Shown here piece after piece: positions 1-64,000 of a stretch of DNA of 64,000 bases. Positions within the stretch are counted from its first letter, which is position 1. Every line of letters starts with the position of its first letter. The DNA is taken from NCBI GenBank assembly GCA_018713435.1, contig DVOS01000022.1:35882-99881 (forward strand). Direction: 5' to 3'. The stretch is from Candidatus Merdiplasma excrementigallinarum. Its GTDB lineage: Bacteria; Bacillota; Clostridia; Lachnospirales; Lachnospiraceae. The notes beneath the pieces are model-generated. The model worked only from the letters and a program-made list of their open reading frames with translations, was not told where the DNA came from and did no database searches. Position numbers and translations under genes: made by a program.

Positions 1-1265
1 AGCAGCGTATCGCTGTACACTTTCCGGATCTCCCTGTATCCGCATTTTTCCAGTGTTTCCACCTGGAATTTGGCGTTCTTTTTCAGGGGCTGCACCGTGA
101 CGATCATGCCCTGCTCCCGCATGGCGGTAGCCAGTTTAAACACTTCCAGCAGTTTGCCGGGCTCCACCCGCTCGTCCACCAGAAACGCTCGTCTCTCCTT
201 CCGGTTTCCCTCATCCGTCCAGTTCAGATCTTTCAGAATCGTGACAATCCGCTCGAAACCGATGGAGAAGCCGCAGGCAGGCACCTGCTGGTTGGAGAAT
301 CTTCCGATCATCTCATCATAGCGGCCGCCGCCGGCGATGGAAAAGTTGTAGCCGTCAATGCTGATCTCAAAAATAGTTCCCGTGTAGTAGGACATTCCCC
401 GCACCAGGGTGGGATCAAACTCCAGGCGCACGCTGGGATCGATCATGCAGGACACGCTGTCCATAATAGCGTCCATATTGGAGGCAACCCTGCCGTCCAG
501 ATATTCCCCGCCGATCCGGCCGCAGAACTCGCCGCACTTGATGCCCGGGGTAATCTGGTTCAGAAGGCCGATATAGCTTTCCACGGCCTCCGGATCATAT
601 TCCTTTTTCAGAAGGCTTTCCTTTACGCCCTCCAGACCGATCTTATCCATCTTATCCAGGATGATAAACACATCGTCATACTGCTCCGGCGTAAATCCGG
701 CGCTGGCCGCCATGGCTTTCAGGATCCTCCGGTCGTTGATGTGAACGGTAAATTCCCGGATCCCCACCTCGGAAAAGATGCGGGTGAGCATCTTGGAGGT
801 GGCGGCAATCAGCTCAATCTCCGCCATAATGGAACCGTCCCCGATAATGTCAATATCGCACTGGGTAAACTGGCGGAACCGCCCCTTCTGAGGCTTGTCC
901 GCTCTCCAGACGCTGCCCATCTGCAGCGCTTTTAAGGGGGTGGGAAGGCTGTTCTTATTGTTGGCATAATATCTGGCCAGAGGCACTGTCAGATCATAGC
1001 GCAGGCCGCAGTCCGCCAGCTCGCCGGTCTCCATCCCCTTTTCCAGCTCCCGGCCTCTTTTTAACACCTTGAAAATCAGCTTTTCATTTTCGCCGCCCTG
1101 TCTGCCCGTCAGATTCTCAATATGCTCCATGGCCGGGGTCTCAATCTGATCAAATCCGTATGTGGCGTAAGTTTCCCGGATCAGTCCCAGCACATGCTCC
1201 CGCAGCCGCATATCCTCCGGCAGAAAATCATTCATTCCCTTTACAGGGGTTGTGATAAACTTCAT
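1..1265 (-). CDS. hisS: Histidyl-tRNA synthetase, C-terminus truncated by window start
   Basis: Minus-strand translation from 1265 reads MKFITTPVKGMNDFLPEDMRLREHVLGLIRETYATYGFDQIETPAMEHIENL, a class II HisRS N-terminus; open to window edge. Confidence 0.93.
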   Translation of the reverse strand, partial: MKFITTPVKGMNDFLPEDMRLREHVLGLIRETYATYGFDQIETPAMEHIENLTGRQGGENEKLIFKVLKRGRELEKGMETGELADCGLRYDLTVPLARYYANNKNSLPTPLKALQMGSVWRADKPQKGRFRQFTQCDIDIIGDGSIMAEIELIAATSKMLTRIFSEVGIREFTVHINDRRILKAMAASAGFTPEQYDDVFIILDKMDKIGLEGVKESLLKKEYDPEAVESYIGLLNQITPGIKCGEFCGRIGGEYLDGRVASNMDAIMDSVSCMIDPSVRLEFDPTLVRGMSYYTGTIFEISIDGYNFSIAGGGRYDEMIGRFSNQQVPACGFSIGFERIVTILKDLNWTDEGNRKERRAFLVDERVEPGKLLEVFKLATAMREQGMIVTVQPLKKNAKFQVETLEKCGYREIRKVYSDTL

Positions 1266-1361
1266 ACATTTCTCTCCTTCAGCTTTCAACTTACTTGTCT
1301 CTGGTTATTATATACGCCCTGCATGGCCTTATCAACCGTTTTCTGTTCTTCCCGTCCCCGG

Positions 1362-2705
1362 TCATTCTTCCGCCCGGGCGGCCAGTCTCCGGCCCTCCTC
1401 CAGCAGATAATCCCTCTGGTTTTTCTCCGGGCAGGCCAGCACTTCATCCAGAAGCCGGTTCAGGATCTCTCCCAGCGCCCGGCCAGGCTTCATGCCCGCC
1501 TCAATCAGGTCATTTCCTGTAACGGCCAGTTTTTTCAGAGACAGGCAGTCTCCTCTCTCCAAAATCTCCCCGTATATTTTTTTCAGTTCATCCAGGTAGA
1601 GCAGTTTTTTCTCCCACACCTGGGGATGCTGGCCTAAAACGTCCGCCCGCTTTACCTCCAGGAAATCCGGAAACAGATCCTCTCCCACCTGAAAAATCCC
1701 TCTGCGCACTCCCTCCGGATCCGCAGACGGGTAAAGGGAATGGTTTTTCACCAGCCTGCAGACCCGGGAAGCTGTATAGTTGTCAAATTTCAGCCGCTTC
1801 ATCACCCGTCCGGCTATCACAGCGCTTCCCGCCGCATGGCCCCTGAAATGATAAATCCCCTTTTCATCCCGGGTGGCAATCTCCGGCTTTCCCGTATCGT
1901 GAAGCAGCATGGCAAGCCGCAGCACTTTCCCGGCCGGAACCGCCTCCAGTGTTTTCAGCGTATGCTCCCCCACCGAATAGATATGGTGGGCGCTGTTCTG
2001 AGGCTGCTCCATCATCCGGTCAAATTCCGGCAGAACCACCCCGGTAATGCCCAGTTCCCAGGCCCGCCTCAGTTCTCCTGGGTTGGGGGAAACCAGCAGC
2101 TTTACCAGCTCCGTCTGCACCCGCTCCGCGCTGATGCGTCCGAGGGAAGAAACCTGGTCCTTTACCGCCCCCGCCGTATTCTCCTCCAGGGAAAATCCCA
2201 GCTGGGCGCAGAAACGGACAGCCCGCATCATCCGCAGGGCGTCCTCCGAAAACCGCTCCTGGGGATCTCCCACGCAGCGCACCCGTCCTTCTTCCAGGTC
2301 CCGGCAGCCTTCAAACAGGTCCACCAGCCCTTCTCTCTCATTGTAAGCCATGGCATTTATGGTAAAGTCCCGCCGTTTCAGGTCCTCCTCCAGGCTGGAG
2401 GTATAGGTTACCTCCCGGGGATGCCGGGAATCCTCATACTCACCGTCAATCCGGTAGGTCGTCACCTCAAAGCCTTCTCTTCCCATCAGCACAGTCACCG
2501 TCCCGTGGGCGATTCCCGTATCCACGGTATGGGGAAACAGCTTTTTTACACTGGCGGGAGACGCGCAGGTGGTAATATCCCAGTCGCTGGGTTCTCTACC
2601 CATCAGGCTGTCCCTGACGCAGCCGCCCACCGCGTACCCTTCGTAGCCGTGGGCTTCCAGCTGATCCAAAATCATTTTTACCTTTTGGGGCAGTGCAATT
2701 TTCAT
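1362..2705 (-). CDS. cca: CCA tRNA nucleotidyltransferase with HD domain
   Basis: YAVGGCVRDSLMGREPSDWDITT nucleotidyltransferase motif, RRDFTINAMAYN, HDTGKP HD motif. Confidence 0.95.
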   Translation of the reverse strand: MKIALPQKVKMILDQLEAHGYEGYAVGGCVRDSLMGREPSDWDITTCASPASVKKLFPHTVDTGIAHGTVTVLMGREGFEVTTYRIDGEYEDSRHPREVTYTSSLEEDLKRRDFTINAMAYNEREGLVDLFEGCRDLEEGRVRCVGDPQERFSEDALRMMRAVRFCAQLGFSLEENTAGAVKDQVSSLGRISAERVQTELVKLLVSPNPGELRRAWELGITGVVLPEFDRMMEQPQNSAHHIYSVGEHTLKTLEAVPAGKVLRLAMLLHDTGKPEIATRDEKGIYHFRGHAAGSAVIAGRVMKRLKFDNYTASRVCRLVKNHSLYPSADPEGVRRGIFQVGEDLFPDFLEVKRADVLGQHPQVWEKKLLYLDELKKIYGEILERGDCLSLKKLAVTGNDLIEAGMKPGRALGEILNRLLDEVLACPEKNQRDYLLEEGRRLAARAEE

Positions 2706-2942
2706 TTCCGTATCCTTTCCGCTGTCTTTCCCGCCTCTTTATGGAAGTTTCACGGGAAAATCCCGCGGGCAGCACCGATTCTTCTCATCAATCATACCAT
2801 GTTTTCACATCTCTGTCACATTTATTCCGTAAAATGATAAAAGAAACTCGGAAAATACAGGAGTGATTTACAGTTAGGAGAATTAATGGTATGATAAGGC
2901 AATACCATTGATTTGCCAGAAAAGTAAAGCGAGGAAGGGTCT

Positions 2943-4196
2943 ATGAAAAAAAGATATCTGTTACTGTTAATGGGAATGCTTGCGGTCTGCTCCGTCTCCG
3001 GATGCGGGAAAAGCGGTTCTGACGAGACTGAGGCGGCTTCGGAAGCGGCCGGCGCCGAGATTACCGGCTACCTGGTAGACGGCGCGGATCAGTATGTGAC
3101 GCTGGGAACCTACAAGGGAATGGACGTGGAGCAGCCGATCTATACGGTCAGCGATGACGAGGTTGCCATGGAGGTAGACGCTACTCTGTACGAGTATTCC
3201 ACCGTTGAAACGGTGGACCGGCCTGTCCAGGAGGGCGATCTTGTTACGGTAGACGTTACCGCCACCGTAGAGGGCGAGTCAGAGCCTACGCTCTCCGAGG
3301 AAGATTACACGGTGGAGCTGGGATACGAGGAATTCGGAGCGGATTTCGACCAGCAGATGATCGGCGCCCAGGCAGGGGATGAAAAGGAATTTTCCACCGC
3401 TTTCGGGGAAGATACCTGGTATGAAGAGTGGATTGACCAGACGGTCAACTTTGAAGTAACCGTCAAATCCGTGGATGAGCTGGTTCAGCCGGAATATACG
3501 GATGAATTTGTATCCGATACCCTGGGATATGAGTCCAAGGAGGCTTTTGAGACGGCCCTGCGGGATGAACTGGATGCCGGCTATCAGGAGCAGAGCCGGG
3601 ATGAGACCAGGGAAAATGCCATCATCGCCGCCATGGACGGCTGCGAATTTAACGGTTACCCGGATAAGCTGTATGACACCTGTGAGGCTTCTGTTTCTGA
3701 AACCTATACCTCTTTTGCCGACAGCTACGGCATGAGCGTGGAGGAACTGTACGACGCCTACGGCATGACCCAGGAGGATGTGGACGCCGAGATTATGGAT
3801 ACGGTGAACCGCCGCCTGTTCATCAGCGCCATCTGCCAGGCGGAAGACATCACCGTAACCTCAGATGAATACACCGCGTTCCTGGAAAGTCTGTATCCGG
3901 ATTACGGCTATGACGACGCCGAATCCTTTGAGACCGATTACGGCAAGGATTATCTGATGTGGTACCTGTATGAAAACAAGGTGGCGGACTACCTGGTCAA
4001 TAATGCCTCCCTCTATGAAGCGCCCGTCAGCATGGACGCGGAAGACCTGGAGGTATACGACGAGGATACGGAAAGCGAAACCGAGGGGGACACTCTGGAA
4101 GGTCTGGATGACGCGGACGCGGAAGAAGAATATGTGACCGAAACAGTCACGGAAGAGGATGATCTCACAGAGGAAGAAACAGAGGCCGAGAGCTGA
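2943..4196 (+). CDS. Trigger-factor-like FKBP-type peptidyl-prolyl isomerase lipoprotein
   Basis: Lipoprotein signal with lipobox (VSGC), VQEGDLVTVDVTATVEGE...FGADFDQQMIGAQAGDEKEF as in the trigger factor PPIase domain, TF-like C-terminal helical region, acidic tail. Confidence 0.8.
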   Translation: MKKRYLLLLMGMLAVCSVSGCGKSGSDETEAASEAAGAEITGYLVDGADQYVTLGTYKGMDVEQPIYTVSDDEVAMEVDATLYEYSTVETVDRPVQEGDLVTVDVTATVEGESEPTLSEEDYTVELGYEEFGADFDQQMIGAQAGDEKEFSTAFGEDTWYEEWIDQTVNFEVTVKSVDELVQPEYTDEFVSDTLGYESKEAFETALRDELDAGYQEQSRDETRENAIIAAMDGCEFNGYPDKLYDTCEASVSETYTSFADSYGMSVEELYDAYGMTQEDVDAEIMDTVNRRLFISAICQAEDITVTSDEYTAFLESLYPDYGYDDAESFETDYGKDYLMWYLYENKVADYLVNNASLYEAPVSMDAEDLEVYDEDTESETEGDTLEGLDDADAEEEYVTETVTEEDDLTEEETEAES

Positions 4197-4228
4197 GGCG
4201 GCGCCGGACAGAAACCGGGGAAAATGGC

Positions 4229-4257
4229 TTGACAGAAATACCGGCAGGGCATATAAT
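4229..4257 (+). promoter_or_regulatory. Consensus sigma-A promoter of the cold-shock gene
   Basis: TTGACA (4229-4234), 17-nt spacer, TATAAT (4252-4257); followed by a ~130-nt untranslated leader before the csp ATG at 4400. Confidence 0.8.
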
Positions 4258-4396
4258 CAAGGGGCAATCAGATTTAAGGTTTTAAGATTTGTCACGTAGC
4301 TATTTTGATTATGAAACCAACGCCTTATAGTCTATAGTTAGTGAATGTTTTATTACCAATAATCGAAACAAATTTCATAATCGAAATGGAGGTACC

Positions 4397-4600
4397 GTGA
4401 TGAACAAAGGTACAGTAAAGTGGTTCAACGCAGAAAAAGGCTATGGATTTATCACCGGTGAGGACGGCGCGGATGTATTCGTACATTTCTCCGCTATCCA
4501 GGGCGAAGGCTTCAAGACTCTGGAAGAGGGTCAGGCCGTTACCTATGATCTGACCGAGGGCGCCCGCGGCATGCAGGCTGCCAACGTGGTAAAGTGCTGA
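4397..4600 (+). CDS. Cold-shock protein, CspA family (likely start ATG 4400)
   Basis: [36 protein letters not shown]1/RNP2 motifs. Confidence 0.97.
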
Positions 4601-4617
4601 TAAGTGAACTGTAAAAA

Positions 4618-4661
4618 AGAGTGCCGCTCTGTCATGAGATTCATGATGGAACGGCACTTTT
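4618..4661 (+). terminator. Terminator hairpin of csp with TCATGAGATTCATGA apical motif
   Basis: agtgccg...cggcact stem followed by tttt; inner nested TCATGA palindrome. Confidence 0.75.
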
Positions 4662-4673
4662 CGTTTGTCCTTT

Positions 4674-5918
4674 TTATACATTTCCGTAGATCTCCCGGGG
4701 AACATAGGCTTTTACATATATGCCCTCTTCCCGGTACTCTTCCTCCAGCAGCTGTCCGAATTTCCGGATCAGCTGTATCTTTCCGGCCTGACCATAATCG
4801 TAGAGCCGTTCGATAAGGATCTGATTCTCCGTCAGGATTTCCTCCAGCAAATCTTTCAGTTCCTCCAGCCCTTCCCCGGTGCGAGCCGAAATGTTCAGGG
4901 TATAATCTGCCTGCCGATCCCGGATCCGGACAGGCGCTTCCAGCTTATCCTGCTTGTTAAAGAGGGTAATCACTTTCTTGCCCGTCACCTCCAGCCGGCG
5001 CAGCGTGTCATAGACCACCGCCATCTGCTTTTCCATCTGGGGATTGGATACATCCACCACATGAAGGATAAGGTCCGCGTACCGGGCTTCCTCCAGGGTA
5101 CTCTGAAAGGCTTCCACCAGATGGTGGGGCAGTTTCCGGATAAACCCTACCGTATCGGTAAACAGGATCTCCTGTCCTCCCTCCAGCTTCAGTCCTCTGG
5201 TGGTGGGATCCAGAGTGGCAAACAGCTTGTCCTCCTCCAGCACACCCGCCTGGGTCAGCCGGTTCAGCAGGGTGGATTTACCCGCATTGGTATAGCCCAC
5301 AATGGCAGCCACCGGAACAGCATTTTTCTTTCTCCGCTCCCGGATCAGTTCCCGGTGCCGCTTCACCTCCTGCAGTTCCCGCCGCAGCTGGGCAATACGG
5401 TTTTTAATCAGACGCCGGTCCATCTCCAGCTTTTTCTCGCCGGGTCCCCTGGTGCCGATGCCTCCGCCCAGCCGGGACAGAGATTTTCCCAGTCCTGCCA
5501 GCCGGGAGAGCCGGTACTGAAGCTGGGCCAGCTCCACCTGTATCTTGCCTTCGCTGGTGGCGGCCCGGGAGGCGAAAATATCCAGTATCAGAAGCGTCCG
5601 GTCCATCACCTTGCATTCCAGCTCCTGCTCCAGGTTCCGCATCTGCGCCGGAGACAGCTCATCATCGCAGATCACGCCGGTGGCGTCCGTCTCCAGAATT
5701 TTTTCCTTTACCTCCTGAATCTTTCCTTTTCCTATATAGGTTCCGGGATGGGGCGCTTCCCGGTTCTGAATCTCCATCCCCACCGTGACGGCTCCCGCGG
5801 TCTTTGCCAGCTCTTCCAGCTCCTCCAGGGATTCCCGGGTTTCTCTGTCATCCTGCAGGCTGACTCCCAGCAGAATCACTCTCTCCTGCAGCTCTTCCAG
5901 TTCTCTTGCCTCTGCCAT
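4674..5918 (-). CDS. hflX: GTPase HflX
   Basis: GGIGTRGPGEKKLEMDRR, GYTNAGKSTLLNRL, DTVGFIRKLPHHLVEAF motifs. Confidence 0.96.
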   Translation of the reverse strand: MAEARELEELQERVILLGVSLQDDRETRESLEELEELAKTAGAVTVGMEIQNREAPHPGTYIGKGKIQEVKEKILETDATGVICDDELSPAQMRNLEQELECKVMDRTLLILDIFASRAATSEGKIQVELAQLQYRLSRLAGLGKSLSRLGGGIGTRGPGEKKLEMDRRLIKNRIAQLRRELQEVKRHRELIRERRKKNAVPVAAIVGYTNAGKSTLLNRLTQAGVLEEDKLFATLDPTTRGLKLEGGQEILFTDTVGFIRKLPHHLVEAFQSTLEEARYADLILHVVDVSNPQMEKQMAVVYDTLRRLEVTGKKVITLFNKQDKLEAPVRIRDRQADYTLNISARTGEGLEELKDLLEEILTENQILIERLYDYGQAGKIQLIRKFGQLLEEEYREEGIYVKAYVPREIYGNV

Positions 5919-5954
5919 TCCTTTATATTTCCATCCTTCTGCGTTCTGTTCCTG

Positions 5955-7010
5955 CTAGCGGGTAGACAAAAATTCCAGTTCCTTCTGCCCCGCCTCGTCT
6001 GTCGGATAATTTTCCACATAAACCTGGGCCTTGGCTCTGGCCGTATCAAAGTCCAGCATTCTCTCATAAACCACAATTTCGTTAAAATACAGCTCCTGCT
6101 TGCCGGCTGCTCCCTCCAGCGCCAGCCCCTGGGAAATATACTCCAGCGCCTGGTCATACTCTCCCGCTTCCAGTGCGCACAGAGCCAGCCCGTTATAGCT
6201 TTCCGCGCTGTCCGGATGTTCCGTCAGAATGGATTCGTAGACAGAACGGGCTCCTGCGTAATCCTCCTGGGCCAGATATATTTTTCCCTGCAGGTACAGC
6301 GCCGGCAGATAGCCTTCCTCCTGGGGTTTCAGCAGGGCGCTCTGGGCCTGGTCATACTGCTGCAGATAATAGTAAATCTGTCCCATGTGATAGTAATCCT
6401 CTGCCTCCTCCGGAACAATGCTCAGAGCGGTCTGAAGATATTCGTCTCCCAGGGCGGAAAGGTCCTGGCTCTCATAGCACTCATAGATATTCAGGTATAA
6501 GGTATAGTCCTCCGGCGCGGCAGCCACCGCCCGGGAAAAATTCTCCTTGGCCTGGTCCTGAAAGCCCTGGCACAGATAGCTGGCTCCCCGCAGATACAGC
6601 GCGTCTGACGATTCATTTTCCTCCTCGTCCACCAGTCTGCCGCAGGTGTCAATCGTTCCCTCATAATCCTGAAGACGGTACTGAGCGGAGGCCTTGTACA
6701 GAAGCAGGTCCTCCACTGTCTCCGGCATCTTTTCATCCGTGTAGAGCAGCGCCTGGTCAAAGGCGGTTACCGCCTCCTCATACCGGGCCAGTCCCATGCT
6801 GGCCATTCCCATTCCCCGGTATGCCAGGACCTGGTCTTCTCCCTCCTGCACGGCCTGCCCGAACAGGCGCAAAGCTTCTTCATATTCCATGGCATCCAGG
6901 CTTTCCATCCCCTGAGCCGTCAGTTCCCCTCCGGCTTCCTTTCCCAGACAGCCTGTCAGTCCCAGCGCTGCCGTCAGCAACAGCGCCAATAAAACGGTTT
7001 TCTTTTTCAT
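5955..7010 (-). CDS. TPR-repeat lipoprotein
   Basis: Signal peptide with LTGC lipobox followed by several TPR-like repeats. Confidence 0.85.
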   Translation of the reverse strand: MKKKTVLLALLLTAALGLTGCLGKEAGGELTAQGMESLDAMEYEEALRLFGQAVQEGEDQVLAYRGMGMASMGLARYEEAVTAFDQALLYTDEKMPETVEDLLLYKASAQYRLQDYEGTIDTCGRLVDEEENESSDALYLRGASYLCQGFQDQAKENFSRAVAAAPEDYTLYLNIYECYESQDLSALGDEYLQTALSIVPEEAEDYYHMGQIYYYLQQYDQAQSALLKPQEEGYLPALYLQGKIYLAQEDYAGARSVYESILTEHPDSAESYNGLALCALEAGEYDQALEYISQGLALEGAAGKQELYFNEIVVYERMLDFDTARAKAQVYVENYPTDEAGQKELEFLSTR

Positions 7011-7274
7011 GCAAGTTCTTCCTTCTCTTTACTTTGTGACCTATCATACCATATCTGAAGAATTTTTCCAACTGATGCTTTGCCTTCTGCTATTTCTTCC
7101 AGTAATCTTTCAAAATAGTCTTCATCCAAATAGTGTTCCGTCCTCATACCGAACTTCTATGCCATCACTGTGATTTTGCTTCTCAAATATTAAAAATTCC
7201 GCTGTACTGCTGCGAATCATAAGTTTTTTATTTCCCATTTGCCAATTAGCCTCCCCGTATTGTCCGCGCTCCAT
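7008..7274 (-). pseudogene. Degenerate remnant resembling the RhuM-family virulence protein (internal deletion/frameshift)
   Basis: Minus frame 1 (7122..7274) MERGQYGEANWQMGNKKLMIRSSTAEFLIFEKQNHSDGIEVRYEDGTLFG*; adjacent frame LDEDYFERLLEEIAEGKASVGKILQIWYDRSQSKEKEELA*. Both resemble RhuM segments with the middle missing. Confidence 0.45.
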
Positions 7275-7345
7275 TCGTAATTAGTTTTTGTTTCCATCTT
7301 ATTATTTACTTTTTGTGATGTCAATCATATATTTTCAAAGCCATA

Positions 7346-7381
7346 TTAAAGGCGAAGAGTTTTCACCCTCCGCCTCTGCCA
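7346..7381 (-). terminator. Rho-independent-like terminator after the sigma-factor cluster
   Basis: Minus strand ggcagaggcggagggtgaaaactcttcgcctttaa: stem with T-rich end. Confidence 0.5.
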
Positions 7382-7409
7382 GCATTTTATCCGACCCTCC
7401 AGCCTTATC

Positions 7410-7784
7410 CTACTGCCATATGATTATCGGGCATCCTTTCAGCTCCATAGCGTAATCCACAGCTGCCATGCCCATGGCGAATGCCAGGAGCAAAAACAGC
7501 ATCACCACCGCGGCCCAGTCATAGGCGAACCGTTTCTGCCCCACAGCCTGGGCTGCCAGAGCCTCTGTCCCCATACCGATCAGCACCACCGGCCAGAGCC
7601 GGAAAATAAAACGGTATTCCAGCACCGGGAAAAACAGATGGAGCAGGAAGAGAATTCCGAATAAAATCAGGACCACACCGAACGTAACTGTCCCTACTCT
7701 GTGCACCCGCTCTTTCGTCCCTTTTTTTCTGTCCGTCTGCCCATTCCCTGTTTTCTCATCAGACCTGCCCGTCATCCTTCTCAT
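7410..7784 (-). CDS. Small membrane protein, LiaI/LiaF-like transmembrane region
   Basis: GTVTFGVVLILFGILFLLHLFFP...RLWPVVLIGMGTEALAA pattern. Confidence 0.6.
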   Translation of the reverse strand: MRRMTGRSDEKTGNGQTDRKKGTKERVHRVGTVTFGVVLILFGILFLLHLFFPVLEYRFIFRLWPVVLIGMGTEALAAQAVGQKRFAYDWAAVVMLFLLLAFAMGMAAVDYAMELKGCPIIIWQ

Positions 7785-8430
7785 CTCCTTCCGCCGCTGC
7801 CAGAGATTTCACCGAATCCTCCGTTTCCCTCCGGTCTTCTTCTTTTCTGTCTTCTTCTTTTCTGTCTTCTTCTTTTCTGTCTTCCTGTTCTGCTTTCTCT
7901 TCTTCAAACAGATCTCTCTTCTTGCCCCGGATCATCCAGCATCCCAGCAGTATAATCCCTACGCCGATCAGTATCTGGGGAAGCATATAAAACAGATCGT
8001 CTACCCAGAAAGCTACCGAGGAAGGCAGATAACGCCAGATCAGGTTCCGGAAAGCCCGCAGACAGAACACCGTTCCTAAAATTACCAGAATCACTGCCAC
8101 AGCCCGGGAGGTATTCTCGCCCCGGAACAATTCTTTTGTTTCCGTTTCCATCCTGCCGCCCAGCAGGAATTCATCCTTCTGATTTTCAAACTCCGCATCT
8201 GGCATATGTGCCATATTCCTGGCATGGAAAAAGCTGTAAAACCAAGCAACCAGCGCCACAAACAGCAGCGGTCCTATATTCAGTACGGCCGCCAGGGCGA
8301 TCAGTCCCCAGAACACTGTCATCAGGCTCAGTCCCATCTTCATAAACCCCATATACATTTCCGCGCATCCCGGCAGAAACGACAGGCAAAACGTCCAAAA
8401 TCTGCTTTTTCTGCTTTTCATCTCCATCAT
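7759..8430 (-). CDS. Multi-pass membrane protein with C-terminal KEEDR repeat tail
   Basis: Multiple hydrophobic segments; overlaps 7410..7784; co-directional with sigma/anti-sigma genes. Confidence 0.65.
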   Translation of the reverse strand: MMEMKSRKSRFWTFCLSFLPGCAEMYMGFMKMGLSLMTVFWGLIALAAVLNIGPLLFVALVAWFYSFFHARNMAHMPDAEFENQKDEFLLGGRMETETKELFRGENTSRAVAVILVILGTVFCLRAFRNLIWRYLPSSVAFWVDDLFYMLPQILIGVGIILLGCWMIRGKKRDLFEEEKAEQEDRKEEDRKEEDRKEEDRRETEDSVKSLAAAEGDEKDDGQV

Positions 8431-8460
8431 CCTCTCTATCTCATTCTTTCTTACACCCTT

Positions 8461-8883
8461 TTATTTCCCAGGTATCAGCCATTCTGAAACTGCTTCCAGT
8501 CCTCTGCTGAGCTCTTCCGTTTTCTCTCCCAAACCTCTGGTAATCGTATCGGCAATTCTCTCCGTCTGCTCTCTCCGATTCCAGGTCTTTCTTCCCAGAT
8601 CCTCAAACTCCTTTACCGGTACGGAAAACAGCATCACAATGGCCGCCGCTGCCGCCGCTCCCACCTTCAGGCTGTACAAAAACAGTTCCCGTTTTTTCTC
8701 TTTTCTGGTTTTGGGAAGCCTGGGAAGAACAGGACGGCTCTGCAGTTCCAGCGCCCGCTCCAGGCGTTCCATGGTTTCCGCCTTCAGATAGGAAGGGGCC
8801 CGCAGCATCTCATGCTGTTCTACATGGCCGATCAGCCTGTTTAACTCCTCATCGGTTAAATAACCTGTTTTATTCTCATCCAT
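8461..8883 (-). CDS. Putative anti-sigma-factor-like membrane protein
   Basis: Overlaps the stop of the ECF sigma gene; single TM segment (VGAAAAAAIVMLFSVPV). Confidence 0.6.
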   Translation of the reverse strand: MDENKTGYLTDEELNRLIGHVEQHEMLRAPSYLKAETMERLERALELQSRPVLPRLPKTRKEKKRELFLYSLKVGAAAAAAIVMLFSVPVKEFEDLGRKTWNRREQTERIADTITRGLGEKTEELSRGLEAVSEWLIPGK

Positions 8884-9445
8884 CCTGCCGCTCCTTTCTT
8901 CCCGGTCCTTCCCGGGATTTTCCCGCTTTCCCGCCGCCTTCCTGTCCGTAAAGATGCCTCAGCTTCTCTCTTGCCCGGTAAATCTGGGTTTCCACCGTCT
9001 TTTTATTTTTCCCCTGTTCATCGGCAATCTCCTCCGGTTTCTTTTCCAGATAAAAGTACTGATAGGCGATTTCATCGTAAGGAGGCTTCAGACTCCGGCA
9101 CTTTTCCCGCAGCTCCTCCCGCACAGCCGCTTCCAGAGTCTCCTGCTCCGGCCTTCCCGCCGGCGAGTGAAAGGCATCCATGGAAGCATCTTCCGTGGGA
9201 ATCATCCTGCGCCCTGCCTGTCTGAGATAATCCGTGCATTTGTTTGCCGCAATCCGGCACAGCCAGGCCTTCTCATTTTTCCCGTCAAATCCTGCCATGT
9301 GGAGAAAAGCGGCCAGAAAAGTTTCCTGCGTCAGATCCTGGGAGGCAAAGTAATCGCCGGTCATATGAAAACAGACGGACAGTATCAGATTTTGATACCG
9401 GTCAATCCAGTCCGCCAATATCCCTTCCCTGTCGATTTTCCCCAC
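8876..9445 (-). CDS. ECF-type RNA polymerase sigma factor (sigma-70 family)
   Basis: DLTQETFLAAF region 2 motif, C-terminal KPPYDEIAYQYFYLEKKPEEIADEQGKNKKTVETQIYRAREKLR region 4. Confidence 0.93.
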   Translation of the reverse strand: MGKIDREGILADWIDRYQNLILSVCFHMTGDYFASQDLTQETFLAAFLHMAGFDGKNEKAWLCRIAANKCTDYLRQAGRRMIPTEDASMDAFHSPAGRPEQETLEAAVREELREKCRSLKPPYDEIAYQYFYLEKKPEEIADEQGKNKKTVETQIYRAREKLRHLYGQEGGGKAGKSREGPGRKERQDG

Positions 9446-9597
9446 CTCCTTTTCTCTTTCCTGTCAGTATCCCAAGATTTCGAAATCTTTCACAAATTAT
9501 AACGAATCGAATTCCTCAAAATCTTCAAAAAAAGAGAAAATCTGTTTCATCCTCTGACGTTTCCACAGATCTTCTCTCTTTGCTCTGTTTTCGCTTT

Positions 9598-9960
9598 TTA
9601 CAGCCTGGACTGGATCACCGGCCACAGGATGGCAAGCAGTACCGCCGCCACAATCAGCCAGCTGATAACAGCCCGCAGATTGATGCCCTTTTTAGGTTCT
9701 TTTCTCCCATCGTCTTCCAGACGTCTTTTTCCCACTGCCGCTGCCGGCACATGATATTTTCTCAGTATCTCCCGGGCCCGTTCCAGATCCTTCTCCTGCA
9801 CCAGAATCTCCTCCCCGTATACGGATTTTATGGTGTAGATATCTCTGGTTCCTCCCTGCCGTTTCACCGGTATGCCGTTTCCCTTCAGCAGCAGTTCCAT
9901 CCGGTCTCCGTCCGCCCCGCTCACCGCATAGGCTACCCGGATCCATTCTGTTTCTTCCAT
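9598..9960 (-). CDS. DUF2007-like small protein with C-terminal TM segment
   Basis: RVAYAVSGADGDRMELLLKGNGIPVKR...EEILVQEKDLERAREIL pattern, terminal hydrophobic segment. Confidence 0.55.
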   Translation of the reverse strand: MEETEWIRVAYAVSGADGDRMELLLKGNGIPVKRQGGTRDIYTIKSVYGEEILVQEKDLERAREILRKYHVPAAAVGKRRLEDDGRKEPKKGINLRAVISWLIVAAVLLAILWPVIQSRL

Positions 9961-10013
9961 CGTTCTGTCTCCTGTCGTATTCTTTCAGAAAACCGGCTTT
10001 TATCTTTCCGGTC

Positions 10014-11489
10014 CTACATCTCCGGAACCGGAGTGGGCCGGCTGTCATCCCAGGCCAAAGACACGTCAAACAGATCCGTCAGCATATCCGGGTTGTAGTA
10101 CATCCGGTAGCCGTCCAGATTTCTCCGGCCCTGCCGCATATAGTTGTCTCCGAACTGCACCCAGTACTGGCTGGAATCCACGTTGCAGAAAATATTGAAG
10201 CCCTGGCTCTTTAAGTAGGTGAAATACTGATTGTCGCTGGTATAGGGCTGCCAGTCTCCGATATCCGCCCCGAAGGCAAAGATCAGCACGTCCGTATCTC
10301 CCACCACCGTGGCCACGTTGTTCAGCCATCTCTCCGTATCCTGTACGGTCGCGTCGTACCCGTAAGCCAGGGGATTAATGTGACCCCAGGTGTGGCTGGC
10401 AAATTCCCAGCCGGAATCCTTCATGGCCTGGGCTACCTCCTTGGCCTGAGCCACCTCCGAGTCCCAGTCAAAATCCGGATTCTCATCAAAAAATTTCTGC
10501 TGGTACTCCGTTACCCGGCTTGCCTCCCGGGTACGGTAAACCTCATCGGTGCGGTAGCCCAGCACGCCCTCATAGCCGGTAAGGGCAATAATCCCTTTAT
10601 GGCCGTGATAGGAAAAATCCGGATGCTCCTTCACAAAGGTGTCAATCAGGGGAACCATATCATAATCCCCCACAGAAACGGAACCGTCATCCTCTATGTA
10701 AGTATTCTTCACATCGCCGTTTTCATCCACGATCAGCTTCTGGGCAAAGCCGTCCCCGTCCATATAGTGGTAATAGCTCACGTCATCCTGGGACAGCACA
10801 AAAGGCTTCTTGCCCTCGGGAAGAAGAATTTCCTTCCGGGACACGGTGCCGTCCTCATTCACCTGGCACATATCATGTACGCTTACCATCACATATCCCC
10901 GGTCATACATCTGCTGAATGATGCTGTTAAACTCGGAGATCGTGGTCATTACCTGGTTATAGCCTCCCTCTTTGGAATCCCCGTCAAACGCCTTGCTGGT
11001 ATCCCGGATCAGAGTATGGAAAAACACATGGGTCACCTGGTCCACCGGGTAGGAGACACAGGCGTCCTTCTGCTGCTGAAAGCGGGCTGCCGCTTCCTGC
11101 AGCTCTGTGTTGGAGCTGTAATCCGATGCGGACTGCAGAAGGGCCATGGCCCCGTCGTAATCATACTGAGCCGCCATCAGCTCTGCCTGGTCCAGAAGGC
11201 TCTGTCCGTCCTGGGACACGGCCCCGGCGCTTCCGTCCTGCCCGTCTCCCGCAGTCTGGACGGCCTCTGTCTGAGCTCCTTCCGACAGAAGGATTTCTTC
11301 CTGGCTGTTCTCCTGAATCAGAGCCTGCCGCCGGGTTTCCTCCCCGTGGCTGATAACCAGTTCCCGCACCAGCACCACGGCCAGTCCGATCACCAGAAGA
11401 ATCAGCAGGGCAATCAGGCATTTCATAATCAGTTCATTTTTTCTTCTTTTCGCTCTCCTCTGCTGGAGGCGGCGTTCTCTTTCGTCCAC
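10014..11489 (-). CDS. Polysaccharide deacetylase (NodB-like) family membrane-anchored protein
   Basis: N-terminal TM; VDQVTHVFFHTLIRDTSKAFDG, FVLSQDDVSYYHYMDGDGFA, FASHTWGHINP motifs. Confidence 0.85.
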   Translation of the reverse strand: MDERERRLQQRRAKRRKNELIMKCLIALLILLVIGLAVVLVRELVISHGEETRRQALIQENSQEEILLSEGAQTEAVQTAGDGQDGSAGAVSQDGQSLLDQAELMAAQYDYDGAMALLQSASDYSSNTELQEAAARFQQQKDACVSYPVDQVTHVFFHTLIRDTSKAFDGDSKEGGYNQVMTTISEFNSIIQQMYDRGYVMVSVHDMCQVNEDGTVSRKEILLPEGKKPFVLSQDDVSYYHYMDGDGFAQKLIVDENGDVKNTYIEDDGSVSVGDYDMVPLIDTFVKEHPDFSYHGHKGIIALTGYEGVLGYRTDEVYRTREASRVTEYQQKFFDENPDFDWDSEVAQAKEVAQAMKDSGWEFASHTWGHINPLAYGYDATVQDTERWLNNVATVVGDTDVLIFAFGADIGDWQPYTSDNQYFTYLKSQGFNIFCNVDSSQYWVQFGDNYMRQGRRNLDGYRMYYNPDMLTDLFDVSLAWDDSRPTPVPEM

Positions 11490-11585
11490 AGTCTGTACCT
11501 CTTTTTTCTATAATAGTACCATGATGCTACCACATCTCTTTACGGGAAAAATGATTTTTTTATTAACTTTCTCTTCCGATTCTTA

Positions 11586-13271
11586 TTAAATGGGCGGTAC
11601 GGAAGGCGGCCGTTTGGGATCCCAGGCCTGGGAGACGTCAAACAGATCCGTCAGCATATCCGGATTGTAGTACATCCGGTAGCCGTCAATATTTCTTCTG
11701 GCCTGCCGCACATAATCCTCTCCCATCTGCAGCCAGTACTGAGCGGAATCCACGCCGCAGAAATACCGGAAGCCCTTGGATTTCAGGTACTCAAACCGTT
11801 CGCCCTGGTAGGGCTCCACGCCGCCGATATCGCCGCCGAAAGCGTAAATCAGCGTATCCGTCTCTCCGATCAGGGGTTCCACCCGCTCCTCCCACTTATC
11901 CGTATCCGCTTTGAACTGTTCAAAGGTAGTGGAGCCTTCTCCCAGTCCCACATGGCCCCAGGTATGGCTGGCAAACAGCCATCCGTCCTCCTTCAAGGCC
12001 TGGGCCACCTTTTTGGCCTGCTCGCATTCCCACTGGAAGTCTTCTTCGTCAAAATCCGGATTCTCCTGGAAAAATTCTTCCTGATACACATCCAAATTCT
12101 CCCGGGTCTGGTAACTTACGTCCGTCCGGTATCCCAGTATTCCGTCATAGCCGGTGAGGGCTATATAACCCTTGGCCCCCCGGTAGGAAAAATCCGGATG
12201 CGCTTCCACAAACCGGTCAATCAGGGGAACCATGTCATAGTCTCCCACGGAGACGCTGCCGTCCTGCTCAATGTACTCGTTCTTTATATCTCCGTTTTCA
12301 TCAATGATCAGCCGGGAGGCAAATCCGTCCCCGTCCATGTAATGATAATAGGATACGTCGTCCTGGGACAGCACAAAGGGCTTTTTCCCCTCCGGAAGCA
12401 GGATCTTTCCTGTCTCGAACGAGTAGGTTCCGTCTTCATGGAAGACTGTGGGAGCCACGTCCTCCAGCGTTACCATCACATAGCCCCGGTCGTACATCTG
12501 CTGAATGATGCTGTTAAATTCATCAATGGTCACCATATACTGATTGTAGCCGGCTTCATACTGGTCGCCGTCAAAAGCCAGATCGGCGTCTTTAATCAGC
12601 GTATGGAAGAAAATATGGGTAACCTGATCCGCCGGATATTCCACGCAGAGGGCCTTTTCCTCCTCATATCCCGCTACCGCGTTCTGCATTTCCTGATCCT
12701 GGCTGTAGGTGGCGCAGCTTTTCAGAAGCTGGATGGCTCCGTCATAGTCGTACATGGCCGCCAGCAGGTTGGCCTCCTCAATCAGTTCCGCTGCCGTCTG
12801 GCCGGGCTCCCGTATGCCCGGAAGGACTCCCAGCAGCTGGTTTTTCAGCTGAATGGAATCGGCCGTCTCCACCACTGTGGTCTTTACAGGCTCCTGCTCT
12901 GTCTGCGAAACTTGCGGGGACTGATTTTCCTTTGCCGTTCCCGTTTCTCCTTCCGCCGTCTCCTCTTCTTCTCCCGCGGCGCCGGCCGGCGTCTCTTCCT
13001 CTGCCGTTTCTGTGGAGGCTTCCGTCATAAAGCGGAGTCTTTTAGGCTCCTCACTTTCCGCGGACGCGGCAGCCAGCTCCCCTTTCTGATAGGTATGCCT
13101 GCTCTCGTATCCCTGCCACACCAGCGCGATTACCAGAACCGCGCACAGTATGCCCAGTATTCCAAACAGTACTTTCGTCTGAGGATCATAGGATGTCCCC
13201 CCTCTTCTGGGGGGACGTCTTCCCGGTCCCTGCGGTTCTTCTGAATCCTTTTTCCAATTCCAGCTTTTCAT
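11586..13271 (-). CDS. Polysaccharide deacetylase (NodB-like) paralogue
   Basis: Same architecture and long shared motifs with 10014..11489 (FVLSQDDVSYYHYMDGDGFASRLIIDENGDIKNEYIE; FASHTWGHV); likely start MKSWNWKKD. Confidence 0.85.
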   Translation of the reverse strand: MKSWNWKKDSEEPQGPGRRPPRRGGTSYDPQTKVLFGILGILCAVLVIALVWQGYESRHTYQKGELAAASAESEEPKRLRFMTEASTETAEEETPAGAAGEEEETAEGETGTAKENQSPQVSQTEQEPVKTTVVETADSIQLKNQLLGVLPGIREPGQTAAELIEEANLLAAMYDYDGAIQLLKSCATYSQDQEMQNAVAGYEEEKALCVEYPADQVTHIFFHTLIKDADLAFDGDQYEAGYNQYMVTIDEFNSIIQQMYDRGYVMVTLEDVAPTVFHEDGTYSFETGKILLPEGKKPFVLSQDDVSYYHYMDGDGFASRLIIDENGDIKNEYIEQDGSVSVGDYDMVPLIDRFVEAHPDFSYRGAKGYIALTGYDGILGYRTDVSYQTRENLDVYQEEFFQENPDFDEEDFQWECEQAKKVAQALKEDGWLFASHTWGHVGLGEGSTTFEQFKADTDKWEERVEPLIGETDTLIYAFGGDIGGVEPYQGERFEYLKSKGFRYFCGVDSAQYWLQMGEDYVRQARRNIDGYRMYYNPDMLTDLFDVSQAWDPKRPPSVPPI

Positions 13272-13437
13272 TCCACACACTCCGTTTCTTACTGCTAAAC
13301 CCAGTATATTGACCTGCCTGCCCTTTGTCAACCGTCAGCTTTCCCGTCCCTTCAGCCTTTCCAAACCTACTTGCATTCGATTCCGGCAGATGATATGATA
13401 GGACTGTCAGATCAGAGAAAGGAAAGGAGTATCCTTC

Positions 13438-14367
13438 ATGCAATGGGGTGAAAAACCGTATCACTCTCTGGATTTTGAACTGCGCAGACGGTTTGGCGAA
13501 AAACTGTACAAACTCTCCCTGAACGGCGGCATGACCTGCCCCAACCGGGACGGTACCCTGGGTACATCCGGCTGTATTTTCTGCAGCCAGGGCGGTTCCG
13601 GCGATTTTGCCGGAAATCCGGACCAGTCCATCTCCGGACAGATTGCCTCTCAGAGAGAATTGCTGAGACGCAAGCGTCCCGCCGGAAAATTTATCGCCTA
13701 TTTTCAGGCCTACACCAATACCTATGCGCCGGTCTCCTATCTGGAGCGGATTTTTACGGAAGCGGCCGATCATCCTGACATTGCGGTTCTCTCCATCGCC
13801 ACCAGGCCCGACTGCCTGGGAGCGGATGTACTGGATCTTCTGGAACGGCTCAATGCCAGAAAACCGGTGTGGGTGGAGCTGGGCCTGCAGACGGTCCATG
13901 AGGATACCGCCGCGTTTATCCGGCGGGGCTATGAGCTGCCCTGTTTTGAAGAAGCCGTGAAAAATCTGCGGAGTCGGAATCTGGATGTGATCGTCCACAC
14001 GATTCTGGGCCTTCCCGGCGAAGAGGAAGAGCGGATTCTCCAGACCATGGAATATTTAAATCAGCAGGATATTCAGGGCATCAAGCTGCAGCTGCTTCAC
14101 ATTCTTTCCCACACGGATCTGGCCGCATTTTACAGGCTGCATCCCTTCCATGTGCTTACCATGGAGGAATACATCCATCTGGTCATCCGCTGCCTGGAGC
14201 ATCTCTCCCCGGATCTGACCATCCACCGGCTGACAGGGGACGGCCCCGGAAAGCTGCTGATTGCGCCTGACTGGAGCCGGGCCAAGCGCACCGTGTTAAA
14301 CGAGCTGCACCGGGAGATGAAACGGCTGGATACCTGTCAGGGAAGGCTGTACAAATCCCCCGTTTGA
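13438..14367 (+). CDS. TIGR01212-type (YhcC-like) radical SAM protein
   Basis: GMTCPNRDGTLGTSGCIFCSQGGSGDF cysteine motif; FIAYFQAYTNTYAP. Confidence 0.9.
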   Translation: MQWGEKPYHSLDFELRRRFGEKLYKLSLNGGMTCPNRDGTLGTSGCIFCSQGGSGDFAGNPDQSISGQIASQRELLRRKRPAGKFIAYFQAYTNTYAPVSYLERIFTEAADHPDIAVLSIATRPDCLGADVLDLLERLNARKPVWVELGLQTVHEDTAAFIRRGYELPCFEEAVKNLRSRNLDVIVHTILGLPGEEEERILQTMEYLNQQDIQGIKLQLLHILSHTDLAAFYRLHPFHVLTMEEYIHLVIRCLEHLSPDLTIHRLTGDGPGKLLIAPDWSRAKRTVLNELHREMKRLDTCQGRLYKSPV

Positions 14368-14396
14368 TTTTGCCCTGACGGCAGAAAGGAAAATTT

Positions 14397-14912
14397 ATGT
14401 CTGATTTTAATACACTGTACAAGCTGATGATTCTCTATATGCTGAGCAAAGTGGATTTTTCCCTTACCAACGCCCAGTTTTCTTCCTTCTTCCTGGACAA
14501 AGGGTACACCGATTATTTCACGGTCCAGTCCGTCCTGTCTGAGCTGACGGCTTCGGACCTGATCCACCAGGAGGTGGTGCAGAATACTTCCTACTATACG
14601 ATTACTCCCGGCGGGGAAGAGACGGTGGGATATTTTAAAAACAACATTTCTTCTTCCATCCGCAGCGACATTGATGAATATCTGAAGGCCAACCGGATAC
14701 AGCTTCGAAACGAAGTATCCGTCCTGGCTGATTATTATAAAAATACCGGCGGGGATATCTCCGTCCGGTGCCGGGTAAAAGAAAAACAGTCTGACCTGAT
14801 CGACCTGACCATCACGGTTCCTGATGAAACCCAGGCAAAGGCCATCTGCCGGCAGTGGCAGAAAAAATGTCAGACTGTCTATGAATTTATCATGCGGGAG
14901 CTGATGCAGTGA
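14397..14912 (+). CDS. DUF4364 family protein
   Basis: LYKLMILYMLSKVDFSLTNAQFSSFFLDKGYTDYFTVQSVLSEL pattern typical of the family. Confidence 0.75.
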   Translation: MSDFNTLYKLMILYMLSKVDFSLTNAQFSSFFLDKGYTDYFTVQSVLSELTASDLIHQEVVQNTSYYTITPGGEETVGYFKNNISSSIRSDIDEYLKANRIQLRNEVSVLADYYKNTGGDISVRCRVKEKQSDLIDLTITVPDETQAKAICRQWQKKCQTVYEFIMRELMQ

Positions 14913-14930
14913 TCAGTCTCCCGCTTATTT

Positions 14931-15896
14931 TTATACGTCGTACTTTACGCCCATCTGTTCCCGAATCTGGTCCATCAGCTCCATCATGCGGATTGTCTCA
15001 CTGTGGGGCATCTCGGGGCACTCCAGATCTCCCTTCGCTATGGCTCTGGCGCAGGCTTCCACCTCGTATTCATACCCGGTGATCTGCCTGGGCGTCTCAT
15101 ATCTGGCAATCTCCTGATGATTTGCGTCATACACGATGATACCCTCGCAGTTATTGATATTCAGCACCCGGATGTATCCCTTCTCACCGTAAATCAGGCC
15201 CTCTCTGTCCGATTCCGCCTGGGCGTTGCTGTGCAGGACCGCCATCTTCCCGTCCGGGTAAAACAGGGTGATGGAATCCGCCAGGTCAATGCCCTGATCC
15301 GAGAGAACAGAGGAAGCCTTTACTTCGCTGATGTCGTCTCCGAATACCATGGAGGCAAAATTCAGACAGTACACGCCGATATCCAGCAGAGCCCCGCCGC
15401 CCAGGGAACGGTCCACGATCCGTTCTTTGTGCAGCAGGTAGTAGGACAGGTTGGCCCAGAGAGAGGTTGGCTTTCCAATCACGCCGCTCTCCAGCACCTC
15501 CTCCAGCTTCCGGCGCATGGGCATATACCGGGTCCAGATAGCCTCTGTCAGCAGCAGCCCTTTCTGCTCTGCCAGGGCCAGCACCTCCCTGGCCTGATCT
15601 GCCGTCAGGGTGAAGGCTTTCTCCGCCAGCACGTTCTTTCCGTGTTCCAGGCAGAGCCGGATATGCTCCGCGTGAAGCGCATGGGGCGTAGCCACATAAA
15701 TCAGATCCAGCTCCGGATCTGCCGCCAGTTCCTCGTAGGAGCCATAGGCTTTTTCAAACCCGTATTCTTCGGCAAACTTCTGAGCCCGCTCCAGGCTTCT
15801 GGCCCCGACAGCCCAGGATGTCACATCCGGCATCTGGGCGATGGTCTGGGCCATGGTCACCGCAATCCGTCCCGCTCCCAAAATTCCCATTTTCAT
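14931..15896 (-). CDS. Gfo/Idh/MocA family oxidoreductase
   Basis: GILGAGRIAVTMAQTI Rossmann motif; EKAFTLTADQAREVLALAEQKGLLLTEAIWTRYMP. Confidence 0.92.
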   Translation of the reverse strand: MKMGILGAGRIAVTMAQTIAQMPDVTSWAVGARSLERAQKFAEEYGFEKAYGSYEELAADPELDLIYVATPHALHAEHIRLCLEHGKNVLAEKAFTLTADQAREVLALAEQKGLLLTEAIWTRYMPMRRKLEEVLESGVIGKPTSLWANLSYYLLHKERIVDRSLGGGALLDIGVYCLNFASMVFGDDISEVKASSVLSDQGIDLADSITLFYPDGKMAVLHSNAQAESDREGLIYGEKGYIRVLNINNCEGIIVYDANHQEIARYETPRQITGYEYEVEACARAIAKGDLECPEMPHSETIRMMELMDQIREQMGVKYDV

Positions 15897-16018
15897 TGTG
15901 CATTCCTCCTGTATGATCTTTATTGTAAATCCTGTTTCTTCTATTGTACCAGTTCAGCGCCGGCCTGACCAGTGAAACCCTGTCATTTTAACAGATTTCA
16001 CCGAATCAAAAAAGGAAT

Positions 16019-16176
16019 GTTACAAAAAGATTTCATTGCTTCCGGTACAGCCGGTGTTCACCTTGTCCTATCGACATCTGTCCGCAGTAAGCGGAATAAT
16101 CCGCCTGCTGCGGAACATCTGTCTCGGACATGTGTACACCGGCTGTACCGGAAGCATATGTACTCTTTTTTGTAAC
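16019..16176. repeat. Hairpin repeat family 1, copy 1 (88-bp core 16053..16140 plus copy-specific inverted outer arms)
   Basis: Core ggtgttcaccttgtcc...cggaacatctgtctcggacatgtgtacacc shared with copies at 48281 and 55652; outer arms gcttccggtacagcc/ggctgtaccggaagc are perfectly complementary. Confidence 0.9.
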
Positions 16177-16246
16177 TTTCCCTCACATTTATGATAGAAC
16201 GAGGGGGCTGCTTCATCATGAATTACATGATTTTGCAGCCCCCTCG
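16154..16246 (+). repeat. Dispersed 93-bp repeat family 2, copy A
   Basis: gcatatgtactctttttt...cgagggggctgcttcatcatgaattacatgattttgcagccccctcg; reverse-complement partner at 27817..27909. Confidence 0.9.
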
Positions 16247-16318
16247 TTACAGAACCCGGAGAAGAGGGGCTTCCCCGGGACTGTTTAACTTGGAATATCA
16301 TCCGACTTCTCAGTCATT

Positions 16319-17755
16319 TTAATAGAACCAGTGGTCTCCTATCTGAAGTCCGTGGCCTGCGCTGGTGTTAAAGTACAGCGCGCTGCCTACCGGATTGGAT
16401 CCTGCCAGAGCATCCGCCGCCGCGTCATAGCAGGTGCTGGGGACACCGCTTGCCAGGGCGCTGGCCAGTGTTCCGGAATAAGCCGGCGTAAACTGTCCGC
16501 TCTGATAGATGACTTCGCTGATGGTGTTGGGGAAGGAAGAGCTTGCCACCCGGTTCATCACCACAGCGCCTACCGCTACCATGCCCTCGTAGGGCTGATT
16601 GCCGGCCTCGCAGTAAATCAGGGCTGCCAGCAGATCCAGATCTCCGGAAACAGCGGAAGAAGATTCCGTGCTTTCCGTCTCCGTATATTCCGGCTCGGTG
16701 TATTCCGGCTCGGTGTATTCCGTCTCTGTGTACTCCGGCTCGGTATATTCGGTCTCGGTATAGGTATCATCCTCCACATACTCATCCGCCCCGTCTACGC
16801 TCTCCACATACTCTGTTTCCTCGGTGTAGGTATCATCATAATAGCTGTCATCGTAGGACTCATCGTAAGTGGTGTCATCGTAATAGGTATCGTCATAGGA
16901 CTCATCATAGGTGGTATCATCATAGTAGGTATCGTCGTAGGACTCATCATAGGTGGTGTCATCATAAGACTCCTCGTAATACCCGTCATCATAGGAGGTG
17001 TCGTAAGACTCCTCGTAATACCCGTCGTCATAGGAGGTGTCGTAAGACTCCTCGTAGTATCCGTCGTCATAGGACGTATCGTAGGACTCCTCATAATAGG
17101 TATCATCATAAGAAGTATCTTCCGTATATGTATCCTCTGTCCAGGTTTCCTCCGATCCTGCGGACTCTTCCATGGGAACAGCGGTATCTACCAGCAGCAC
17201 CCGGTTCACATCCTCGGAGGATACATAGGCCGTCCTGTCAGCTCCCAGCTGCACGCCCAGCCAGTGGCCCTCATCGCTGACCACCGCAAATGACTCGCCG
17301 TCGTCCGCTGTGTGAACAATGTCAGCGCAGGCGTCCGGATTGGAGAATACATAGACGTCGTTCCAGGATGTCTCCACCCCGTCGTCTCCGTAGTAATCCG
17401 CCAGTCCCTTGGCCTCTGTTCCGAATACCAGATAGTCATTCTTTATGTAGCCCTGCACATCACCGGAGCGTACCTCTGACCACTCGTCACCCTGGTAGAG
17501 AACCTCCACGGCGCCTCCCCGGTACAGGCATCCCACCACTTCTCCGTCCTCGCTGGCTGCGGAACGGATATTGGCTCCTGTATATACCGTATCGTCATTG
17601 GTCATGGCGATGTTGCTCCAGGCCTCATCTGAACCGCTGCTCATATCAATACTGAAGGCATTGTCGCTGGAAGCCATCGCGGTCATTCCCGCCGTCAGCG
17701 ACAGAGTCATTGCCGCTGCCGTGCAGACTGCCAATCGTCTCATACGTTTCTTCAT
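16319..17755 (-). CDS. SH3-domain cell wall hydrolase (SleB/CwlJ-like hydrolase_2 domain) with long Asp/Tyr/Glu/Thr repeat linker
   Basis: Signal peptide, SH3b-like segments, LLAALIYCEAGNQPYEGMVAVGAVVMNRV catalytic domain. Confidence 0.9.
   Translation of the reverse strand: MKKRMRRLAVCTAAAMTLSLTAGMTAMASSDNAFSIDMSSGSDEAWSNIAMTNDDTVYTGANIRSAASEDGEVVGCLYRGGAVEVLYQGDEWSEVRSGDVQGYIKNDYLVFGTEAKGLADYYGDDGVETSWNDVYVFSNPDACADIVHTADDGESFAVVSDEGHWLGVQLGADRTAYVSSEDVNRVLLVDTAVPMEESAGSEETWTEDTYTEDTSYDDTYYEESYDTSYDDGYYEESYDTSYDDGYYEESYDTSYDDGYYEESYDDTTYDESYDDTYYDDTTYDESYDDTYYDDTTYDESYDDSYYDDTYTEETEYVESVDGADEYVEDDTYTETEYTEPEYTETEYTEPEYTEPEYTETESTESSSAVSGDLDLLAALIYCEAGNQPYEGMVAVGAVVMNRVASSSFPNTISEVIYQSGQFTPAYSGTLASALASGVPSTCYDAAADALAGSNPVGSALYFNTSAGHGLQIGDHWFY
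16670..17115. repeat. In-frame tandem repeats inside the cell wall hydrolase gene
   Basis: DTSYDDGYYEESY (13 aa), TYDESYDDTYYDDT (14 aa) and TEPEY/TETEY (5 aa) units repeated several times each. Confidence 0.9.
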
Positions 17756-17914
17756 TTCTTACCTCCCGTGTATGAAGTCCATTGCCGCCGTTTTGCGGCA
17801 ATATTTTAAGATTTCTTTTTAATTATTACAAATTTGTTAAATCTTGTTACGGACTTATTGTAATTCATATACGAGAGTTTGTCAAGCACTTTCGTTTCGC
17901 TGCCAGAATTCCCC

Positions 17915-18700
17915 TTATCCCCGGCGCTGGCGCCGGGCTTCATACATTAAAACAGCAGAAGCCACCGCCGCGTTCAGAGACTCCACCTGCCCCTCCATGG
18001 GGATCCGGATGCGGCAGTCCGCCAGATCGGCGGTTTCTTCCGTCAGCCCCTGGCTTTCGTTTCCGATCAGAAACGCCGCCGGCTGCCGGTAGTCTGCCTC
18101 GTCGTAGGGCCGGGACCCTTTCAGATGGGCCGCATACAGGCAGATCCCCCGGGATTTCCACTTTTTCAGATCTTCCCGCAGATCCTGGGAATAGAAGAAA
18201 GGCATCCGGTAGATGGAACCCATGGTGGAGCGAATCACCTTGGGATTATACAGGTCTACGCTCTCCCGGCTCAGCAGAACCCCGCTGACGCCGGCCCCCT
18301 CCGCGGTGCGCAGTATGGTTCCCAGATTTCCCGGATCCTGCAGATTTTCCAGCGCCATGCACAGAGGCGCCTCTCCTTTTGCCGGGCTGATCAGATCCTC
18401 CAGGCTGTAATGGAACTGCTTTACCATGCAGATCACGCCCTGAGGCGTTTTCGTATCGGAAACCGCCTGAAACACAGAATCCGATACCAGTTCCCAGGGG
18501 CATCCCTCCAGCAGCTTCTGATGTTTTTCTTCCTTATAAAAAGATTCCGAAACATATACCTGCAGCAGCCTGTCTTTGGGCACCTCCCGGAACATTTTCA
18601 CCCCCTCCACCAGAAACACGTCCTGCCGGCTGCGCTCCCGGGATTTTTTGTTCAGCTGCACAATATTTTTCATCTGACTGTTGGATGCGCTGGTAATCAT
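17915..18700 (-). CDS. SpoU/TrmH family rRNA/tRNA 2'-O-methyltransferase
   Basis: LENLQDPGNLGTILRTAEGAGVSGVLLS; VIRSTMGSIYRMPFFY; FLIGNESQGLTEE motifs; likely start MITSASNSQMKN. Confidence 0.93.
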   Translation of the reverse strand: MITSASNSQMKNIVQLNKKSRERSRQDVFLVEGVKMFREVPKDRLLQVYVSESFYKEEKHQKLLEGCPWELVSDSVFQAVSDTKTPQGVICMVKQFHYSLEDLISPAKGEAPLCMALENLQDPGNLGTILRTAEGAGVSGVLLSRESVDLYNPKVIRSTMGSIYRMPFFYSQDLREDLKKWKSRGICLYAAHLKGSRPYDEADYRQPAAFLIGNESQGLTEETADLADCRIRIPMEGQVESLNAAVASAVLMYEARRQRRG

Positions 18701-18804
18701 AAAGTCCTCCTTTTTCAGCAAAAGAGCCGGAGGCCGGTTCCGCTTTCTGCGGATCCGGACATCCGGCACAATCAGTCTGTCCTGTTTTGCTGCGCTGCTT
18801 TTTA

Positions 18805-19779
18805 TCAGATGCTCAGAGCCTTGCTCACTCTCACCATATACTCCGGAAGGTTCTTCTGCATAGCCAGCGCCTCGTCAATATCAAAATCCATATACTCGCC
18901 GTTGCGGTAGCCCACCACCCGGTTGGTTTTCCCCTGGGCCAGCAGATCCGCGGCATAGGCTCCCATCATGGAAGCATATACTCTGTCTTTGCAGGTGGGA
19001 CTTCCGCCCCGCTGCATGTGTCCCAGAATCGTGGCTCTGGTCTCCACACCGGTGGCTGCCTCGATCCGCCTTGCCATACTGCTGGAATGGCCGATGCCCT
19101 CCGCGTTCACAATGATGTGGTGCTTTTTGCCCCGTTTCCGGTTTTCAATGATATTGTTGATCAGCTTCTGCTCATCATAGTCATACAGTTCCGGCAGAAG
19201 GATATCCTCCGCTCCGTTGGCAATCCCGCACCAGAGGGCGATATAACCGGCGTTTCTTCCCATTACCTCAATGATGCTGCACCGCTCATGGGAAGTGGAG
19301 GTGTCTCTTACCTTGTCAATGGCCTCCATGGCTGTGTTCACAGCGGTGTCAAAGCCAATGGTATATTCTGTGCAGGCGATATCCAGGTCAATGGTTCCCG
19401 GCACGCCGATGGTATTGATGCCGTGGTCCGCCAGCTTCTGGGCTCCCGCAAAAGAGCCGTCGCCGCCGATCACCACCAGCCCTTCAATGCCGTGCTTGCG
19501 GCAGATCTCCGCTCCCTGCCGCTGTCCTTCCTCCGTGCGGAATTCGGCGCAGCGGGCCGTGTACAGGAGAGTGCCTCCCTTTGCAATGGTATCAGACACA
19601 TCTCTGGCTGTCAGATCCACAATCTCCTCGTTCAATAATCCTTTGTATCCCTGATGAATTCCTTTTACGTTCATACCCTGGGAAATTGCCTTGCGCACCA
19701 CCGCCCGGATGGCGGCGTTCATTCCGGGAGCATCCCCGCCGCTGGTCAGTACACCGATTGTCTTAATTTTTGCAGCCAT
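18805..19779 (-). CDS. pfkA: ATP-dependent 6-phosphofructokinase
   Basis: GVLTSGGDAPGMNAAIRAVVR, VIGGDGSFAGAQKL, GRNAGYIALWCGIANGAE, LGHMQRGGSPT motifs. Confidence 0.97.
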   Translation of the reverse strand: MAAKIKTIGVLTSGGDAPGMNAAIRAVVRKAISQGMNVKGIHQGYKGLLNEEIVDLTARDVSDTIAKGGTLLYTARCAEFRTEEGQRQGAEICRKHGIEGLVVIGGDGSFAGAQKLADHGINTIGVPGTIDLDIACTEYTIGFDTAVNTAMEAIDKVRDTSTSHERCSIIEVMGRNAGYIALWCGIANGAEDILLPELYDYDEQKLINNIIENRKRGKKHHIIVNAEGIGHSSSMARRIEAATGVETRATILGHMQRGGSPTCKDRVYASMMGAYAADLLAQGKTNRVVGYRNGEYMDFDIDEALAMQKNLPEYMVRVSKALSI

Positions 19780-19911
19780 TTCTTTTCCTCCTGTATGTTT
19801 CCCCACAAAGCGGGCAAGCCCGCGTCAATGCACATTATAGGCATTATTTTAATGCATTTTCCTCTGTTTGTAAAGCGAATGGAACAGCCGGAATCCGAAA
19901 TCCTGAAAATT

Positions 19912-21303
19912 TTATCTGTTATTTACGTTCTCTTTACCGGACGCCTGCAGGCTGTCAATCCAGTCCGCGATATCCTGGAGGACCTGTTCCTCCACATGAG
20001 CCGGCGCGTCGTACTCTGTCACATCCCGTTTCCCGGATGACGGCATAAACATATGGTTCAGCCCCTCATAGAGCCGGAAAGATGCCTGCTCTTTTTCTTC
20101 CAGAAGATCCTGCCACATGGCAAAGTCCGTATCGGCATAAACCTGGAAGTCCGCCTCTCCCTGAAGAAACAGCATGGGGACAGCAAGGTTCAGCGCCAGC
20201 TGCGCCCCGTCGATCTGATTCAGGCTGTACCAGTAGGATTCCGGCGCTCCCAGCACGATATCCGTACCGCCCTCTTTGGCCTCTCTGGCCCGGCCGGCTT
20301 CCGCCTCCACCAGTTCCATCTGTTCTTCCACCTCTTCCGCGGAAAGTCCGGCATTCTCCAGCGCGTCCCGGTTCTGGTCGATCATAATGTCTTCCAGCTT
20401 CCTGGGACTGCCCGCCAGGGAAATCATGGCGGATACCCGGGGATTCTCCGCCGCAATCGCCGGCGCCAGCATGCCCCCCAGGCTGTGCCCCAGCACGATG
20501 ATCCGGTTTTCATCCACCAGCCCGCACTCAGCTGCCCAGGCAATGGCAGCCGCCGCGTCCTCCAGCACCTCATCCTGAATGGTCAGATCTGCGGGAGCCG
20601 CCTCCGGGTACTGATAATACCGCTTGTTGTACCGGATGGTGGCGATCCCTCTCTCGGCCAGTCCCAGGGCCAGATCCCGGAAGGGGGCGTTTCCCGCTTC
20701 CCCCACCGTTTCATTCATGTCTGACTGGCCGGATCCCTGGATCAGAATCACCACCGGAGGGTTCTGCGCGTCTTCCGGCAGCGTCAGCCGTCCGTCCAGC
20801 TCATACTCCCCGATGGAAATTTCCTGTTCCTGATATCCCTCTCCGGAGGAAGCTTCCTGGGGAATGTTGTAATAGTTCAGCCAGAGGCCGCTGATCTCCC
20901 CTCCGGTAAAGGTAAACAGAACGTTCAGCCCGCTCTGCTCATACCGAAGGGTCACCTTCACCATATCGCCGGCAGGCCCGCCGCTCTCCTGCACCTCATA
21001 GACGTCCTCATAAGCGCCAAGACCCGCCACCGTCTGCTCCCAGACCGCTTTCATGGTTCCCGCCGGAAGCTGCGCCTTCATCTCCTGAGAAAACAGAGCT
21101 TCCGCCTCCTCAAAGCTTCCCTCCGCCATGGAAACGGCCAGGCTTTCTCCCTGTTCTGCCAGGCTTTCATCGGACAGACTTCCGCTTTGCTCCTCCGTTT
21201 CCGCCTCCCGCGGCGGTTCCTCCGCCCTGACGGCCGCTCCGCTGCCGGCCAGCAGAAGGGCTGCGGCCGCCGCTGCCAGACATCCTTTTTTCAATCCTTT
21301 CAT
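19912..21303 (-). CDS. Secreted alpha/beta hydrolase with N-terminal DUF3887-like region
   Basis: Signal peptide; GQSDMNETVG, VLGHSLGGMLAPAIA nucleophile elbow. Confidence 0.85.
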   Translation of the reverse strand: MKGLKKGCLAAAAAALLLAGSGAAVRAEEPPREAETEEQSGSLSDESLAEQGESLAVSMAEGSFEEAEALFSQEMKAQLPAGTMKAVWEQTVAGLGAYEDVYEVQESGGPAGDMVKVTLRYEQSGLNVLFTFTGGEISGLWLNYYNIPQEASSGEGYQEQEISIGEYELDGRLTLPEDAQNPPVVILIQGSGQSDMNETVGEAGNAPFRDLALGLAERGIATIRYNKRYYQYPEAAPADLTIQDEVLEDAAAAIAWAAECGLVDENRIIVLGHSLGGMLAPAIAAENPRVSAMISLAGSPRKLEDIMIDQNRDALENAGLSAEEVEEQMELVEAEAGRAREAKEGGTDIVLGAPESYWYSLNQIDGAQLALNLAVPMLFLQGEADFQVYADTDFAMWQDLLEEKEQASFRLYEGLNHMFMPSSGKRDVTEYDAPAHVEEQVLQDIADWIDSLQASGKENVNNR

Positions 21304-21306
21304 CTT

Positions 21307-24300
21307 TTAATTTCCTCCCTGCGTTCTGCGCTCTGCTATTTTCACATTCTCTCTTCCAAAGGCCTCCCGGAGCATTCCCAGCAGTTCTCCCGAAGCGTCC
21401 ACGCTGTAGCGGGCTCCCAGGCGTTTCACCGCCTTTGGATTTCTCACATAGATCACCAGCTGATCATTCCCGTCGCTGCCGGCAATCATCTGATACAGCC
21501 TCTGCTCCTGCTTCGCGAACTCCTCCTTTGTCTCAAACTGGATCCACACATCCCGGGGGATTTCCCCGAACGGCAAAATCCGCTCGCAGATCAACTTGCT
21601 GGGCTTGTCGTCCTCCGCGGAAACTCTCCCCTGTACAAATACTTTGGCGTCCTCATTGATCAGATGATGATACCGCTCATAGTCCCTGGGAAATACCAGC
21701 ACCTCCACAGTCCCCAGCAGATCCTCCAGCTGGAAAAAAGCCATGGTCTTATTGGTCTTGGTATACTTCACCGTTTTTCCCTCAATGATGCCTCCGATGG
21801 TGGCTTTCACCCCGTCCGAAATTTTGGAACGTCCCAGCTCTTCATCCAGGGCGAAATCCGAGGACACCGATGTGATATGGTTCCGCCACAGGCTTTCATA
21901 TTCCTCCAGAGGGTGGCCGCTGGCGTAGATGCCCAGCACTTCTTTTTCAAAGGCAAGCAGCTGTCCTTTTTCATACTCGCCCACGTCCGGCATCTGAATC
22001 GTATATTCTTTCTTTTCTTCTTCCCCCATCAGGTCAAACAGAGACATCTGGCCGCTGACGGCCGCCTTTCTCTCCTGGGCCACGCTGTCCATCACCAGCA
22101 CGTAAACCATCATAAGCTGTTTCCGGGTTCCCCCCAGACTGTCCAGGGCGCCGGCCTTGATAAAGCTCTCCACCGTCCGCTTATTTACTTCCTTTCCGGA
22201 AAGCCTCTCCGCAAAGTTCCGCAGATCCGTAAACCGGCCGCCTTTTTTGCGCTCCTCCAGGATCGCCTCGATCACCGGCCTGCCCACGCTCTTGATAGCG
22301 GACAGTCCATAGCGGATTTCCCCGTTTTTCACCGAAAAACCGCTCTCTCCCTCGTTAATGTCCGGGGGCAGGATTTTGATCCCCATCTGGCGGCAGCTCA
22401 TAATATACTCCGCCACCTTTCCCGGGTTATCAATCACGGAAGTCATCAGAGCCGCCATATACTCCACCGGATAGTAATACTTCAGCCAGGCGGTCTGATA
22501 AGCCACCACCGCGTAGGCCGCCGCATGGGACTTATTGAAAGCGTACCGGGCAAAATCGGTCATCTCATCAAAAATCTTGTTGGCCACAGCCTCGCTGATT
22601 CCGTTGGCAATGCACCCGGGAACCCCTTCCGCTTGATTTCCGTAAACAAAATTCTGGCGCTCCTTCGCCATCACCTCCGCCTTTTTCTTGCTCATGGCCC
22701 GGCGCACCAGGTCGCTTCGCCCCAGAGTGTAGCCGCCCAGTTCCCGCACAATCTGCATCACCTGCTCCTGGTAGACAATGCAGCCGTAGGTGGGCTCCAG
22801 AATCGGCTCCAGCTGGGGACAGTCATAGGTAATGGTTTCCGGATGGTTCTTCCCCCGGATATACTGAGGGATAAAGTCCATGGGGCCCGGCCGGTACAGG
22901 GAAATACCCGCGATCACATCCTCCAGGCTCTGGGGCTTCAGTTCCTTCATGAAGCTTTTCATTCCCGCGCTCTCCAGCTGAAAAACTCCGTCGGTCTTTC
23001 CTGTTCCCAGAGAAGCCAGAACCGCTTTATCATCATAATCTATCTGATCCAGGTCGATTGTTTTTCCGCTGCTACGCTCCGCCATGCGGGCCGCGTTCTG
23101 AAGCACGGTCAGGGTCCGCAGTCCCAGAAAGTCCATTTTCAGAAGGCCCAGCTCCTCCAGCGTCGTCATGGTAAACTGGGTGATAATGGTGCCGTCGGAA
23201 GCCCTGGCCAGAGGCACGTATTCGTCCACCGATTTCTGGCTGATCACCACACCGGCGGCGTGCATGGAAGTATGCCGGGGCAGCCCCTCCAGGCGCTTCG
23301 CCATATCGATCAGGGTTTTAATCTGCTCATCCGTCTCATACATGGTCCGCAGCTCCTGGCTCATTTCCAGGGCCCGGTCAATGGTAATATTCAGTTCATT
23401 GGGCACCATTTTGGCGATGGTATCGCACAGTGCGTAGGGCAGATCCATCACCCGTCCCACGTCCCGGATCACGCCCCGGGCTGCCAGGGTACCGAAGGTA
23501 ACAATCTGAACCACCCGGTCTTTTCCGTATTTTTCCACCACATAGTCAATCACTTCCTGCCGGCGTTCAAAGCAGAAGTCCACGTCAATATCCGGCATGG
23601 ATACCCGCTCCGGGTTCAGGAACCGCTCAAACAGCAGGTTGTACCGAATCGGATCCAGTTTGGTAATGCCCAGCGTATAGGCCACCAGGCTGCCGGCCGC
23701 CGACCCTCTTCCGGGTCCCACCATAATATCATGCTCCCTGGCATAGCGGATAAAATCCCATACAATCAGGAAATAATCCACATATCCCATGGTTTTAATC
23801 ACGCCCAGCTCATACTCCAGCCGGTCCGTCAGTTCCTTTGTCACCTGACTGTACCGCATTTCCAGCCCCTGCCGGCAAAGCCGGTTCAGGTATTCCCAGG
23901 CCGTATATCCTTCCGGCACATCGAACCGGGGCAGTTTTGTCACTCCAAACTCGATATCCACATGGCATCTTTCCGCTATTTTGTGGGTGTTTTCCAGGGC
24001 CTGGGGCGCATAGGGAAACAGCTGGGCCATCTCCTGAGGCGTTTTCACATAATACTGGCCCCCTTCGTAGCGCATCCGGTCCTCGTCCGCCAGCTTTTTT
24101 CCGGTCTGGAGGCAGAGGAGAATATCGTGGGCCCCGGCATCTTCCGCATAGGTATAGTGAACGTCGTTGGTGGCCACCAGCTCAATGTTAAGCTCCCGGC
24201 TCATGCGCAGAAGCTGCTGGTTCACCATTTTCTGTTCCGGTATCCCATGATCCTGCAGCTCCAGAAAGAAATTTCCTTTCCCGAAAATTTCCTCATAGCG

Positions 24301-24786
24301 CAGGGCCGCCTCTCTGGCGTCCTCATAGAATCCCCGGGCCAGGTTCCGCTGTACCTCACCCGCCAGACAGGCGCTCAGGGCAATCAGCCCCTCATGGTAT
24401 TCCCGCAGTACCTCCAGATCCACCCGGGGCTTGTAGTAGAAGCCCTCCACGAATCCTTTGGACACGATTTTCATCAGATTGGCATACCCCTGATTATTTT
24501 CCGCCAGCAGCACCAGATGATAGTACCGGTCATCGGAAGTCCCTTTCCCCGCCTCTCTGTCAAACCGGGAGCCGGGAGCCACATAGATCTCACACCCTAA
24601 AATGGGATTGATCCCCGCCGCTTTGGCTGCCCGGTAAAAATCAATCACGCCGTACATCACGCCGTGGTCGGTAATGGCCGCGCTGTCCATCCCCAGCTCC
24701 TTCACTCGGGCTACATATTCTTTGATTTTATTGGATCCGTCCAGGAGGCTGTACTCCGTATGGACGTGCAGATGTGTAAAATTCAC
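21307..24786 (-). CDS. dnaE: DNA polymerase III subunit alpha
   Basis: PHP domain start MNFTHLHVHTEYSLLDGSNKI; VGPGRGSAAGSLVAYTLGIT; PDIDVDFCFERR. Confidence 0.98.
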   Translation of the reverse strand: MNFTHLHVHTEYSLLDGSNKIKEYVARVKELGMDSAAITDHGVMYGVIDFYRAAKAAGINPILGCEIYVAPGSRFDREAGKGTSDDRYYHLVLLAENNQGYANLMKIVSKGFVEGFYYKPRVDLEVLREYHEGLIALSACLAGEVQRNLARGFYEDAREAALRYEEIFGKGNFFLELQDHGIPEQKMVNQQLLRMSRELNIELVATNDVHYTYAEDAGAHDILLCLQTGKKLADEDRMRYEGGQYYVKTPQEMAQLFPYAPQALENTHKIAERCHVDIEFGVTKLPRFDVPEGYTAWEYLNRLCRQGLEMRYSQVTKELTDRLEYELGVIKTMGYVDYFLIVWDFIRYAREHDIMVGPGRGSAAGSLVAYTLGITKLDPIRYNLLFERFLNPERVSMPDIDVDFCFERRQEVIDYVVEKYGKDRVVQIVTFGTLAARGVIRDVGRVMDLPYALCDTIAKMVPNELNITIDRALEMSQELRTMYETDEQIKTLIDMAKRLEGLPRHTSMHAAGVVISQKSVDEYVPLARASDGTIITQFTMTTLEELGLLKMDFLGLRTLTVLQNAARMAERSSGKTIDLDQIDYDDKAVLASLGTGKTDGVFQLESAGMKSFMKELKPQSLEDVIAGISLYRPGPMDFIPQYIRGKNHPETITYDCPQLEPILEPTYGCIVYQEQVMQIVRELGGYTLGRSDLVRRAMSKKKAEVMAKERQNFVYGNQAEGVPGCIANGISEAVANKIFDEMTDFARYAFNKSHAAAYAVVAYQTAWLKYYYPVEYMAALMTSVIDNPGKVAEYIMSCRQMGIKILPPDINEGESGFSVKNGEIRYGLSAIKSVGRPVIEAILEERKKGGRFTDLRNFAERLSGKEVNKRTVESFIKAGALDSLGGTRKQLMMVYVLVMDSVAQERKAAVSGQMSLFDLMGEEEKKEYTIQMPDVGEYEKGQLLAFEKEVLGIYASGHPLEEYESLWRNHITSVSSDFALDEELGRSKISDGVKATIGGIIEGKTVKYTKTNKTMAFFQLEDLLGTVEVLVFPRDYERYHHLINEDAKVFVQGRVSAEDDKPSKLICERILPFGEIPRDVWIQFETKEEFAKQEQRLYQMIAGSDGNDQLVIYVRNPKAVKRLGARYSVDASGELLGMLREAFGRENVKIAERRTQGGN

Positions 24787-24811
24787 TCTGATCCTCCCTC
24801 TTCTTTGTATC

Positions 24812-25792
24812 TTACAGTATAAATTCCAGAACTGTCATGTATCCTATGCAGATGACTATGGCGATGAACAGGCAGGGGGTAAAAATCCGCCTCTTTTTCG
24901 GCTGCAAAACAACTTCCGGAATGTCCATCTCCTCCTCTGCTGCCGCTCCCCGGAATACCTGTTTCATATGCTCCCATCTGCCGCTGTGTCCGGCAAGCCA
25001 GCGTATCACCAGAAACGCCAGCGTTCCAAAACCGGCAGCCAGAATCGTATAAAACACATAGCTCATCACCATGGCGCCTCTGGAGATAAACTGCGCCATG
25101 GCCTCCATCTCCTCTGTCATCTGAGGCAGCTCCTGGGTCAGTTCCGTACTCAGTTCTATCCGGGAAGCCAGTTCCAGGGCCAGCACGCTGCTGGAATTAA
25201 TCACCATATGCACCAGCATGGAAGAAAAAAGACTGCCTGTAGCTTCCACCACAAGAGCCATGATCGTCCCCACTATAAACGCGTAGCAGAACTGATTCAG
25301 GTTCAGATGAATCAGGCCGAAGCAAAGTCCGGAGCAGAGCGCCGCTTTGAGAATCCCGGCCCGCCGGTACCCGTGGAAAAAAACGCCCCGGAACATAAAT
25401 TCCTCCGAAAGCGCCGGAAGCAGCGCCATATAAATAAAGTTCATGCCCAGAGAAGCCGTCTGAACCTCTGAAAAAGCAGAGGACACATAATTCGTGACAA
25501 ACAGCATGGAAATCAGATTAATCCACGTTACCACCGGCAGCAGCAGTACGCCCAAAAGCAGCACCATCAGAACTTCCGATACACCGAGCCACCGAATCTG
25601 CAGTTCTCCCAGCATTTCTCCTTTCCCCAGAGCCAGATAAATCAAAACCGGCAGCAGAAAAATCAGCTGACTCACCGCCAGGCTCTGATACAGATCCAGC
25701 ATCAGAAAAAAATCCTGCAGCACAATCGGACTGATTACTGACAGCAGAATCATGGCCAGAAACAGTCTGTTAACACCTTTCGATCTGTTCAT
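24812..25792 (-). CDS. CPBP-family intramembrane metalloprotease
   Basis: LSEEFMFRGVFFHGYRR (EExxxR) and FGLIHLNLNQF motifs in a multi-TM protein. Confidence 0.9.
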   Translation of the reverse strand: MNRSKGVNRLFLAMILLSVISPIVLQDFFLMLDLYQSLAVSQLIFLLPVLIYLALGKGEMLGELQIRWLGVSEVLMVLLLGVLLLPVVTWINLISMLFVTNYVSSAFSEVQTASLGMNFIYMALLPALSEEFMFRGVFFHGYRRAGILKAALCSGLCFGLIHLNLNQFCYAFIVGTIMALVVEATGSLFSSMLVHMVINSSSVLALELASRIELSTELTQELPQMTEEMEAMAQFISRGAMVMSYVFYTILAAGFGTLAFLVIRWLAGHSGRWEHMKQVFRGAAAEEEMDIPEVVLQPKKRRIFTPCLFIAIVICIGYMTVLEFIL

Positions 25793-25965
25793 GAAGTTAA
25801 AACGCTTCCTTTCCCAGAGCTAGCTCCAGGCCGCTCTGTTTTACGTAATAATCACGTATTCTTATCATATCACTTTTGGGAGATTTTAAAAACAAAAATG
25901 TCAAGAAATGAGTATTTTGTCTGTTGTACTCTTATTGAATATAAGAATTTCTATTATCATTATTA

Positions 25966-25995
25966 TTGCATATATGTGTGGAATTATGTTATAAT
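25966..25995 (+). promoter_or_regulatory. Extended -10 promoter of the small holin-like toxin gene
   Basis: TTGCAT (25966), 18-nt spacer, TGtTATAAT (-10 at 25990). Confidence 0.65.
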
Positions 25996-26062
25996 TTGAC
26001 CGAGCGCCGTGTTACAGGGTGGTTGACCTCTATTCTCCTTAACAAGAGTGGGGGTGATGCAT

Positions 26063-26155
26063 ATGAGCAGAAAATCTTTCGATTTTAAAGACCTAATGGC
26101 CTTTGGTATGTTCATTCTTGCATTGCTGACATTCGTATTCACGAATTTAAAGTAA
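26063..26155 (+). CDS. Putative holin-like toxin peptide (30 aa), type I toxin-antitoxin candidate
   Basis: MSRKSFDFKDLMAFGMFILALLTFVFTNLK*, preceded by gggggtg RBS; short single-TM peptide of the Clostridia/Bacilli holin-like toxin type; not in the supplied ORF list because of size. Confidence 0.78.
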   Translation: MSRKSFDFKDLMAFGMFILALLTFVFTNLK

Positions 26156-26164
26156 TGTTCTGCA

Positions 26165-26214
26165 CATAGAAACGCCACCCTCATAACTTTGACCAATAGG
26201 GTGGCATTTCTATG
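26165..26214. terminator. Long stem-loop 3' of the holin-like toxin gene
   Basis: catagaaacgccaccct / agggtggcatttctatg 17-bp stem with one wobble position and a 16-nt loop. Confidence 0.7.
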
Positions 26215-26407
26215 TTCTCTCTTAAGTCAACCCCTTGTGGGCGGTTGCTCTTTTATTTTTAGACACTATTATAATAGCATAAAAATCTATAAGAAGCAAC
26301 TTTTCATTAAAGTTATCCTCCCTGATCAGGAAAAATATGGTATACTGGGAATATGCAAAATCAAAGCCGGCATTTTCAATCCGGCAGAATCTGAGAGGCA
26401 CGTAAAT

Positions 26408-27814
26408 TTGAGCAGATCTTATTCCGCAAAAACAAGAAAAAGAATGCCTTCCAGGCTGTATTTACTATGGGCCATGATCAGCATTGAGCTGCTTATGTCC
26501 TTTTCGTCCCTGGGATATATTCATATTGACCCCATCTCCTTGACCTTTGCCTACATACCGGTTCTTCTGACCGGCTGTCTAATGGGTCCCCGAGAGGCCG
26601 CCGCGGTAGGCGCCGTGTTCGGCCTTGCCTCCATGTGGAAGGCTTCCGCTTTCTATGTGGGCGCGGGAGATGCCGTCTTTTCTCCCTTCATGAGCGGGAA
26701 GCCCCTGGCCAGCCTTATCCTGAGCGTAGGCACCAGAACCCTTTTCGGATTTATAACCGGGCTTCTGTACCAGGGCGCAAAAAAGAGCCGCCATCCTGTG
26801 GCGGGAATTCTGGCCGTTTCCACCGTGGGCCGGGTGATCCATACGTTCCTGGTTTATACCTGCATGGGGCTGTTCTTTCCGGAAAGCGGCAGGAACGCCG
26901 CCAGCACGCTGAATGACATCCGCCGCTGGGATTTTCTTCTTTTCGCAGTGATTGTGGATGTACTGGCCGTTCTGTGCTACCTGTTTCAGCAGTCCGACCA
27001 GGCCCGGGACCTGAAACATCGGATCGAAACCGTGGACCATCTTCATTCCCTGGTCATGCAGCATAAAAAACGGATGTCCGGCCTCATTGCGCTGCTGGTC
27101 TTTGCCATCGGAAGCGTGGCCGTCTATTTCACCAACCGCATCGGACAGGTAATGAGCTGGTACGGCATCCATCTGACGGAGGAAACCTCCTACGACCTGG
27201 TTCATCTGCAGATCCAGTTTTTCCTGGGCATTATTTCCCTGGTCTTTCTGGTCCTGCTGGTTATATCCCTGTACCAGAAAAATTATAACTGTCTGTACTA
27301 TGAAGCCAGACTGGACGGTCTCACCGGCATTCCGGGAAGAAGCCTGTTTTTCCAGATGGGGGAACAGATGCTGACCAATATGAATTTCTCCGGCCATTCC
27401 AAAATGGCAGGCTGTTTTATCATTCTGGATCTGGACGATTTTAAGGAAATCAATGACTGCTTCGGCCATCCGGCAGGCGACCAGGTACTGAAAGCCGTGG
27501 CGGACCAGCTGAAAAATCTGTTTGACGCAAACGGCATTCTGGGGCGTCTGGGGGGAGATGAATTTGTGGCTCTGATACACGAACCCTTAAGCCGCACCGA
27601 GCTGGAGCAGAAAATTGAAAGTCTGAAGGAGCATCTGCATCAGCTTCAGACCCGGCAGGAAAAAGTGACCTGCAGCATCGGCGTGATCCCCATCGAAAAG
27701 CAGTATTCCATTGATGAGCTGTACCGCAGCGCCGACCGGCTTCTGTACGAAGCCAAGAAAAAAGGAAAAAACCAGTCCGTGTTCGGCTATCGGTTTGAAG
27801 ATCACGAACAATAA
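26408..27814 (+). CDS. Diguanylate cyclase (GGDEF) with ECF-transporter S-component-like N-terminal membrane domain
   Basis: GGDEF motif in LGRLGGDEFVALIHE, LDDFKEINDCFGHPAGDQVL; N-terminal IHIDPISLTFAYIPVLLTGCLMGPREAAAVGAVFGLASMW resembles S components. Likely TTG start 26408 (GAGAGG upstream) or ATG 26444. Confidence 0.85.
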   Translation: MSRSYSAKTRKRMPSRLYLLWAMISIELLMSFSSLGYIHIDPISLTFAYIPVLLTGCLMGPREAAAVGAVFGLASMWKASAFYVGAGDAVFSPFMSGKPLASLILSVGTRTLFGFITGLLYQGAKKSRHPVAGILAVSTVGRVIHTFLVYTCMGLFFPESGRNAASTLNDIRRWDFLLFAVIVDVLAVLCYLFQQSDQARDLKHRIETVDHLHSLVMQHKKRMSGLIALLVFAIGSVAVYFTNRIGQVMSWYGIHLTEETSYDLVHLQIQFFLGIISLVFLVLLVISLYQKNYNCLYYEARLDGLTGIPGRSLFFQMGEQMLTNMNFSGHSKMAGCFIILDLDDFKEINDCFGHPAGDQVLKAVADQLKNLFDANGILGRLGGDEFVALIHEPLSRTELEQKIESLKEHLHQLQTRQEKVTCSIGVIPIEKQYSIDELYRSADRLLYEAKKKGKNQSVFGYRFEDHEQ

Positions 27815-27816
27815 AC

Positions 27817-27909
27817 CGAGGGTGCTGCAAAATCATGAAATTCATGATGAAGCAGCACCCTCGTTCTGCCATACACGTGAGGGAAAGTTGCCAAAAAGAG
27901 TACATATGC
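27817..27909 (-). repeat. Dispersed 93-bp repeat family 2, copy B
   Basis: Reverse complement aligns to 16154..16246 at about 84/93 positions by hand; contains cgagggtgctgc...gcagcaccctcg hairpin. Confidence 0.9.
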
Positions 27910-27932
27910 TCTGCGCTATAGCCTTCTGTCTT

Positions 27933-29030
27933 CTACTTTTCCCGGCCGCACTCTTCTTTTACAATCGCCTGCATCTTGTCCCATTTCTTCTCCATATCCG
28001 CCACCAGCTTGAACTGGGTTCTGCACCGGTCCAGATTCTGGTCCGGATAATGGATGGCAAAATAGTGGTCCCCATCCAGATAGTCGGTGAGGAAGCGCAT
28101 CCCGCATTCCAGGGTCATGGTCTTGGCTCCCATGGGAAGCAGCTCCAGCTCCTTATCCGTAAGGCCCGGGCAGGCGGATACAAACCCTCTGGTGTAGATC
28201 CGAAACTTTTCCAGATCCATTTCCACCTTTGACAGATCCTTCTCATCCTCCGCCGCCGTAGCCGCCCCGAAGCGGATGGAATCACCGTAATCATACAGAC
28301 TCAGGCCCGGCATCACCGTATCCAGGTCAATCACGCACAGAGCCTTCCTGGTATCCGCGTCCAGAAGCACATTGTTCAGTTTGGTGTCATTATGGGTTAC
28401 CCGCAGGGGCAGTTCTCCCGACTCCCGCAGTTTCTGCAGGGTTCCCATCTCTTCCTCCCGCTCCAGCACAAACTGTATCTCCTCCTTCACCTGCGCCGCC
28501 CGGTTCATCACATCTTTATCCAGGACTTCATGGAAAATCCGGTAGCGGTTCGGCGTATTGTGAAAATCCGGAATCACCTCGTTCAGTTCGTCAATGGGAA
28601 AATCCTTCAGTTCCTCCTCAAAATGGCCGAAGGCCACGGCGCTCTGATAAAAATCATCCACCGTCTCGGCTGTCTGAAGGCACAGGGAATGTTCCACAAA
28701 GTCATACACCCTCCAGCATCCGCTCTCATGAGTGAGATAGGGATCGCCGGACACGGTGGGAACCAGGGTCAGAACTGTCTCCCCCTCCCCTGCTTTCTTT
28801 CGCAGATGCTCCGTTACCAGGTTAATATTTTTCATCAGATCGGGAATACACTTTGTCACGTGCTCATTCATCCGCTGCATAATATAGCGGCGGCCGCTTT
28901 CGGTGATAACCAGACAGGTCAGATTGATATGGCCGCAGCCATAGGGTTCCCAGCTCACCGGCTTAGTGTCAAATGAGAAGCAGGACAGCACCTGCGCCAT
29001 TACTTTTTCATCCACCCCGTTCATCCCCAT
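27933..29030 (-). CDS. NahK-like phosphotransferase/sugar kinase (aminoglycoside phosphotransferase fold), copy 1
   Basis: YGCGHINLTCLV; RVTHNDTKLNNVLLD; CVIDLDTVMPGLSLYDYGDSIRFG; close paralogue of 42802..43911. Confidence 0.85.
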   Translation of the reverse strand: MGMNGVDEKVMAQVLSCFSFDTKPVSWEPYGCGHINLTCLVITESGRRYIMQRMNEHVTKCIPDLMKNINLVTEHLRKKAGEGETVLTLVPTVSGDPYLTHESGCWRVYDFVEHSLCLQTAETVDDFYQSAVAFGHFEEELKDFPIDELNEVIPDFHNTPNRYRIFHEVLDKDVMNRAAQVKEEIQFVLEREEEMGTLQKLRESGELPLRVTHNDTKLNNVLLDADTRKALCVIDLDTVMPGLSLYDYGDSIRFGAATAAEDEKDLSKVEMDLEKFRIYTRGFVSACPGLTDKELELLPMGAKTMTLECGMRFLTDYLDGDHYFAIHYPDQNLDRCRTQFKLVADMEKKWDKMQAIVKEECGREK

Positions 29031-29935
29031 AGCTCCTCCTTGTAAATTCCCCTGTCTTTCATCTCCTGGATGGCGTCCATCACCGTCTGCAGATCATCAT
29101 GATAGGTCACGCCGTACCATACTTCCTCGCAGGGCAGTACCCGTACCGTCACCTTCCCCTCTTCAATCTGCCGGTTTACCACCGTGGGAAGAAAATATTC
29201 GCATTTCTTTGGATTTACCGGCAGATTTTCATCCAGGAACCGGGGAAATCCGGCCCACAGCTCTTCCAGAATTTTTTCCGAAAAGCCCCACAGGTTCATG
29301 GATACCACCCGGTCTCCGGACAGCCCTTCAAAATGGGTTCCGTCCAGGGTATAGCGGGCATTCTCCCCGTCCTTGTAAATCTCCGTCAGCTCCGTAATCC
29401 CTTTCAGGATGCCCTCTTCCACCTGGCATACCCCTCTGGCTACAGAGCCGTTCTCCGTCACCGTGTTGCGCAGCCGGTACCCAACCATGGCATACTGGCT
29501 CTCATCTTCTGATTCTTTCAGGAAGCGGTAAATCTCTGCGAAAGCGCTGGCGCCGTAAAAGTCATCCGCGTTAATCACCGCAAAAGGAGCATCCACCACT
29601 CCCTGACAGCAGGCTATGGCATGGCCTGTTCCCCAGGGTTTCTCTCGCCCTTCCGGCACACGATACCCCTCCGGCAGGCGGGCCAGCTCCTGGAATACAT
29701 AGTTTACCTCAAACCACTGCTCCATCCGGTCTCCCACCGTCCTGCGGAACAGTTCCTCATGTTCTTTCTTGATGATAAACACCAGGCGGCGGAACCCGGC
29801 CCGCCAGGCGTCAAACAGGGAGAAATCAATGATAATATGACCTTCCTGATCCACCGGCTGGATCTGCTTTAAGCCTCCAAAACGGCTTCCCATACCGGCT
29901 GCCATAATCACCAGTATCGGCTCTTTTTTTGTCAT
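29021..29935 (-). CDS. NDP-sugar nucleotidyltransferase family protein, copy 1
   Basis: LVIMAAGMGSRFGGLKQIQPV; PWGTGHAIACCQGVVDAPFAVINADDFYG. Confidence 0.88.
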   Translation of the reverse strand: MTKKEPILVIMAAGMGSRFGGLKQIQPVDQEGHIIIDFSLFDAWRAGFRRLVFIIKKEHEELFRRTVGDRMEQWFEVNYVFQELARLPEGYRVPEGREKPWGTGHAIACCQGVVDAPFAVINADDFYGASAFAEIYRFLKESEDESQYAMVGYRLRNTVTENGSVARGVCQVEEGILKGITELTEIYKDGENARYTLDGTHFEGLSGDRVVSMNLWGFSEKILEELWAGFPRFLDENLPVNPKKCEYFLPTVVNRQIEEGKVTVRVLPCEEVWYGVTYHDDLQTVMDAIQEMKDRGIYKEELWG

Positions 29936-30021
29936 TTGGCCTCATCCTTTCCTGTTTTTTGGTATAAAAGGAGAGATACCCATTGGCATCTCTCCTTTCT
30001 CTATGCCCTTGCGGCAGCTTA

Positions 30022-30984
30022 TTATTCTCCGTATGTGTTGGCAATGTATTCCTCAACCGTATCAGCCGTTACAGCGGTGGGCGGGAGGGGAGTATATCTC
30101 TCTACTTCTTCGCCTTCCAGAAGGTCGATGCAAACGTCAACCAGCAGATGCGCATGCTCTTTGCCGCCGCCAAGACCGATGGAACCCTTCAGAGGCTCGC
30201 CGTTTAAGATGTTCTGGCATTCCTGCTCGGTAGCGTCCACGGAGAACAGAAGATAGTCGTCCCACTCATCCTCGGAAACCGCCGTCTTGATAGCCTCATT
30301 TCCGCCAACGCCAACGCCGGAGGAGATGCCCAGGATTACCCGGTTGTCCGGATGAGCCTGCATGAAGTTCTCTGTTACGGAAACGCCTTCCTCCAGGGAC
30401 AGCACTTCCTGGCTTCCCAGCAGCTCCGCTTCCGGATATTTCTCAGCCATGGCTGCTTCTACCGCGTCGCCTTCCAGAACGCCCAGCTCAATACTGGGGA
30501 TATTTTCAAATACCCAGGTGAATTTTCCATCCGGATACTTCTCATCGATAAAGGGTGCGGCCATATCTACCAGCGCCTGTCCGGTAGCATCCGGATCCAG
30601 AGCCAGGTTTGTCTCAGCTCCCTCAAAGTCTGTGGAATAGGAAACTACCCGGATGCCTGCATCCAGCGCTTCCTGCACTACATTCTCAACGGCTGTGGCA
30701 TCGATGGGCAGGATTACGATAGCATCGCAGTCACTCATGATGAAGTTCTCAATCTGAGAGATCTGCTTCTGGGCATCCTCGCCGCAGTCCACGTAAGTTA
30801 CTTCGCATCCGACTTCGGAACCGTAGGCTACCGCCTCTTCCACCAGCTCCGCCCAAACCGCGTTGGACAGATTGTAGAAGGAGAAACCAATCTTGTAGCT
30901 TCCCTCCTCCGCAAAGGCTGATGTGCCAAGGGCCAGAGTCCCCATCATGGCCGCCGCCAGAAATCCAATCTGTTTTTTGTTCAT
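30022..30984 (-). CDS. Sugar ABC transporter substrate-binding protein (RbsB-like)
   Basis: Signal peptide; YKIGFSFYNLSNAVWAELVEEA; SDCDAIVILPIDATAVENVVQEALDAGIRVVSYS. Confidence 0.92.
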   Translation of the reverse strand: MNKKQIGFLAAAMMGTLALGTSAFAEEGSYKIGFSFYNLSNAVWAELVEEAVAYGSEVGCEVTYVDCGEDAQKQISQIENFIMSDCDAIVILPIDATAVENVVQEALDAGIRVVSYSTDFEGAETNLALDPDATGQALVDMAAPFIDEKYPDGKFTWVFENIPSIELGVLEGDAVEAAMAEKYPEAELLGSQEVLSLEEGVSVTENFMQAHPDNRVILGISSGVGVGGNEAIKTAVSEDEWDDYLLFSVDATEQECQNILNGEPLKGSIGLGGGKEHAHLLVDVCIDLLEGEEVERYTPLPPTAVTADTVEEYIANTYGE

Positions 30985-31050
30985 GTCTTTTCCTCCTTAT
31001 TATAGTTTATTATCTGCACACCCCCGCCGGGGCGTGTTGCATACCGACGG

Positions 31051-32040
31051 TTACTTGTTCTCGGAGTTGATGGCTTTCAGCTTCTTCACCCGCTCCGCGC
31101 TCCGGCTCATGCTGGCGTCGTACACCACCGCGATCAGCAGCAGAACGCCCTTTACAACCAGCTGCCAGTACTCATTGATATTCATCAGCAGCATGCCGTT
31201 CTCCAGGAAGCCCATGATCAGCACGCCCAGCACTGCCTGGTACATGGTGCCCCGGCCGCCCAGGTTGCTGACGCCGCCCAGCACGCAGGCGGTAATAACA
31301 TTGAACTCAAAACCGGCGCCGTTGGAGGACAGGCCGGAGTTGGTTCTGGACAGAAGCAGCACAGCCGCAATGGCTGTCAGGAAGGCGGACAGAGTGTGGG
31401 CGATAATTTTCACCGTACCTGTATTCACGCCTGCCAGCTTCGCCGACTCCTCATTGCTTCCCACCGCATACAGATAGCGGCCGTAGGGAAGGCGGGAAAG
31501 GATAAAATGGCCGATAATCATGATAATCACCATGATAATCAGGGAGATGGGAACAGCCCCGATGCTTCCCTGGCCCAGCTTGCTGAAGCTGTCCGGGAAC
31601 CCGTAAATGGGAATACCGTTTGAGAAGAGGAAGCTGATACCGTTTAAAGCCTGGGACACGCCCAGCGTTACGATCATGGGATGCACGCCGGATCTCACAA
31701 CGATCACACCGTTGATCACGCCGATCAGAGCGCCCACCACCAGGGTCAGCAGGATAGCCAGCACCATGGGCACGCCCTTTTCCGCCATCATCCAGGCGCA
31801 GAGCACGTTCAGCAGAGACAGCTGATAGCCCTGGGACAGGTCAATGCTTCCCGCGATCAGCAGCAGGGTCATACCTACCGAACAGATACCCAGGGTATTA
31901 ATCTGACGGCTTACGTTCAGCAGGTTTCTCACATTCAGAAAGTTGGGTGCCGTGAAGCTGAACACGATGAACATCAGGATGAACACCATCAGCACCCCGT
32001 ATTTACTTATAATGGTTGATATATTCTTTTCATTTTTCAT
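31051..32040 (-). CDS. Sugar ABC transporter permease (RbsC-like)
   Basis: APNFLNVRNLLNVSRQ; GSIDLSQGYQLSL; GRYLYAVGSNEESAKLAGVNT. Confidence 0.94.
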   Translation of the reverse strand: MKNEKNISTIISKYGVLMVFILMFIVFSFTAPNFLNVRNLLNVSRQINTLGICSVGMTLLLIAGSIDLSQGYQLSLLNVLCAWMMAEKGVPMVLAILLTLVVGALIGVINGVIVVRSGVHPMIVTLGVSQALNGISFLFSNGIPIYGFPDSFSKLGQGSIGAVPISLIIMVIIMIIGHFILSRLPYGRYLYAVGSNEESAKLAGVNTGTVKIIAHTLSAFLTAIAAVLLLSRTNSGLSSNGAGFEFNVITACVLGGVSNLGGRGTMYQAVLGVLIMGFLENGMLLMNINEYWQLVVKGVLLLIAVVYDASMSRSAERVKKLKAINSENK

Positions 32041-33524
32041 TTTTGCACACCCCCAGAGGAATATTTCAGAACGGTTTCCTGGCTGAACTCACTGGCGTCC
32101 AGGGTTCCCGTGTATCTGCCCTTGGCAAGAATAACCAGACGGTCTGACATTCCCAGCAGTTCGCTCATATCCGAAGAAATCATGATAATGGATTTTCCCT
32201 CTTCCACAAGCTGCGTCATCAGTTTGTAAATCTCCGCCTTGGCTCCCACGTCAATTCCGCGGGTCGGCTCGTCAAAAATCAGGATCTCCGGGTTGGCCCC
32301 CAGCCATCTTCCCAGGATTACCTTCTGCTGATTTCCTCCTGACAGGTTTCTCACTTTCTGCTTCAGGCTGGGCGTCTTGATGCCCATGGCGTCCACCTGG
32401 CTCTGGGCATATTCTCTCTGAGCCTTCCGGTCAATCGCCACCTTGCTGAGCTTTTTCAGGGTAGACAAAGTCAGGTTATCCAGCACCGTCATCTCTCCGA
32501 TAATGCCATGCTTTTTCCGATCCTCCGGTACCAGGGCAATGCCCTTGCTCACCGCGTCGGAGGGAGAGGTGGGGTTAATCAGCTTTCCATGCAGATACAG
32601 TTCTCCGCTCTGAATGGGGTAGTAGCCGAAGATCATCTCGCAAAGCTCAGTACGTCCCGCTCCGATCAGGCCTCCCAGTCCCAGGATCTCGCCTTTATGC
32701 AGCTGGAAGGAAATATCCTTTACACCGTTTCCCGACAGATGCCTTGCTTCCAGCACCACCTCGTCGGTCCTGCAGTTTCTTGACGGATAGGTCTGGGAAA
32801 GCGTACGTCCCACCATCATGCGGATCAGATCGTCATGATCTGTGTCCTGAATATCCTTTGTGCCGATGTACTCACCGTCCCGCAGAACCGATACCCGGTC
32901 CGCCAGCTCAAAGATCTCTTCCATACGATGGGAGATATAGATGATCGTAACGCCTTCCTTCTTCAGGGTGCGCACGATATTCATCATGGCATCCACCTCA
33001 TTGGTGGTAAGGGGAGCCGAGGGCTCGTCCATAATCAGGATTCTGGCGTTGTAGGAGATGGCCTTGGCAATCTCCACAATCTGCTGGTAACCGGTGGTCA
33101 GATCCTGTACTTTGGAACGGGGATCCAGGTTGATGCCCATACGCTCAAAGATTTTGGCGGCCTCCTCGTACATGGCCTTCCGGTCTATCATGATACCCTT
33201 TTTCTTAAAGTTGCCCATGAATATATTCTCAGCTGCCGTCAGCACCGGCACCAGGGTAAATTCCTGATACACCACCGCCACGCCCTTTTCTCTCGCGAGA
33301 GCCGGGGTCAGGCCGGAGAAAGTCTCTCCGTCGATGATGATCTGACCTGCCGTGGGGGTAATGGCACCGGAGATGGTTTTGATCAGGGTGGATTTCCCTG
33401 CTCCGTTCTCTCCGCAGAGGGCGTGAATCTCACCCTTGCGGAAAGTCAGATTAATATGGTTCAGCGCCGTAACGCCCGGATACAGCTTCGAGACGTCTTT
33501 TATTTCCAGAATGTTATCTTCCAA
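32037..33524 (-). CDS. Sugar ABC transporter ATP-binding protein, two ABC domains (RbsA-like)
   Basis: CGENGAGKSTLIKTISG; MDEPSAPLT; LSGGNQQKVILGRWL; DEPTRGIDVGAK. Confidence 0.96.
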   Translation of the reverse strand: MEDNILEIKDVSKLYPGVTALNHINLTFRKGEIHALCGENGAGKSTLIKTISGAITPTAGQIIIDGETFSGLTPALAREKGVAVVYQEFTLVPVLTAAENIFMGNFKKKGIMIDRKAMYEEAAKIFERMGINLDPRSKVQDLTTGYQQIVEIAKAISYNARILIMDEPSAPLTTNEVDAMMNIVRTLKKEGVTIIYISHRMEEIFELADRVSVLRDGEYIGTKDIQDTDHDDLIRMMVGRTLSQTYPSRNCRTDEVVLEARHLSGNGVKDISFQLHKGEILGLGGLIGAGRTELCEMIFGYYPIQSGELYLHGKLINPTSPSDAVSKGIALVPEDRKKHGIIGEMTVLDNLTLSTLKKLSKVAIDRKAQREYAQSQVDAMGIKTPSLKQKVRNLSGGNQQKVILGRWLGANPEILIFDEPTRGIDVGAKAEIYKLMTQLVEEGKSIIMISSDMSELLGMSDRLVILAKGRYTGTLDASEFSQETVLKYSSGGVQK

Positions 33525-33569
33525 TGTAACACCCCTTTTCCATACCTTCCTGGTTTTTTCGTTCTCTTC

Positions 33570-34445
33570 TTACTTCATTCCCAGCAGACGGTACATGGTC
33601 TCGCAGGGATAGCTCATATCGATAGGCGGCTGGCCCTTTTCCTGCTCGGCCAGAGCCACACGGCAGAAGTCCAGAGCGCCGTCCAGCACAAAGGCCGGTA
33701 CATTGTACTCCTCATACATGCGCTTCACATAGCTCAGATCCTTGGTTCCCAGAGCCAGTGCGAAGTCCAGGCGGTAATTTCTGTCCATGTACTTCTTGGT
33801 ATAGAAAGTGGAGGTCCAGTTCTTCAGAACGGAATCTTCAAACACATCAAACAGATCCTTGGGATCAAAGCCCATCTTGTCCATCAGCGGGAACAGCTGG
33901 GCAAACATCAGCGCCTCTGTCAGGCTGATGAAATTAATGGCCAGCTTGATCAGATGGCCGGTTCCGCTGGGACCTACATATTTATAAGACTGGCAGTAAG
34001 CGTCAAACAGCTCTGTGGCTTTGTCATAGTCCTCTTTATCTCCGCCTACCACGATATCCAGGGTTCCGGCTGCCGCCTCATCCGGTCCTGCCATCAGGGG
34101 CGCGTCCACCAGGGCGCCGCCGGCTGCCTTCAGTTCTTCATACAGTTTCTTTGTAGAGATCGGATAGCTGGTGGATGTATCAATGATCATCTTGCCCTGC
34201 ACCCCTTCTTTGATAAAGGAGTGAACCGTATCTTCCACTACCTCGGACTTGGGCAGAGACAGGAACACATAATCGCTGCGGCGCAGCACCTCCACCGGAT
34301 CGGCAGCCAGATATGCCTGGCCCTCAAATTTTTCCATAGCCGGTCTGTACACATCATAGACTGTCATCTCATTTCCCTGCTTGATCAGGTTGGAGCAGAT
34401 GCCTCTCCCAATGTTTCCAAGACCGATAAATCCAACTCGCTTCAT
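33570..34445 (-). CDS. NAD(P)-dependent oxidoreductase, 3-hydroxyisobutyrate dehydrogenase family
   Basis: VGFIGLGNIGRGICSNLIKQG; VDAPLMAGPDEAAAGTLDIVVGG; GTGHLIKLAINF. Confidence 0.9.
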   Translation of the reverse strand: MKRVGFIGLGNIGRGICSNLIKQGNEMTVYDVYRPAMEKFEGQAYLAADPVEVLRRSDYVFLSLPKSEVVEDTVHSFIKEGVQGKMIIDTSTSYPISTKKLYEELKAAGGALVDAPLMAGPDEAAAGTLDIVVGGDKEDYDKATELFDAYCQSYKYVGPSGTGHLIKLAINFISLTEALMFAQLFPLMDKMGFDPKDLFDVFEDSVLKNWTSTFYTKKYMDRNYRLDFALALGTKDLSYVKRMYEEYNVPAFVLDGALDFCRVALAEQEKGQPPIDMSYPCETMYRLLGMK

Positions 34446-34479
34446 ACAAATCTTCCTCCTTCATTAAATTTATGTAAAT

Positions 34480-35355
34480 TCATTTTAAGTTTTCAAATGT
34501 CAGGCATACCCGGTATTCTTTTTTCTTGCCCGGGTCGATCCATCTCACAAATCTGCCGGTGTTGATGGAATCGGGAAGGCCGCACCAGGGCTCCACGCAC
34601 ATGCTCTCTTCCACCCAGGAGCAGACCACCAGGGCTTCAAATTCCCGGTCCGCCTCACAGGAAACCCGGTATCCGTCCGCTTCATTCTCCAGAATAAAGC
34701 CTCCCTTCTCGGGCGTGTGGAACACGTCGTCCCAGCGCCTGGACAGATCATCCAGCACAATCCCCGGCTCATCCACCTGGCGCACATAGTCATAGTGCAC
34801 CCTCATATCCTGCCACAGCCGGATCCTTTTTTTATCGGTAGATTTAAAGAAGGGATGCCAGCCCAGGTAGTGGGGCATGGCTTCATCTCCCCGGTTTTCA
34901 ATTCCAAACAGAACCGTCAGGCTGTTCTTCTCCAGCCGGTATTCCACCTCCAGCCGGAAATCAAACGGATAATACTGGGCTTTCCAGGACGGGCTGTTTT
35001 CCAGCCAGAGCCGCGCTCTGTTTTCCCCGGTCTCGCCCACCGCAAACACGTCATTTTTTACCAGTCCGTGCATGGGCATATGGTACTGTTTCCCTTTAAA
35101 CTGATAGGCGTCATCCTTTGTTTTGCTGGGAAAGGGAAACAGAATGGGCATCCCTCCCGCCGCCATAGGCGCCGTCTCCAGCTGCCCCCGGTCAATGTGC
35201 AGGAGCTCCTTTCCCTCCAGTTCAATCTGGGCCACCATACCGCCGTGGGCAGGTACGATCTCCGCCCTGATACTTCGATCTTCATTCACGATCCACAAAG
35301 AAGCCATCTTCTTCCCTCGTTTCTTCCGGTTTGCCGTGATATAGATGTTTTGCAC
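34480..35355 (-). CDS. Aldose 1-epimerase family protein (LacX-like); start possibly at MASLWIVNED
   Basis: GGMPILFPFPSK; KQYHMPMHGLVKNDVF; LGWHPFFK motifs. Confidence 0.85.
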   Translation of the reverse strand: MQNIYITANRKKRGKKMASLWIVNEDRSIRAEIVPAHGGMVAQIELEGKELLHIDRGQLETAPMAAGGMPILFPFPSKTKDDAYQFKGKQYHMPMHGLVKNDVFAVGETGENRARLWLENSPSWKAQYYPFDFRLEVEYRLEKNSLTVLFGIENRGDEAMPHYLGWHPFFKSTDKKRIRLWQDMRVHYDYVRQVDEPGIVLDDLSRRWDDVFHTPEKGGFILENEADGYRVSCEADREFEALVVCSWVEESMCVEPWCGLPDSINTGRFVRWIDPGKKKEYRVCLTFENLK

Positions 35356-35629
35356 AATTTTTCATTTTGTTCTTTGTGCATTTATGCTATATGACAATTC
35401 TTTGTCCGTTTTCCCGTCTATTGTATCATTATTTTTTTCATTTTTCTATCTGTTTTTACCAGTATATCTGTATATTTTCAACAATCATAGAACTTCTGAC
35501 CCCTATTTTAGTAATATCTTTCGAAAAACACATATTTTTCGATTTTTGTTTCTTCAGGCAAAAGGAATTGTCAGAATCCGGCTTTTCTGATAAAGTAAAA
35601 GAAAGAAAAAAGAAGCGGGGAAATAAATA

Positions 35630-36466
35630 ATGAATGTATTTTTTAACAATGAGCAGCTGCTGAAGCTGATCTCCAATATCCATGAACTCACCGGAATTTT
35701 TATCAATATTCACGAGCTCTCCGGAAAGGATATCAGCATCCGGGACGCCCACACGGAATTCTGCCGCACCATCAACGATATTCCGGAGGGCCATATCCGG
35801 TGCGTCAACTGCGACGCCCAGGCTTCCGATATCTGCAAAAACATCAAGACCGCCTACCACTACCGCTGCCATGCCGGTCTGTGTGAGAATCTGATTCCGA
35901 TTTTTGACAACGGAGAGGTTATTTCCTATCTGGGCTTCGGCCAGCTTCTGGACACCTCTCCCCTGGAAGAACAGTGGAATAATACAAAAAGCACCCTGGA
36001 CTGGTATCCGGGGGATCTCGACGATCTGAAGGAAAAATTTTTTAAGATCCGCCAGTATTCCCGGTCAAAAACAGAATCTCTCACCGAGCTTCTGAAATTT
36101 ATGGCCTCCTACGTCCAGTCCAACAATATTGTGGCTTCCACCAAGCACAGCGACCTTCAGAGGCTGGAGATGTATATTTCCCAGCACTACACAGAAAAAC
36201 TGTCCATCCAGTCCATAACAGCGGATCTGCACTTCGGAGCCACCAAGCTCTGCGCTTTATCCAAGACTCTCTCCGGGGGCCACTCCCTCACCTGGCTGAT
36301 CGCTTCCCACCGGGTACAGGCCGCTCAGAATCTTCTCCTGTCCACGGACAAGCCTGTGTCGGAAATTGCCGCCACCGTTGGCTATGAGGACTACAACTAT
36401 TTCACCAAAGTATTTAAAAATATGGTGGGAACCACCCCCAGCAAATTTCGCCATGCCGGACAGTAA
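35630..36466 (+). CDS. PocR-domain AraC-family transcriptional regulator
   Basis: N-terminal cysteine-containing sensory domain (HIRCVNCDAQ...YHYRCHAGLCENLIPI) and AraC HTH (KPVSEIAATVGYEDYNYFTKVFKNMVGTTPSKFR). Confidence 0.92.
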   Translation: MNVFFNNEQLLKLISNIHELTGIFINIHELSGKDISIRDAHTEFCRTINDIPEGHIRCVNCDAQASDICKNIKTAYHYRCHAGLCENLIPIFDNGEVISYLGFGQLLDTSPLEEQWNNTKSTLDWYPGDLDDLKEKFFKIRQYSRSKTESLTELLKFMASYVQSNNIVASTKHSDLQRLEMYISQHYTEKLSIQSITADLHFGATKLCALSKTLSGGHSLTWLIASHRVQAAQNLLLSTDKPVSEIAATVGYEDYNYFTKVFKNMVGTTPSKFRHAGQ

Positions 36467-36565
36467 GGAGAGCAGAGCGTTATTATTTCACAGGGAACCG
36501 CGTTTCCTGTGAAACAAAAAAAGAGCCAGGATGCAGTCATCCCAGCCCTTTCTGGATATTTATGT

Positions 36566-36799
36566 TTAGTTGTTCATCATGAAGTCAATCAGTTTATCAA
36601 TATCCTCTTTCTCATATGCGATGATCTCCAGCTCAGGGATCTCGCCGTTGGAGAAAATATTTGCCATGGAAACATACTGGCTCAGCTTTGACTTCAGGTT
36701 CAGTCTGTCTCCCTCGCCGGTTACCAGTTCTACTTTACCTTTGCATGCGTCTACTACCTTGAAGAATTTGTCGATATCGGTGATGTTCTGTACTTTCAT
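36566..36799 (-). CDS. Conserved small hypothetical protein
   Basis: 77-aa ORF with RBS-like sequence upstream, acidic/amphipathic composition; flanking intergenic regions non-coding. Confidence 0.65.
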   Translation of the reverse strand: MKVQNITDIDKFFKVVDACKGKVELVTGEGDRLNLKSKLSQYVSMANIFSNGEIPELEIIAYEKEDIDKLIDFMMNN

Positions 36800-36948
36800 C
36801 TCTTATTCTCCTTTCATCTCTTAACTCATCTTTCACTTTACGCCCACAATATATCCCGGATTTTTCCAGAAGTCAAGCACTTTTTTCAACTTCATTGTTT
36901 TATCTGTTTTGTACAAATTTTATGCTCCGTTTTTGTGCACTTTCACCA

Positions 36949-37791
36949 TCATTCTTCGGTCTTTTTCCGGTAGATCCGGTCGTCCTTAAGCTCGATCTTT
37001 CCCTGCTTCAGCAGGCGTCCCACCGCCCGTTTAAAAGCGTTTTTGCTCAGACCAAATTCCCGCTTGATGATTTCCGGGGACACTTTATCCCCGAAGGGCA
37101 GCACTCCTGCGAATTCATCAATCACCTGCAGAACCAGACGGGCGTCCTCCTCCATCTGAATGTACGCTTTCTCCCGCACGCTCAGATCCAGCTTTCCGTC
37201 TTCCTTCACATCAGTTACCCGGGCCTTCAGGATCTCTCCTATTTCAAAACTTCCGGCCGCCTCCCGCTTGGGGATCAGGGCCGAATACATATCGTCCACT
37301 GCCACAAACACGCCGAAATTCTCGCTGGTCTCATAGACACGGCCTGTCACCGTATCTCCGATCCGGTAAGGAGAGTTTGTTTTCAGGTAGGGATACACAT
37401 TCATCGTAGCGCACAGCCGGCTGCTTTTATCAATATAGAGGGCAGCCAGGCATTCCTCTCCCTGGCGGACCCTTCTGGTCTGCTGCCGGAAAGGCAGCAG
37501 CAGGTCTTTATCCAGGCCCCAGTCCAGGAAAGCGCCGATTTTTCCGGTTTCCTTCACCCGAAGCAGACCGATCTGCCCCAGGGTCAGCGCCGGCTCCCGG
37601 GTGGTGGCGATGAGACGGTCCCTGGAATCTTTATAAAGAAACACTTCCAGCTCATCTCCCAGTTCGCAGCCCTCCGGCGTTTCCTTCATGGGCAGAAGCA
37701 CCTTTTCCTGTCCTTCCTCCTCAGCCAGGTAAACGCCAAAGCTTACCTTTTTTACAATCTTTAACCGCTGTTTTTCTCCTAACCGCAACAT
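36949..37791 (-). CDS. S1-domain RNA-binding protein, CvfB family
   Basis: GAFLDWGLDKDLLLPFRQQ; S1-like repeats; C-terminal winged-helix-like segment. Confidence 0.9.
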   Translation of the reverse strand: MLRLGEKQRLKIVKKVSFGVYLAEEEGQEKVLLPMKETPEGCELGDELEVFLYKDSRDRLIATTREPALTLGQIGLLRVKETGKIGAFLDWGLDKDLLLPFRQQTRRVRQGEECLAALYIDKSSRLCATMNVYPYLKTNSPYRIGDTVTGRVYETSENFGVFVAVDDMYSALIPKREAAGSFEIGEILKARVTDVKEDGKLDLSVREKAYIQMEEDARLVLQVIDEFAGVLPFGDKVSPEIIKREFGLSKNAFKRAVGRLLKQGKIELKDDRIYRKKTEE

Positions 37792-37820
37792 ACTCTCTCC
37801 TATGGCATTCCGTTCCGTCT

Positions 37821-38555
37821 TTACCTGTCCTGCTCCTTCCGGCGCTCCTCAAAAGCCACCACAGCGTAGGGCTTTCCCTGGCTGCTGCAGAGCGCCGCCG
37901 TCACCTGGTTTTCTTCCGTGTATACCCGGGGACAGATCTCATCGTGAAGCCTGGCCTGCATCTTATATTCCGCCCGCATCTGCCGGATTTTAAACCCGGC
38001 AGGCAGGTATTCCGCCGCCATGGCTATATACTGTCCGTTGTTTACATGGTGGTTGGTATCCAGCTGATGTCTTCCGATGGCAAAAGCCTCCCGGGGTTCT
38101 CCTCCCTGGGGGAGCCGGATCTTCCGGGGGGCGTACTCCATCTCAAGCGGCTCCAGCATAGGATAAGCCTGCGCCATATCCTCCGGCACTCTTACCGGCC
38201 GGTTCTCCCGGGTATCGTACAGCACCCAGATGCTGTTGGCCCGGGCGGCCGGCTTTCCATCCGCTCCCAGCAGCACGAAATTTCTCATGCCGTAGAACCC
38301 CTGAAAATCATAAGCCCAGGTCTGGGCCTTTACGCTCTCGCACAGCTTCGGAAGATGGTCAATCACAATCTGCCAGGAAGACAAAATCCAGGCCTGATGC
38401 CGCTCTGTCAGATACTCCACTCCGATCCCCAGCTCTTCCGACTGGAACGTCGACACATCCTGAAAATAGTTGACCAGCCCTGCCAGGGACAGACAGCCCG
38501 TCTCATCTATTTCACTGTACCGGATTTTTCCCTCGAATTCATATTTACCGTTCAT
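37821..38555 (-). CDS. Acyl-ACP thioesterase (FatA/FatB family)
   Basis: hot-dog motifs KIRYSEIDETGCLSLAGLVNYFQDVSTFQSEELG and RHQLDTNHHVNNGQYIAMA; start MNGKYEFEG with AGAGGG RBS. Confidence 0.92.
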   Translation of the reverse strand: MNGKYEFEGKIRYSEIDETGCLSLAGLVNYFQDVSTFQSEELGIGVEYLTERHQAWILSSWQIVIDHLPKLCESVKAQTWAYDFQGFYGMRNFVLLGADGKPAARANSIWVLYDTRENRPVRVPEDMAQAYPMLEPLEMEYAPRKIRLPQGGEPREAFAIGRHQLDTNHHVNNGQYIAMAAEYLPAGFKIRQMRAEYKMQARLHDEICPRVYTEENQVTAALCSSQGKPYAVVAFEERRKEQDR

Positions 38556-38596
38556 AGTTTCCCTCTGCTCATTCCATCTGTAATCCAGCAAACATA

Positions 38597-38631
38597 AAAG
38601 CTGCCTTTGATTCACCAAAGGCAGCTTCCAA
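38597..38631 (-). terminator. Terminator of tRNA-Gln
   Basis: Minus strand aagctgcctttggtgaatcaaaggcagctttta hairpin with T tract. Confidence 0.8.
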
Positions 38632-38637
38632 ATGAAA

Positions 38638-38709
38638 CAGGGCTACCAGGATTCGAACCTGGAAATGACGGAGTCAGAGTCCGTTGCCTTACCGTTTGGC
38701 GATAGCCCT
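38638..38709 (-). tRNA. tRNA-Gln (anticodon CUG)
   Basis: AGGGCTATCGCCAAACGGTAAGGCAACGGACTCTGACTCCGTCATTTCCAGGTTCGAATCCTGGTAGCCCTG folds as a cloverleaf; CCA not encoded. Confidence 0.95.
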
Positions 38710-38846
38710 ATCTGACGACAAGAGACATTATAACCGATCTGTTCTGAAAAAGCAAGAGGTTTTTTTATTTTTTTACGTTTTGCTTTTTCAGCGGGGATGC
38801 CGCCAAAAAGCGCTCCGGCTTTGCCGCATCCCCGAACTGTCGTCCC

Positions 38847-40283
38847 TTATTTTTCCGTGTATGCGGAGGGCGCCGGCTTCACGCCCGCCTTCCACTCAAT
38901 CAGATTGACCAGGAAGAAGGCCAGCACGCCCACCGCGCATCCGAACACTACCGGCAGGATGCCGAACAGGAAGCCGCCTCCGCTGAGCACCTGCCAGAAG
39001 CAGAACCCCACGGTTCCCGCCGCCAGAGAGGCAATGCCGGAATGTCTGGTGGCCCTGGGCACAATCAGCCCCAGGCCGTAGGCGGCAAAGGGTCCCGCGC
39101 ACCGTATGCCGAAGGCGAAGGTGTTCATGGTTACAATAGAAATACCGGCCATGGAGATTCCCATGGCAATCAGCGCCGCTGCCACATTGCAGGCCCGGGT
39201 ATAGGTGATGATCTGCTTTTCGCTCAGCCGTTTAGCTCCGCCGAATTTCAGGTAAATATCGTTCATCACCATGGTGGACATGCACAGCAGATTGGAATCC
39301 GCCGAGGACATGGTGGCGCAGATAATGGCGGCTGAAATCAGCCCCACCACAATCTCCGGGGCATGGACGCTGGCCACCGCCATCATGGCGTTGCTGCCGT
39401 CCGCCGACAGATTGGGAAGGGTATCCTGCACGGCCAGAGCTGCCAGGCCAATCAATGTGGGGAAGAAGGACATGGCCGCCATCAGGACTGCGGACAGGAA
39501 GGAAGCGTTCCTTGCTGTCTTTTCATCTTTGGCCGTCTCAAAGCGGGATACCATCTCCGGCCCCGCCAGGAAAGTACAGAAATAATTAAAGATGTAGCCG
39601 ATAATGGTCACCCAGCCGATTTTCGTAAAGTCCAGCTGCACCGGCGGAAGCGCCGCGGAAATAGCCTCCCAGCCTCCGCATCCCTCCAGTACAAAAGGCG
39701 TGGCAATGGCCAGACCCACCAGGATAATAATAAACTGTACCAGATCGGAAATCTGATCCGCGATCATGCCTCCAAATGTGGTATACAGAATCACCACCAG
39801 TCCGGCAACTACCAGCGCCACGTTTGTGGGAATGCCGGTCAGGGTAGACACCACGGACCCGGAGGCCGCGATCTGGGAGGAAGTCAGGCAGAACAGGGAG
39901 AGAATACTCAGTACCGCCGTAAAGATACTGGATTTTTCTCCGAACCGGCGGCCCACCACCTCCGGTATCGTCACCGCCATGGTCTCACGGATCCTGGGCG
40001 CGAAATAGGCCAGGGGAATCATGGCCACAGAGGCAGCCAGCACATACCACACCGCGCTCATGCCCCAGTCTCCGAAGGCTTTCTGGGCCAGTCCCGTAGT
40101 GCTTCCGCCGCCGATGTTGTTGGCGGACAGCGAGAAGGCCACCATAAAAAGTCCCATTCTTCTTCCTGCCAGCATGTAGTCTTTGCTGTCCTTGATCTGC
40201 AGCTTGCCCACGATCAGACCTACCAGCATCATGCCCACCAGATAGGCCACCACGATAATGGTGGGAATTACTTGGATTTGCAT
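38847..40283 (-). CDS. Sodium:solute symporter family protein
   Basis: ~13 TM segments; LAGRRMGLFMVAFSLSANNIGGGSTTGLAQKAF; SSADSNLLCMSTM. Confidence 0.9.
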   Translation of the reverse strand: MQIQVIPTIIVVAYLVGMMLVGLIVGKLQIKDSKDYMLAGRRMGLFMVAFSLSANNIGGGSTTGLAQKAFGDWGMSAVWYVLAASVAMIPLAYFAPRIRETMAVTIPEVVGRRFGEKSSIFTAVLSILSLFCLTSSQIAASGSVVSTLTGIPTNVALVVAGLVVILYTTFGGMIADQISDLVQFIIILVGLAIATPFVLEGCGGWEAISAALPPVQLDFTKIGWVTIIGYIFNYFCTFLAGPEMVSRFETAKDEKTARNASFLSAVLMAAMSFFPTLIGLAALAVQDTLPNLSADGSNAMMAVASVHAPEIVVGLISAAIICATMSSADSNLLCMSTMVMNDIYLKFGGAKRLSEKQIITYTRACNVAAALIAMGISMAGISIVTMNTFAFGIRCAGPFAAYGLGLIVPRATRHSGIASLAAGTVGFCFWQVLSGGGFLFGILPVVFGCAVGVLAFFLVNLIEWKAGVKPAPSAYTEK

Positions 40284-40567
40284 ATTACCCCCTCCTTCTG
40301 TGCGTCACAGCCGGCAGAAGCCGGATAAATGCGGCTGTTTACAAAACAGGGAGTCTGAGAAAATGTCAGACTCCCCTGCCGTTCTTATCAAGATCCCCTG
40401 CACCTTTTGCTGTGTTTTTCAGTTATATTCAGTATACCATACCCCCTCGGAATTGGAAAGGAAAATATCCGCCGAATCCCTCTTTGATTTTTCTGATTTT
40501 CTGTTATACTATAAGGAAAATACTGCAAATAACAGCTGATCAAACAGCCGTACAAAGGAGCCTGATT

Positions 40568-42028
40568 ATGAGTACCATGAATCTCACCCTGCTGACTGAC
40601 CTGTATGAACTGACCATGATGCAGGGCTATTTCAAAACCCATTCGGATGAGTCCGTTATTTTCGATGTTTTCTACCGCAAAAACCCCTGCGACGGCGGTT
40701 ATGCCATCGCCGCCGGTCTGGAGCAGGTGATTGACTATATCAAACGCCTCCGGTTCTCCCCGGAGGATATTTCCTATCTGCGAAGCCTGAATCTCTTCGA
40801 CGAAGACTTTCTGGCCTACCTGAAAGACTTCCATTTCAGCGGAGATATTTATGCCATCCCCGAGGGCACGGTGGTATTTCCCCGGGAACCCCTGGTAAAG
40901 GTCATTGCCCCCATTATGGAAGCCCAGCTGATTGAGACTGCCCTTCTGACCATCATCAACCACCAGAGCCTGATTGCCACCAAGGCGGCCCGGGTGGTAT
41001 ACGCGGCCAAAGGAGACGCCATCATGGAGTTCGGCCTGCGCCGGGCCCAGGGACCGGACGCCGGCATTTACGGAGCCCGGGCGGCTGTCATCGGGGGATG
41101 CGTGGGAACCTCCAACGTGCTCACCGGCCAGCTGTTCTCCGTTCCCGTGATGGGGACTCACGCCCACAGCTGGATCATGAGCTTTCCGGATGAATACACG
41201 GCATTCAAAACCTATGCCCGGCTTTATCCGGATGCCTGCACCCTTCTGGTGGACACCTACGACACCCTTCGTTCCGGCGTTCCCAACGCGATCCGGGTCT
41301 TTAAGGAGATGAAGGAGGAGGGCATTCCCCTGACCCATTACGGCATCCGCCTGGACAGCGGCGATCTGGCCTACATGTCCAAAAAAGCCAGAAAAATGCT
41401 GGATGAAGCTGGTTTCCAGGATGCGGTCATCGCCGCCTCCAGCGATCTGGACGAGCACCTGATCTACAGCCTGAAAAACCAGGGGGCAGCCATCACCTCC
41501 TGGGGCGTGGGAACCAACCTGATCACCTCCCGGGACTGCCCGGCCTTCGGCGGCGTGTACAAGCTGGCGGCCATCCAGAATGAAAAGGGAGAATTCATCC
41601 CCAAGATCAAGCTGTCCGAAAATACGGAAAAGATCACGAACCCGGGCAATAAAACCATCTACCGGATTTACGACAAGACCACGGGAAAAATCCGGGCGGA
41701 TCTGATCTGTCTGGCGGACGAAACCTTTGACGAGAAGAAGGATATGATTATCTTCGACCCCCTGGAAACCTGGAAAAAAACAAAGATCCGGGGCGGCTCC
41801 TATACCCTGCGGGAACTTCTGGTTCCGGTATTCCAGAAGGGCGAATGCGTATATACGTCTCCCTCTGTCATGGAGATCCGGGATTACTGTACGAAGGAAA
41901 AGGATACCATCTGGGATGAGACAAAGCGGTTCTACAATCCCCATCAGGTATACGTGGATCTGTCCGACAAACTGTTTAAGATCAAAGCCTGCCTGCTGGA
42001 ACAGATGAGCATGGACGCGCTGAAATAA
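40568..42028 (+). CDS. pncB: Nicotinate phosphoribosyltransferase
   Basis: MNLTLLTDLYELTMMQGYF; DVFYRKNPCDGGYAIAAGLEQ; GTHAHSWIMSF; YGIRLDSGDLAYMSKKAR; GVGTNLITS. Confidence 0.96.
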   Translation: MSTMNLTLLTDLYELTMMQGYFKTHSDESVIFDVFYRKNPCDGGYAIAAGLEQVIDYIKRLRFSPEDISYLRSLNLFDEDFLAYLKDFHFSGDIYAIPEGTVVFPREPLVKVIAPIMEAQLIETALLTIINHQSLIATKAARVVYAAKGDAIMEFGLRRAQGPDAGIYGARAAVIGGCVGTSNVLTGQLFSVPVMGTHAHSWIMSFPDEYTAFKTYARLYPDACTLLVDTYDTLRSGVPNAIRVFKEMKEEGIPLTHYGIRLDSGDLAYMSKKARKMLDEAGFQDAVIAASSDLDEHLIYSLKNQGAAITSWGVGTNLITSRDCPAFGGVYKLAAIQNEKGEFIPKIKLSENTEKITNPGNKTIYRIYDKTTGKIRADLICLADETFDEKKDMIIFDPLETWKKTKIRGGSYTLRELLVPVFQKGECVYTSPSVMEIRDYCTKEKDTIWDETKRFYNPHQVYVDLSDKLFKIKACLLEQMSMDALK

Positions 42029-42051
42029 TCTTTTTTACCTGAGGAATCTTT

Positions 42052-42765
42052 ATGCCCGCATTCATTTTTGATATTGACGATACCCTGTATGACCGTCTGA
42101 CCCCCTTCCGCCTGGCCTATGAGGAACAGTACGGGGCCTGCCGGGATGAAAACGAAATGAGAGTCCTGTTCCATGCCTTCATCCGCCGGGGCAACCAGGT
42201 ATTTGAAGACGCCATGGCAGGACAGATCTCCATGGAAGAGATGTACATATTCCGCTTCCGCCAGGCCGCGGCAGATTTCGGTCAGACCGTGTCCCGGCAG
42301 GAAGCCCTGGATTTTCAGACTGCCTATCAGTGGCAGCAAAATCACATTCAGCTCTCTCCCGCCCTGGAAAAGCTGCTTGCGCTCTGCCGGGAGCAGGGGG
42401 CTTTTCTGGGCGTTATCACCAACGGCCCGTCTCTGCACCAGCGGGACAAATGCAGGGCCCTGGGGCTTTCCCGCTGGATCGGGGAAGAGCATATTCTGGC
42501 CTCAGGCGACATCGGCATCAACAAACCGGATCCCGGCATTTTCCGGGAAGCCATGCTGCGCTGGCAGCTGGACCCGGAGACCACCTGGTACGCCGGCGAT
42601 TCCTATGACCACGATATCCGTGGAGCTGCCGGGGCCGGCTGGCATACCATCTGGCTGGACCGCTCCGGAAAAAATGAACAGAAAAAGCCTCCGGCCGACT
42701 TCAGAGTGAACTCGGAAGAAGAGCTGTGCGCCTGTATCGCATCCCTTCTTGAAGAGTGTCCCTGA
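42052..42765 (+). CDS. HAD-family hydrolase
   Basis: FIFDIDDTLYDRLTPF; GVITNGPSLHQRDK; YAGDSYDHDIRGAAGAGWHTIW. Confidence 0.93.
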   Translation: MPAFIFDIDDTLYDRLTPFRLAYEEQYGACRDENEMRVLFHAFIRRGNQVFEDAMAGQISMEEMYIFRFRQAAADFGQTVSRQEALDFQTAYQWQQNHIQLSPALEKLLALCREQGAFLGVITNGPSLHQRDKCRALGLSRWIGEEHILASGDIGINKPDPGIFREAMLRWQLDPETTWYAGDSYDHDIRGAAGAGWHTIWLDRSGKNEQKKPPADFRVNSEEELCACIASLLEECP

Positions 42766-42801
42766 AAGCCCCGGAGGCTTTCTGTATGCTTGCCTTAACC
42801 T

Positions 42802-43911
42802 TTAGACGGTTTTTCTGTACTGCTCCACGATGCTTTGCATCCGGGGCAGTTTTTCTTCCATATCCTTCACCAGACAGAACTGGGTCCTGCACCGGTCCAG
42901 GTTCTGCCCCTCTCTGCTGATTTTAAAATAATGATCTCCTTCCAGGTAATCGGTCAGGAACCGGATGCCGCACTCATAGGTCATCAGGATGGCTCCCATG
43001 GGAAGCATCTCCATCTCTCTGTCTGTCAGCGCTCCGCCGCATCCCTCCATAAAGCCCTTCACATACACCTCGTACAGACGAAGATCGCAGGATACCTTTG
43101 ACAGGTCCCGCTCATCCTCCGCCGCCGTGCTGGCGCCGAACCGGATGGAATCGCCGAAATCATTCACCGCCAGTCCCGGCATCACCGTATCCAGGTCGAT
43201 CACGCAGATGCCCCGCCCTGTCTTTTCGTCAATCATCACATTATTCAGCTTTGTATCGTTGTGGGTGACCCGCAGCGGCAGCTCGCCCCGCTCCTGCTGG
43301 TCGCAGAGCACATGGGCCAGCTCCTCCCGCTCCAGAGCGAAAGAAATCTCCTTCTGCACGCCGGCAGCCCTTCCCAGCGGATCTGCCTGGATGGCTCGCT
43401 GCAGTTTGTGAAACCGGTCCACCGTATTATGAAAATCCGGTATGGTCTCATGAAGCGTATGGGCCGGATAATCCGCCAGCAGCCTCTGAAAATTTCCAAA
43501 AGCCACCGCGCTCTCATAAAAATCCTCTTCCCGTTCCACCTGATCGTAGCAGAAAGCATGTTCAATGGACAAAGACATGCGCCAGTAATCCCCGCTTGCG
43601 TCCACCCAGTAAGGTTTCCCGTCCCTGCCCATAACCAGGTTGATGGTCTCCCTCTGGGGATCTCCGCCCTGCTCCCGGATTTTCTTTTTCAGCCAGGAGG
43701 TCACGCCCATCAGGTTTTCCATCAGTTCTTCCGGCTTTTGAAATACCTGCCGGTTCATCCGCTGCAGAATGCTGCGTCTCTCCCCCTGGGGCGTCCGGTA
43801 GGTAAGCCGGTATGTATCATTGATATGGCCGCTTCCGAAGGGGCAGTATTCCGCAATCTCCCCCTCCATGTCAAAATGACCGGCGGCCTCCAGTATCCGT
43901 TCTCTTTCCAC
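42802..43911 (-). CDS. NahK-like phosphotransferase/sugar kinase, copy 2
   Basis: FGSGHINDTYRLTY; RVTHNDTKLNNVMID; CVIDLDTVMPGLAVNDFGDSIRFGASTAAEDERDLSKV; close paralogue of 27933..29030. Confidence 0.87.
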   Translation of the reverse strand: MERERILEAAGHFDMEGEIAEYCPFGSGHINDTYRLTYRTPQGERRSILQRMNRQVFQKPEELMENLMGVTSWLKKKIREQGGDPQRETINLVMGRDGKPYWVDASGDYWRMSLSIEHAFCYDQVEREEDFYESAVAFGNFQRLLADYPAHTLHETIPDFHNTVDRFHKLQRAIQADPLGRAAGVQKEISFALEREELAHVLCDQQERGELPLRVTHNDTKLNNVMIDEKTGRGICVIDLDTVMPGLAVNDFGDSIRFGASTAAEDERDLSKVSCDLRLYEVYVKGFMEGCGGALTDREMEMLPMGAILMTYECGIRFLTDYLEGDHYFKISREGQNLDRCRTQFCLVKDMEEKLPRMQSIVEQYRKTV

Positions 43912-44844
43912 CTACGCTTCCTCCCACAGTTTTTCCGGGTAAACCCCTTTTTCCTTTAACCGGCGGACCGCCTCCATCACCATGGGCTTATCCTCCCGGT
44001 AGGTTACGCCGTACCACCTGTCCATGGATTTTGCCACTTTCACGGAAGCTTTCTTCTCTTTCAGAAGCTCATCCACCACAAAGGGAAGGAAGTACTCGCA
44101 TTTCAGCGGGTTCTTCTCCAGATTTTCATCCAGAAATTTGGGGAACCGCTCTGCCAGTTCTTTCAGGATGCTGGCGGAAAATCCCCACATATTCATGGAC
44201 ACAGTGGCGTCCCCGGGAAGAGAGATCCAGGTCTCCCCCTCATCCTCCGTATAGGCGGCCCCGCCCGGCCGTTTTTCAATCCTGGTTCGCTCATGGATGT
44301 CCTTTAAAAATCCCTGTTCATCCATCTCGCAGACGCCTCTGGCCACATGGCCGTTCTCGGTCAGGGTATTTTCCAGCCGGTAGCCCACCATCATATAGCG
44401 GTACTCATCCGGGCTATCCTGGTTCTGCGTAAGGAAATCCCAGGCCATGGCAAATCCGTGAGGGCCGTAATAATCATCCGCGTTAATCACCACAAAGGGG
44501 CCGTCCACCTCTCCGGCACAGCTTAAGATGGCATGTCCCGTACCCCAGGGTTTTACCCTGCCCTCCGGCACCTGGTAGCCTTCCGGAAGGTTATGCAGAT
44601 CCTGGTACACATAGGACACCTGCACATAACGGCTCACCCGGTCGCCGATCGCCTCCCTAAAATCCGCCTCGTTCTCTTTCTTAATAATAAACACTACTTT
44701 TTCAAATCCCGCCCGGACTGCGTCATAGATGGAAAAATCCATAATGATATGGCCTTCCGGATCCACCGGGTCAATCTGCTTCAGTCCTCCGTAGCGGCTT
44801 CCCATGCCGGCCGCCATCACAACTAAAACCGGTTTTTCTCTCAT
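43912..44844 (-). CDS. NDP-sugar nucleotidyltransferase family protein, copy 2
   Basis: MREKPVLVVMAAGMGSRYGGLKQIDPVDPEGHIIMDFS; PWGTGHAIL; paralogue of 29021..29935. Confidence 0.88.
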   Translation of the reverse strand: MREKPVLVVMAAGMGSRYGGLKQIDPVDPEGHIIMDFSIYDAVRAGFEKVVFIIKKENEADFREAIGDRVSRYVQVSYVYQDLHNLPEGYQVPEGRVKPWGTGHAILSCAGEVDGPFVVINADDYYGPHGFAMAWDFLTQNQDSPDEYRYMMVGYRLENTLTENGHVARGVCEMDEQGFLKDIHERTRIEKRPGGAAYTEDEGETWISLPGDATVSMNMWGFSASILKELAERFPKFLDENLEKNPLKCEYFLPFVVDELLKEKKASVKVAKSMDRWYGVTYREDKPMVMEAVRRLKEKGVYPEKLWEEA

Positions 44845-44985
44845 ATCCTGTCTTCCTTTCCTGTATCTCCCGCACCGCATTTCCAGAGGATGTCCTGCTT
44901 CAGAGTCAGATGACGCCGGGATCAAAATACTAATTTTTTATTCTATCACATTTCCCATTTTCTGGGAAGTCTTTTCCTTCCGTTT

Positions 44986-46077
44986 TCAGCCAAGGAGAGA
45001 GCCGCTGGCCGGGCTCATGATTTTGCCTGCCGTCATCGCCAGAATATCCGTAATCTCCTGCAGCTTTTCCGTCCGGGGAACGGCATCCGCCTCCAGTTCT
45101 GACAGCTCCGTATCCTGGATGACTGTCACCGCCCGGATCCCCGCCTGGGCCAGATGCCGGATACTGGTGGCATCATCCTGCCGGTACTCCCAGCTGTTTC
45201 TTTCCCCTGAAGCTTCCGTTTCTGCCAGGCTCCCTTCTTCCTGGATTTCGCTCTCTGCCAATCCCTCCTGCCGCAGCAGGTTTCCCAGAAGATTTTCTTC
45301 CCCGTCCGCTGTCAGCAGCACCCAGGGAGCATTTTCCCCGCAGCCCGCCTGCTCAATGTGGATCTGTCCCACAATCCGGCTCCGGTATTCTTCCTCCAGC
45401 GACTCCGTAAACCGGAGGGAACCGTACAGCCCGTCCTCCTCACCGGAAAAAAACAGAAAACAGATGTCCGTATCCGTCTCCAGCCCCGCCAGGATCCGGG
45501 CTGTCTCCAACAGCACCGCCGCGCCGCTTTTATCATTGGCCAGAGGATCCCCCTCCTGGGGAGACGTTTTGGAATCATAATGGGTGCTGATAATCAGTAT
45601 ATCCTGATAGCGGGTCTGCGCGTTGGCTCCCCGCTCCGCAATGATATTGACCCCCGGCGCGTCCACCCCGTTTTCATTTAAAAATCCCTCGTGAAAATTC
45701 TGCTCCGATACGGTATAGCCGTATCCCTCCATGGTCTCTCTGATATAGGCTCCTATATTCAGTTCTCCGTCGGAGCCGGTGGGACTCTCCTCCCGGGTCA
45801 GTTCCGCCAAAAATCCTTCTAATGAGTCCGCACTGGCCGGTTCCAGGACCATCGTCTCCTCCTGTATCACCGGCTCCGTGACCGACTCTGTCTGGGCCTG
45901 TTCCGCCGCCTTCAGCTCCTCCAGATCCTCTCCGGAATGGATGATAAATTCCTCCCCCATATCTTCAATCAGGGGATCTTCCTCCTGGGCCAGAGCCCGG
46001 AAGCCTCCCGCGTATAAATTTCCCGCCGCCAGCAGTCCCGCTGCCAGCAGCCAGATCATGTATCGTTTCTTCTTCAT
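44986..46077 (-). CDS. Secreted M28-family aminopeptidase-like protein
   Basis: Signal peptide; IISTHYDSKTSPQEGDPLANDKSGAAVLLETARIL; CFLFFSGEEDGLYGS zinc-ligand motifs. Confidence 0.88.
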   Translation of the reverse strand: MKKKRYMIWLLAAGLLAAGNLYAGGFRALAQEEDPLIEDMGEEFIIHSGEDLEELKAAEQAQTESVTEPVIQEETMVLEPASADSLEGFLAELTREESPTGSDGELNIGAYIRETMEGYGYTVSEQNFHEGFLNENGVDAPGVNIIAERGANAQTRYQDILIISTHYDSKTSPQEGDPLANDKSGAAVLLETARILAGLETDTDICFLFFSGEEDGLYGSLRFTESLEEEYRSRIVGQIHIEQAGCGENAPWVLLTADGEENLLGNLLRQEGLAESEIQEEGSLAETEASGERNSWEYRQDDATSIRHLAQAGIRAVTVIQDTELSELEADAVPRTEKLQEITDILAMTAGKIMSPASGSLLG

Positions 46078-46105
46078 AGCCTGCCTCCTGTCCGTCTTTT
46101 CTTCT

Positions 46106-46999
46106 TCAGACTCCCTCTTTTTCCAGCAGTTTCTTCATATCCTCCGGCAGCGGCGCCTCTATCTCCAGGCTTCTGCCGGTGAAGGGCTGTATCACTCTCG
46201 CCCTGCGGCAGTGAAGGGCCGCCCTCCCTATTTTTCCTGTATCTCCCCCGTAAATTCCATCGCCCAGCAGGGGATGGCCCAAAGCCGCCATATGAACCCG
46301 GATCTGGTGAGTCCGGCCGGTCTTTAGCCTCAGGCTTACCAGATCGGCGCCGTCTCGCCGTTCCAGCACCTGATAGTCTGTCACCGCCGGCAGGCCGTCT
46401 GCCCGCGCTTCCATCTGATTCAGGGCTCCCTCTTTTTTCCCCAGGGGCAGCTCAATCCGCCCTCTCTCCTTCTCCAGATGGCCTTCCGCCAGGGCCCAGT
46501 ACTCCTTTTCCACCCTTCCCGGCTGCCAGAGCCTGGCTGCCGCCGCCTGGTTTTTGGCAAACACCACGATCCCGGAGGTCTCCAGATCCAGCCGCCCTAT
46601 TGCCCGGATCTTCACCTGCAGCTGCCTGCTCTCATAATAATACCGCAGGTAATTGGCCAGCGTATCCTTCCAGTGCCCGTGGGCCGGATGGACTGCCGTG
46701 CCGGCGGGCTTATTTACCGCCGCCAGATCTTCGTCCTCATAGAGGATCTCCAGGGGGCCGCAAACCGTCTCCAGGTCCTGGGAGCCGGTCTCCCGCTCCT
46801 CCAGCAGCACCTGCAGCCGGTCTCCCTCCCGGACTTTTTCTGCGGTTCTCACCCGGACTCCGTTCAGACAGATCCCCTCCTGCCGATACCTGGCACTGCG
46901 GATCTGATGCGGGGTCAGCCCTATCCTTTTTCTTAAAATATCCTCCACCCGGCCCGGCAGATCCGAAGCCGCTACGGTGTATTCCACTCTCTTTTCCAT
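46106..46999 (-). CDS. RluA-family pseudouridine synthase
   Basis: VNKPAGTAVHPAHG; IGRLDLETSGIVVFAKN; TGRTHQIRVHMAALGHPLLGD. Confidence 0.95.
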   Translation of the reverse strand: MEKRVEYTVAASDLPGRVEDILRKRIGLTPHQIRSARYRQEGICLNGVRVRTAEKVREGDRLQVLLEERETGSQDLETVCGPLEILYEDEDLAAVNKPAGTAVHPAHGHWKDTLANYLRYYYESRQLQVKIRAIGRLDLETSGIVVFAKNQAAAARLWQPGRVEKEYWALAEGHLEKERGRIELPLGKKEGALNQMEARADGLPAVTDYQVLERRDGADLVSLRLKTGRTHQIRVHMAALGHPLLGDGIYGGDTGKIGRAALHCRRARVIQPFTGRSLEIEAPLPEDMKKLLEKEGV

Positions 47000-47211
47000 A
47001 TCACGATTGTAGCAGATCCCGGGCTTTCGCGCCAGTCTGATTTCTCTGCCGCTATTTGCAGTATAATTTATAAATATACATACTTCCTTAAGTTTTTTCA
47101 TCCCCTTCTTGACTCCCTCTTTTGCCGGTGGTAAACTGTTTTCAATAACGTCCGGGGGATTTTCCCGTGTAAGATTCGGCGTTAAATTTTTTAAAAAGGA
47201 GTCCTGGTATT

Positions 47212-48237
47212 ATGGAAAAGAAAAATATCGACTGGTCAAATCTGGGATTCGGCTATGTGCCTACCGACAAAAGATTTGTATCCAACTACAAGAACGGCGC
47301 CTGGGATGAGGGAACTCTTACCTCTGATCCCAACGTGGTAATCAGCGAATGTGCCGGCGTTCTTCAGTACTCCCAGTCCTGCTTTGAGGGACTGAAAGCC
47401 TATACCACCGAGGATGGACATATTGTGATTTTCCGTCCCGACATGAACGCGGCCCGTATGAAAGATTCCTGCAAACGGCTGGAAATGCCTGTATATCCGG
47501 AGGATAAATGGGTGGAGGCAGTAGTGTCTGTTGTAAAGGCCAATGACGCCTATGTGCCCCCCTACGGTTCCGGCGCCACCCTGTATCTGCGGCCCTATAT
47601 GTTCGGCAGCGACGCCGTTATCGGCGTGCATCCCTCCGCGGAATATCAGTTCCGTATTTTCTGCACCCCGGTAGGTCCCTACTTCAAGGGCGGCGCCAAG
47701 CCCATCACCATCCGGGTCAGCGACTATGACCGGGCAGCTCCCCACGGAACCGGCAATATCAAGGCGGGCCTGAACTATGCCATGAGCCTGTATCCCATCA
47801 TGGAGGCCCACAGACAGGGATTTGACGAGAATATGTATCTGGATCCCGCCACCAGAACCAAAGTGGAAGAGACCGGCGGTGCCAACTTCCTGTTCGTCAC
47901 CAAAGACGGAAAAGTGGTGACCCCCAAATCAGACAGCATTCTTCCCTCCATCACCCGCCGTTCCCTGGTGTATGTAGCCAGAGAGTATCTGGGCCTGGAA
48001 GTGGAAGAACGGGAAGTATACTTTGACGAGGTAAAAGATTTCGCGGAGTGCGGTCTGTGCGGTACCGCTGCCGTCATCTCCCCGGTGGGAAAAATCGTGG
48101 ATCACGGCAAAGAGATCTGCATACCCAGCGGTATGGAAAAGATGGGTGAGATCACCCAGAAACTGTACGACACCCTGACCGGCATCCAGATGGGACGGAT
48201 CAAAGCCCCGGAGGGATGGATTAAAGTGGTAGAATAA
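47212..48237 (+). CDS. ilvE: Branched-chain amino acid aminotransferase
   Basis: SQSCFEGLKAYTTEDGHIVIFRPDMNAARM; GTGNIKAGLNYA; ECGLCGTAAVISPVGKI. Confidence 0.96.
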   Translation: MEKKNIDWSNLGFGYVPTDKRFVSNYKNGAWDEGTLTSDPNVVISECAGVLQYSQSCFEGLKAYTTEDGHIVIFRPDMNAARMKDSCKRLEMPVYPEDKWVEAVVSVVKANDAYVPPYGSGATLYLRPYMFGSDAVIGVHPSAEYQFRIFCTPVGPYFKGGAKPITIRVSDYDRAAPHGTGNIKAGLNYAMSLYPIMEAHRQGFDENMYLDPATRTKVEETGGANFLFVTKDGKVVTPKSDSILPSITRRSLVYVAREYLGLEVEEREVYFDEVKDFAECGLCGTAAVISPVGKIVDHGKEICIPSGMEKMGEITQKLYDTLTGIQMGRIKAPEGWIKVVE

Positions 48238-48261
48238 TAAAACAGAATAACGCCAAGATAC

Positions 48262-48392
48262 AAAAAGCTTCCTGACACCCGGTGTTCACCTTGTCCTCCT
48301 GACAGCTGTCCGCACAGGTCGGAATCATCCGCCCTGTACGGAACATCTGTCTCGGACATGTGTACACCTGGGTGTACAGGAAGCTTTCTTTT
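48262..48392. repeat. Hairpin repeat family 1, copy 2 (88-bp core 48281..48368)
   Basis: Core matches copies 1 and 3; outer arms agcttcctgacaccc / gggtgtacaggaagct complementary. Confidence 0.9.
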
Positions 48393-48485
48393 ATCTTCCG
48401 CGTTAACTGCTTTATGACTCCGCCCTGCTGCGGCATCGGCAAAACTGCCGGCAGCGCCAAAGCCGTCCGGCTGCCCGCAGCGGCT

Positions 48486-49805
48486 TTACAGCTGGGTGGT
48501 TACGAAGATGTCGTAGATGGCCCGGATGGCTACCTCGAAATCCAGGTCCCGCACGCCGATGATGATGTTCAGCTCGCTGGAGCCCTGGTCGATCATCTTG
48601 ATGTTGATGTTGGCGTGGGCCAGAGCGGAGAAAATCCGGCCTGCCGTTCCCTTGGTGGCTTTCATGCCCCGTCCCACAATGGCGATCAGGGCCAGGTTGG
48701 ACTCAAGGTCAATGGAATCCGGATGAACCGCCCGGTGGATGCCGGAGATTACGTTCTGCTCCTTCTCCTCAAACTCGGACTGGTGCACCAGCACCGTGTA
48801 GGTGTCGATGCCGGAGGGGGTGTGCTCGAAGGAGATTCCGTTCTCCTCGAAAACCTGCAGCACCTTGCGGCCGAAACCGATCTCCGTGTTCATCATCTCT
48901 TTTTCAATATTGATGGCGCAGAAGCCCTTCTTTCCGGCAATTCCCGTAATCACATATTTCGGCTGCCGGCAGGTGCTCTCCACAATCATGGTTCCCTTGT
49001 CCTGGGGCCGGTTGGTGTTGCGGATATTGATGGGAATGCCTTCCTGTCTCACCGGGAAGATGGCCTCCTCGTGCATCACGCTGGCGCCCATGTAGGCAAG
49101 CTCCCGCAGTTCCCGGTAGGTGATGGTTTCAATGGGCTCCGGATTTTTCACCACATGGGGATCCGTCACCAGCACGCCGGACACGTCCGTCCAGTTCTCG
49201 TACACATCCGCCTTCACGGCCCGGGCCACAATGGAACCGGTAATATCCGATCCGCCCCGGGAGAAGGTCTTGATGCTGCCGTCCGGCATGGCTCCGTAAA
49301 AGCCGGGGATCACCGCATTGTCCATGTTTTTCAGCCTCTGGCGCATCACCTCGTTGGTGTGCTCGGCGTCAAAATTGCCTCTCTCGTCAAACAGCACCAC
49401 TTCCGCCGCGTCGATAAATTTAAAGCCCAGATATTTGGCCATCACCAGGCCGTTCAGATACTCGCCCCGGGAGGCGGCGTAATCCCGCCCCGCCTGACGC
49501 TGGAAATAATCCCGCATCACCGCGAACTCTTCATCCAGATTCAGATCCAGCTCCAGTCCCTCAATAATCTCCTGGTACCGGGCCTGGATCTCTTTCAGCC
49601 GGCCGTCGATGTCCTCCCCGGCCGCCGCCGCGTCATAGCACCGGTACAGCAGATCCGTCACTTTCACATCATCGGAATAGCGCTTTCCGGGAGCCGAGGG
49701 CACCACAAATCTTCTGGTCTCATCCGCATGGATAATATCCGCCACTTTCTTCATCTGCCCCGCGCTGGCCAGGGAACTTCCGCCGAATTTCGCAACTTTT
49801 TTCAT
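48486..49805 (-). CDS. lysC: Aspartate kinase
   Basis: MKKVAKFGGSSLASAGQMKKVADII; SRGGSDITGSIVARAVKADVYENWTDVSGV; ACT-domain region. Confidence 0.95.
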   Translation of the reverse strand: MKKVAKFGGSSLASAGQMKKVADIIHADETRRFVVPSAPGKRYSDDVKVTDLLYRCYDAAAAGEDIDGRLKEIQARYQEIIEGLELDLNLDEEFAVMRDYFQRQAGRDYAASRGEYLNGLVMAKYLGFKFIDAAEVVLFDERGNFDAEHTNEVMRQRLKNMDNAVIPGFYGAMPDGSIKTFSRGGSDITGSIVARAVKADVYENWTDVSGVLVTDPHVVKNPEPIETITYRELRELAYMGASVMHEEAIFPVRQEGIPINIRNTNRPQDKGTMIVESTCRQPKYVITGIAGKKGFCAINIEKEMMNTEIGFGRKVLQVFEENGISFEHTPSGIDTYTVLVHQSEFEEKEQNVISGIHRAVHPDSIDLESNLALIAIVGRGMKATKGTAGRIFSALAHANINIKMIDQGSSELNIIIGVRDLDFEVAIRAIYDIFVTTQL

Positions 49806-49909
49806 AATCATACTCCTCACGGGATCCGGAAGATCCCTGCTTTTCCTTCTGTTTTTTATCTCCGGGTTTTTCCGGGCCCTATTTTTCTTCCCGGTTCTCT
49901 TCCTGCCGT

Positions 49910-50668
49910 TCAGCCTTCAATCACATCGCTCATCTGGTAGAAGCCTGCCGGCTTTCCGGCCAGATATTTGGCAGCCTGTACGGCTCCCTTGGCAAATACC
50001 CCCTTGGAATAGGCGGTGTGGGTAAACTCAATGGTCTCGTCCAGTCCCGCGAACAGCACCTCATGGATCCCCACGATGTTGCCGCCCCGCACAGCAGAAA
50101 TACCCAGCTCCTTCTTGTCTCTAGGGCAATAGTCCTGGCTGCGGTCATACTTATAGGTATACGCGTGGTCCAGCGCCTCATTGATGCTGTCCGCCAGAGC
50201 CAGGGCGGTTCCGCTGGGCGCGTCCTTCTTCAGGTTATGGTGCTTCTCCACAATCTCGATATCAAATCCCGCGGGAGCCAGAGTTCTGGCCGCGTCCTGC
50301 AGCAGCTTCAGCAGCAGGTTGATGCCCAGGGACATATTGGCAGAGCGCAGCACCGCCACCTTTTTGCTGTCCTCATCCAGCCTCTTAAGCTGCTCCTCGC
50401 TCAGGCCGGTGGTGCACACCACCACAGGGATCTGACGGGACACGCTGTAATCCATCATAGAATCAAACACCGCCGGGGAAGAAAAATCCACAATCACATC
50501 CGCCGGCACGTCGCATTCCTCAAACCGGGCAAACACCGGATAGGGGTTTGTCCCCCCATCCCTCACGTCAATTCCCGCCGCAATCTCAATATCCGGATCC
50601 TGGGCGGCAATTCCGGTGATGGTCTGTCCCATATGTCCGCTGCATCCGCTTAAAATCATTCTTACCAT
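49910..50668 (-). CDS. dapB: 4-hydroxy-tetrahydrodipicolinate reductase
   Basis: MILSGCSGHMGQTI; IVEKHHNLKKDAPSGTALALAD; SAVRGGNIVGIHEVLF. Confidence 0.97.
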   Translation of the reverse strand: MVRMILSGCSGHMGQTITGIAAQDPDIEIAAGIDVRDGGTNPYPVFARFEECDVPADVIVDFSSPAVFDSMMDYSVSRQIPVVVCTTGLSEEQLKRLDEDSKKVAVLRSANMSLGINLLLKLLQDAARTLAPAGFDIEIVEKHHNLKKDAPSGTALALADSINEALDHAYTYKYDRSQDYCPRDKKELGISAVRGGNIVGIHEVLFAGLDETIEFTHTAYSKGVFAKGAVQAAKYLAGKPAGFYQMSDVIEG

Positions 50669-50752
50669 CTCAAATATGAGGCACGGCCTCTGCCGTGCCC
50701 TCTCCTTTCTTTCGGTATAACCGGCTTTCACTGAAAAGCCTTCGTCCGCCTG

Positions 50753-51637
50753 TTACAGAATCCCGTAATCTTTCATGGCCTTCTTCAGCCGCTCCACGTT
50801 CTTCTCTTCCATCTCGCACAGAGGCCCTCTCATGGGACCTACCTCTTTGCCCATCAGATTCAGGGCCGTCTTCACCGGGATGGGGTTCACCTCGCAGAAC
50901 AGGGCGTCGATCAGCTCAATGGCTTCCAGCTGCATCCGGCGGCTCTTCTCCACATCCCCCGCCAGGTAGGAAGCTGCGATTTCATGGGTCTTTGCCGGCG
51001 CCACGTTGGAAAGAACCGAAATCACGCCCTTTCCTCCCAGGGACATAATGGGCACGATCTGGTCGTCGTTGCCGGAATACAGTTCAATCTGGTCCCCCAC
51101 CAGGCTCATCAGCTTGGCCACCTGGGAAATATTGCCGCTGGCCTCCTTGATGCCCACGATATTGTCCACGCTCTTCACCAGATCCGCCATGGTCTCCGGC
51201 AGCACGTTGCAGCCGGTCCGGCTGGGCACGTTGTAGACAATCACCGGAATCTTCACCGCGTTGGCTATGGCGGTATAATGGATCTTCAGTCCCTTCTGGG
51301 TGGCCTTGTTATAGTAGGGGGTCACCAGAAGTAGGGCGTCCGCTCCGTAGGATTCCGCCTCCTTAGACAGATAAATCGCCGTCTCCGTACAGTTGGAGCC
51401 GGTGCCCGCAATCACCGGGATGCGGTGGTTTACCTTCTCCACCGTATATTTGATGGCTGCCAGATGCTCCTCATGGGTCAGCGTGGAGGATTCCCCCGTG
51501 GTTCCGCAGATAATCACAGCATCCGTACCCGCGCTGATCTGTTCCTCCAGCAGCTCTCCCAGCTTTTCAAAATTAACAGTTCCGTCCTCATGCATGGGTG
51601 TGACAATGGCCACGCCTGCCCCTGTAAACACTGACAT
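50753..51637 (-). CDS. dapA: 4-hydroxy-tetrahydrodipicolinate synthase
   Basis: [55 protein letters not shown]. Confidence 0.97.
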
Positions 51638-51677
51638 CTCTCTACCTCCTGTACTCGTCTGAAGCCTTTCCGCCCGG

Positions 51678-51791
51678 CTGCTTGGCTCGCTGCCCGCAAA
51701 ATCAAATCTCCGCTGCAGGCAGCTGGACATTTGACTCTCGCGGCGCTCGCCAAATATTCATGCCAGCATGACTGCTTGGCTCGCTGCCCGC
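51678..51791. repeat. 20-bp direct repeat pair (51678..51697 and 51772..51791) flanking a hairpin segment in the dapA leader
   Basis: ctgcttggctcgctgcccgc occurs exactly twice; intervening caaatgtccagctgc/gcagcggagatttg inverted repeat. Confidence 0.85.
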
Positions 51792-51854
51792 GGAAATAAA
51801 AAGGGCAGATACTTTCGCACCCACCCAAAGAATCCATCTTACGTTACATTCTTC

Positions 51855-52017
51855 GATAGCGCTCCATCTCATCGATGGCAGTCACATGATTATTCACCCT
51901 GTGCCCAAGCATACAGGTTCAGGCTCTGTATCCTTTCGGCGTTTTCCCCTTTCCCTGGCCTTCCGCTGTACCTGAATACATCCGGTCAATTACTCATGAA
52001 ACACGCAACCTCTATCT
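51855..52017 (-). ncRNA. Lysine riboswitch (L-box) upstream of dapA-dapB-lysC
   Basis: Minus strand AGATAGAGGTTGCG...ATGAGTA...AAGGCCAGGGAAAGGGGAAAACGCCGAAAG...TGCTTGGGCACAGGG...GACTGCCA...GCTATC matches L-box conserved blocks in order. Confidence 0.93.
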
Positions 52018-52066
52018 AATTAAAATAACTATATCATCCCGGTAAATCCTTGTCAACCGCTTTGGA

Positions 52067-52567
52067 TTATTCCCGCAGATAATCGGTTCTCACCTCTGTC
52101 ACCTCGTCCACGTAGGGCCAGAGAGCTTCGCACCGGTCAATTCCGGTCATGATCAGCTCCACGCCGTCCCCCACGGCTTCGATCAGGGGGATAATATCCT
52201 CCTGGGTGATAATACCCTTCTGGGGAAGTCCCAGAATCTCGTCCAGGATCAGCACATCGCACTCGGAGGTCACCAGCACCTTCTTGGCAAAATTCAGGCC
52301 GTTGCGGATGTTCATCATCTCCTCCCGCTTTTCCTCCTCGGACAGCTCGGCAAACTGCTCCTCAAACTTGTCAAAGGTAAACAGCTTGATCTCCGGCTCC
52401 AGGCGCTTGATAAAATCCAGTTCTGAGCCCGCCTTTCCCTTCAGGAACTGTACCACAAACACCGTTTTCCCCGCGCAGGCGGCCTTGATCCCCCGGCCGA
52501 TGGCCGCAGAAGATTTTCCCCATCCCGTTCCGCAGTACATATGTACATATCGTTTTTCTTTATCCAT
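52067..52567 (-). CDS. Cob(I)yrinic acid a,c-diamide adenosyltransferase-like (CobO/BtuR family)
   Basis: MYCGTGWGKSSAAIGRGIKAACAG; FLKG; DVLILDEI; ELIMTGI. Confidence 0.88.
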   Translation of the reverse strand: MDKEKRYVHMYCGTGWGKSSAAIGRGIKAACAGKTVFVVQFLKGKAGSELDFIKRLEPEIKLFTFDKFEEQFAELSEEEKREEMMNIRNGLNFAKKVLVTSECDVLILDEILGLPQKGIITQEDIIPLIEAVGDGVELIMTGIDRCEALWPYVDEVTEVRTDYLRE

Positions 52568-52802
52568 TCTGCACCTCATGCTTTCCATGCAGCACACTGC
52601 TCCGTCTCTCCTTCCCTGCAGACTGTCCTGCGGGAGAGATCCGTGTCATTGTCTTCTTTCAGCTATTTATACTACATACCACAGGCAAATGCAACCCCTG
52701 TTCCGTTTTTTCAATTTTATACTAATTATACACATTTTAAGCCTGTTTTCCACATATTTTTGTGGAAATCCGGCCGTTTTCATACATTTTTCACATTCAG
52801 GC

Positions 52803-53447
52803 CTATTCTTCCAGATATTCCAGCTTGCTCACAGAAACTTCATAGGCCACCCTCTTCTGGGTCGTCTCGTCATCCAGGCGCTTTAAATATTCCCGGCTCT
52901 GAATCCTTCCCCAGATCTGGACATGGCCCCCCACCTGAAAGCCGGAAGCGAACCGGGCGTTTCTTCCCCAGCAGATGCAGGGAATATAATCCGATTTCCC
53001 ATAGGGCCGGTTCACCGCCAGCAGCATATCCGCAATCTCCCGTCCCAGGGGCGTCCTGCGGTATACCGGCGGTTTGCAGATATAGCCGTCCAGAAAAATC
53101 TGGTTGCTCTTAACCTTCTCATTTTCCTCCTCCACAAAGCTGACCTCTCTGGCAAAGATGGACAGCACCAGCCGGTTTTTCTTTTCCTCATGCCGGTTGT
53201 AGGAGCGGAACTGACCGAATACCTGAAGCATCTCTCCTTTGTAATCCCGGGTCACATCAAGTAGCCGCTCCGAAATCATAACCGGTATAATATCATAGGA
53301 CTCGCTGAGCCGTTTTACGGAAATGTCCACCATGTAAAATCCCTCTCCGTACACCTCATGGCTGAAAGTAAAATCAGAAATGATCTCCCCTATGATCGTC
53401 ACCTGATTATTCTCAATAATCTGATAATGCTGCGCGTTGTCTGGCAT
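52803..53447 (-). CDS. Single-stranded DNA-binding protein-like (SSB/OB fold)
   Basis: MPDNAQHYQIIENNQVTIIGEI...; DIIPVMISERLL; RTPLGREIADMLLAVNRPYGKSDYIPCICWGRNARFA; ssb-like second half. Confidence 0.8.
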   Translation of the reverse strand: MPDNAQHYQIIENNQVTIIGEIISDFTFSHEVYGEGFYMVDISVKRLSESYDIIPVMISERLLDVTRDYKGEMLQVFGQFRSYNRHEEKKNRLVLSIFAREVSFVEEENEKVKSNQIFLDGYICKPPVYRRTPLGREIADMLLAVNRPYGKSDYIPCICWGRNARFASGFQVGGHVQIWGRIQSREYLKRLDDETTQKRVAYEVSVSKLEYLEE

Positions 53448-53762
53448 AATCTCCGTTCTCCCTTCTTCCGTCAGCCGGCCCCTCTGCCCCGGCTGAAGTG
53501 TCTTTTTCGTATTTTTCAGAATATTCCCGGCGTTTTCTTCCGCACGGTATATACTATGTGTATTCACCCCGCCAGGAAAATAGAACCTCTGGAAGCCAAA
53601 ATCGGAATAATACGAATTATGACGGCTGCAAAAGCCCCCGCAAACCCAACATTTTTTGCACAGGTGCTTGTTTTCTCAAAGAATTGTGATAAAATGGCAA
53701 AGGATTAAACGCATAAAAATAAGAAAAGACCCGTCTGAAGAAATAGAAAGGGAAGGGAAATT

Positions 53763-55589
<1,827 letters not shown>

Positions 55590-55610
55590 AAATCATCATA
55601 AATAAAATAG

Positions 55611-55783
55611 AAACTGCCGTTTCGACACGTTTCTGGCATTTCCGAACATCCGGTGTTCACTTTGTCCTTTCGACATCTGTCCGCACAGATCGGATGTCTC
55701 CGCTCTGTACGGAACATCTGTCTCGGACATGTGTACACCTGGATGTCCCGGAAACCGCCAGAAATTCTCTGCGGCAGTTTTTT
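55611..55783. repeat. Hairpin repeat family 1, copy 3 (88-bp core 55652..55739), fused into the typA terminator hairpin
   Basis: Core matches copies 1 and 2; outer aaactgccg / cggcagttttttt terminator stem plus intermediate complementary segments (tttctggc/gccagaaa; gaacatcc/ggatgtcc). Confidence 0.9.
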
Positions 55784-55814
55784 TATGTGATTTTTTTAAT
55801 ATGTCACATCTGCT

Positions 55815-56825
55815 TTATTCTCTATTTCTTTTCGTTGAGGCAGTCTGGCCTTTTTTTCTTTCCCCGATCAGTTCCAGGAAGTTGGTTTCGTAGATTTTCT
55901 GAAGGATGGCGGGGGAAAGGCCCAGCCCCTGCATCTGCCGGGGGCCTTCTTTTACATAGTACCCGTCCGGATACAGGGTATAGGCTCCTTCTGTCTCCAG
56001 AAAATCCCGGATCAGCTTCATCCTGGACAGGGCGTCCTCCAGGGACAGCTCTTCGTTTTGGCTTCTCACAATCTCTCCGGCGCCGCTGTCGGTACCGTAC
56101 AGGATCCGGTCCTGAAACTGCCCAAAAAATTTTTTTGCCGCCTCCGGCTGTCCGGACAGATTATAGTATAGTTCTATCCCCGGGGTCACATCGATCCGTA
56201 TCTCCTCAAAGGCCTCCATAATCCCCCGCAGCCGGTCCAGCTGGCCGGAGAAAAAGAAAAAGTGGGGAAACACGATCCGAAGCCCGGGATGCCTCTCTAA
56301 CACAGCCAGCACCTGCCGGTACTGCTCTTCATTGTTGATAAAGGTTTCGTCGTACAGCCAGCCGCTCTCCAGGGCATGCTTAGAAATCTTCTCCGGATCC
56401 CAGAACTCTTCCGGGTCGTTTACATGAAAGTATACCGGGATCTGCCTCTCCTCCAGGAGGGACCAGTAAGGCTCCCACACCGGCCTGTCAAAATCCGGGA
56501 TGGGATGGGCCTTCCGGATCTGGGGCTTTCCCTCCAGCATCTTTATGCCGGCGCAGCCTCTGTCCATCAGCCTCTCTGCCTCCCTTACCAGCGCATCGGA
56601 AAGCTCCGGCTCCGAGAGCCGGTAGATCTCCCGCCTGAGGCCTCCAAACACATATACCGGCACCTTCGCCTGGGCCGCAAACGCAAAGGCATCCTCCTCC
56701 ACCGGAAGGTCATCCGCCTTCGGAATGCACTGCAAGGCCACGCCCCCCAGGTTTTCCTGCCGGATCAGCTCATTCAGCTTCCGGGGATTTAACATGCTGG
56801 CGTAATGAATATGTCCGTCTATCAT
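55815..56825 (-). CDS. Amidohydrolase-family protein
   Basis: MIDGHIHYASML metal-binding HxH motif; RIVFPHFFFFSG; RILYGTDSGAGE. Confidence 0.82.
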   Translation of the reverse strand: MIDGHIHYASMLNPRKLNELIRQENLGGVALQCIPKADDLPVEEDAFAFAAQAKVPVYVFGGLRREIYRLSEPELSDALVREAERLMDRGCAGIKMLEGKPQIRKAHPIPDFDRPVWEPYWSLLEERQIPVYFHVNDPEEFWDPEKISKHALESGWLYDETFINNEEQYRQVLAVLERHPGLRIVFPHFFFFSGQLDRLRGIMEAFEEIRIDVTPGIELYYNLSGQPEAAKKFFGQFQDRILYGTDSGAGEIVRSQNEELSLEDALSRMKLIRDFLETEGAYTLYPDGYYVKEGPRQMQGLGLSPAILQKIYETNFLELIGERKKGQTASTKRNRE

Positions 56826-56857
56826 CTTTCCGTGCTCCTTCTGTATGATGCCGTCTC

Positions 56858-58342
56858 TTACCCCAGCAGCTTTCTGACCATCTCCCCGTCAAAGGATACG
56901 GTTTTCACATGGTTCACTTCGATCTGATAGAGGGCGTTGGCAGCGATATGCTCCGCGGCCTGCTCCAGGTCCCGGATACCGCTGGTATTCTTATGCAGTT
57001 CGATCACCGCGTCCAGCCCCTCCGGCGTCAGCACGCACTCCGTCTCCCTCATCCCGATCCGCTTCAGCACCTTGGGCAAGGCGTACCGGGAGAAAATCAC
57101 CTTCTTCTCCTCCGGCGTGTAGTCTGGAATCTCAATCACCGCGAACCGGGACATAAGGGGCGCGCTGATCTGCTCCTTATCGTTGGCGGTGGCAATGGGA
57201 TAGACCCCCACGGTGGGAATCATGCACTCAATATAATTGTCGGTAAAGCCGATATTGTCCAGCAGCGTCAGCAGCACGTCGGCAGGATTTCCGTTTCCCT
57301 TTCCGGCGGCCGCCTTGTCCAGCTCATTGATGATAAACACCAGGTTGGACTCCCCGGCAATAGAAAAGGCCTCCATGATAATACCGGGCTTGGCGTTGGC
57401 ATAGATCCGGGAGCTTCCCGTCAGCTGTTCCGGATCATTGATGGAGCTCATGTCCAGGGTGGTCCAGGGCAGCTTTAAAATCCGGGCCACCGCGTAGGCG
57501 ATCTGGGATTTTCCCGTTCCGGCCGGCCCCACCAGCAGCAGGCCATAGGCCGGCAGAGTGTGGGTGCGGTTGATCTGGATAATGGTTTCGATAATCCGCT
57601 GCTTCACCGCCTCCATGCCGTAGAGTTCTTCGTCCAGGATCCTTCTGGCCTCGTCGGGATCAATGGCCTGGAAATAATTTCCCTTCCACTGGATATTCAT
57701 CATAATGGACAGAGCGTGCTGGGCATGGCGCCGCTCCTCCGCGGACACCTCGCTGGAGCGGGCCACCGCCAGGTTTCTTCTGGCCCAGAGCCGGATATTT
57801 TCCGGCAGGGTCCTGCCCGCGCAGGTGAGAAAATCCGTAATGCTCTGGATACTGGTAAGCCGCATACTGTCCCCAGTCTCCTCTTCGTCCTCATCCGGTA
57901 TCTCCGGGGAGGGCGGATCGCTGGAGAGAAGCCGCTCGATCATAAACTGCAGAAAACCGTCCTCCGCGGACAGCTTGGAGCCTCCTCCAAACGCAATCTC
58001 CCGGATCTTGTAAACCGCGTATCCTTCCTCCCGCACCGCGCCGGAGAGGCACACATTGATATGGTTCTCCCCCAGCCATTTCAGAAGGCTGATAAACCGG
58101 GCGTCAATGCGCAGAATATCCGCGCTTACCGTATCCTTCTCCCCCTTAAATTCAAAGGCAGTCCGCCGGATCGGATTGGTAAACATTCCGTTGGTGTGAT
58201 GCTTCAGCTCCCCCGCCCGGTTGTCCAGCACCAGAATGGGCTGCTCCGGGGAAGGCTCCCCGCTGTGGGAATAAAAAATCTCGTAGGTACATTCCGCTTC
58301 CTTCGCCGGCTCCGGCGAATGGTTAAAATCAAAAACTGGCAT
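56858..58342 (-). CDS. AAA+ ATPase with Lon-like ATPase core but no Lon protease domain
   Basis: DEELYGMEAVKQRIIETIIQINRTHTLPAYGLLLVGPAGTGKSQIAYAVARIL; FIINELDKA; protein ends after the AAA lid. Confidence 0.8.
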   Translation of the reverse strand: MPVFDFNHSPEPAKEAECTYEIFYSHSGEPSPEQPILVLDNRAGELKHHTNGMFTNPIRRTAFEFKGEKDTVSADILRIDARFISLLKWLGENHINVCLSGAVREEGYAVYKIREIAFGGGSKLSAEDGFLQFMIERLLSSDPPSPEIPDEDEEETGDSMRLTSIQSITDFLTCAGRTLPENIRLWARRNLAVARSSEVSAEERRHAQHALSIMMNIQWKGNYFQAIDPDEARRILDEELYGMEAVKQRIIETIIQINRTHTLPAYGLLLVGPAGTGKSQIAYAVARILKLPWTTLDMSSINDPEQLTGSSRIYANAKPGIIMEAFSIAGESNLVFIINELDKAAAGKGNGNPADVLLTLLDNIGFTDNYIECMIPTVGVYPIATANDKEQISAPLMSRFAVIEIPDYTPEEKKVIFSRYALPKVLKRIGMRETECVLTPEGLDAVIELHKNTSGIRDLEQAAEHIAANALYQIEVNHVKTVSFDGEMVRKLLG

Positions 58343-58429
58343 AGTGGTTTCTCCTGTCCATCTGTATTTCCCAATTATTTTTCCCCTGTGTCAAACTGAT
58401 TTTAACACATTGGCGGGGGTTATGCATCC

Positions 58430-58777
58430 TCATAGTGTCTCCCACTCCGCTTCCTTAAAGCCTACCAGGACTTTATCACCCGCCAGCAGTATGGGCCGCT
58501 TTACCAGCATTCCGTCTGAGGCCAGAAGCTGAAGCTGCTCCTCCTCGTCCATGTCGGGGAGCCGCTCCTTCAGGTTGAGAGAACGATAGAGCTGGCCGCT
58601 GGTGTTAAAGAAACGCTTCAGGGGAAGGCCGCTCTTTTCCCGCCAAGTGCGAAGTTCCTCCGCCGTGGGATTTTCTTCCTTGATCGGACGTTTCTCATAG
58701 CGAATGCCCTTGTCCTGCAGCCATTTCTCCGCCTTGCGGCAGGTGCTGCATTTTTCATAACAAATAAATGTAAACAT
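58430..58777 (-). CDS. ArsC/Spx-family reductase-like protein
   Basis: MFTFICYEKCSTCRKAEKWLQDKGIRYEKRPIKEENPT; KRFFNTSGQLYR; RPILLAGDKVLVGFKEAEW. Confidence 0.92.
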   Translation of the reverse strand: MFTFICYEKCSTCRKAEKWLQDKGIRYEKRPIKEENPTAEELRTWREKSGLPLKRFFNTSGQLYRSLNLKERLPDMDEEEQLQLLASDGMLVKRPILLAGDKVLVGFKEAEWETL

Positions 58778-58806
58778 ATTTTGCTCCTCCTGTTTAAAAG
58801 TCAGTT

Positions 58807-59742
58807 TCATTCCAGTGAATTTCTTTCCTCCGGGCTTAAAATGGAACCGCACGCTCCAGTTTTCTCCCAGGCTTCTGTCCTCTGGCCGCAGGCTTTGCGA
58901 AACGCTTCCGCGATATCCGTAAATTCCCCCGGAAGATACTCCATGGCCTGCTCTCTTATATCCTGCATGGCCGGATCGATCCGGTCAGATACCCAGCTCT
59001 CCCAGCCTCCATTCTGGACGATGTAATAGGTCCAGGCAATGGAGCCGGTGATGGCTCCCGTAGTGTCGCAGTCCCCACCGATGGAGATCACGTTCCGGAT
59101 GGCGTCTTCAAAATTCTCAGACTCCAGAAAAGCCACGATGGCCTGGGGAACCGAACCCTGGCAGGAACCGTCAAACTTATAGGCGGGCCGTATGGAATCC
59201 AGGGTGAAATCCAGCCTGTAATACTTTTCCTCGATGTACTGCCGGATTTCCTCTTTCGTCTTTCCGCTCTTTGCCAGAAATACTGCGGCTGCCACGGCCT
59301 CGGCTCCCTTGATGCCCTCCGGGTGATTATGGGTTACCGCGGCGCTGGCCCGGCCCAGAATGATCGCCTCCTCCAGGGTAACGGCCATCAGGCCGCAGGG
59401 CGAAACCCGCATGGCGGAGCCGTTTCCATAGCTTCCGTAGGGCTGGGGATCCTTCTGGTGCAGCCAGGCGGCAAACCGGCCGCCGTATGCCCCCTTGGGG
59501 CAGGGATATCTTTTCCCGAAATCCCGCATCACTTCCACCAGAATTTCCTGAAAGCCTTTCCCGTCCCGGGGATTCTCCTCCCGCTCCTTACCGCTTAGCA
59601 GAATCGCCTTGGCCACTGCCACTGTCAGAATGGTGTCGTCCGTATAATCGCAGTCCTTTGAAAAAAGGGGAAATTTTTTTGTTTTAATATTGTGGAATTC
59701 ATACTTTGATCCAACGATGTCTCCGATAAATGCGCCGTACAT
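58807..59742 (-). CDS. ADP-ribosylglycohydrolase family protein
   Basis: MYGAFIGDIVGSKYEFHNIKTKKFPLF; DYTDDTILTVAVA; ISIGGDCDTTGAITGSIAWTYY. Confidence 0.95.
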   Translation of the reverse strand: MYGAFIGDIVGSKYEFHNIKTKKFPLFSKDCDYTDDTILTVAVAKAILLSGKEREENPRDGKGFQEILVEVMRDFGKRYPCPKGAYGGRFAAWLHQKDPQPYGSYGNGSAMRVSPCGLMAVTLEEAIILGRASAAVTHNHPEGIKGAEAVAAAVFLAKSGKTKEEIRQYIEEKYYRLDFTLDSIRPAYKFDGSCQGSVPQAIVAFLESENFEDAIRNVISIGGDCDTTGAITGSIAWTYYIVQNGGWESWVSDRIDPAMQDIREQAMEYLPGEFTDIAEAFRKACGQRTEAWEKTGACGSILSPEERNSLE

Positions 59743-59837
59743 ACTGTTTTCCTCCAGGTTTAACTTATTTTTCAGCTGATGACCTGATGATAGCATACTT
59801 CCTTCCATCCGGGGTCGCCCGGCAGATGACATCTGCC

Positions 59838-60272
59838 CTATTCTTCCAGTCCCAGCATTTTGAGAGTACGCCCATCTTTTCTTCCCTGAAAATACTTGTC
59901 CAGAACCTTCTGAAAGATATCCGTATCTTCCGCTGCCGCGTCAAATAACGTCATGGAGGAGCGCAGCTTCAGGTCATCCGGCCATCCCATCACTTCCGTC
60001 GGATTATCCCGGTCCAGGGACAGCAGCGCCCCGCAGATCTCCAGCAAATCCCTTCCCAGTACGGGATCCGCCAGATAGGCCTTCGCCTCCTCCAGGTCCC
60101 GAATGCCGTAATAATCCGACATGGAACTGTACCCCAGCCCTTTCAGCTGCGGGAAAATGTACCAGATCCAGTGTCCTGCCTTCCTTCCGTTTCTGATCTC
60201 AGACAGCGCCCGGGAATAATCCGCCTGATGGGGCTGTATGAAGCGTGAAAGTCCCTCCTTCATCTGTCTCAC
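59838..60272 (-). CDS. DUF1810 family protein
   Basis: SRALSEIRNGRKAGHWIWYIFPQLKGLGYSSMSDYYGIRDLEEAKAYLADPVLG is the family signature. Confidence 0.9.
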   Translation of the reverse strand: MRQMKEGLSRFIQPHQADYSRALSEIRNGRKAGHWIWYIFPQLKGLGYSSMSDYYGIRDLEEAKAYLADPVLGRDLLEICGALLSLDRDNPTEVMGWPDDLKLRSSMTLFDAAAEDTDIFQKVLDKYFQGRKDGRTLKMLGLEE

Positions 60273-60279
60273 TCCTCCG

Positions 60280-61101
60280 CTATTGCCGTTTAACCGCTTC
60301 GATCACACTTGTCATATGATATTTGATCAGGAATATCTGATTGGAATACATGGGATACTCATTCTTTGCCTGATGAAGCAGCGGGTATATATACTGTTCG
60401 GTTTCCCGGATGTATGCCACCAGCTTTTCTTTGGAAAAACCGGCTGCCATTCCCGAAACATTATTGCAGCGGTCCAGCAGCTTCACCATGGCGGCAATGG
60501 GATTTTTCAGAATCCGCTGATAGTAGTCATCCTTTTTCACGCCCGCCTGTCTGGTTAAAAGAGAGACCGCCTCCCTTGTCCGTTCATTCACCGGCAGCTG
60601 CGAAACGGAAACGCCGCAGTCTTCGCAGACATCGTGAAGCAGGGCGGCTGAAATCAGATTGTCGTCATCCAGCCCCAGCGCCAGCGCGTGGCACGCGATA
60701 AGCAGCGGATGATAAATGTAGGGAACCTGGTCCCTCCCTTTCCGTACCTGCCCTTTGTGAAGGTCTCTCGCATAGGGCAGCACTTTCAAGGTCTGATACA
60801 GGTTCTTCACGCCGGCATAGGTTTTTACATAGGTGTACATTCTGCTCTCATCAAACAGCCGGTCCGACAGGGAGTCCTGAAAATCAAACAGCACCCGCTC
60901 CTGAATCTTCCCGGTGAGCAGCCAGTCTGTGCTTACCCTGTACAGATCCGCAATATCCGCCAGCTTATCCGTTTCCGGAACCGTTTCTCCCCTCTCCCAC
61001 AGGCTGACTGCCTGAAAGGACACATGGAGTTTCTCCGCCACCTCGCTCTGGGTCAGTCCTCTTTCTTTCCTTGCCTTTGCCAGTCTCTCAGAAAATGTCA
61101 T
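60280..61101 (-). CDS. XRE-family HTH fused to RelA/SpoT-type HD hydrolase-like domain
   Basis: HTH: LAKARKERGLTQSEVAEKLHVSFQAVSLWERG; HD: YIYHPLLIACHALALGLDDDNLISAALLHDVCED; KLLDRCNNVSGMA. Confidence 0.85.
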   Translation of the reverse strand: MTFSERLAKARKERGLTQSEVAEKLHVSFQAVSLWERGETVPETDKLADIADLYRVSTDWLLTGKIQERVLFDFQDSLSDRLFDESRMYTYVKTYAGVKNLYQTLKVLPYARDLHKGQVRKGRDQVPYIYHPLLIACHALALGLDDDNLISAALLHDVCEDCGVSVSQLPVNERTREAVSLLTRQAGVKKDDYYQRILKNPIAAMVKLLDRCNNVSGMAAGFSKEKLVAYIRETEQYIYPLLHQAKNEYPMYSNQIFLIKYHMTSVIEAVKRQ

Positions 61102-61197
61102 TACTCATCCTCCCTCCGTACTTTTTTTCACAGGATAAGTCTACGCCTTTTCTTTCTCTTATGACAGCATCCGCGCCTTGAACGGCTGTTCTTTCAT

Positions 61198-61695
61198 TCA
61201 AGCGCCACTTGAATTCTTCTCTGAGAGCCTCCCGGGCACTCCTGCCGGAGCCTGCAGATCTTTTCGCAGATAGATCATATCCGTCAGCCGCACCCCGGCC
61301 TCCAGTATGGGATGGTCATAGTGCTCCGTAAAAAAGTTCTTTACTGTGTGATGCCGGACAAATCCGCAGCGCTCGTAAAACGGAACCGTAAGCGGGCTGT
61401 CCCCGGTTCCCGCCTGGAACACCGAAAACCGCTCCCGATATCGGTCCGCAATATACTCCAGCAGGGCCCGGCCGTATCCTTTTCTCTGGCTTTCCGGCGC
61501 CACTGCCAGGTTCTTTACCTCCAGCACGCCGCCGCCCTCATCCGTCACCACGCATTCCGCCTTCACCCCGCTGTCATCCAGCACATACATGGTCCCCCTG
61601 TCAAGATAGCGGTCGATCATATCCTCCTGCTCATCCGCCAGCAGCAGCAGGGAAAGGTACTGCTTTTTGTTTTCTGTCACTTCTCTTATTTTCAT
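61198..61695 (-). CDS. GNAT-family N-acetyltransferase
   Basis: LEVKNLAVAPESQRKGYGRALLEYIADRY; PFYERCGFVRHH. Confidence 0.92.
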   Translation of the reverse strand: MKIREVTENKKQYLSLLLLADEQEDMIDRYLDRGTMYVLDDSGVKAECVVTDEGGGVLEVKNLAVAPESQRKGYGRALLEYIADRYRERFSVFQAGTGDSPLTVPFYERCGFVRHHTVKNFFTEHYDHPILEAGVRLTDMIYLRKDLQAPAGVPGRLSEKNSSGA

Positions 61696-61748
61696 TGGCG
61701 CACCTTTAGTATTTGAGGGTCTGGTTTTAACTTTATGACTAGGCTTCT

Positions 61749-63068
61749 TCATAAAAATGCTTGGCGAAACTCTTTTTCACTGGCTCTCATCTTCGATACA
61801 AAAGCCTCATAGTTTTCTGCCTCCACCGGAATTTTCAGGCCGTGCTTTGTGACGCAGACGTTGTCTCTCGGCCTTACATTTTTCTCATAAGTCGATCCCT
61901 TATTCATCCAAAGCCGCAAGTCTTCGGTGTTGCCGGCTTCCGGGTAGAGATAATAGCCCGCTCTGGCGTCAAAGCGAAACATATAAGCCAGAAGCTGCAG
62001 ATAGTCTTTATTTCCGATGTGATCTATTGGTTTATATTTCGCGTCCGCAATGACTCTGGGATCGGTGCTGCGGCTGATAAAATCAGGGTAAATCAGACCC
62101 ACATTTCCATTAAACAGCCTTTGCGCTCCCATCCCCCCTTTATTCATGGGATGATAGAATAGGTCGTCAATCAGAGAGTTCACATATTCTTCCCACAGCC
62201 AGGCACCGTCAAATAAAATTCCGTATATTTGTCTGAAGCCTGATCCTATCTGATGTTTTTGATGCTGCAGGATCAGAAGGCATAATCGCTGAAGCGCGCG
62301 GTATTCCCGAAAATACCCATGACGGACAGCATTCTTTTTATTTGCTTCCATAATTTTTCGCCGGTCATACGGTTCATAGCAAGGTGTGGCCTCCACCACA
62401 AGCCTTACCTCATCCTTTACTCTGACAAGTAGCCTGTTTCCATAAGGCTTTCTTTTAATAAACTCTATGGTATGGCGTATCAGTTCCATAAGGCTGTTGT
62501 CATATGAAAATTCTCGCTGGCTATAAGCGATATTTCCTATAAAAGGCGTATTCAGTTTAATATGTTTTCCAATATCAATCGTCCCTTTTACGTTTCCATC
62601 ATTATACCAGTTCCGGACATATTTTTTAAAGAGCCCTTTCCGTATAGCGGTCCGCAGATAGTGGGGAAAAAGAAACAGCAGAAAATTAAACAGGCGATTA
62701 TTCTGATCGGCATCCGTTTTCAAATCCACAATAACAGGGAAGTCCAACACCCGCTCAAGAATATACTGAAAAAAGTAATCTTCCTTTTCCCCGCCAAACC
62801 GAGACTCTATGATCAAGCGCTCATTCCCGTAACCCAGGAACCCCATCACGTTTCCCGTCCGAAAGGTATCATTTATACTTTGCAGTATCAGCTGATCCTT
62901 CGTAATATCCTCTGTTTCCGTCACACGTTCCGGAAAAACGAAAATGCCGTCTCTTTCAAGCTGTCCCAGCGTTTTATCTGCTATCCTTGACGTAAGTCTC
63001 CCGATTTCCCAAAAATTATTTTTCCCCGTCTGCGAGTTGTCCTTAATTTTCAGCAGTTTCATCTCCAT
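61749..63068 (-). CDS. McrC-family component of a modification-dependent restriction system
   Basis: Adjacent to and overlapping McrB; LRTAIRKGLFKKYVRNWYNDGNVKGTIDIGKHIKLNTPF...YSQREFSYDNSLMELIRHTIEFI; ISRSTDPRVIADAKYKPID nuclease-like motif. Confidence 0.88.
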   Translation of the reverse strand: MEMKLLKIKDNSQTGKNNFWEIGRLTSRIADKTLGQLERDGIFVFPERVTETEDITKDQLILQSINDTFRTGNVMGFLGYGNERLIIESRFGGEKEDYFFQYILERVLDFPVIVDLKTDADQNNRLFNFLLFLFPHYLRTAIRKGLFKKYVRNWYNDGNVKGTIDIGKHIKLNTPFIGNIAYSQREFSYDNSLMELIRHTIEFIKRKPYGNRLLVRVKDEVRLVVEATPCYEPYDRRKIMEANKKNAVRHGYFREYRALQRLCLLILQHQKHQIGSGFRQIYGILFDGAWLWEEYVNSLIDDLFYHPMNKGGMGAQRLFNGNVGLIYPDFISRSTDPRVIADAKYKPIDHIGNKDYLQLLAYMFRFDARAGYYLYPEAGNTEDLRLWMNKGSTYEKNVRPRDNVCVTKHGLKIPVEAENYEAFVSKMRASEKEFRQAFL

Positions 63069-64000
63069 CACCTTCTGCCGGCTCTCCGCAGCCGTATGCC
63101 CTGGCAAACCGCTTCATAATCCCTTCCTCATCGTACATTCCCCTCACATACTCCTGAAGAAGGGGCCGAAGATAATCCGTCCAGAGCTGTTCAAAGGTCA
63201 GCGTTTTCAGCTTCAGGAAATAAGCCGCTCCAATCTGGTAATCCTCGTTCAGGTCCTCTGTCGCGGCAATTTCCTTATTAAGCGCTGCCATCCGTCGTAA
63301 GGCTTCCTCTTTCAGGTTTTCCTTCAAAGAGTCCAGCATCTCAAGGCATTCATCCGCTTTCAGCTCTATAAAACGGAACCGTCTCCGCATTGCGAAATCA
63401 AAGCTGTCAACAGATCGGTCAATATCATTCATTGTTCCAATGATATACACGTTTTCCGGAACATAAAACTTTTCATCTGGGTCGGAGTGCAGATTTGCAT
63501 ACTGCGTAGAAATCTCCCCGGCTCTGCCGCGATAGCCGGGATCTATTGCAAAGAACAGTTCTCCGAATATCTTTGAGATATCCCCGCGGTTAATTTCATC
63601 AATAATAAAAATATATTTCTTTTGTTCGGTCTGAGAATCCTCATAATTCTTTCTGGCACGGGCAATGAATTTTTTGAAAATCCCATCCTGCAGTTCAAAT
63701 CCCATAGTTCCATCAGCATTTACCTTCGGCCTAAGACCTTCCACAAAATCAGAATAGTCATAGCTTGGATGAAACTGGACAAACTCAATCTGCTCTTTTT
63801 GTTCATCCGAAAGCTGAGAGTATTCCTTATAGTATCCGTTGCTGACAATATCAGCGGCAATTTCTCTGGCAAGATAGGATTTTCCGGTGCCGGGAGCGCC
63901 ATGGAAAATCAGATTTTTTGCCTCGATCAGCTTGGATGAAAATATATTCTGGTAATCCTCTGCCTGCCGGGAAGATTCTTCCTGTGCAGCGGCATCTGCT
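63043..64000 (-). CDS. McrB-family AAA GTPase, N-terminus beyond window end
   Basis: Reading frame is open to the window edge: NLIFHGAPGTGKSYLAREIA (Walker A); YIFIIDEINRGDISKIFGELF; VYIIGTMNDIDRSVDSFDFAMRRRFRFIEL. Confidence 0.93.
   Translation of the reverse strand, partial: ADAAAQEESSRQAEDYQNIFSSKLIEAKNLIFHGAPGTGKSYLAREIAADIVSNGYYKEYSQLSDEQKEQIEFVQFHPSYDYSDFVEGLRPKVNADGTMGFELQDGIFKKFIARARKNYEDSQTEQKKYIFIIDEINRGDISKIFGELFFAIDPGYRGRAGEISTQYANLHSDPDEKFYVPENVYIIGTMNDIDRSVDSFDFAMRRRFRFIELKADECLEMLDSLKENLKEEALRRMAALNKEIAATEDLNEDYQIGAAYFLKLKTLTFEQLWTDYLRPLLQEYVRGMYDEEGIMKRFARAYGCGEPAEGDGDETAEN

Follow-up and report, generated by a model that had tools for sequence, protein, structure and literature searches.

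What kind of element forms the same imperfect hairpin at three separate sites in one piece of a Lachnospiraceae genome, and does the paired change in its stem reflect selection on a folded RNA or single-stranded DNA? The window analysed here, a 64,000-nucleotide stretch from Candidatus Merdiplasma excrementigallinarum, carries three cores of 88 bp each, at positions 16053–16140, 48281–48368 and 55652–55739 (all + strand), exactly where the preliminary description had placed them. Its other observations on the core were found again on re-examination of the three copies, namely the palindrome, the terminal 30 nt cggaacatctgtctcggacatgtgtacacc that are identical in all three, the apical change (acagg/cctgt versus acaga/tctgt) and the cgga-NNNN-tccg tip. 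The extent of 88 bp is, however, too narrow, since the complementary flanks are part of the element. Copy 1 is a full hairpin element of ~168 bp at ~16014–16181 (+), in which the outer arms GGAATGTTACAAAAAG...CTTTTTTGTAACTTTCC flank the core; copy 2 with its paired arms spans ~48255–48397 (+), between convergent aminotransferase class IV and amino acid kinase/ACT (aspartokinase-type) genes; and copy 3 spans ~55610–55784 (+), between convergent typA/bipA and amidohydrolase genes, and has the locus-specific paired arms GAAACTGCCG...CGGCAGTTTTTTT. Each core forms the tip of a longer hairpin, roughly 140–175 nt in the window, whose outer arms also pair. Chance is excluded for the window copies by the fold of copy 1 as single-stranded DNA (z-score of –13.9 relative to shuffles) and by covariance-model matches for all three (E about 1e-30 to 1e-32). 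The window also contains a lysine riboswitch at 51849–52022 (–; Rfam RF00168, 100.7 bits).

We regard the element as a dispersed, non-autonomous palindromic repeat of ~170 bp, MITE/ERIC-like in character and with putative terminator and template-switching steps, and put the probability of this reading at roughly 60%; the family of dispersed hairpins has apparently not been described until now. The repeat would spread by transposition or copying, through an enzyme that recognises the imperfect tip, and would be kept or tolerated 3' of genes, where it may terminate transcription from both sides or protect mRNA 3' ends. Complementarity of the arms would be maintained largely by template switching, with one arm copied onto the other, and the mismatched tip would be held by selection.

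The host genome, a Lachnospiraceae draft of 2.07 Mb in 78 contigs (73% complete), contains 26 full-length cores including the three in the window. Shortened copies with a 34-nt core lack the tip (L027–L032), others are reduced further (L035, L036, L095 and L107), and partial copies occur at contig ends; the tip-less and reduced forms are what deletions at a palindrome tip would be expected to leave. One remnant without a core (L108) lies in the window at 27816–27910 (–) and consists of the right arm, a spacer and a companion hairpin, B. Hairpin B (GAGGGGGCTGC-ttcatcatgaattacatgatttt-GCAGCCCCCTC) is also found beside copy 1, at 16200–16246 (+), its second window copy being the one inside the remnant (27816–27860, –). 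Its loop ATCATGAATTTCATGAT is conserved while the stem changes, and there are 34 copies in the host genome; hairpin B comes after many copies of the element but not after every one, and since several B copies stand without it, B is probably a terminator-like repeat in its own right that accompanies the element at times.

Within the genus, a covariance model built from the host genome finds elements of this layout in 6 of 13 genomes, and a six-species model applied to 397 genomes of the family gives matches in six further Lachnospiraceae genera. In these large searches of the family and of Clostridia, eight candidates per genome were scored, so that copy counts there are at least those found. 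The records with the core comprise the named Candidatus Choladousia intestinipullorum, the others being uncultured Lachnospiraceae. Among 391 Clostridia genomes outside the family there is one marginal match (G513, E = 5.9e-4), which was rejected as likely chance, in a genome with 8% contamination. Carriage on plasmids or phages was also rejected, since the plasmid and phage collections searched gave no match to the element and the covariance model gave no support to 19 viral-contig matches to a short motif. As far as tested, the element is restricted to some Lachnospiraceae.

Homologues have in common an imperfect, conserved tip of 88–100 bp, in which the motifs TGTTC...GTACA and CGGA...TCCG recur, on a long and nearly perfect stem. 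The base-to-base length is 167–170 bp in 24 of the 30 copies whose ends (GGGGCTGYYGCA...TGCRRCAGCCCC and variants) could be recognised, including copies in another genus. The arms differ from locus to locus in three genomes (G006, G257 and G258), and in the first two of these they are locus-specific, near-perfect and 40–50 bp long. Two copies are unusual in their interior: the tip of L086 (G012:C106) is replaced by a different hairpin, GGGGCTGTTGCACAATATGCATATTGTGCAACGACCCC, and L155 (G132:C2:18844-19029) has an extra insertion of ~50 nt in the left internal loop, which includes the hairpin-like stretch GGGAAACTTCGTTTCC. In a 3.1-Mb relative (G008), the pattern GGGCTGYYGCAAAAT gives 177 half-sites compared with 1 for the control; they form a large terminator-like hairpin family with a base sequence common to the element.

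The preliminary description held that the hairpin is conserved and covaries, and this is borne out by an alignment of 44 copies from six species with 44 pairs. The observed 271 cells with double change compare with 102.6 ± 9.1 in shuffled alignments, none of 500 shuffles reaching the observed value, and with 54 to 171 in slid controls that keep the relatedness of the copies. Paired cells amount to 83.0% (70.3% shuffled), and 30 of the 44 pairs show double change (22.6 shuffled). A T·T mismatch at columns 28/111 persists in 37 of the 44 copies across species, and the same position is paired in two distant genera (L137 and L138).

The distribution of changes among closely related copies bears on how this covariation arose. 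In 15 near-identical copies of the host genome, the outer arms show 8 double changes that preserve Watson–Crick pairing and 6 one-sided changes, compared with 0 and 4, respectively, in the 23 core pairs. When short copies are included, there are 14 paired doubles versus about 1.4 expected from independent change, a crude expectation given that the copies are related by descent and that the register is off in a few arms. Several paired doubles are double transversions, and one copy (L030) has three pairs altered on both arms. At one locus in two sister species (L088 in G010, L055 in G012), the element is inverted relative to its flanks, with flank identities of 95% and 93% when swapped, and of 40% unswapped. 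Template switching between the arms of inverted repeats leads to arm homogenisation and spacer inversion (PMC8604942), and quasipalindrome mutation has been reported in E. coli (PMC7202029); the similar numbers of double and single changes in the outer arms and the inverted locus fit such arm-to-arm template switching. Thus, of the earlier suggestion of selection on an RNA or single-stranded DNA fold, the conserved and covarying hairpin stands, but covariation alone does not prove such selection. We infer that much of the covariation of the outer arms is mutational in origin. The core is likely still under selection, since specific mismatches persist across species, as with the T·T pair above; that the mismatched tip is held by selection is less secure.

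The gene context assigns the element a position at gene 3' ends. Among 54 copies with confident genes on both sides, 32 lie in convergent, 21 in tandem and 1 in divergent context, whereas the gene pairs of the window divide into 7, 39 and 7, respectively; the convergent share is 59% of copies versus 13% of window gene pairs (Fisher P = 8e-7), and the divergent context differs with P = 0.03. The genes were called with a simple codon-score caller and 40 loci without a confident gene on one side were excluded; a cruder set of ORFs called before had pointed the same way, with 34 copies in convergent, 27 in tandem and 6 in divergent context. The element lies a median of 28 nt from a neighbouring gene when the 3' end of that gene faces it, and 119 nt when the 5' end does.

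Outside the stem base the left flank is rich in A and the right flank in T, the second position being A in 77% on the left and T in 80% on the right, and the base with its A-tract, G/C stem and T-tract looks like a two-way intrinsic terminator. The element agrees with Rho-independent terminators in its location just 3' of stop codons, in the G/C stem flanked by A- and T-tracts and in possible two-way use, but differs from their short stem and small loop by a stem of ~80 bp, a conserved tip sequence and membership of one dispersed homologous family. The standard short-loop terminator pattern misses the element, such long hairpins not being covered by the simple scan. Judged from its position and flanks, the element probably doubles as a two-way terminator. 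It is not always the sole terminator of a gene, since in both G010 and G012 the orthologue of the gene beside copy 1 is followed by a native terminator of its own, AAAAAAGTCCTGC..GCAGGACTTTTTT, with a truncated element after it in G010 and none in G012. Terminator-like palindromic RNA candidates have been reported from human microbiomes, the illustrated HMP2 motifs being mainly from Bacteroidetes (PMC8040213); the comparison with these, one of layout, gives the same likenesses and differences.

An alternative that assigns the function to the transcript is a structured RNA, i.e., a 3'-UTR regulatory element or small RNA that was duplicated around the genome and whose covariation is kept by selection on the RNA fold. 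The strong between-species covariation within the tip agrees with this, as does an excess of G-U pairs in the core (58 cells, compared with 19 that have an A-C mismatch; counted as species-by-pair cases, 30 and 15), which points weakly to the + strand. Folding energies, however, point the opposite way in several copies, and in many the reverse complement folds equally well or better, which leaves the strand evidence for RNA weak and mixed. Nor is there a clear orientation bias, tandem copies running 13 with and 8 against the genes, and several near-perfect, locus-specific arms of 40–50 bp are seemingly beyond the need of an RNA fold. The preliminary description had proposed a comparison with Rfam, and the element has no match there: in the search of the whole window no family scored above the gathering threshold at the element, and a relaxed threshold gave only matches far below it. 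We consider a structured RNA unlikely.

The reading as a dispersed palindromic repeat agrees with many homologous short intergenic copies, terminal inverted repeats and a near-constant length, all of which are MITE-like features. Sites occupied in one relative and empty in another were found at the copy-1 gene end, at L013 in G000, where the syntenic intergene of G006 is about 240 nt shorter, and at L049 in G012. In the orthologous region of G010 (L171), the whole unit of L049 including its base is absent, with nearly identical flanks; the genes on either side are divergent, and the empty allele forms no hairpin. L049 is the only clean junction, and no clear target duplication is seen there; the empty allele also lacks a 12-nt stretch at the right junction, which prevents a clean reading of any duplication, and the difference could alternatively be a deletion in G010. 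From the distribution of copies, we infer that the element is mobile.

The 127-bp enterobacterial ERIC/IRU sequences and further bacterial MITE-like repeats such as RUP and Correia/NEMIS (reviewed in PMC2229807) resemble the element in being short palindromes scattered between genes, with terminal inverted repeats, long stem-loops and no transposase of their own. The element differs from ERIC/IRU in host group and sequence, with no match in 20,395 E. coli records, in its strong bias to gene 3' ends, in arms that are locus-specific in some genomes and, compared with the TA target duplication of ERIC/IRU, in the absence of a clear duplication at its one clean junction. The families searched for an autonomous parent or transposase, Y1_Tnp and PF05598, gave none with ends that match.

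Mobile DNA has been tied to hairpin targets before, since IS1272 (IS1182 family) is reported to transpose by replacing stem-loops (PMC5678879). If the element likewise entered or displaced stem-loops already present, its locus-specific arms could derive from old terminators, and such an origin would agree with the arms that vary by locus in G006, G257 and G258, with the second hairpin at the apex of L086 and with L056, where a short terminator on the same GGGGCTGTCGCA base is present in the sister species. The empty site at L049, however, is no hairpin and lacks the whole unit including the base, and the constant length of ~170 bp across genera argues for one unit. PF05598 transposases are present in only 3 of 6 genomes and the ends of their loci do not match those of the element, for which reason an IS1182/IS1272 origin was rejected. 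Replacement of stem-loops is unlikely.

A novel mobile hairpin might spread without any known transposase that recognises hairpins, perhaps in the form of a folded single strand that primes copying from its 3' end; its arms would then be rewritten at each locus, and its mismatched tip would be recognised by the machinery. Such primed copying would yield the locus-specific yet near-perfect 40–50-bp arms of G006 and G257, but we consider it improbable.

REP/REPIN sequences are likewise repeated imperfect hairpins in extragenic space (PMC3116915, PMC8266576), and a domesticated REP-like system with a RAYT/Y1 (HUH) transposase as mobiliser would fit both the dispersed imperfect palindromes 3' of genes and the one Y1 transposase in the genome of the window. 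The element is much longer, however, and Y1_Tnp has no match in six copy-bearing genomes, several of them copy-rich (G008, G010, G132, G258, G323 and G336; drafts 88–99% complete), while the Y1 gene of G000 is of ordinary IS200 type with flanks unlike the element. A RAYT/IS200 origin was rejected on the last two grounds; the REP-like reading is largely refuted and highly improbable. An artefact of assembly or contamination, to which the 73% completeness of the draft and the copies ending at contig ends might point, is scarcely credible, since many copies are internal with distinct flanks and the family is also present in other genomes, several of them 97–99% complete.

The dispersed palindromic repeat, if correctly read, means that in common gut bacteria a hairpin family may supply or reshape gene ends. 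It also provides a clear natural case in which repeated palindromes covary strongly without selection on RNA having to be the cause, since in near-identical copies the outer arms show paired double changes about as often as one-sided ones, and this has a consequence for covariation-based searches for RNA genes.

Follow-up and report, generated by a model that had tools for sequence, protein, structure and literature searches.

A dispersed quasi-palindromic repeat of Lachnospiraceae with arms matched within each copy and a preference for gene 3' ends

ERIC (127 bp) and bcr1 are known as bacterial MITEs or palindromic repeats (PMC2267715, PMC10969869). The repeat described here shares with them a dispersed, intergenic and non-coding unit of roughly 100-200 bp, in the case of ERIC also the folding into one long stem-loop; compared by description rather than by sequence, it differs in having diverged yet matched arms and in occurring in full, half-core and coreless forms. 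A further resemblance is to SPRITE of Streptococcus pneumoniae, an interspersed repeat similar to rho-independent terminators that is known from a review (PMC10969869) and was likewise compared by description. With the REP/REPIN sequences and their RAYT transposase the likeness lies in extragenic palindromes behind genes, whereas the copy-rich draft genome G008 of the present family gave no match to a Y1 transposase. Template switching in inverted repeats, finally, is reported to homogenise arms and to invert spacers (PMC8604942, PMC8794818); the inverted repeats and RNA hairpins studied there resemble the present repeat in arm homogenisation, compensatory multi-base changes and spacer inversion, but their spacers comprise a few bases, while the interior inverted here spans about 100 bp or more.

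The window, by which we mean the entire analysed stretch of 64,000 nucleotides from Candidatus Merdiplasma excrementigallinarum, contains three copies of an 88-89 bp core, each with complementary arms beside it and all annotated on the plus strand. The most diverged of them lies 3' of typA (53763-55589): its left outer and inner arm (55611-55650) base-pairs with the right arm (55740-55778), the core in between (55651-55739) has conserved internal loops and a variable inner stem, and a T tract (55778-55784) marks the stem end. The region 55611-55783 is predicted to fold into a single hairpin of -85.2 kcal/mol, compared with -43.6 +/- 4.2 kcal/mol for shuffled sequences (z = -9.9). The copy near ilvE is a shortened variant (left arm 48266-48279, core 48280-48368, right arm and then a T-rich stretch 48369-48386), and the copy at 16 kb is a standard member, with a left arm of the form common in its own genome (16012-16051), the core (16052-16140) and a right arm bearing a TCTTTTTT run (16141-16178). 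Besides typA and ilvE, genes for aspartate kinase, a SleB-like protein and an oxidoreductase neighbour the copies. A second, separate hairpin, hp2 (16200-16247, no strand assigned), follows 3' of the 16-kb copy as it does many copies in this genome; its family, with ATCATGAATTTCATGAT, also stands alone at many loci of the same genome. On the minus strand, hp2 (27817-27863) recurs next to an outer right arm remnant (27880-27909) in a coreless arrangement spanning 27817-27909. Other features of the window are a lysine riboswitch (51849-52022, minus strand; RF00168, 100.7 bits) and degenerate tandem repeats (16829-17140) within a minus-strand open reading frame (16319-17755) whose C-terminus matches SleB.

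The source genome (G000), a draft of 2.07 Mb that is 73% complete, holds 26 full or nearly full copies and about 10 shortened ones. Sequence outside the core had originally been taken to differ completely among copies; this applies to a minority including the ilvE and typA copies, which look like diverged versions of the common form, while the outer arms are common to a majority of the 26 full copies (TTGCAAAAAGATTTCATTGCTTCCGGTACATCC, core, TGGATGTACCGGAAGCATATGTACTCTTTTTTGTAAC). Among relatives, about 12 bp next to the core are also recognisably alike (GCTTCCTGAYATCC...GGATRTNCAGGAAGC). Some 45-50 nt away from the core, identity between copies has decayed to background; similarly, arm pairing in six groups of copies is high up to about 40 nt and at the level of cross-copy pairing beyond 50 nt, as exemplified by G006 with values of 0.92-0.95 for own versus 0.62-0.65 for cross partners between 10 and 40 nt. 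Weak terminal repeats, GGGGCTGYYGCAAAA or variants thereof, keep a nearly fixed spacing to the core, and exact inverted GGRGCTGYYGCAAAA pairs, again weak and variable as a motif, are separated by 169-170 bp in full copies and by less in shortened ones. The decay of identity and pairing together with the spacing of the terminal motifs, on which we based the unit size since greedy extension of stem ends was too noisy, therefore defines the repeated unit as the whole hairpin and not the core alone: a quasi-palindrome of about 42 + 105 + 42 bp, in total some 190 bases. What we describe is thus a dispersed non-coding repeat family of Lachnospiraceae with the order terminal repeat, arm, structured core, arm, terminal repeat. 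In the core, the letters of the internal loops are near-invariant, as is a T-T mismatch, and both are kept across genera, whereas the stems vary.

The core motif occurs in named genome records that belong mostly to Lachnospiraceae, including Candidatus Choladousia intestinipullorum (DVHT). Of 13 genomes from the genus of the window, 6 are carriers (G000, G008, G006, G012, G010 and G002), with 36 model hits in G008, where a subfamily has recently expanded, and 11 in G010, counts in which some copies are hit on the reverse strand as well. Strict scans, which miss weak copies, scored 6 of 397 genomes sampled from the family; among 391 sampled from the class, the window's own genome was the only one to score. 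The collections of phages, viral contigs and plasmids that were searched contained no similarity match, and a phage or plasmid origin was dismissed accordingly. Rfam yielded no family at gathering score for the repeat, a match to MIR1437 (70 bits versus a gathering score of 168) being taken as a hairpin artefact. A search for an insertion sequence with the same ends as the repeat found none; contig ends near the terminal motif in G010 revealed instead another structured repeat of about 400 bp (L313:1110-1700 and L323:200-780; also L316, L317 and L319); it is present in many copies, has no Rfam family, is predicted to form a very large branched fold (-245 kcal/mol for 591 nt), and its end adjoins the arms of the present hairpin element in L292-L298. 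Very long near-perfect palindromes, some with GGGGACGGTTCT, were encountered in G009 (L117 and L128) and G011 (L129), where they sit behind typA and ilvE in relatives devoid of the core.

The claim that the flanks are complementary within each copy was borne out far beyond chance, by the fold of the typA copy as well as across the genome. In 25 copies from the source genome, arms form on average 13.2 of 15 pairs with their own partner versus 11.1 with the partners of other copies, the highest of 2000 permutation means being 12.1; shuffles and permutations together rule out chance pairing. Differences between arms tend to be two-sided (GGGACATCC/GGATGTCCC, GGTTCC/GGAACC, GCGTCC/GGACGC, GGGCCATCC/GGATGGCCC), and in the hairpin alignment 15 of 35 pairs have changed on both sides. 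The covariation score is 0.192, compared with 0.096 for shuffled and at most 0.073 for slid controls, with the structure derived from the same alignment. GU and AC mismatches in the hairpin are equally frequent (61 versus 66), so that no GU excess singles out one favoured RNA strand. The arms do not appear to be fast-evolving, since arms and core have equally low rates (0.010 changes per site, flanks 0.025) between orthologues of the close sisters G010 and G012, a comparison resting on 12 changes. In G008 and DVHT, interiors are near-identical while the outermost 12 bp or so are copy-specific yet matched. This pattern is not well explained by slow drift; gene conversion of the interior among copies could account for it, as could insertion into hairpins.

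G010 and G012 share several orthologous copies and also offer three flank-matched sites at which the element is present in one genome and missing or reduced in the other; a short hairpin remains at one of these and none at the other two. At the first, the copy in G012 (L223) faces a G010 site (L254) with flanks that are 100% identical across 170 and 159 bp; the latter has no core, neither arm and no hairpin. No clear target duplication is visible there, a few bases of the site being different. At the second (L227 versus L269), the G012 copy lacks its right arm, the element is absent from G010, again with no hairpin and no visible duplication, and the neighbourhood is rearranged. At the third, behind a glyA-type gene, a full copy in G012 (L226) stands opposite a G010 hairpin consisting only of GGGGCTGTTGCA-TTTCA-TGCAACAACCCC (L267), with flanks that are 98-99% identical. 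This short terminal hairpin bears the element's own terminal motif and as such fits insertion into a loop as well as evolution of the whole hairpin; because the corresponding gene carries the element in G012 and, in full length and similarly spaced, in G000, the difference more likely reflects a loss in G010. At two other sites, the sister genome has a different GGGGCTG hairpin.

Shortened forms occur in graded sizes. Seven half-core copies of G000 lack 54 nt, as if deleted between GACATCTGT and GACATGTGT, and the junction of the coreless L135 lies at a common GTACA; exact microhomology at the junction amounts to 3-5 nt in 7 of 10 short copies and to 1 nt in the other 3. Copies in G006 and G008 grade in size between the full unit and a hairpin of 43 bp, and several of them retain parts of the inner arms. 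The short-loop relatives in the source genome mostly look like internal deletions. The interior has also been found in either orientation. At one orthologous site (G010 L244 versus G012 L230) it is inverted between collinear flanks (97% and 90% identical), the ilvE copies of G000 and DVHT are oriented one way and those of G010 and G012 the other, and in L002 and L012 the core is reversed relative to the outer arms; all genomes compared are draft assemblies, and assembly errors are a possible source of apparent inversions. As an alternative to template switching, recombination between the arms could also have produced such inversions.

Copies are concentrated where genes end. When orthologues of G010 and G012 are counted as one copy and genes are called by a simple ORF rule, 38 lie between convergent and 5 between divergent genes (p = 2.5e-7), and copies beside 3' gene ends outnumber those beside 5' ends about twofold (133-134 versus 66-69); between tandem genes both orientations are common (33 in plus and 20 in minus orientation). 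The median distance from stop codon to stem base is about 17 nt, and the 12 nt following the stem contain 5.3 T residues compared with 3.7 in controls (p = 5e-7 for enrichment). The copies thus resemble intrinsic terminators in having a hairpin at the 3' end of a gene and a T tract behind it, and since they favour 3' ends with T-rich sequence behind them, they probably act as intrinsic terminators or 3'-end hairpins. To this extent, the placement and the T-rich tail support the original reading of the outermost stems as rho-independent terminators, in the sense of a predicted role.

The original prediction offered two explanations for the matched flanks and held that either would be unusual: the element inserts into the loops of terminator hairpins, or the long hairpin is a 3'-UTR structure that evolves as a single whole. 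If a mobile core with its inner arms entered pre-existing terminator hairpins, the outermost stem would be host sequence, and one would expect matched, copy-specific outermost stems around near-identical interiors, as seen in G008, DVHT and G012, along with short hairpins opposite full copies, as at the glyA-type site and, in the form of the GGGGCTG hairpin, at the two further sites. The empty sites L254 and L269 are devoid of such a hairpin, though, and L254, where both outer arms are missing along with the core, shows just what the original prediction had named as refuting evidence. The outer ends carry a common motif with nearly fixed spacing to the core, several short hairpins retain inner-arm remnants, most coreless and half-core hairpins look like deletions, and the short G010 form at the glyA-type gene more likely arose by loss; the idea of insertion into terminator loops is consequently not supported, and we regard it as improbable. 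A related version, in which the interior is inserted or exchanged among gene-end hairpins, targeting hairpin centres rather than a sequence and leaving the outermost matched stem local, is viable because of the G008 and DVHT copies, but on balance we think it unlikely as well.

Two further readings appear more doubtful still. The core's internal loops might be a structured RNA motif to which a protein or RNase binds at the 3' ends of mRNAs, with the arms as a scaffold; loop letters and a T-T mismatch preserved across genera amid varying stems, and the placement at 3' ends, would be in line with this, but GU pairs are not in excess over AC mismatches on the core strand, both gene-relative orientations are common and Rfam holds no such family at gathering score, so that we give this reading little credence. 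Much the same low probability is assigned to a conventional MITE whose terminal repeats are recognised by a transposase, the hairpin properties being by-products. Terminal inverted repeats, albeit weak and variable, on a short non-coding unit, dispersed copies and the recently expanded G008 subfamily speak for it, but no clear target duplication was seen and no inverted pair of the same ends 0.5-3 kb apart, as expected of a longer autonomous element, was found in four draft genomes, which may hide one. The Y1 transposase (PF01797) had no match in the G008 and G010 drafts and is present in genomes without the element; as its presence does not track copy number, mobilisation by Y1/RAYT was rejected.

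Evolution of the long hairpin as one 3'-UTR structure, the second of the original explanations, is supported by the compensatory changes, by the in-place inversion of the interior, by the drop of pairing to background immediately beyond the unit and by the placement close behind stop codons. It also appears less unusual than had been assumed, since template switching is already established for inverted repeats. We therefore consider it reasonably probable that the whole hairpin is the evolving unit, remodelled by template switching and slippage and most likely serving as an intrinsic terminator or 3'-end hairpin. Points against this picture are the matched, copy-specific ends around near-identical interiors in G008 and DVHT, the short hairpin kept by G010 at the glyA-type site, the low rate of change in the arms and the three junctions with 1 nt of microhomology. 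The unit would have spread, or been inherited, in its entirety; the arms would then drift in sequence while complementarity is kept by polymerase template switching that copies one arm onto the other, with selection for the hairpin helping to keep them complementary. Template switching may also flip the interior in place, and replication slippage between short repeats would remove the core, giving rise to half-core or small hairpins.

At the gene ends of related species, the family provides a natural series of full, half-core, coreless and inverted forms, which could open to direct test the part that template switching plays when bacterial terminators are built and remodelled. The repeat family may, moreover, supply genomes with ready-made terminators that become shorter as they age.
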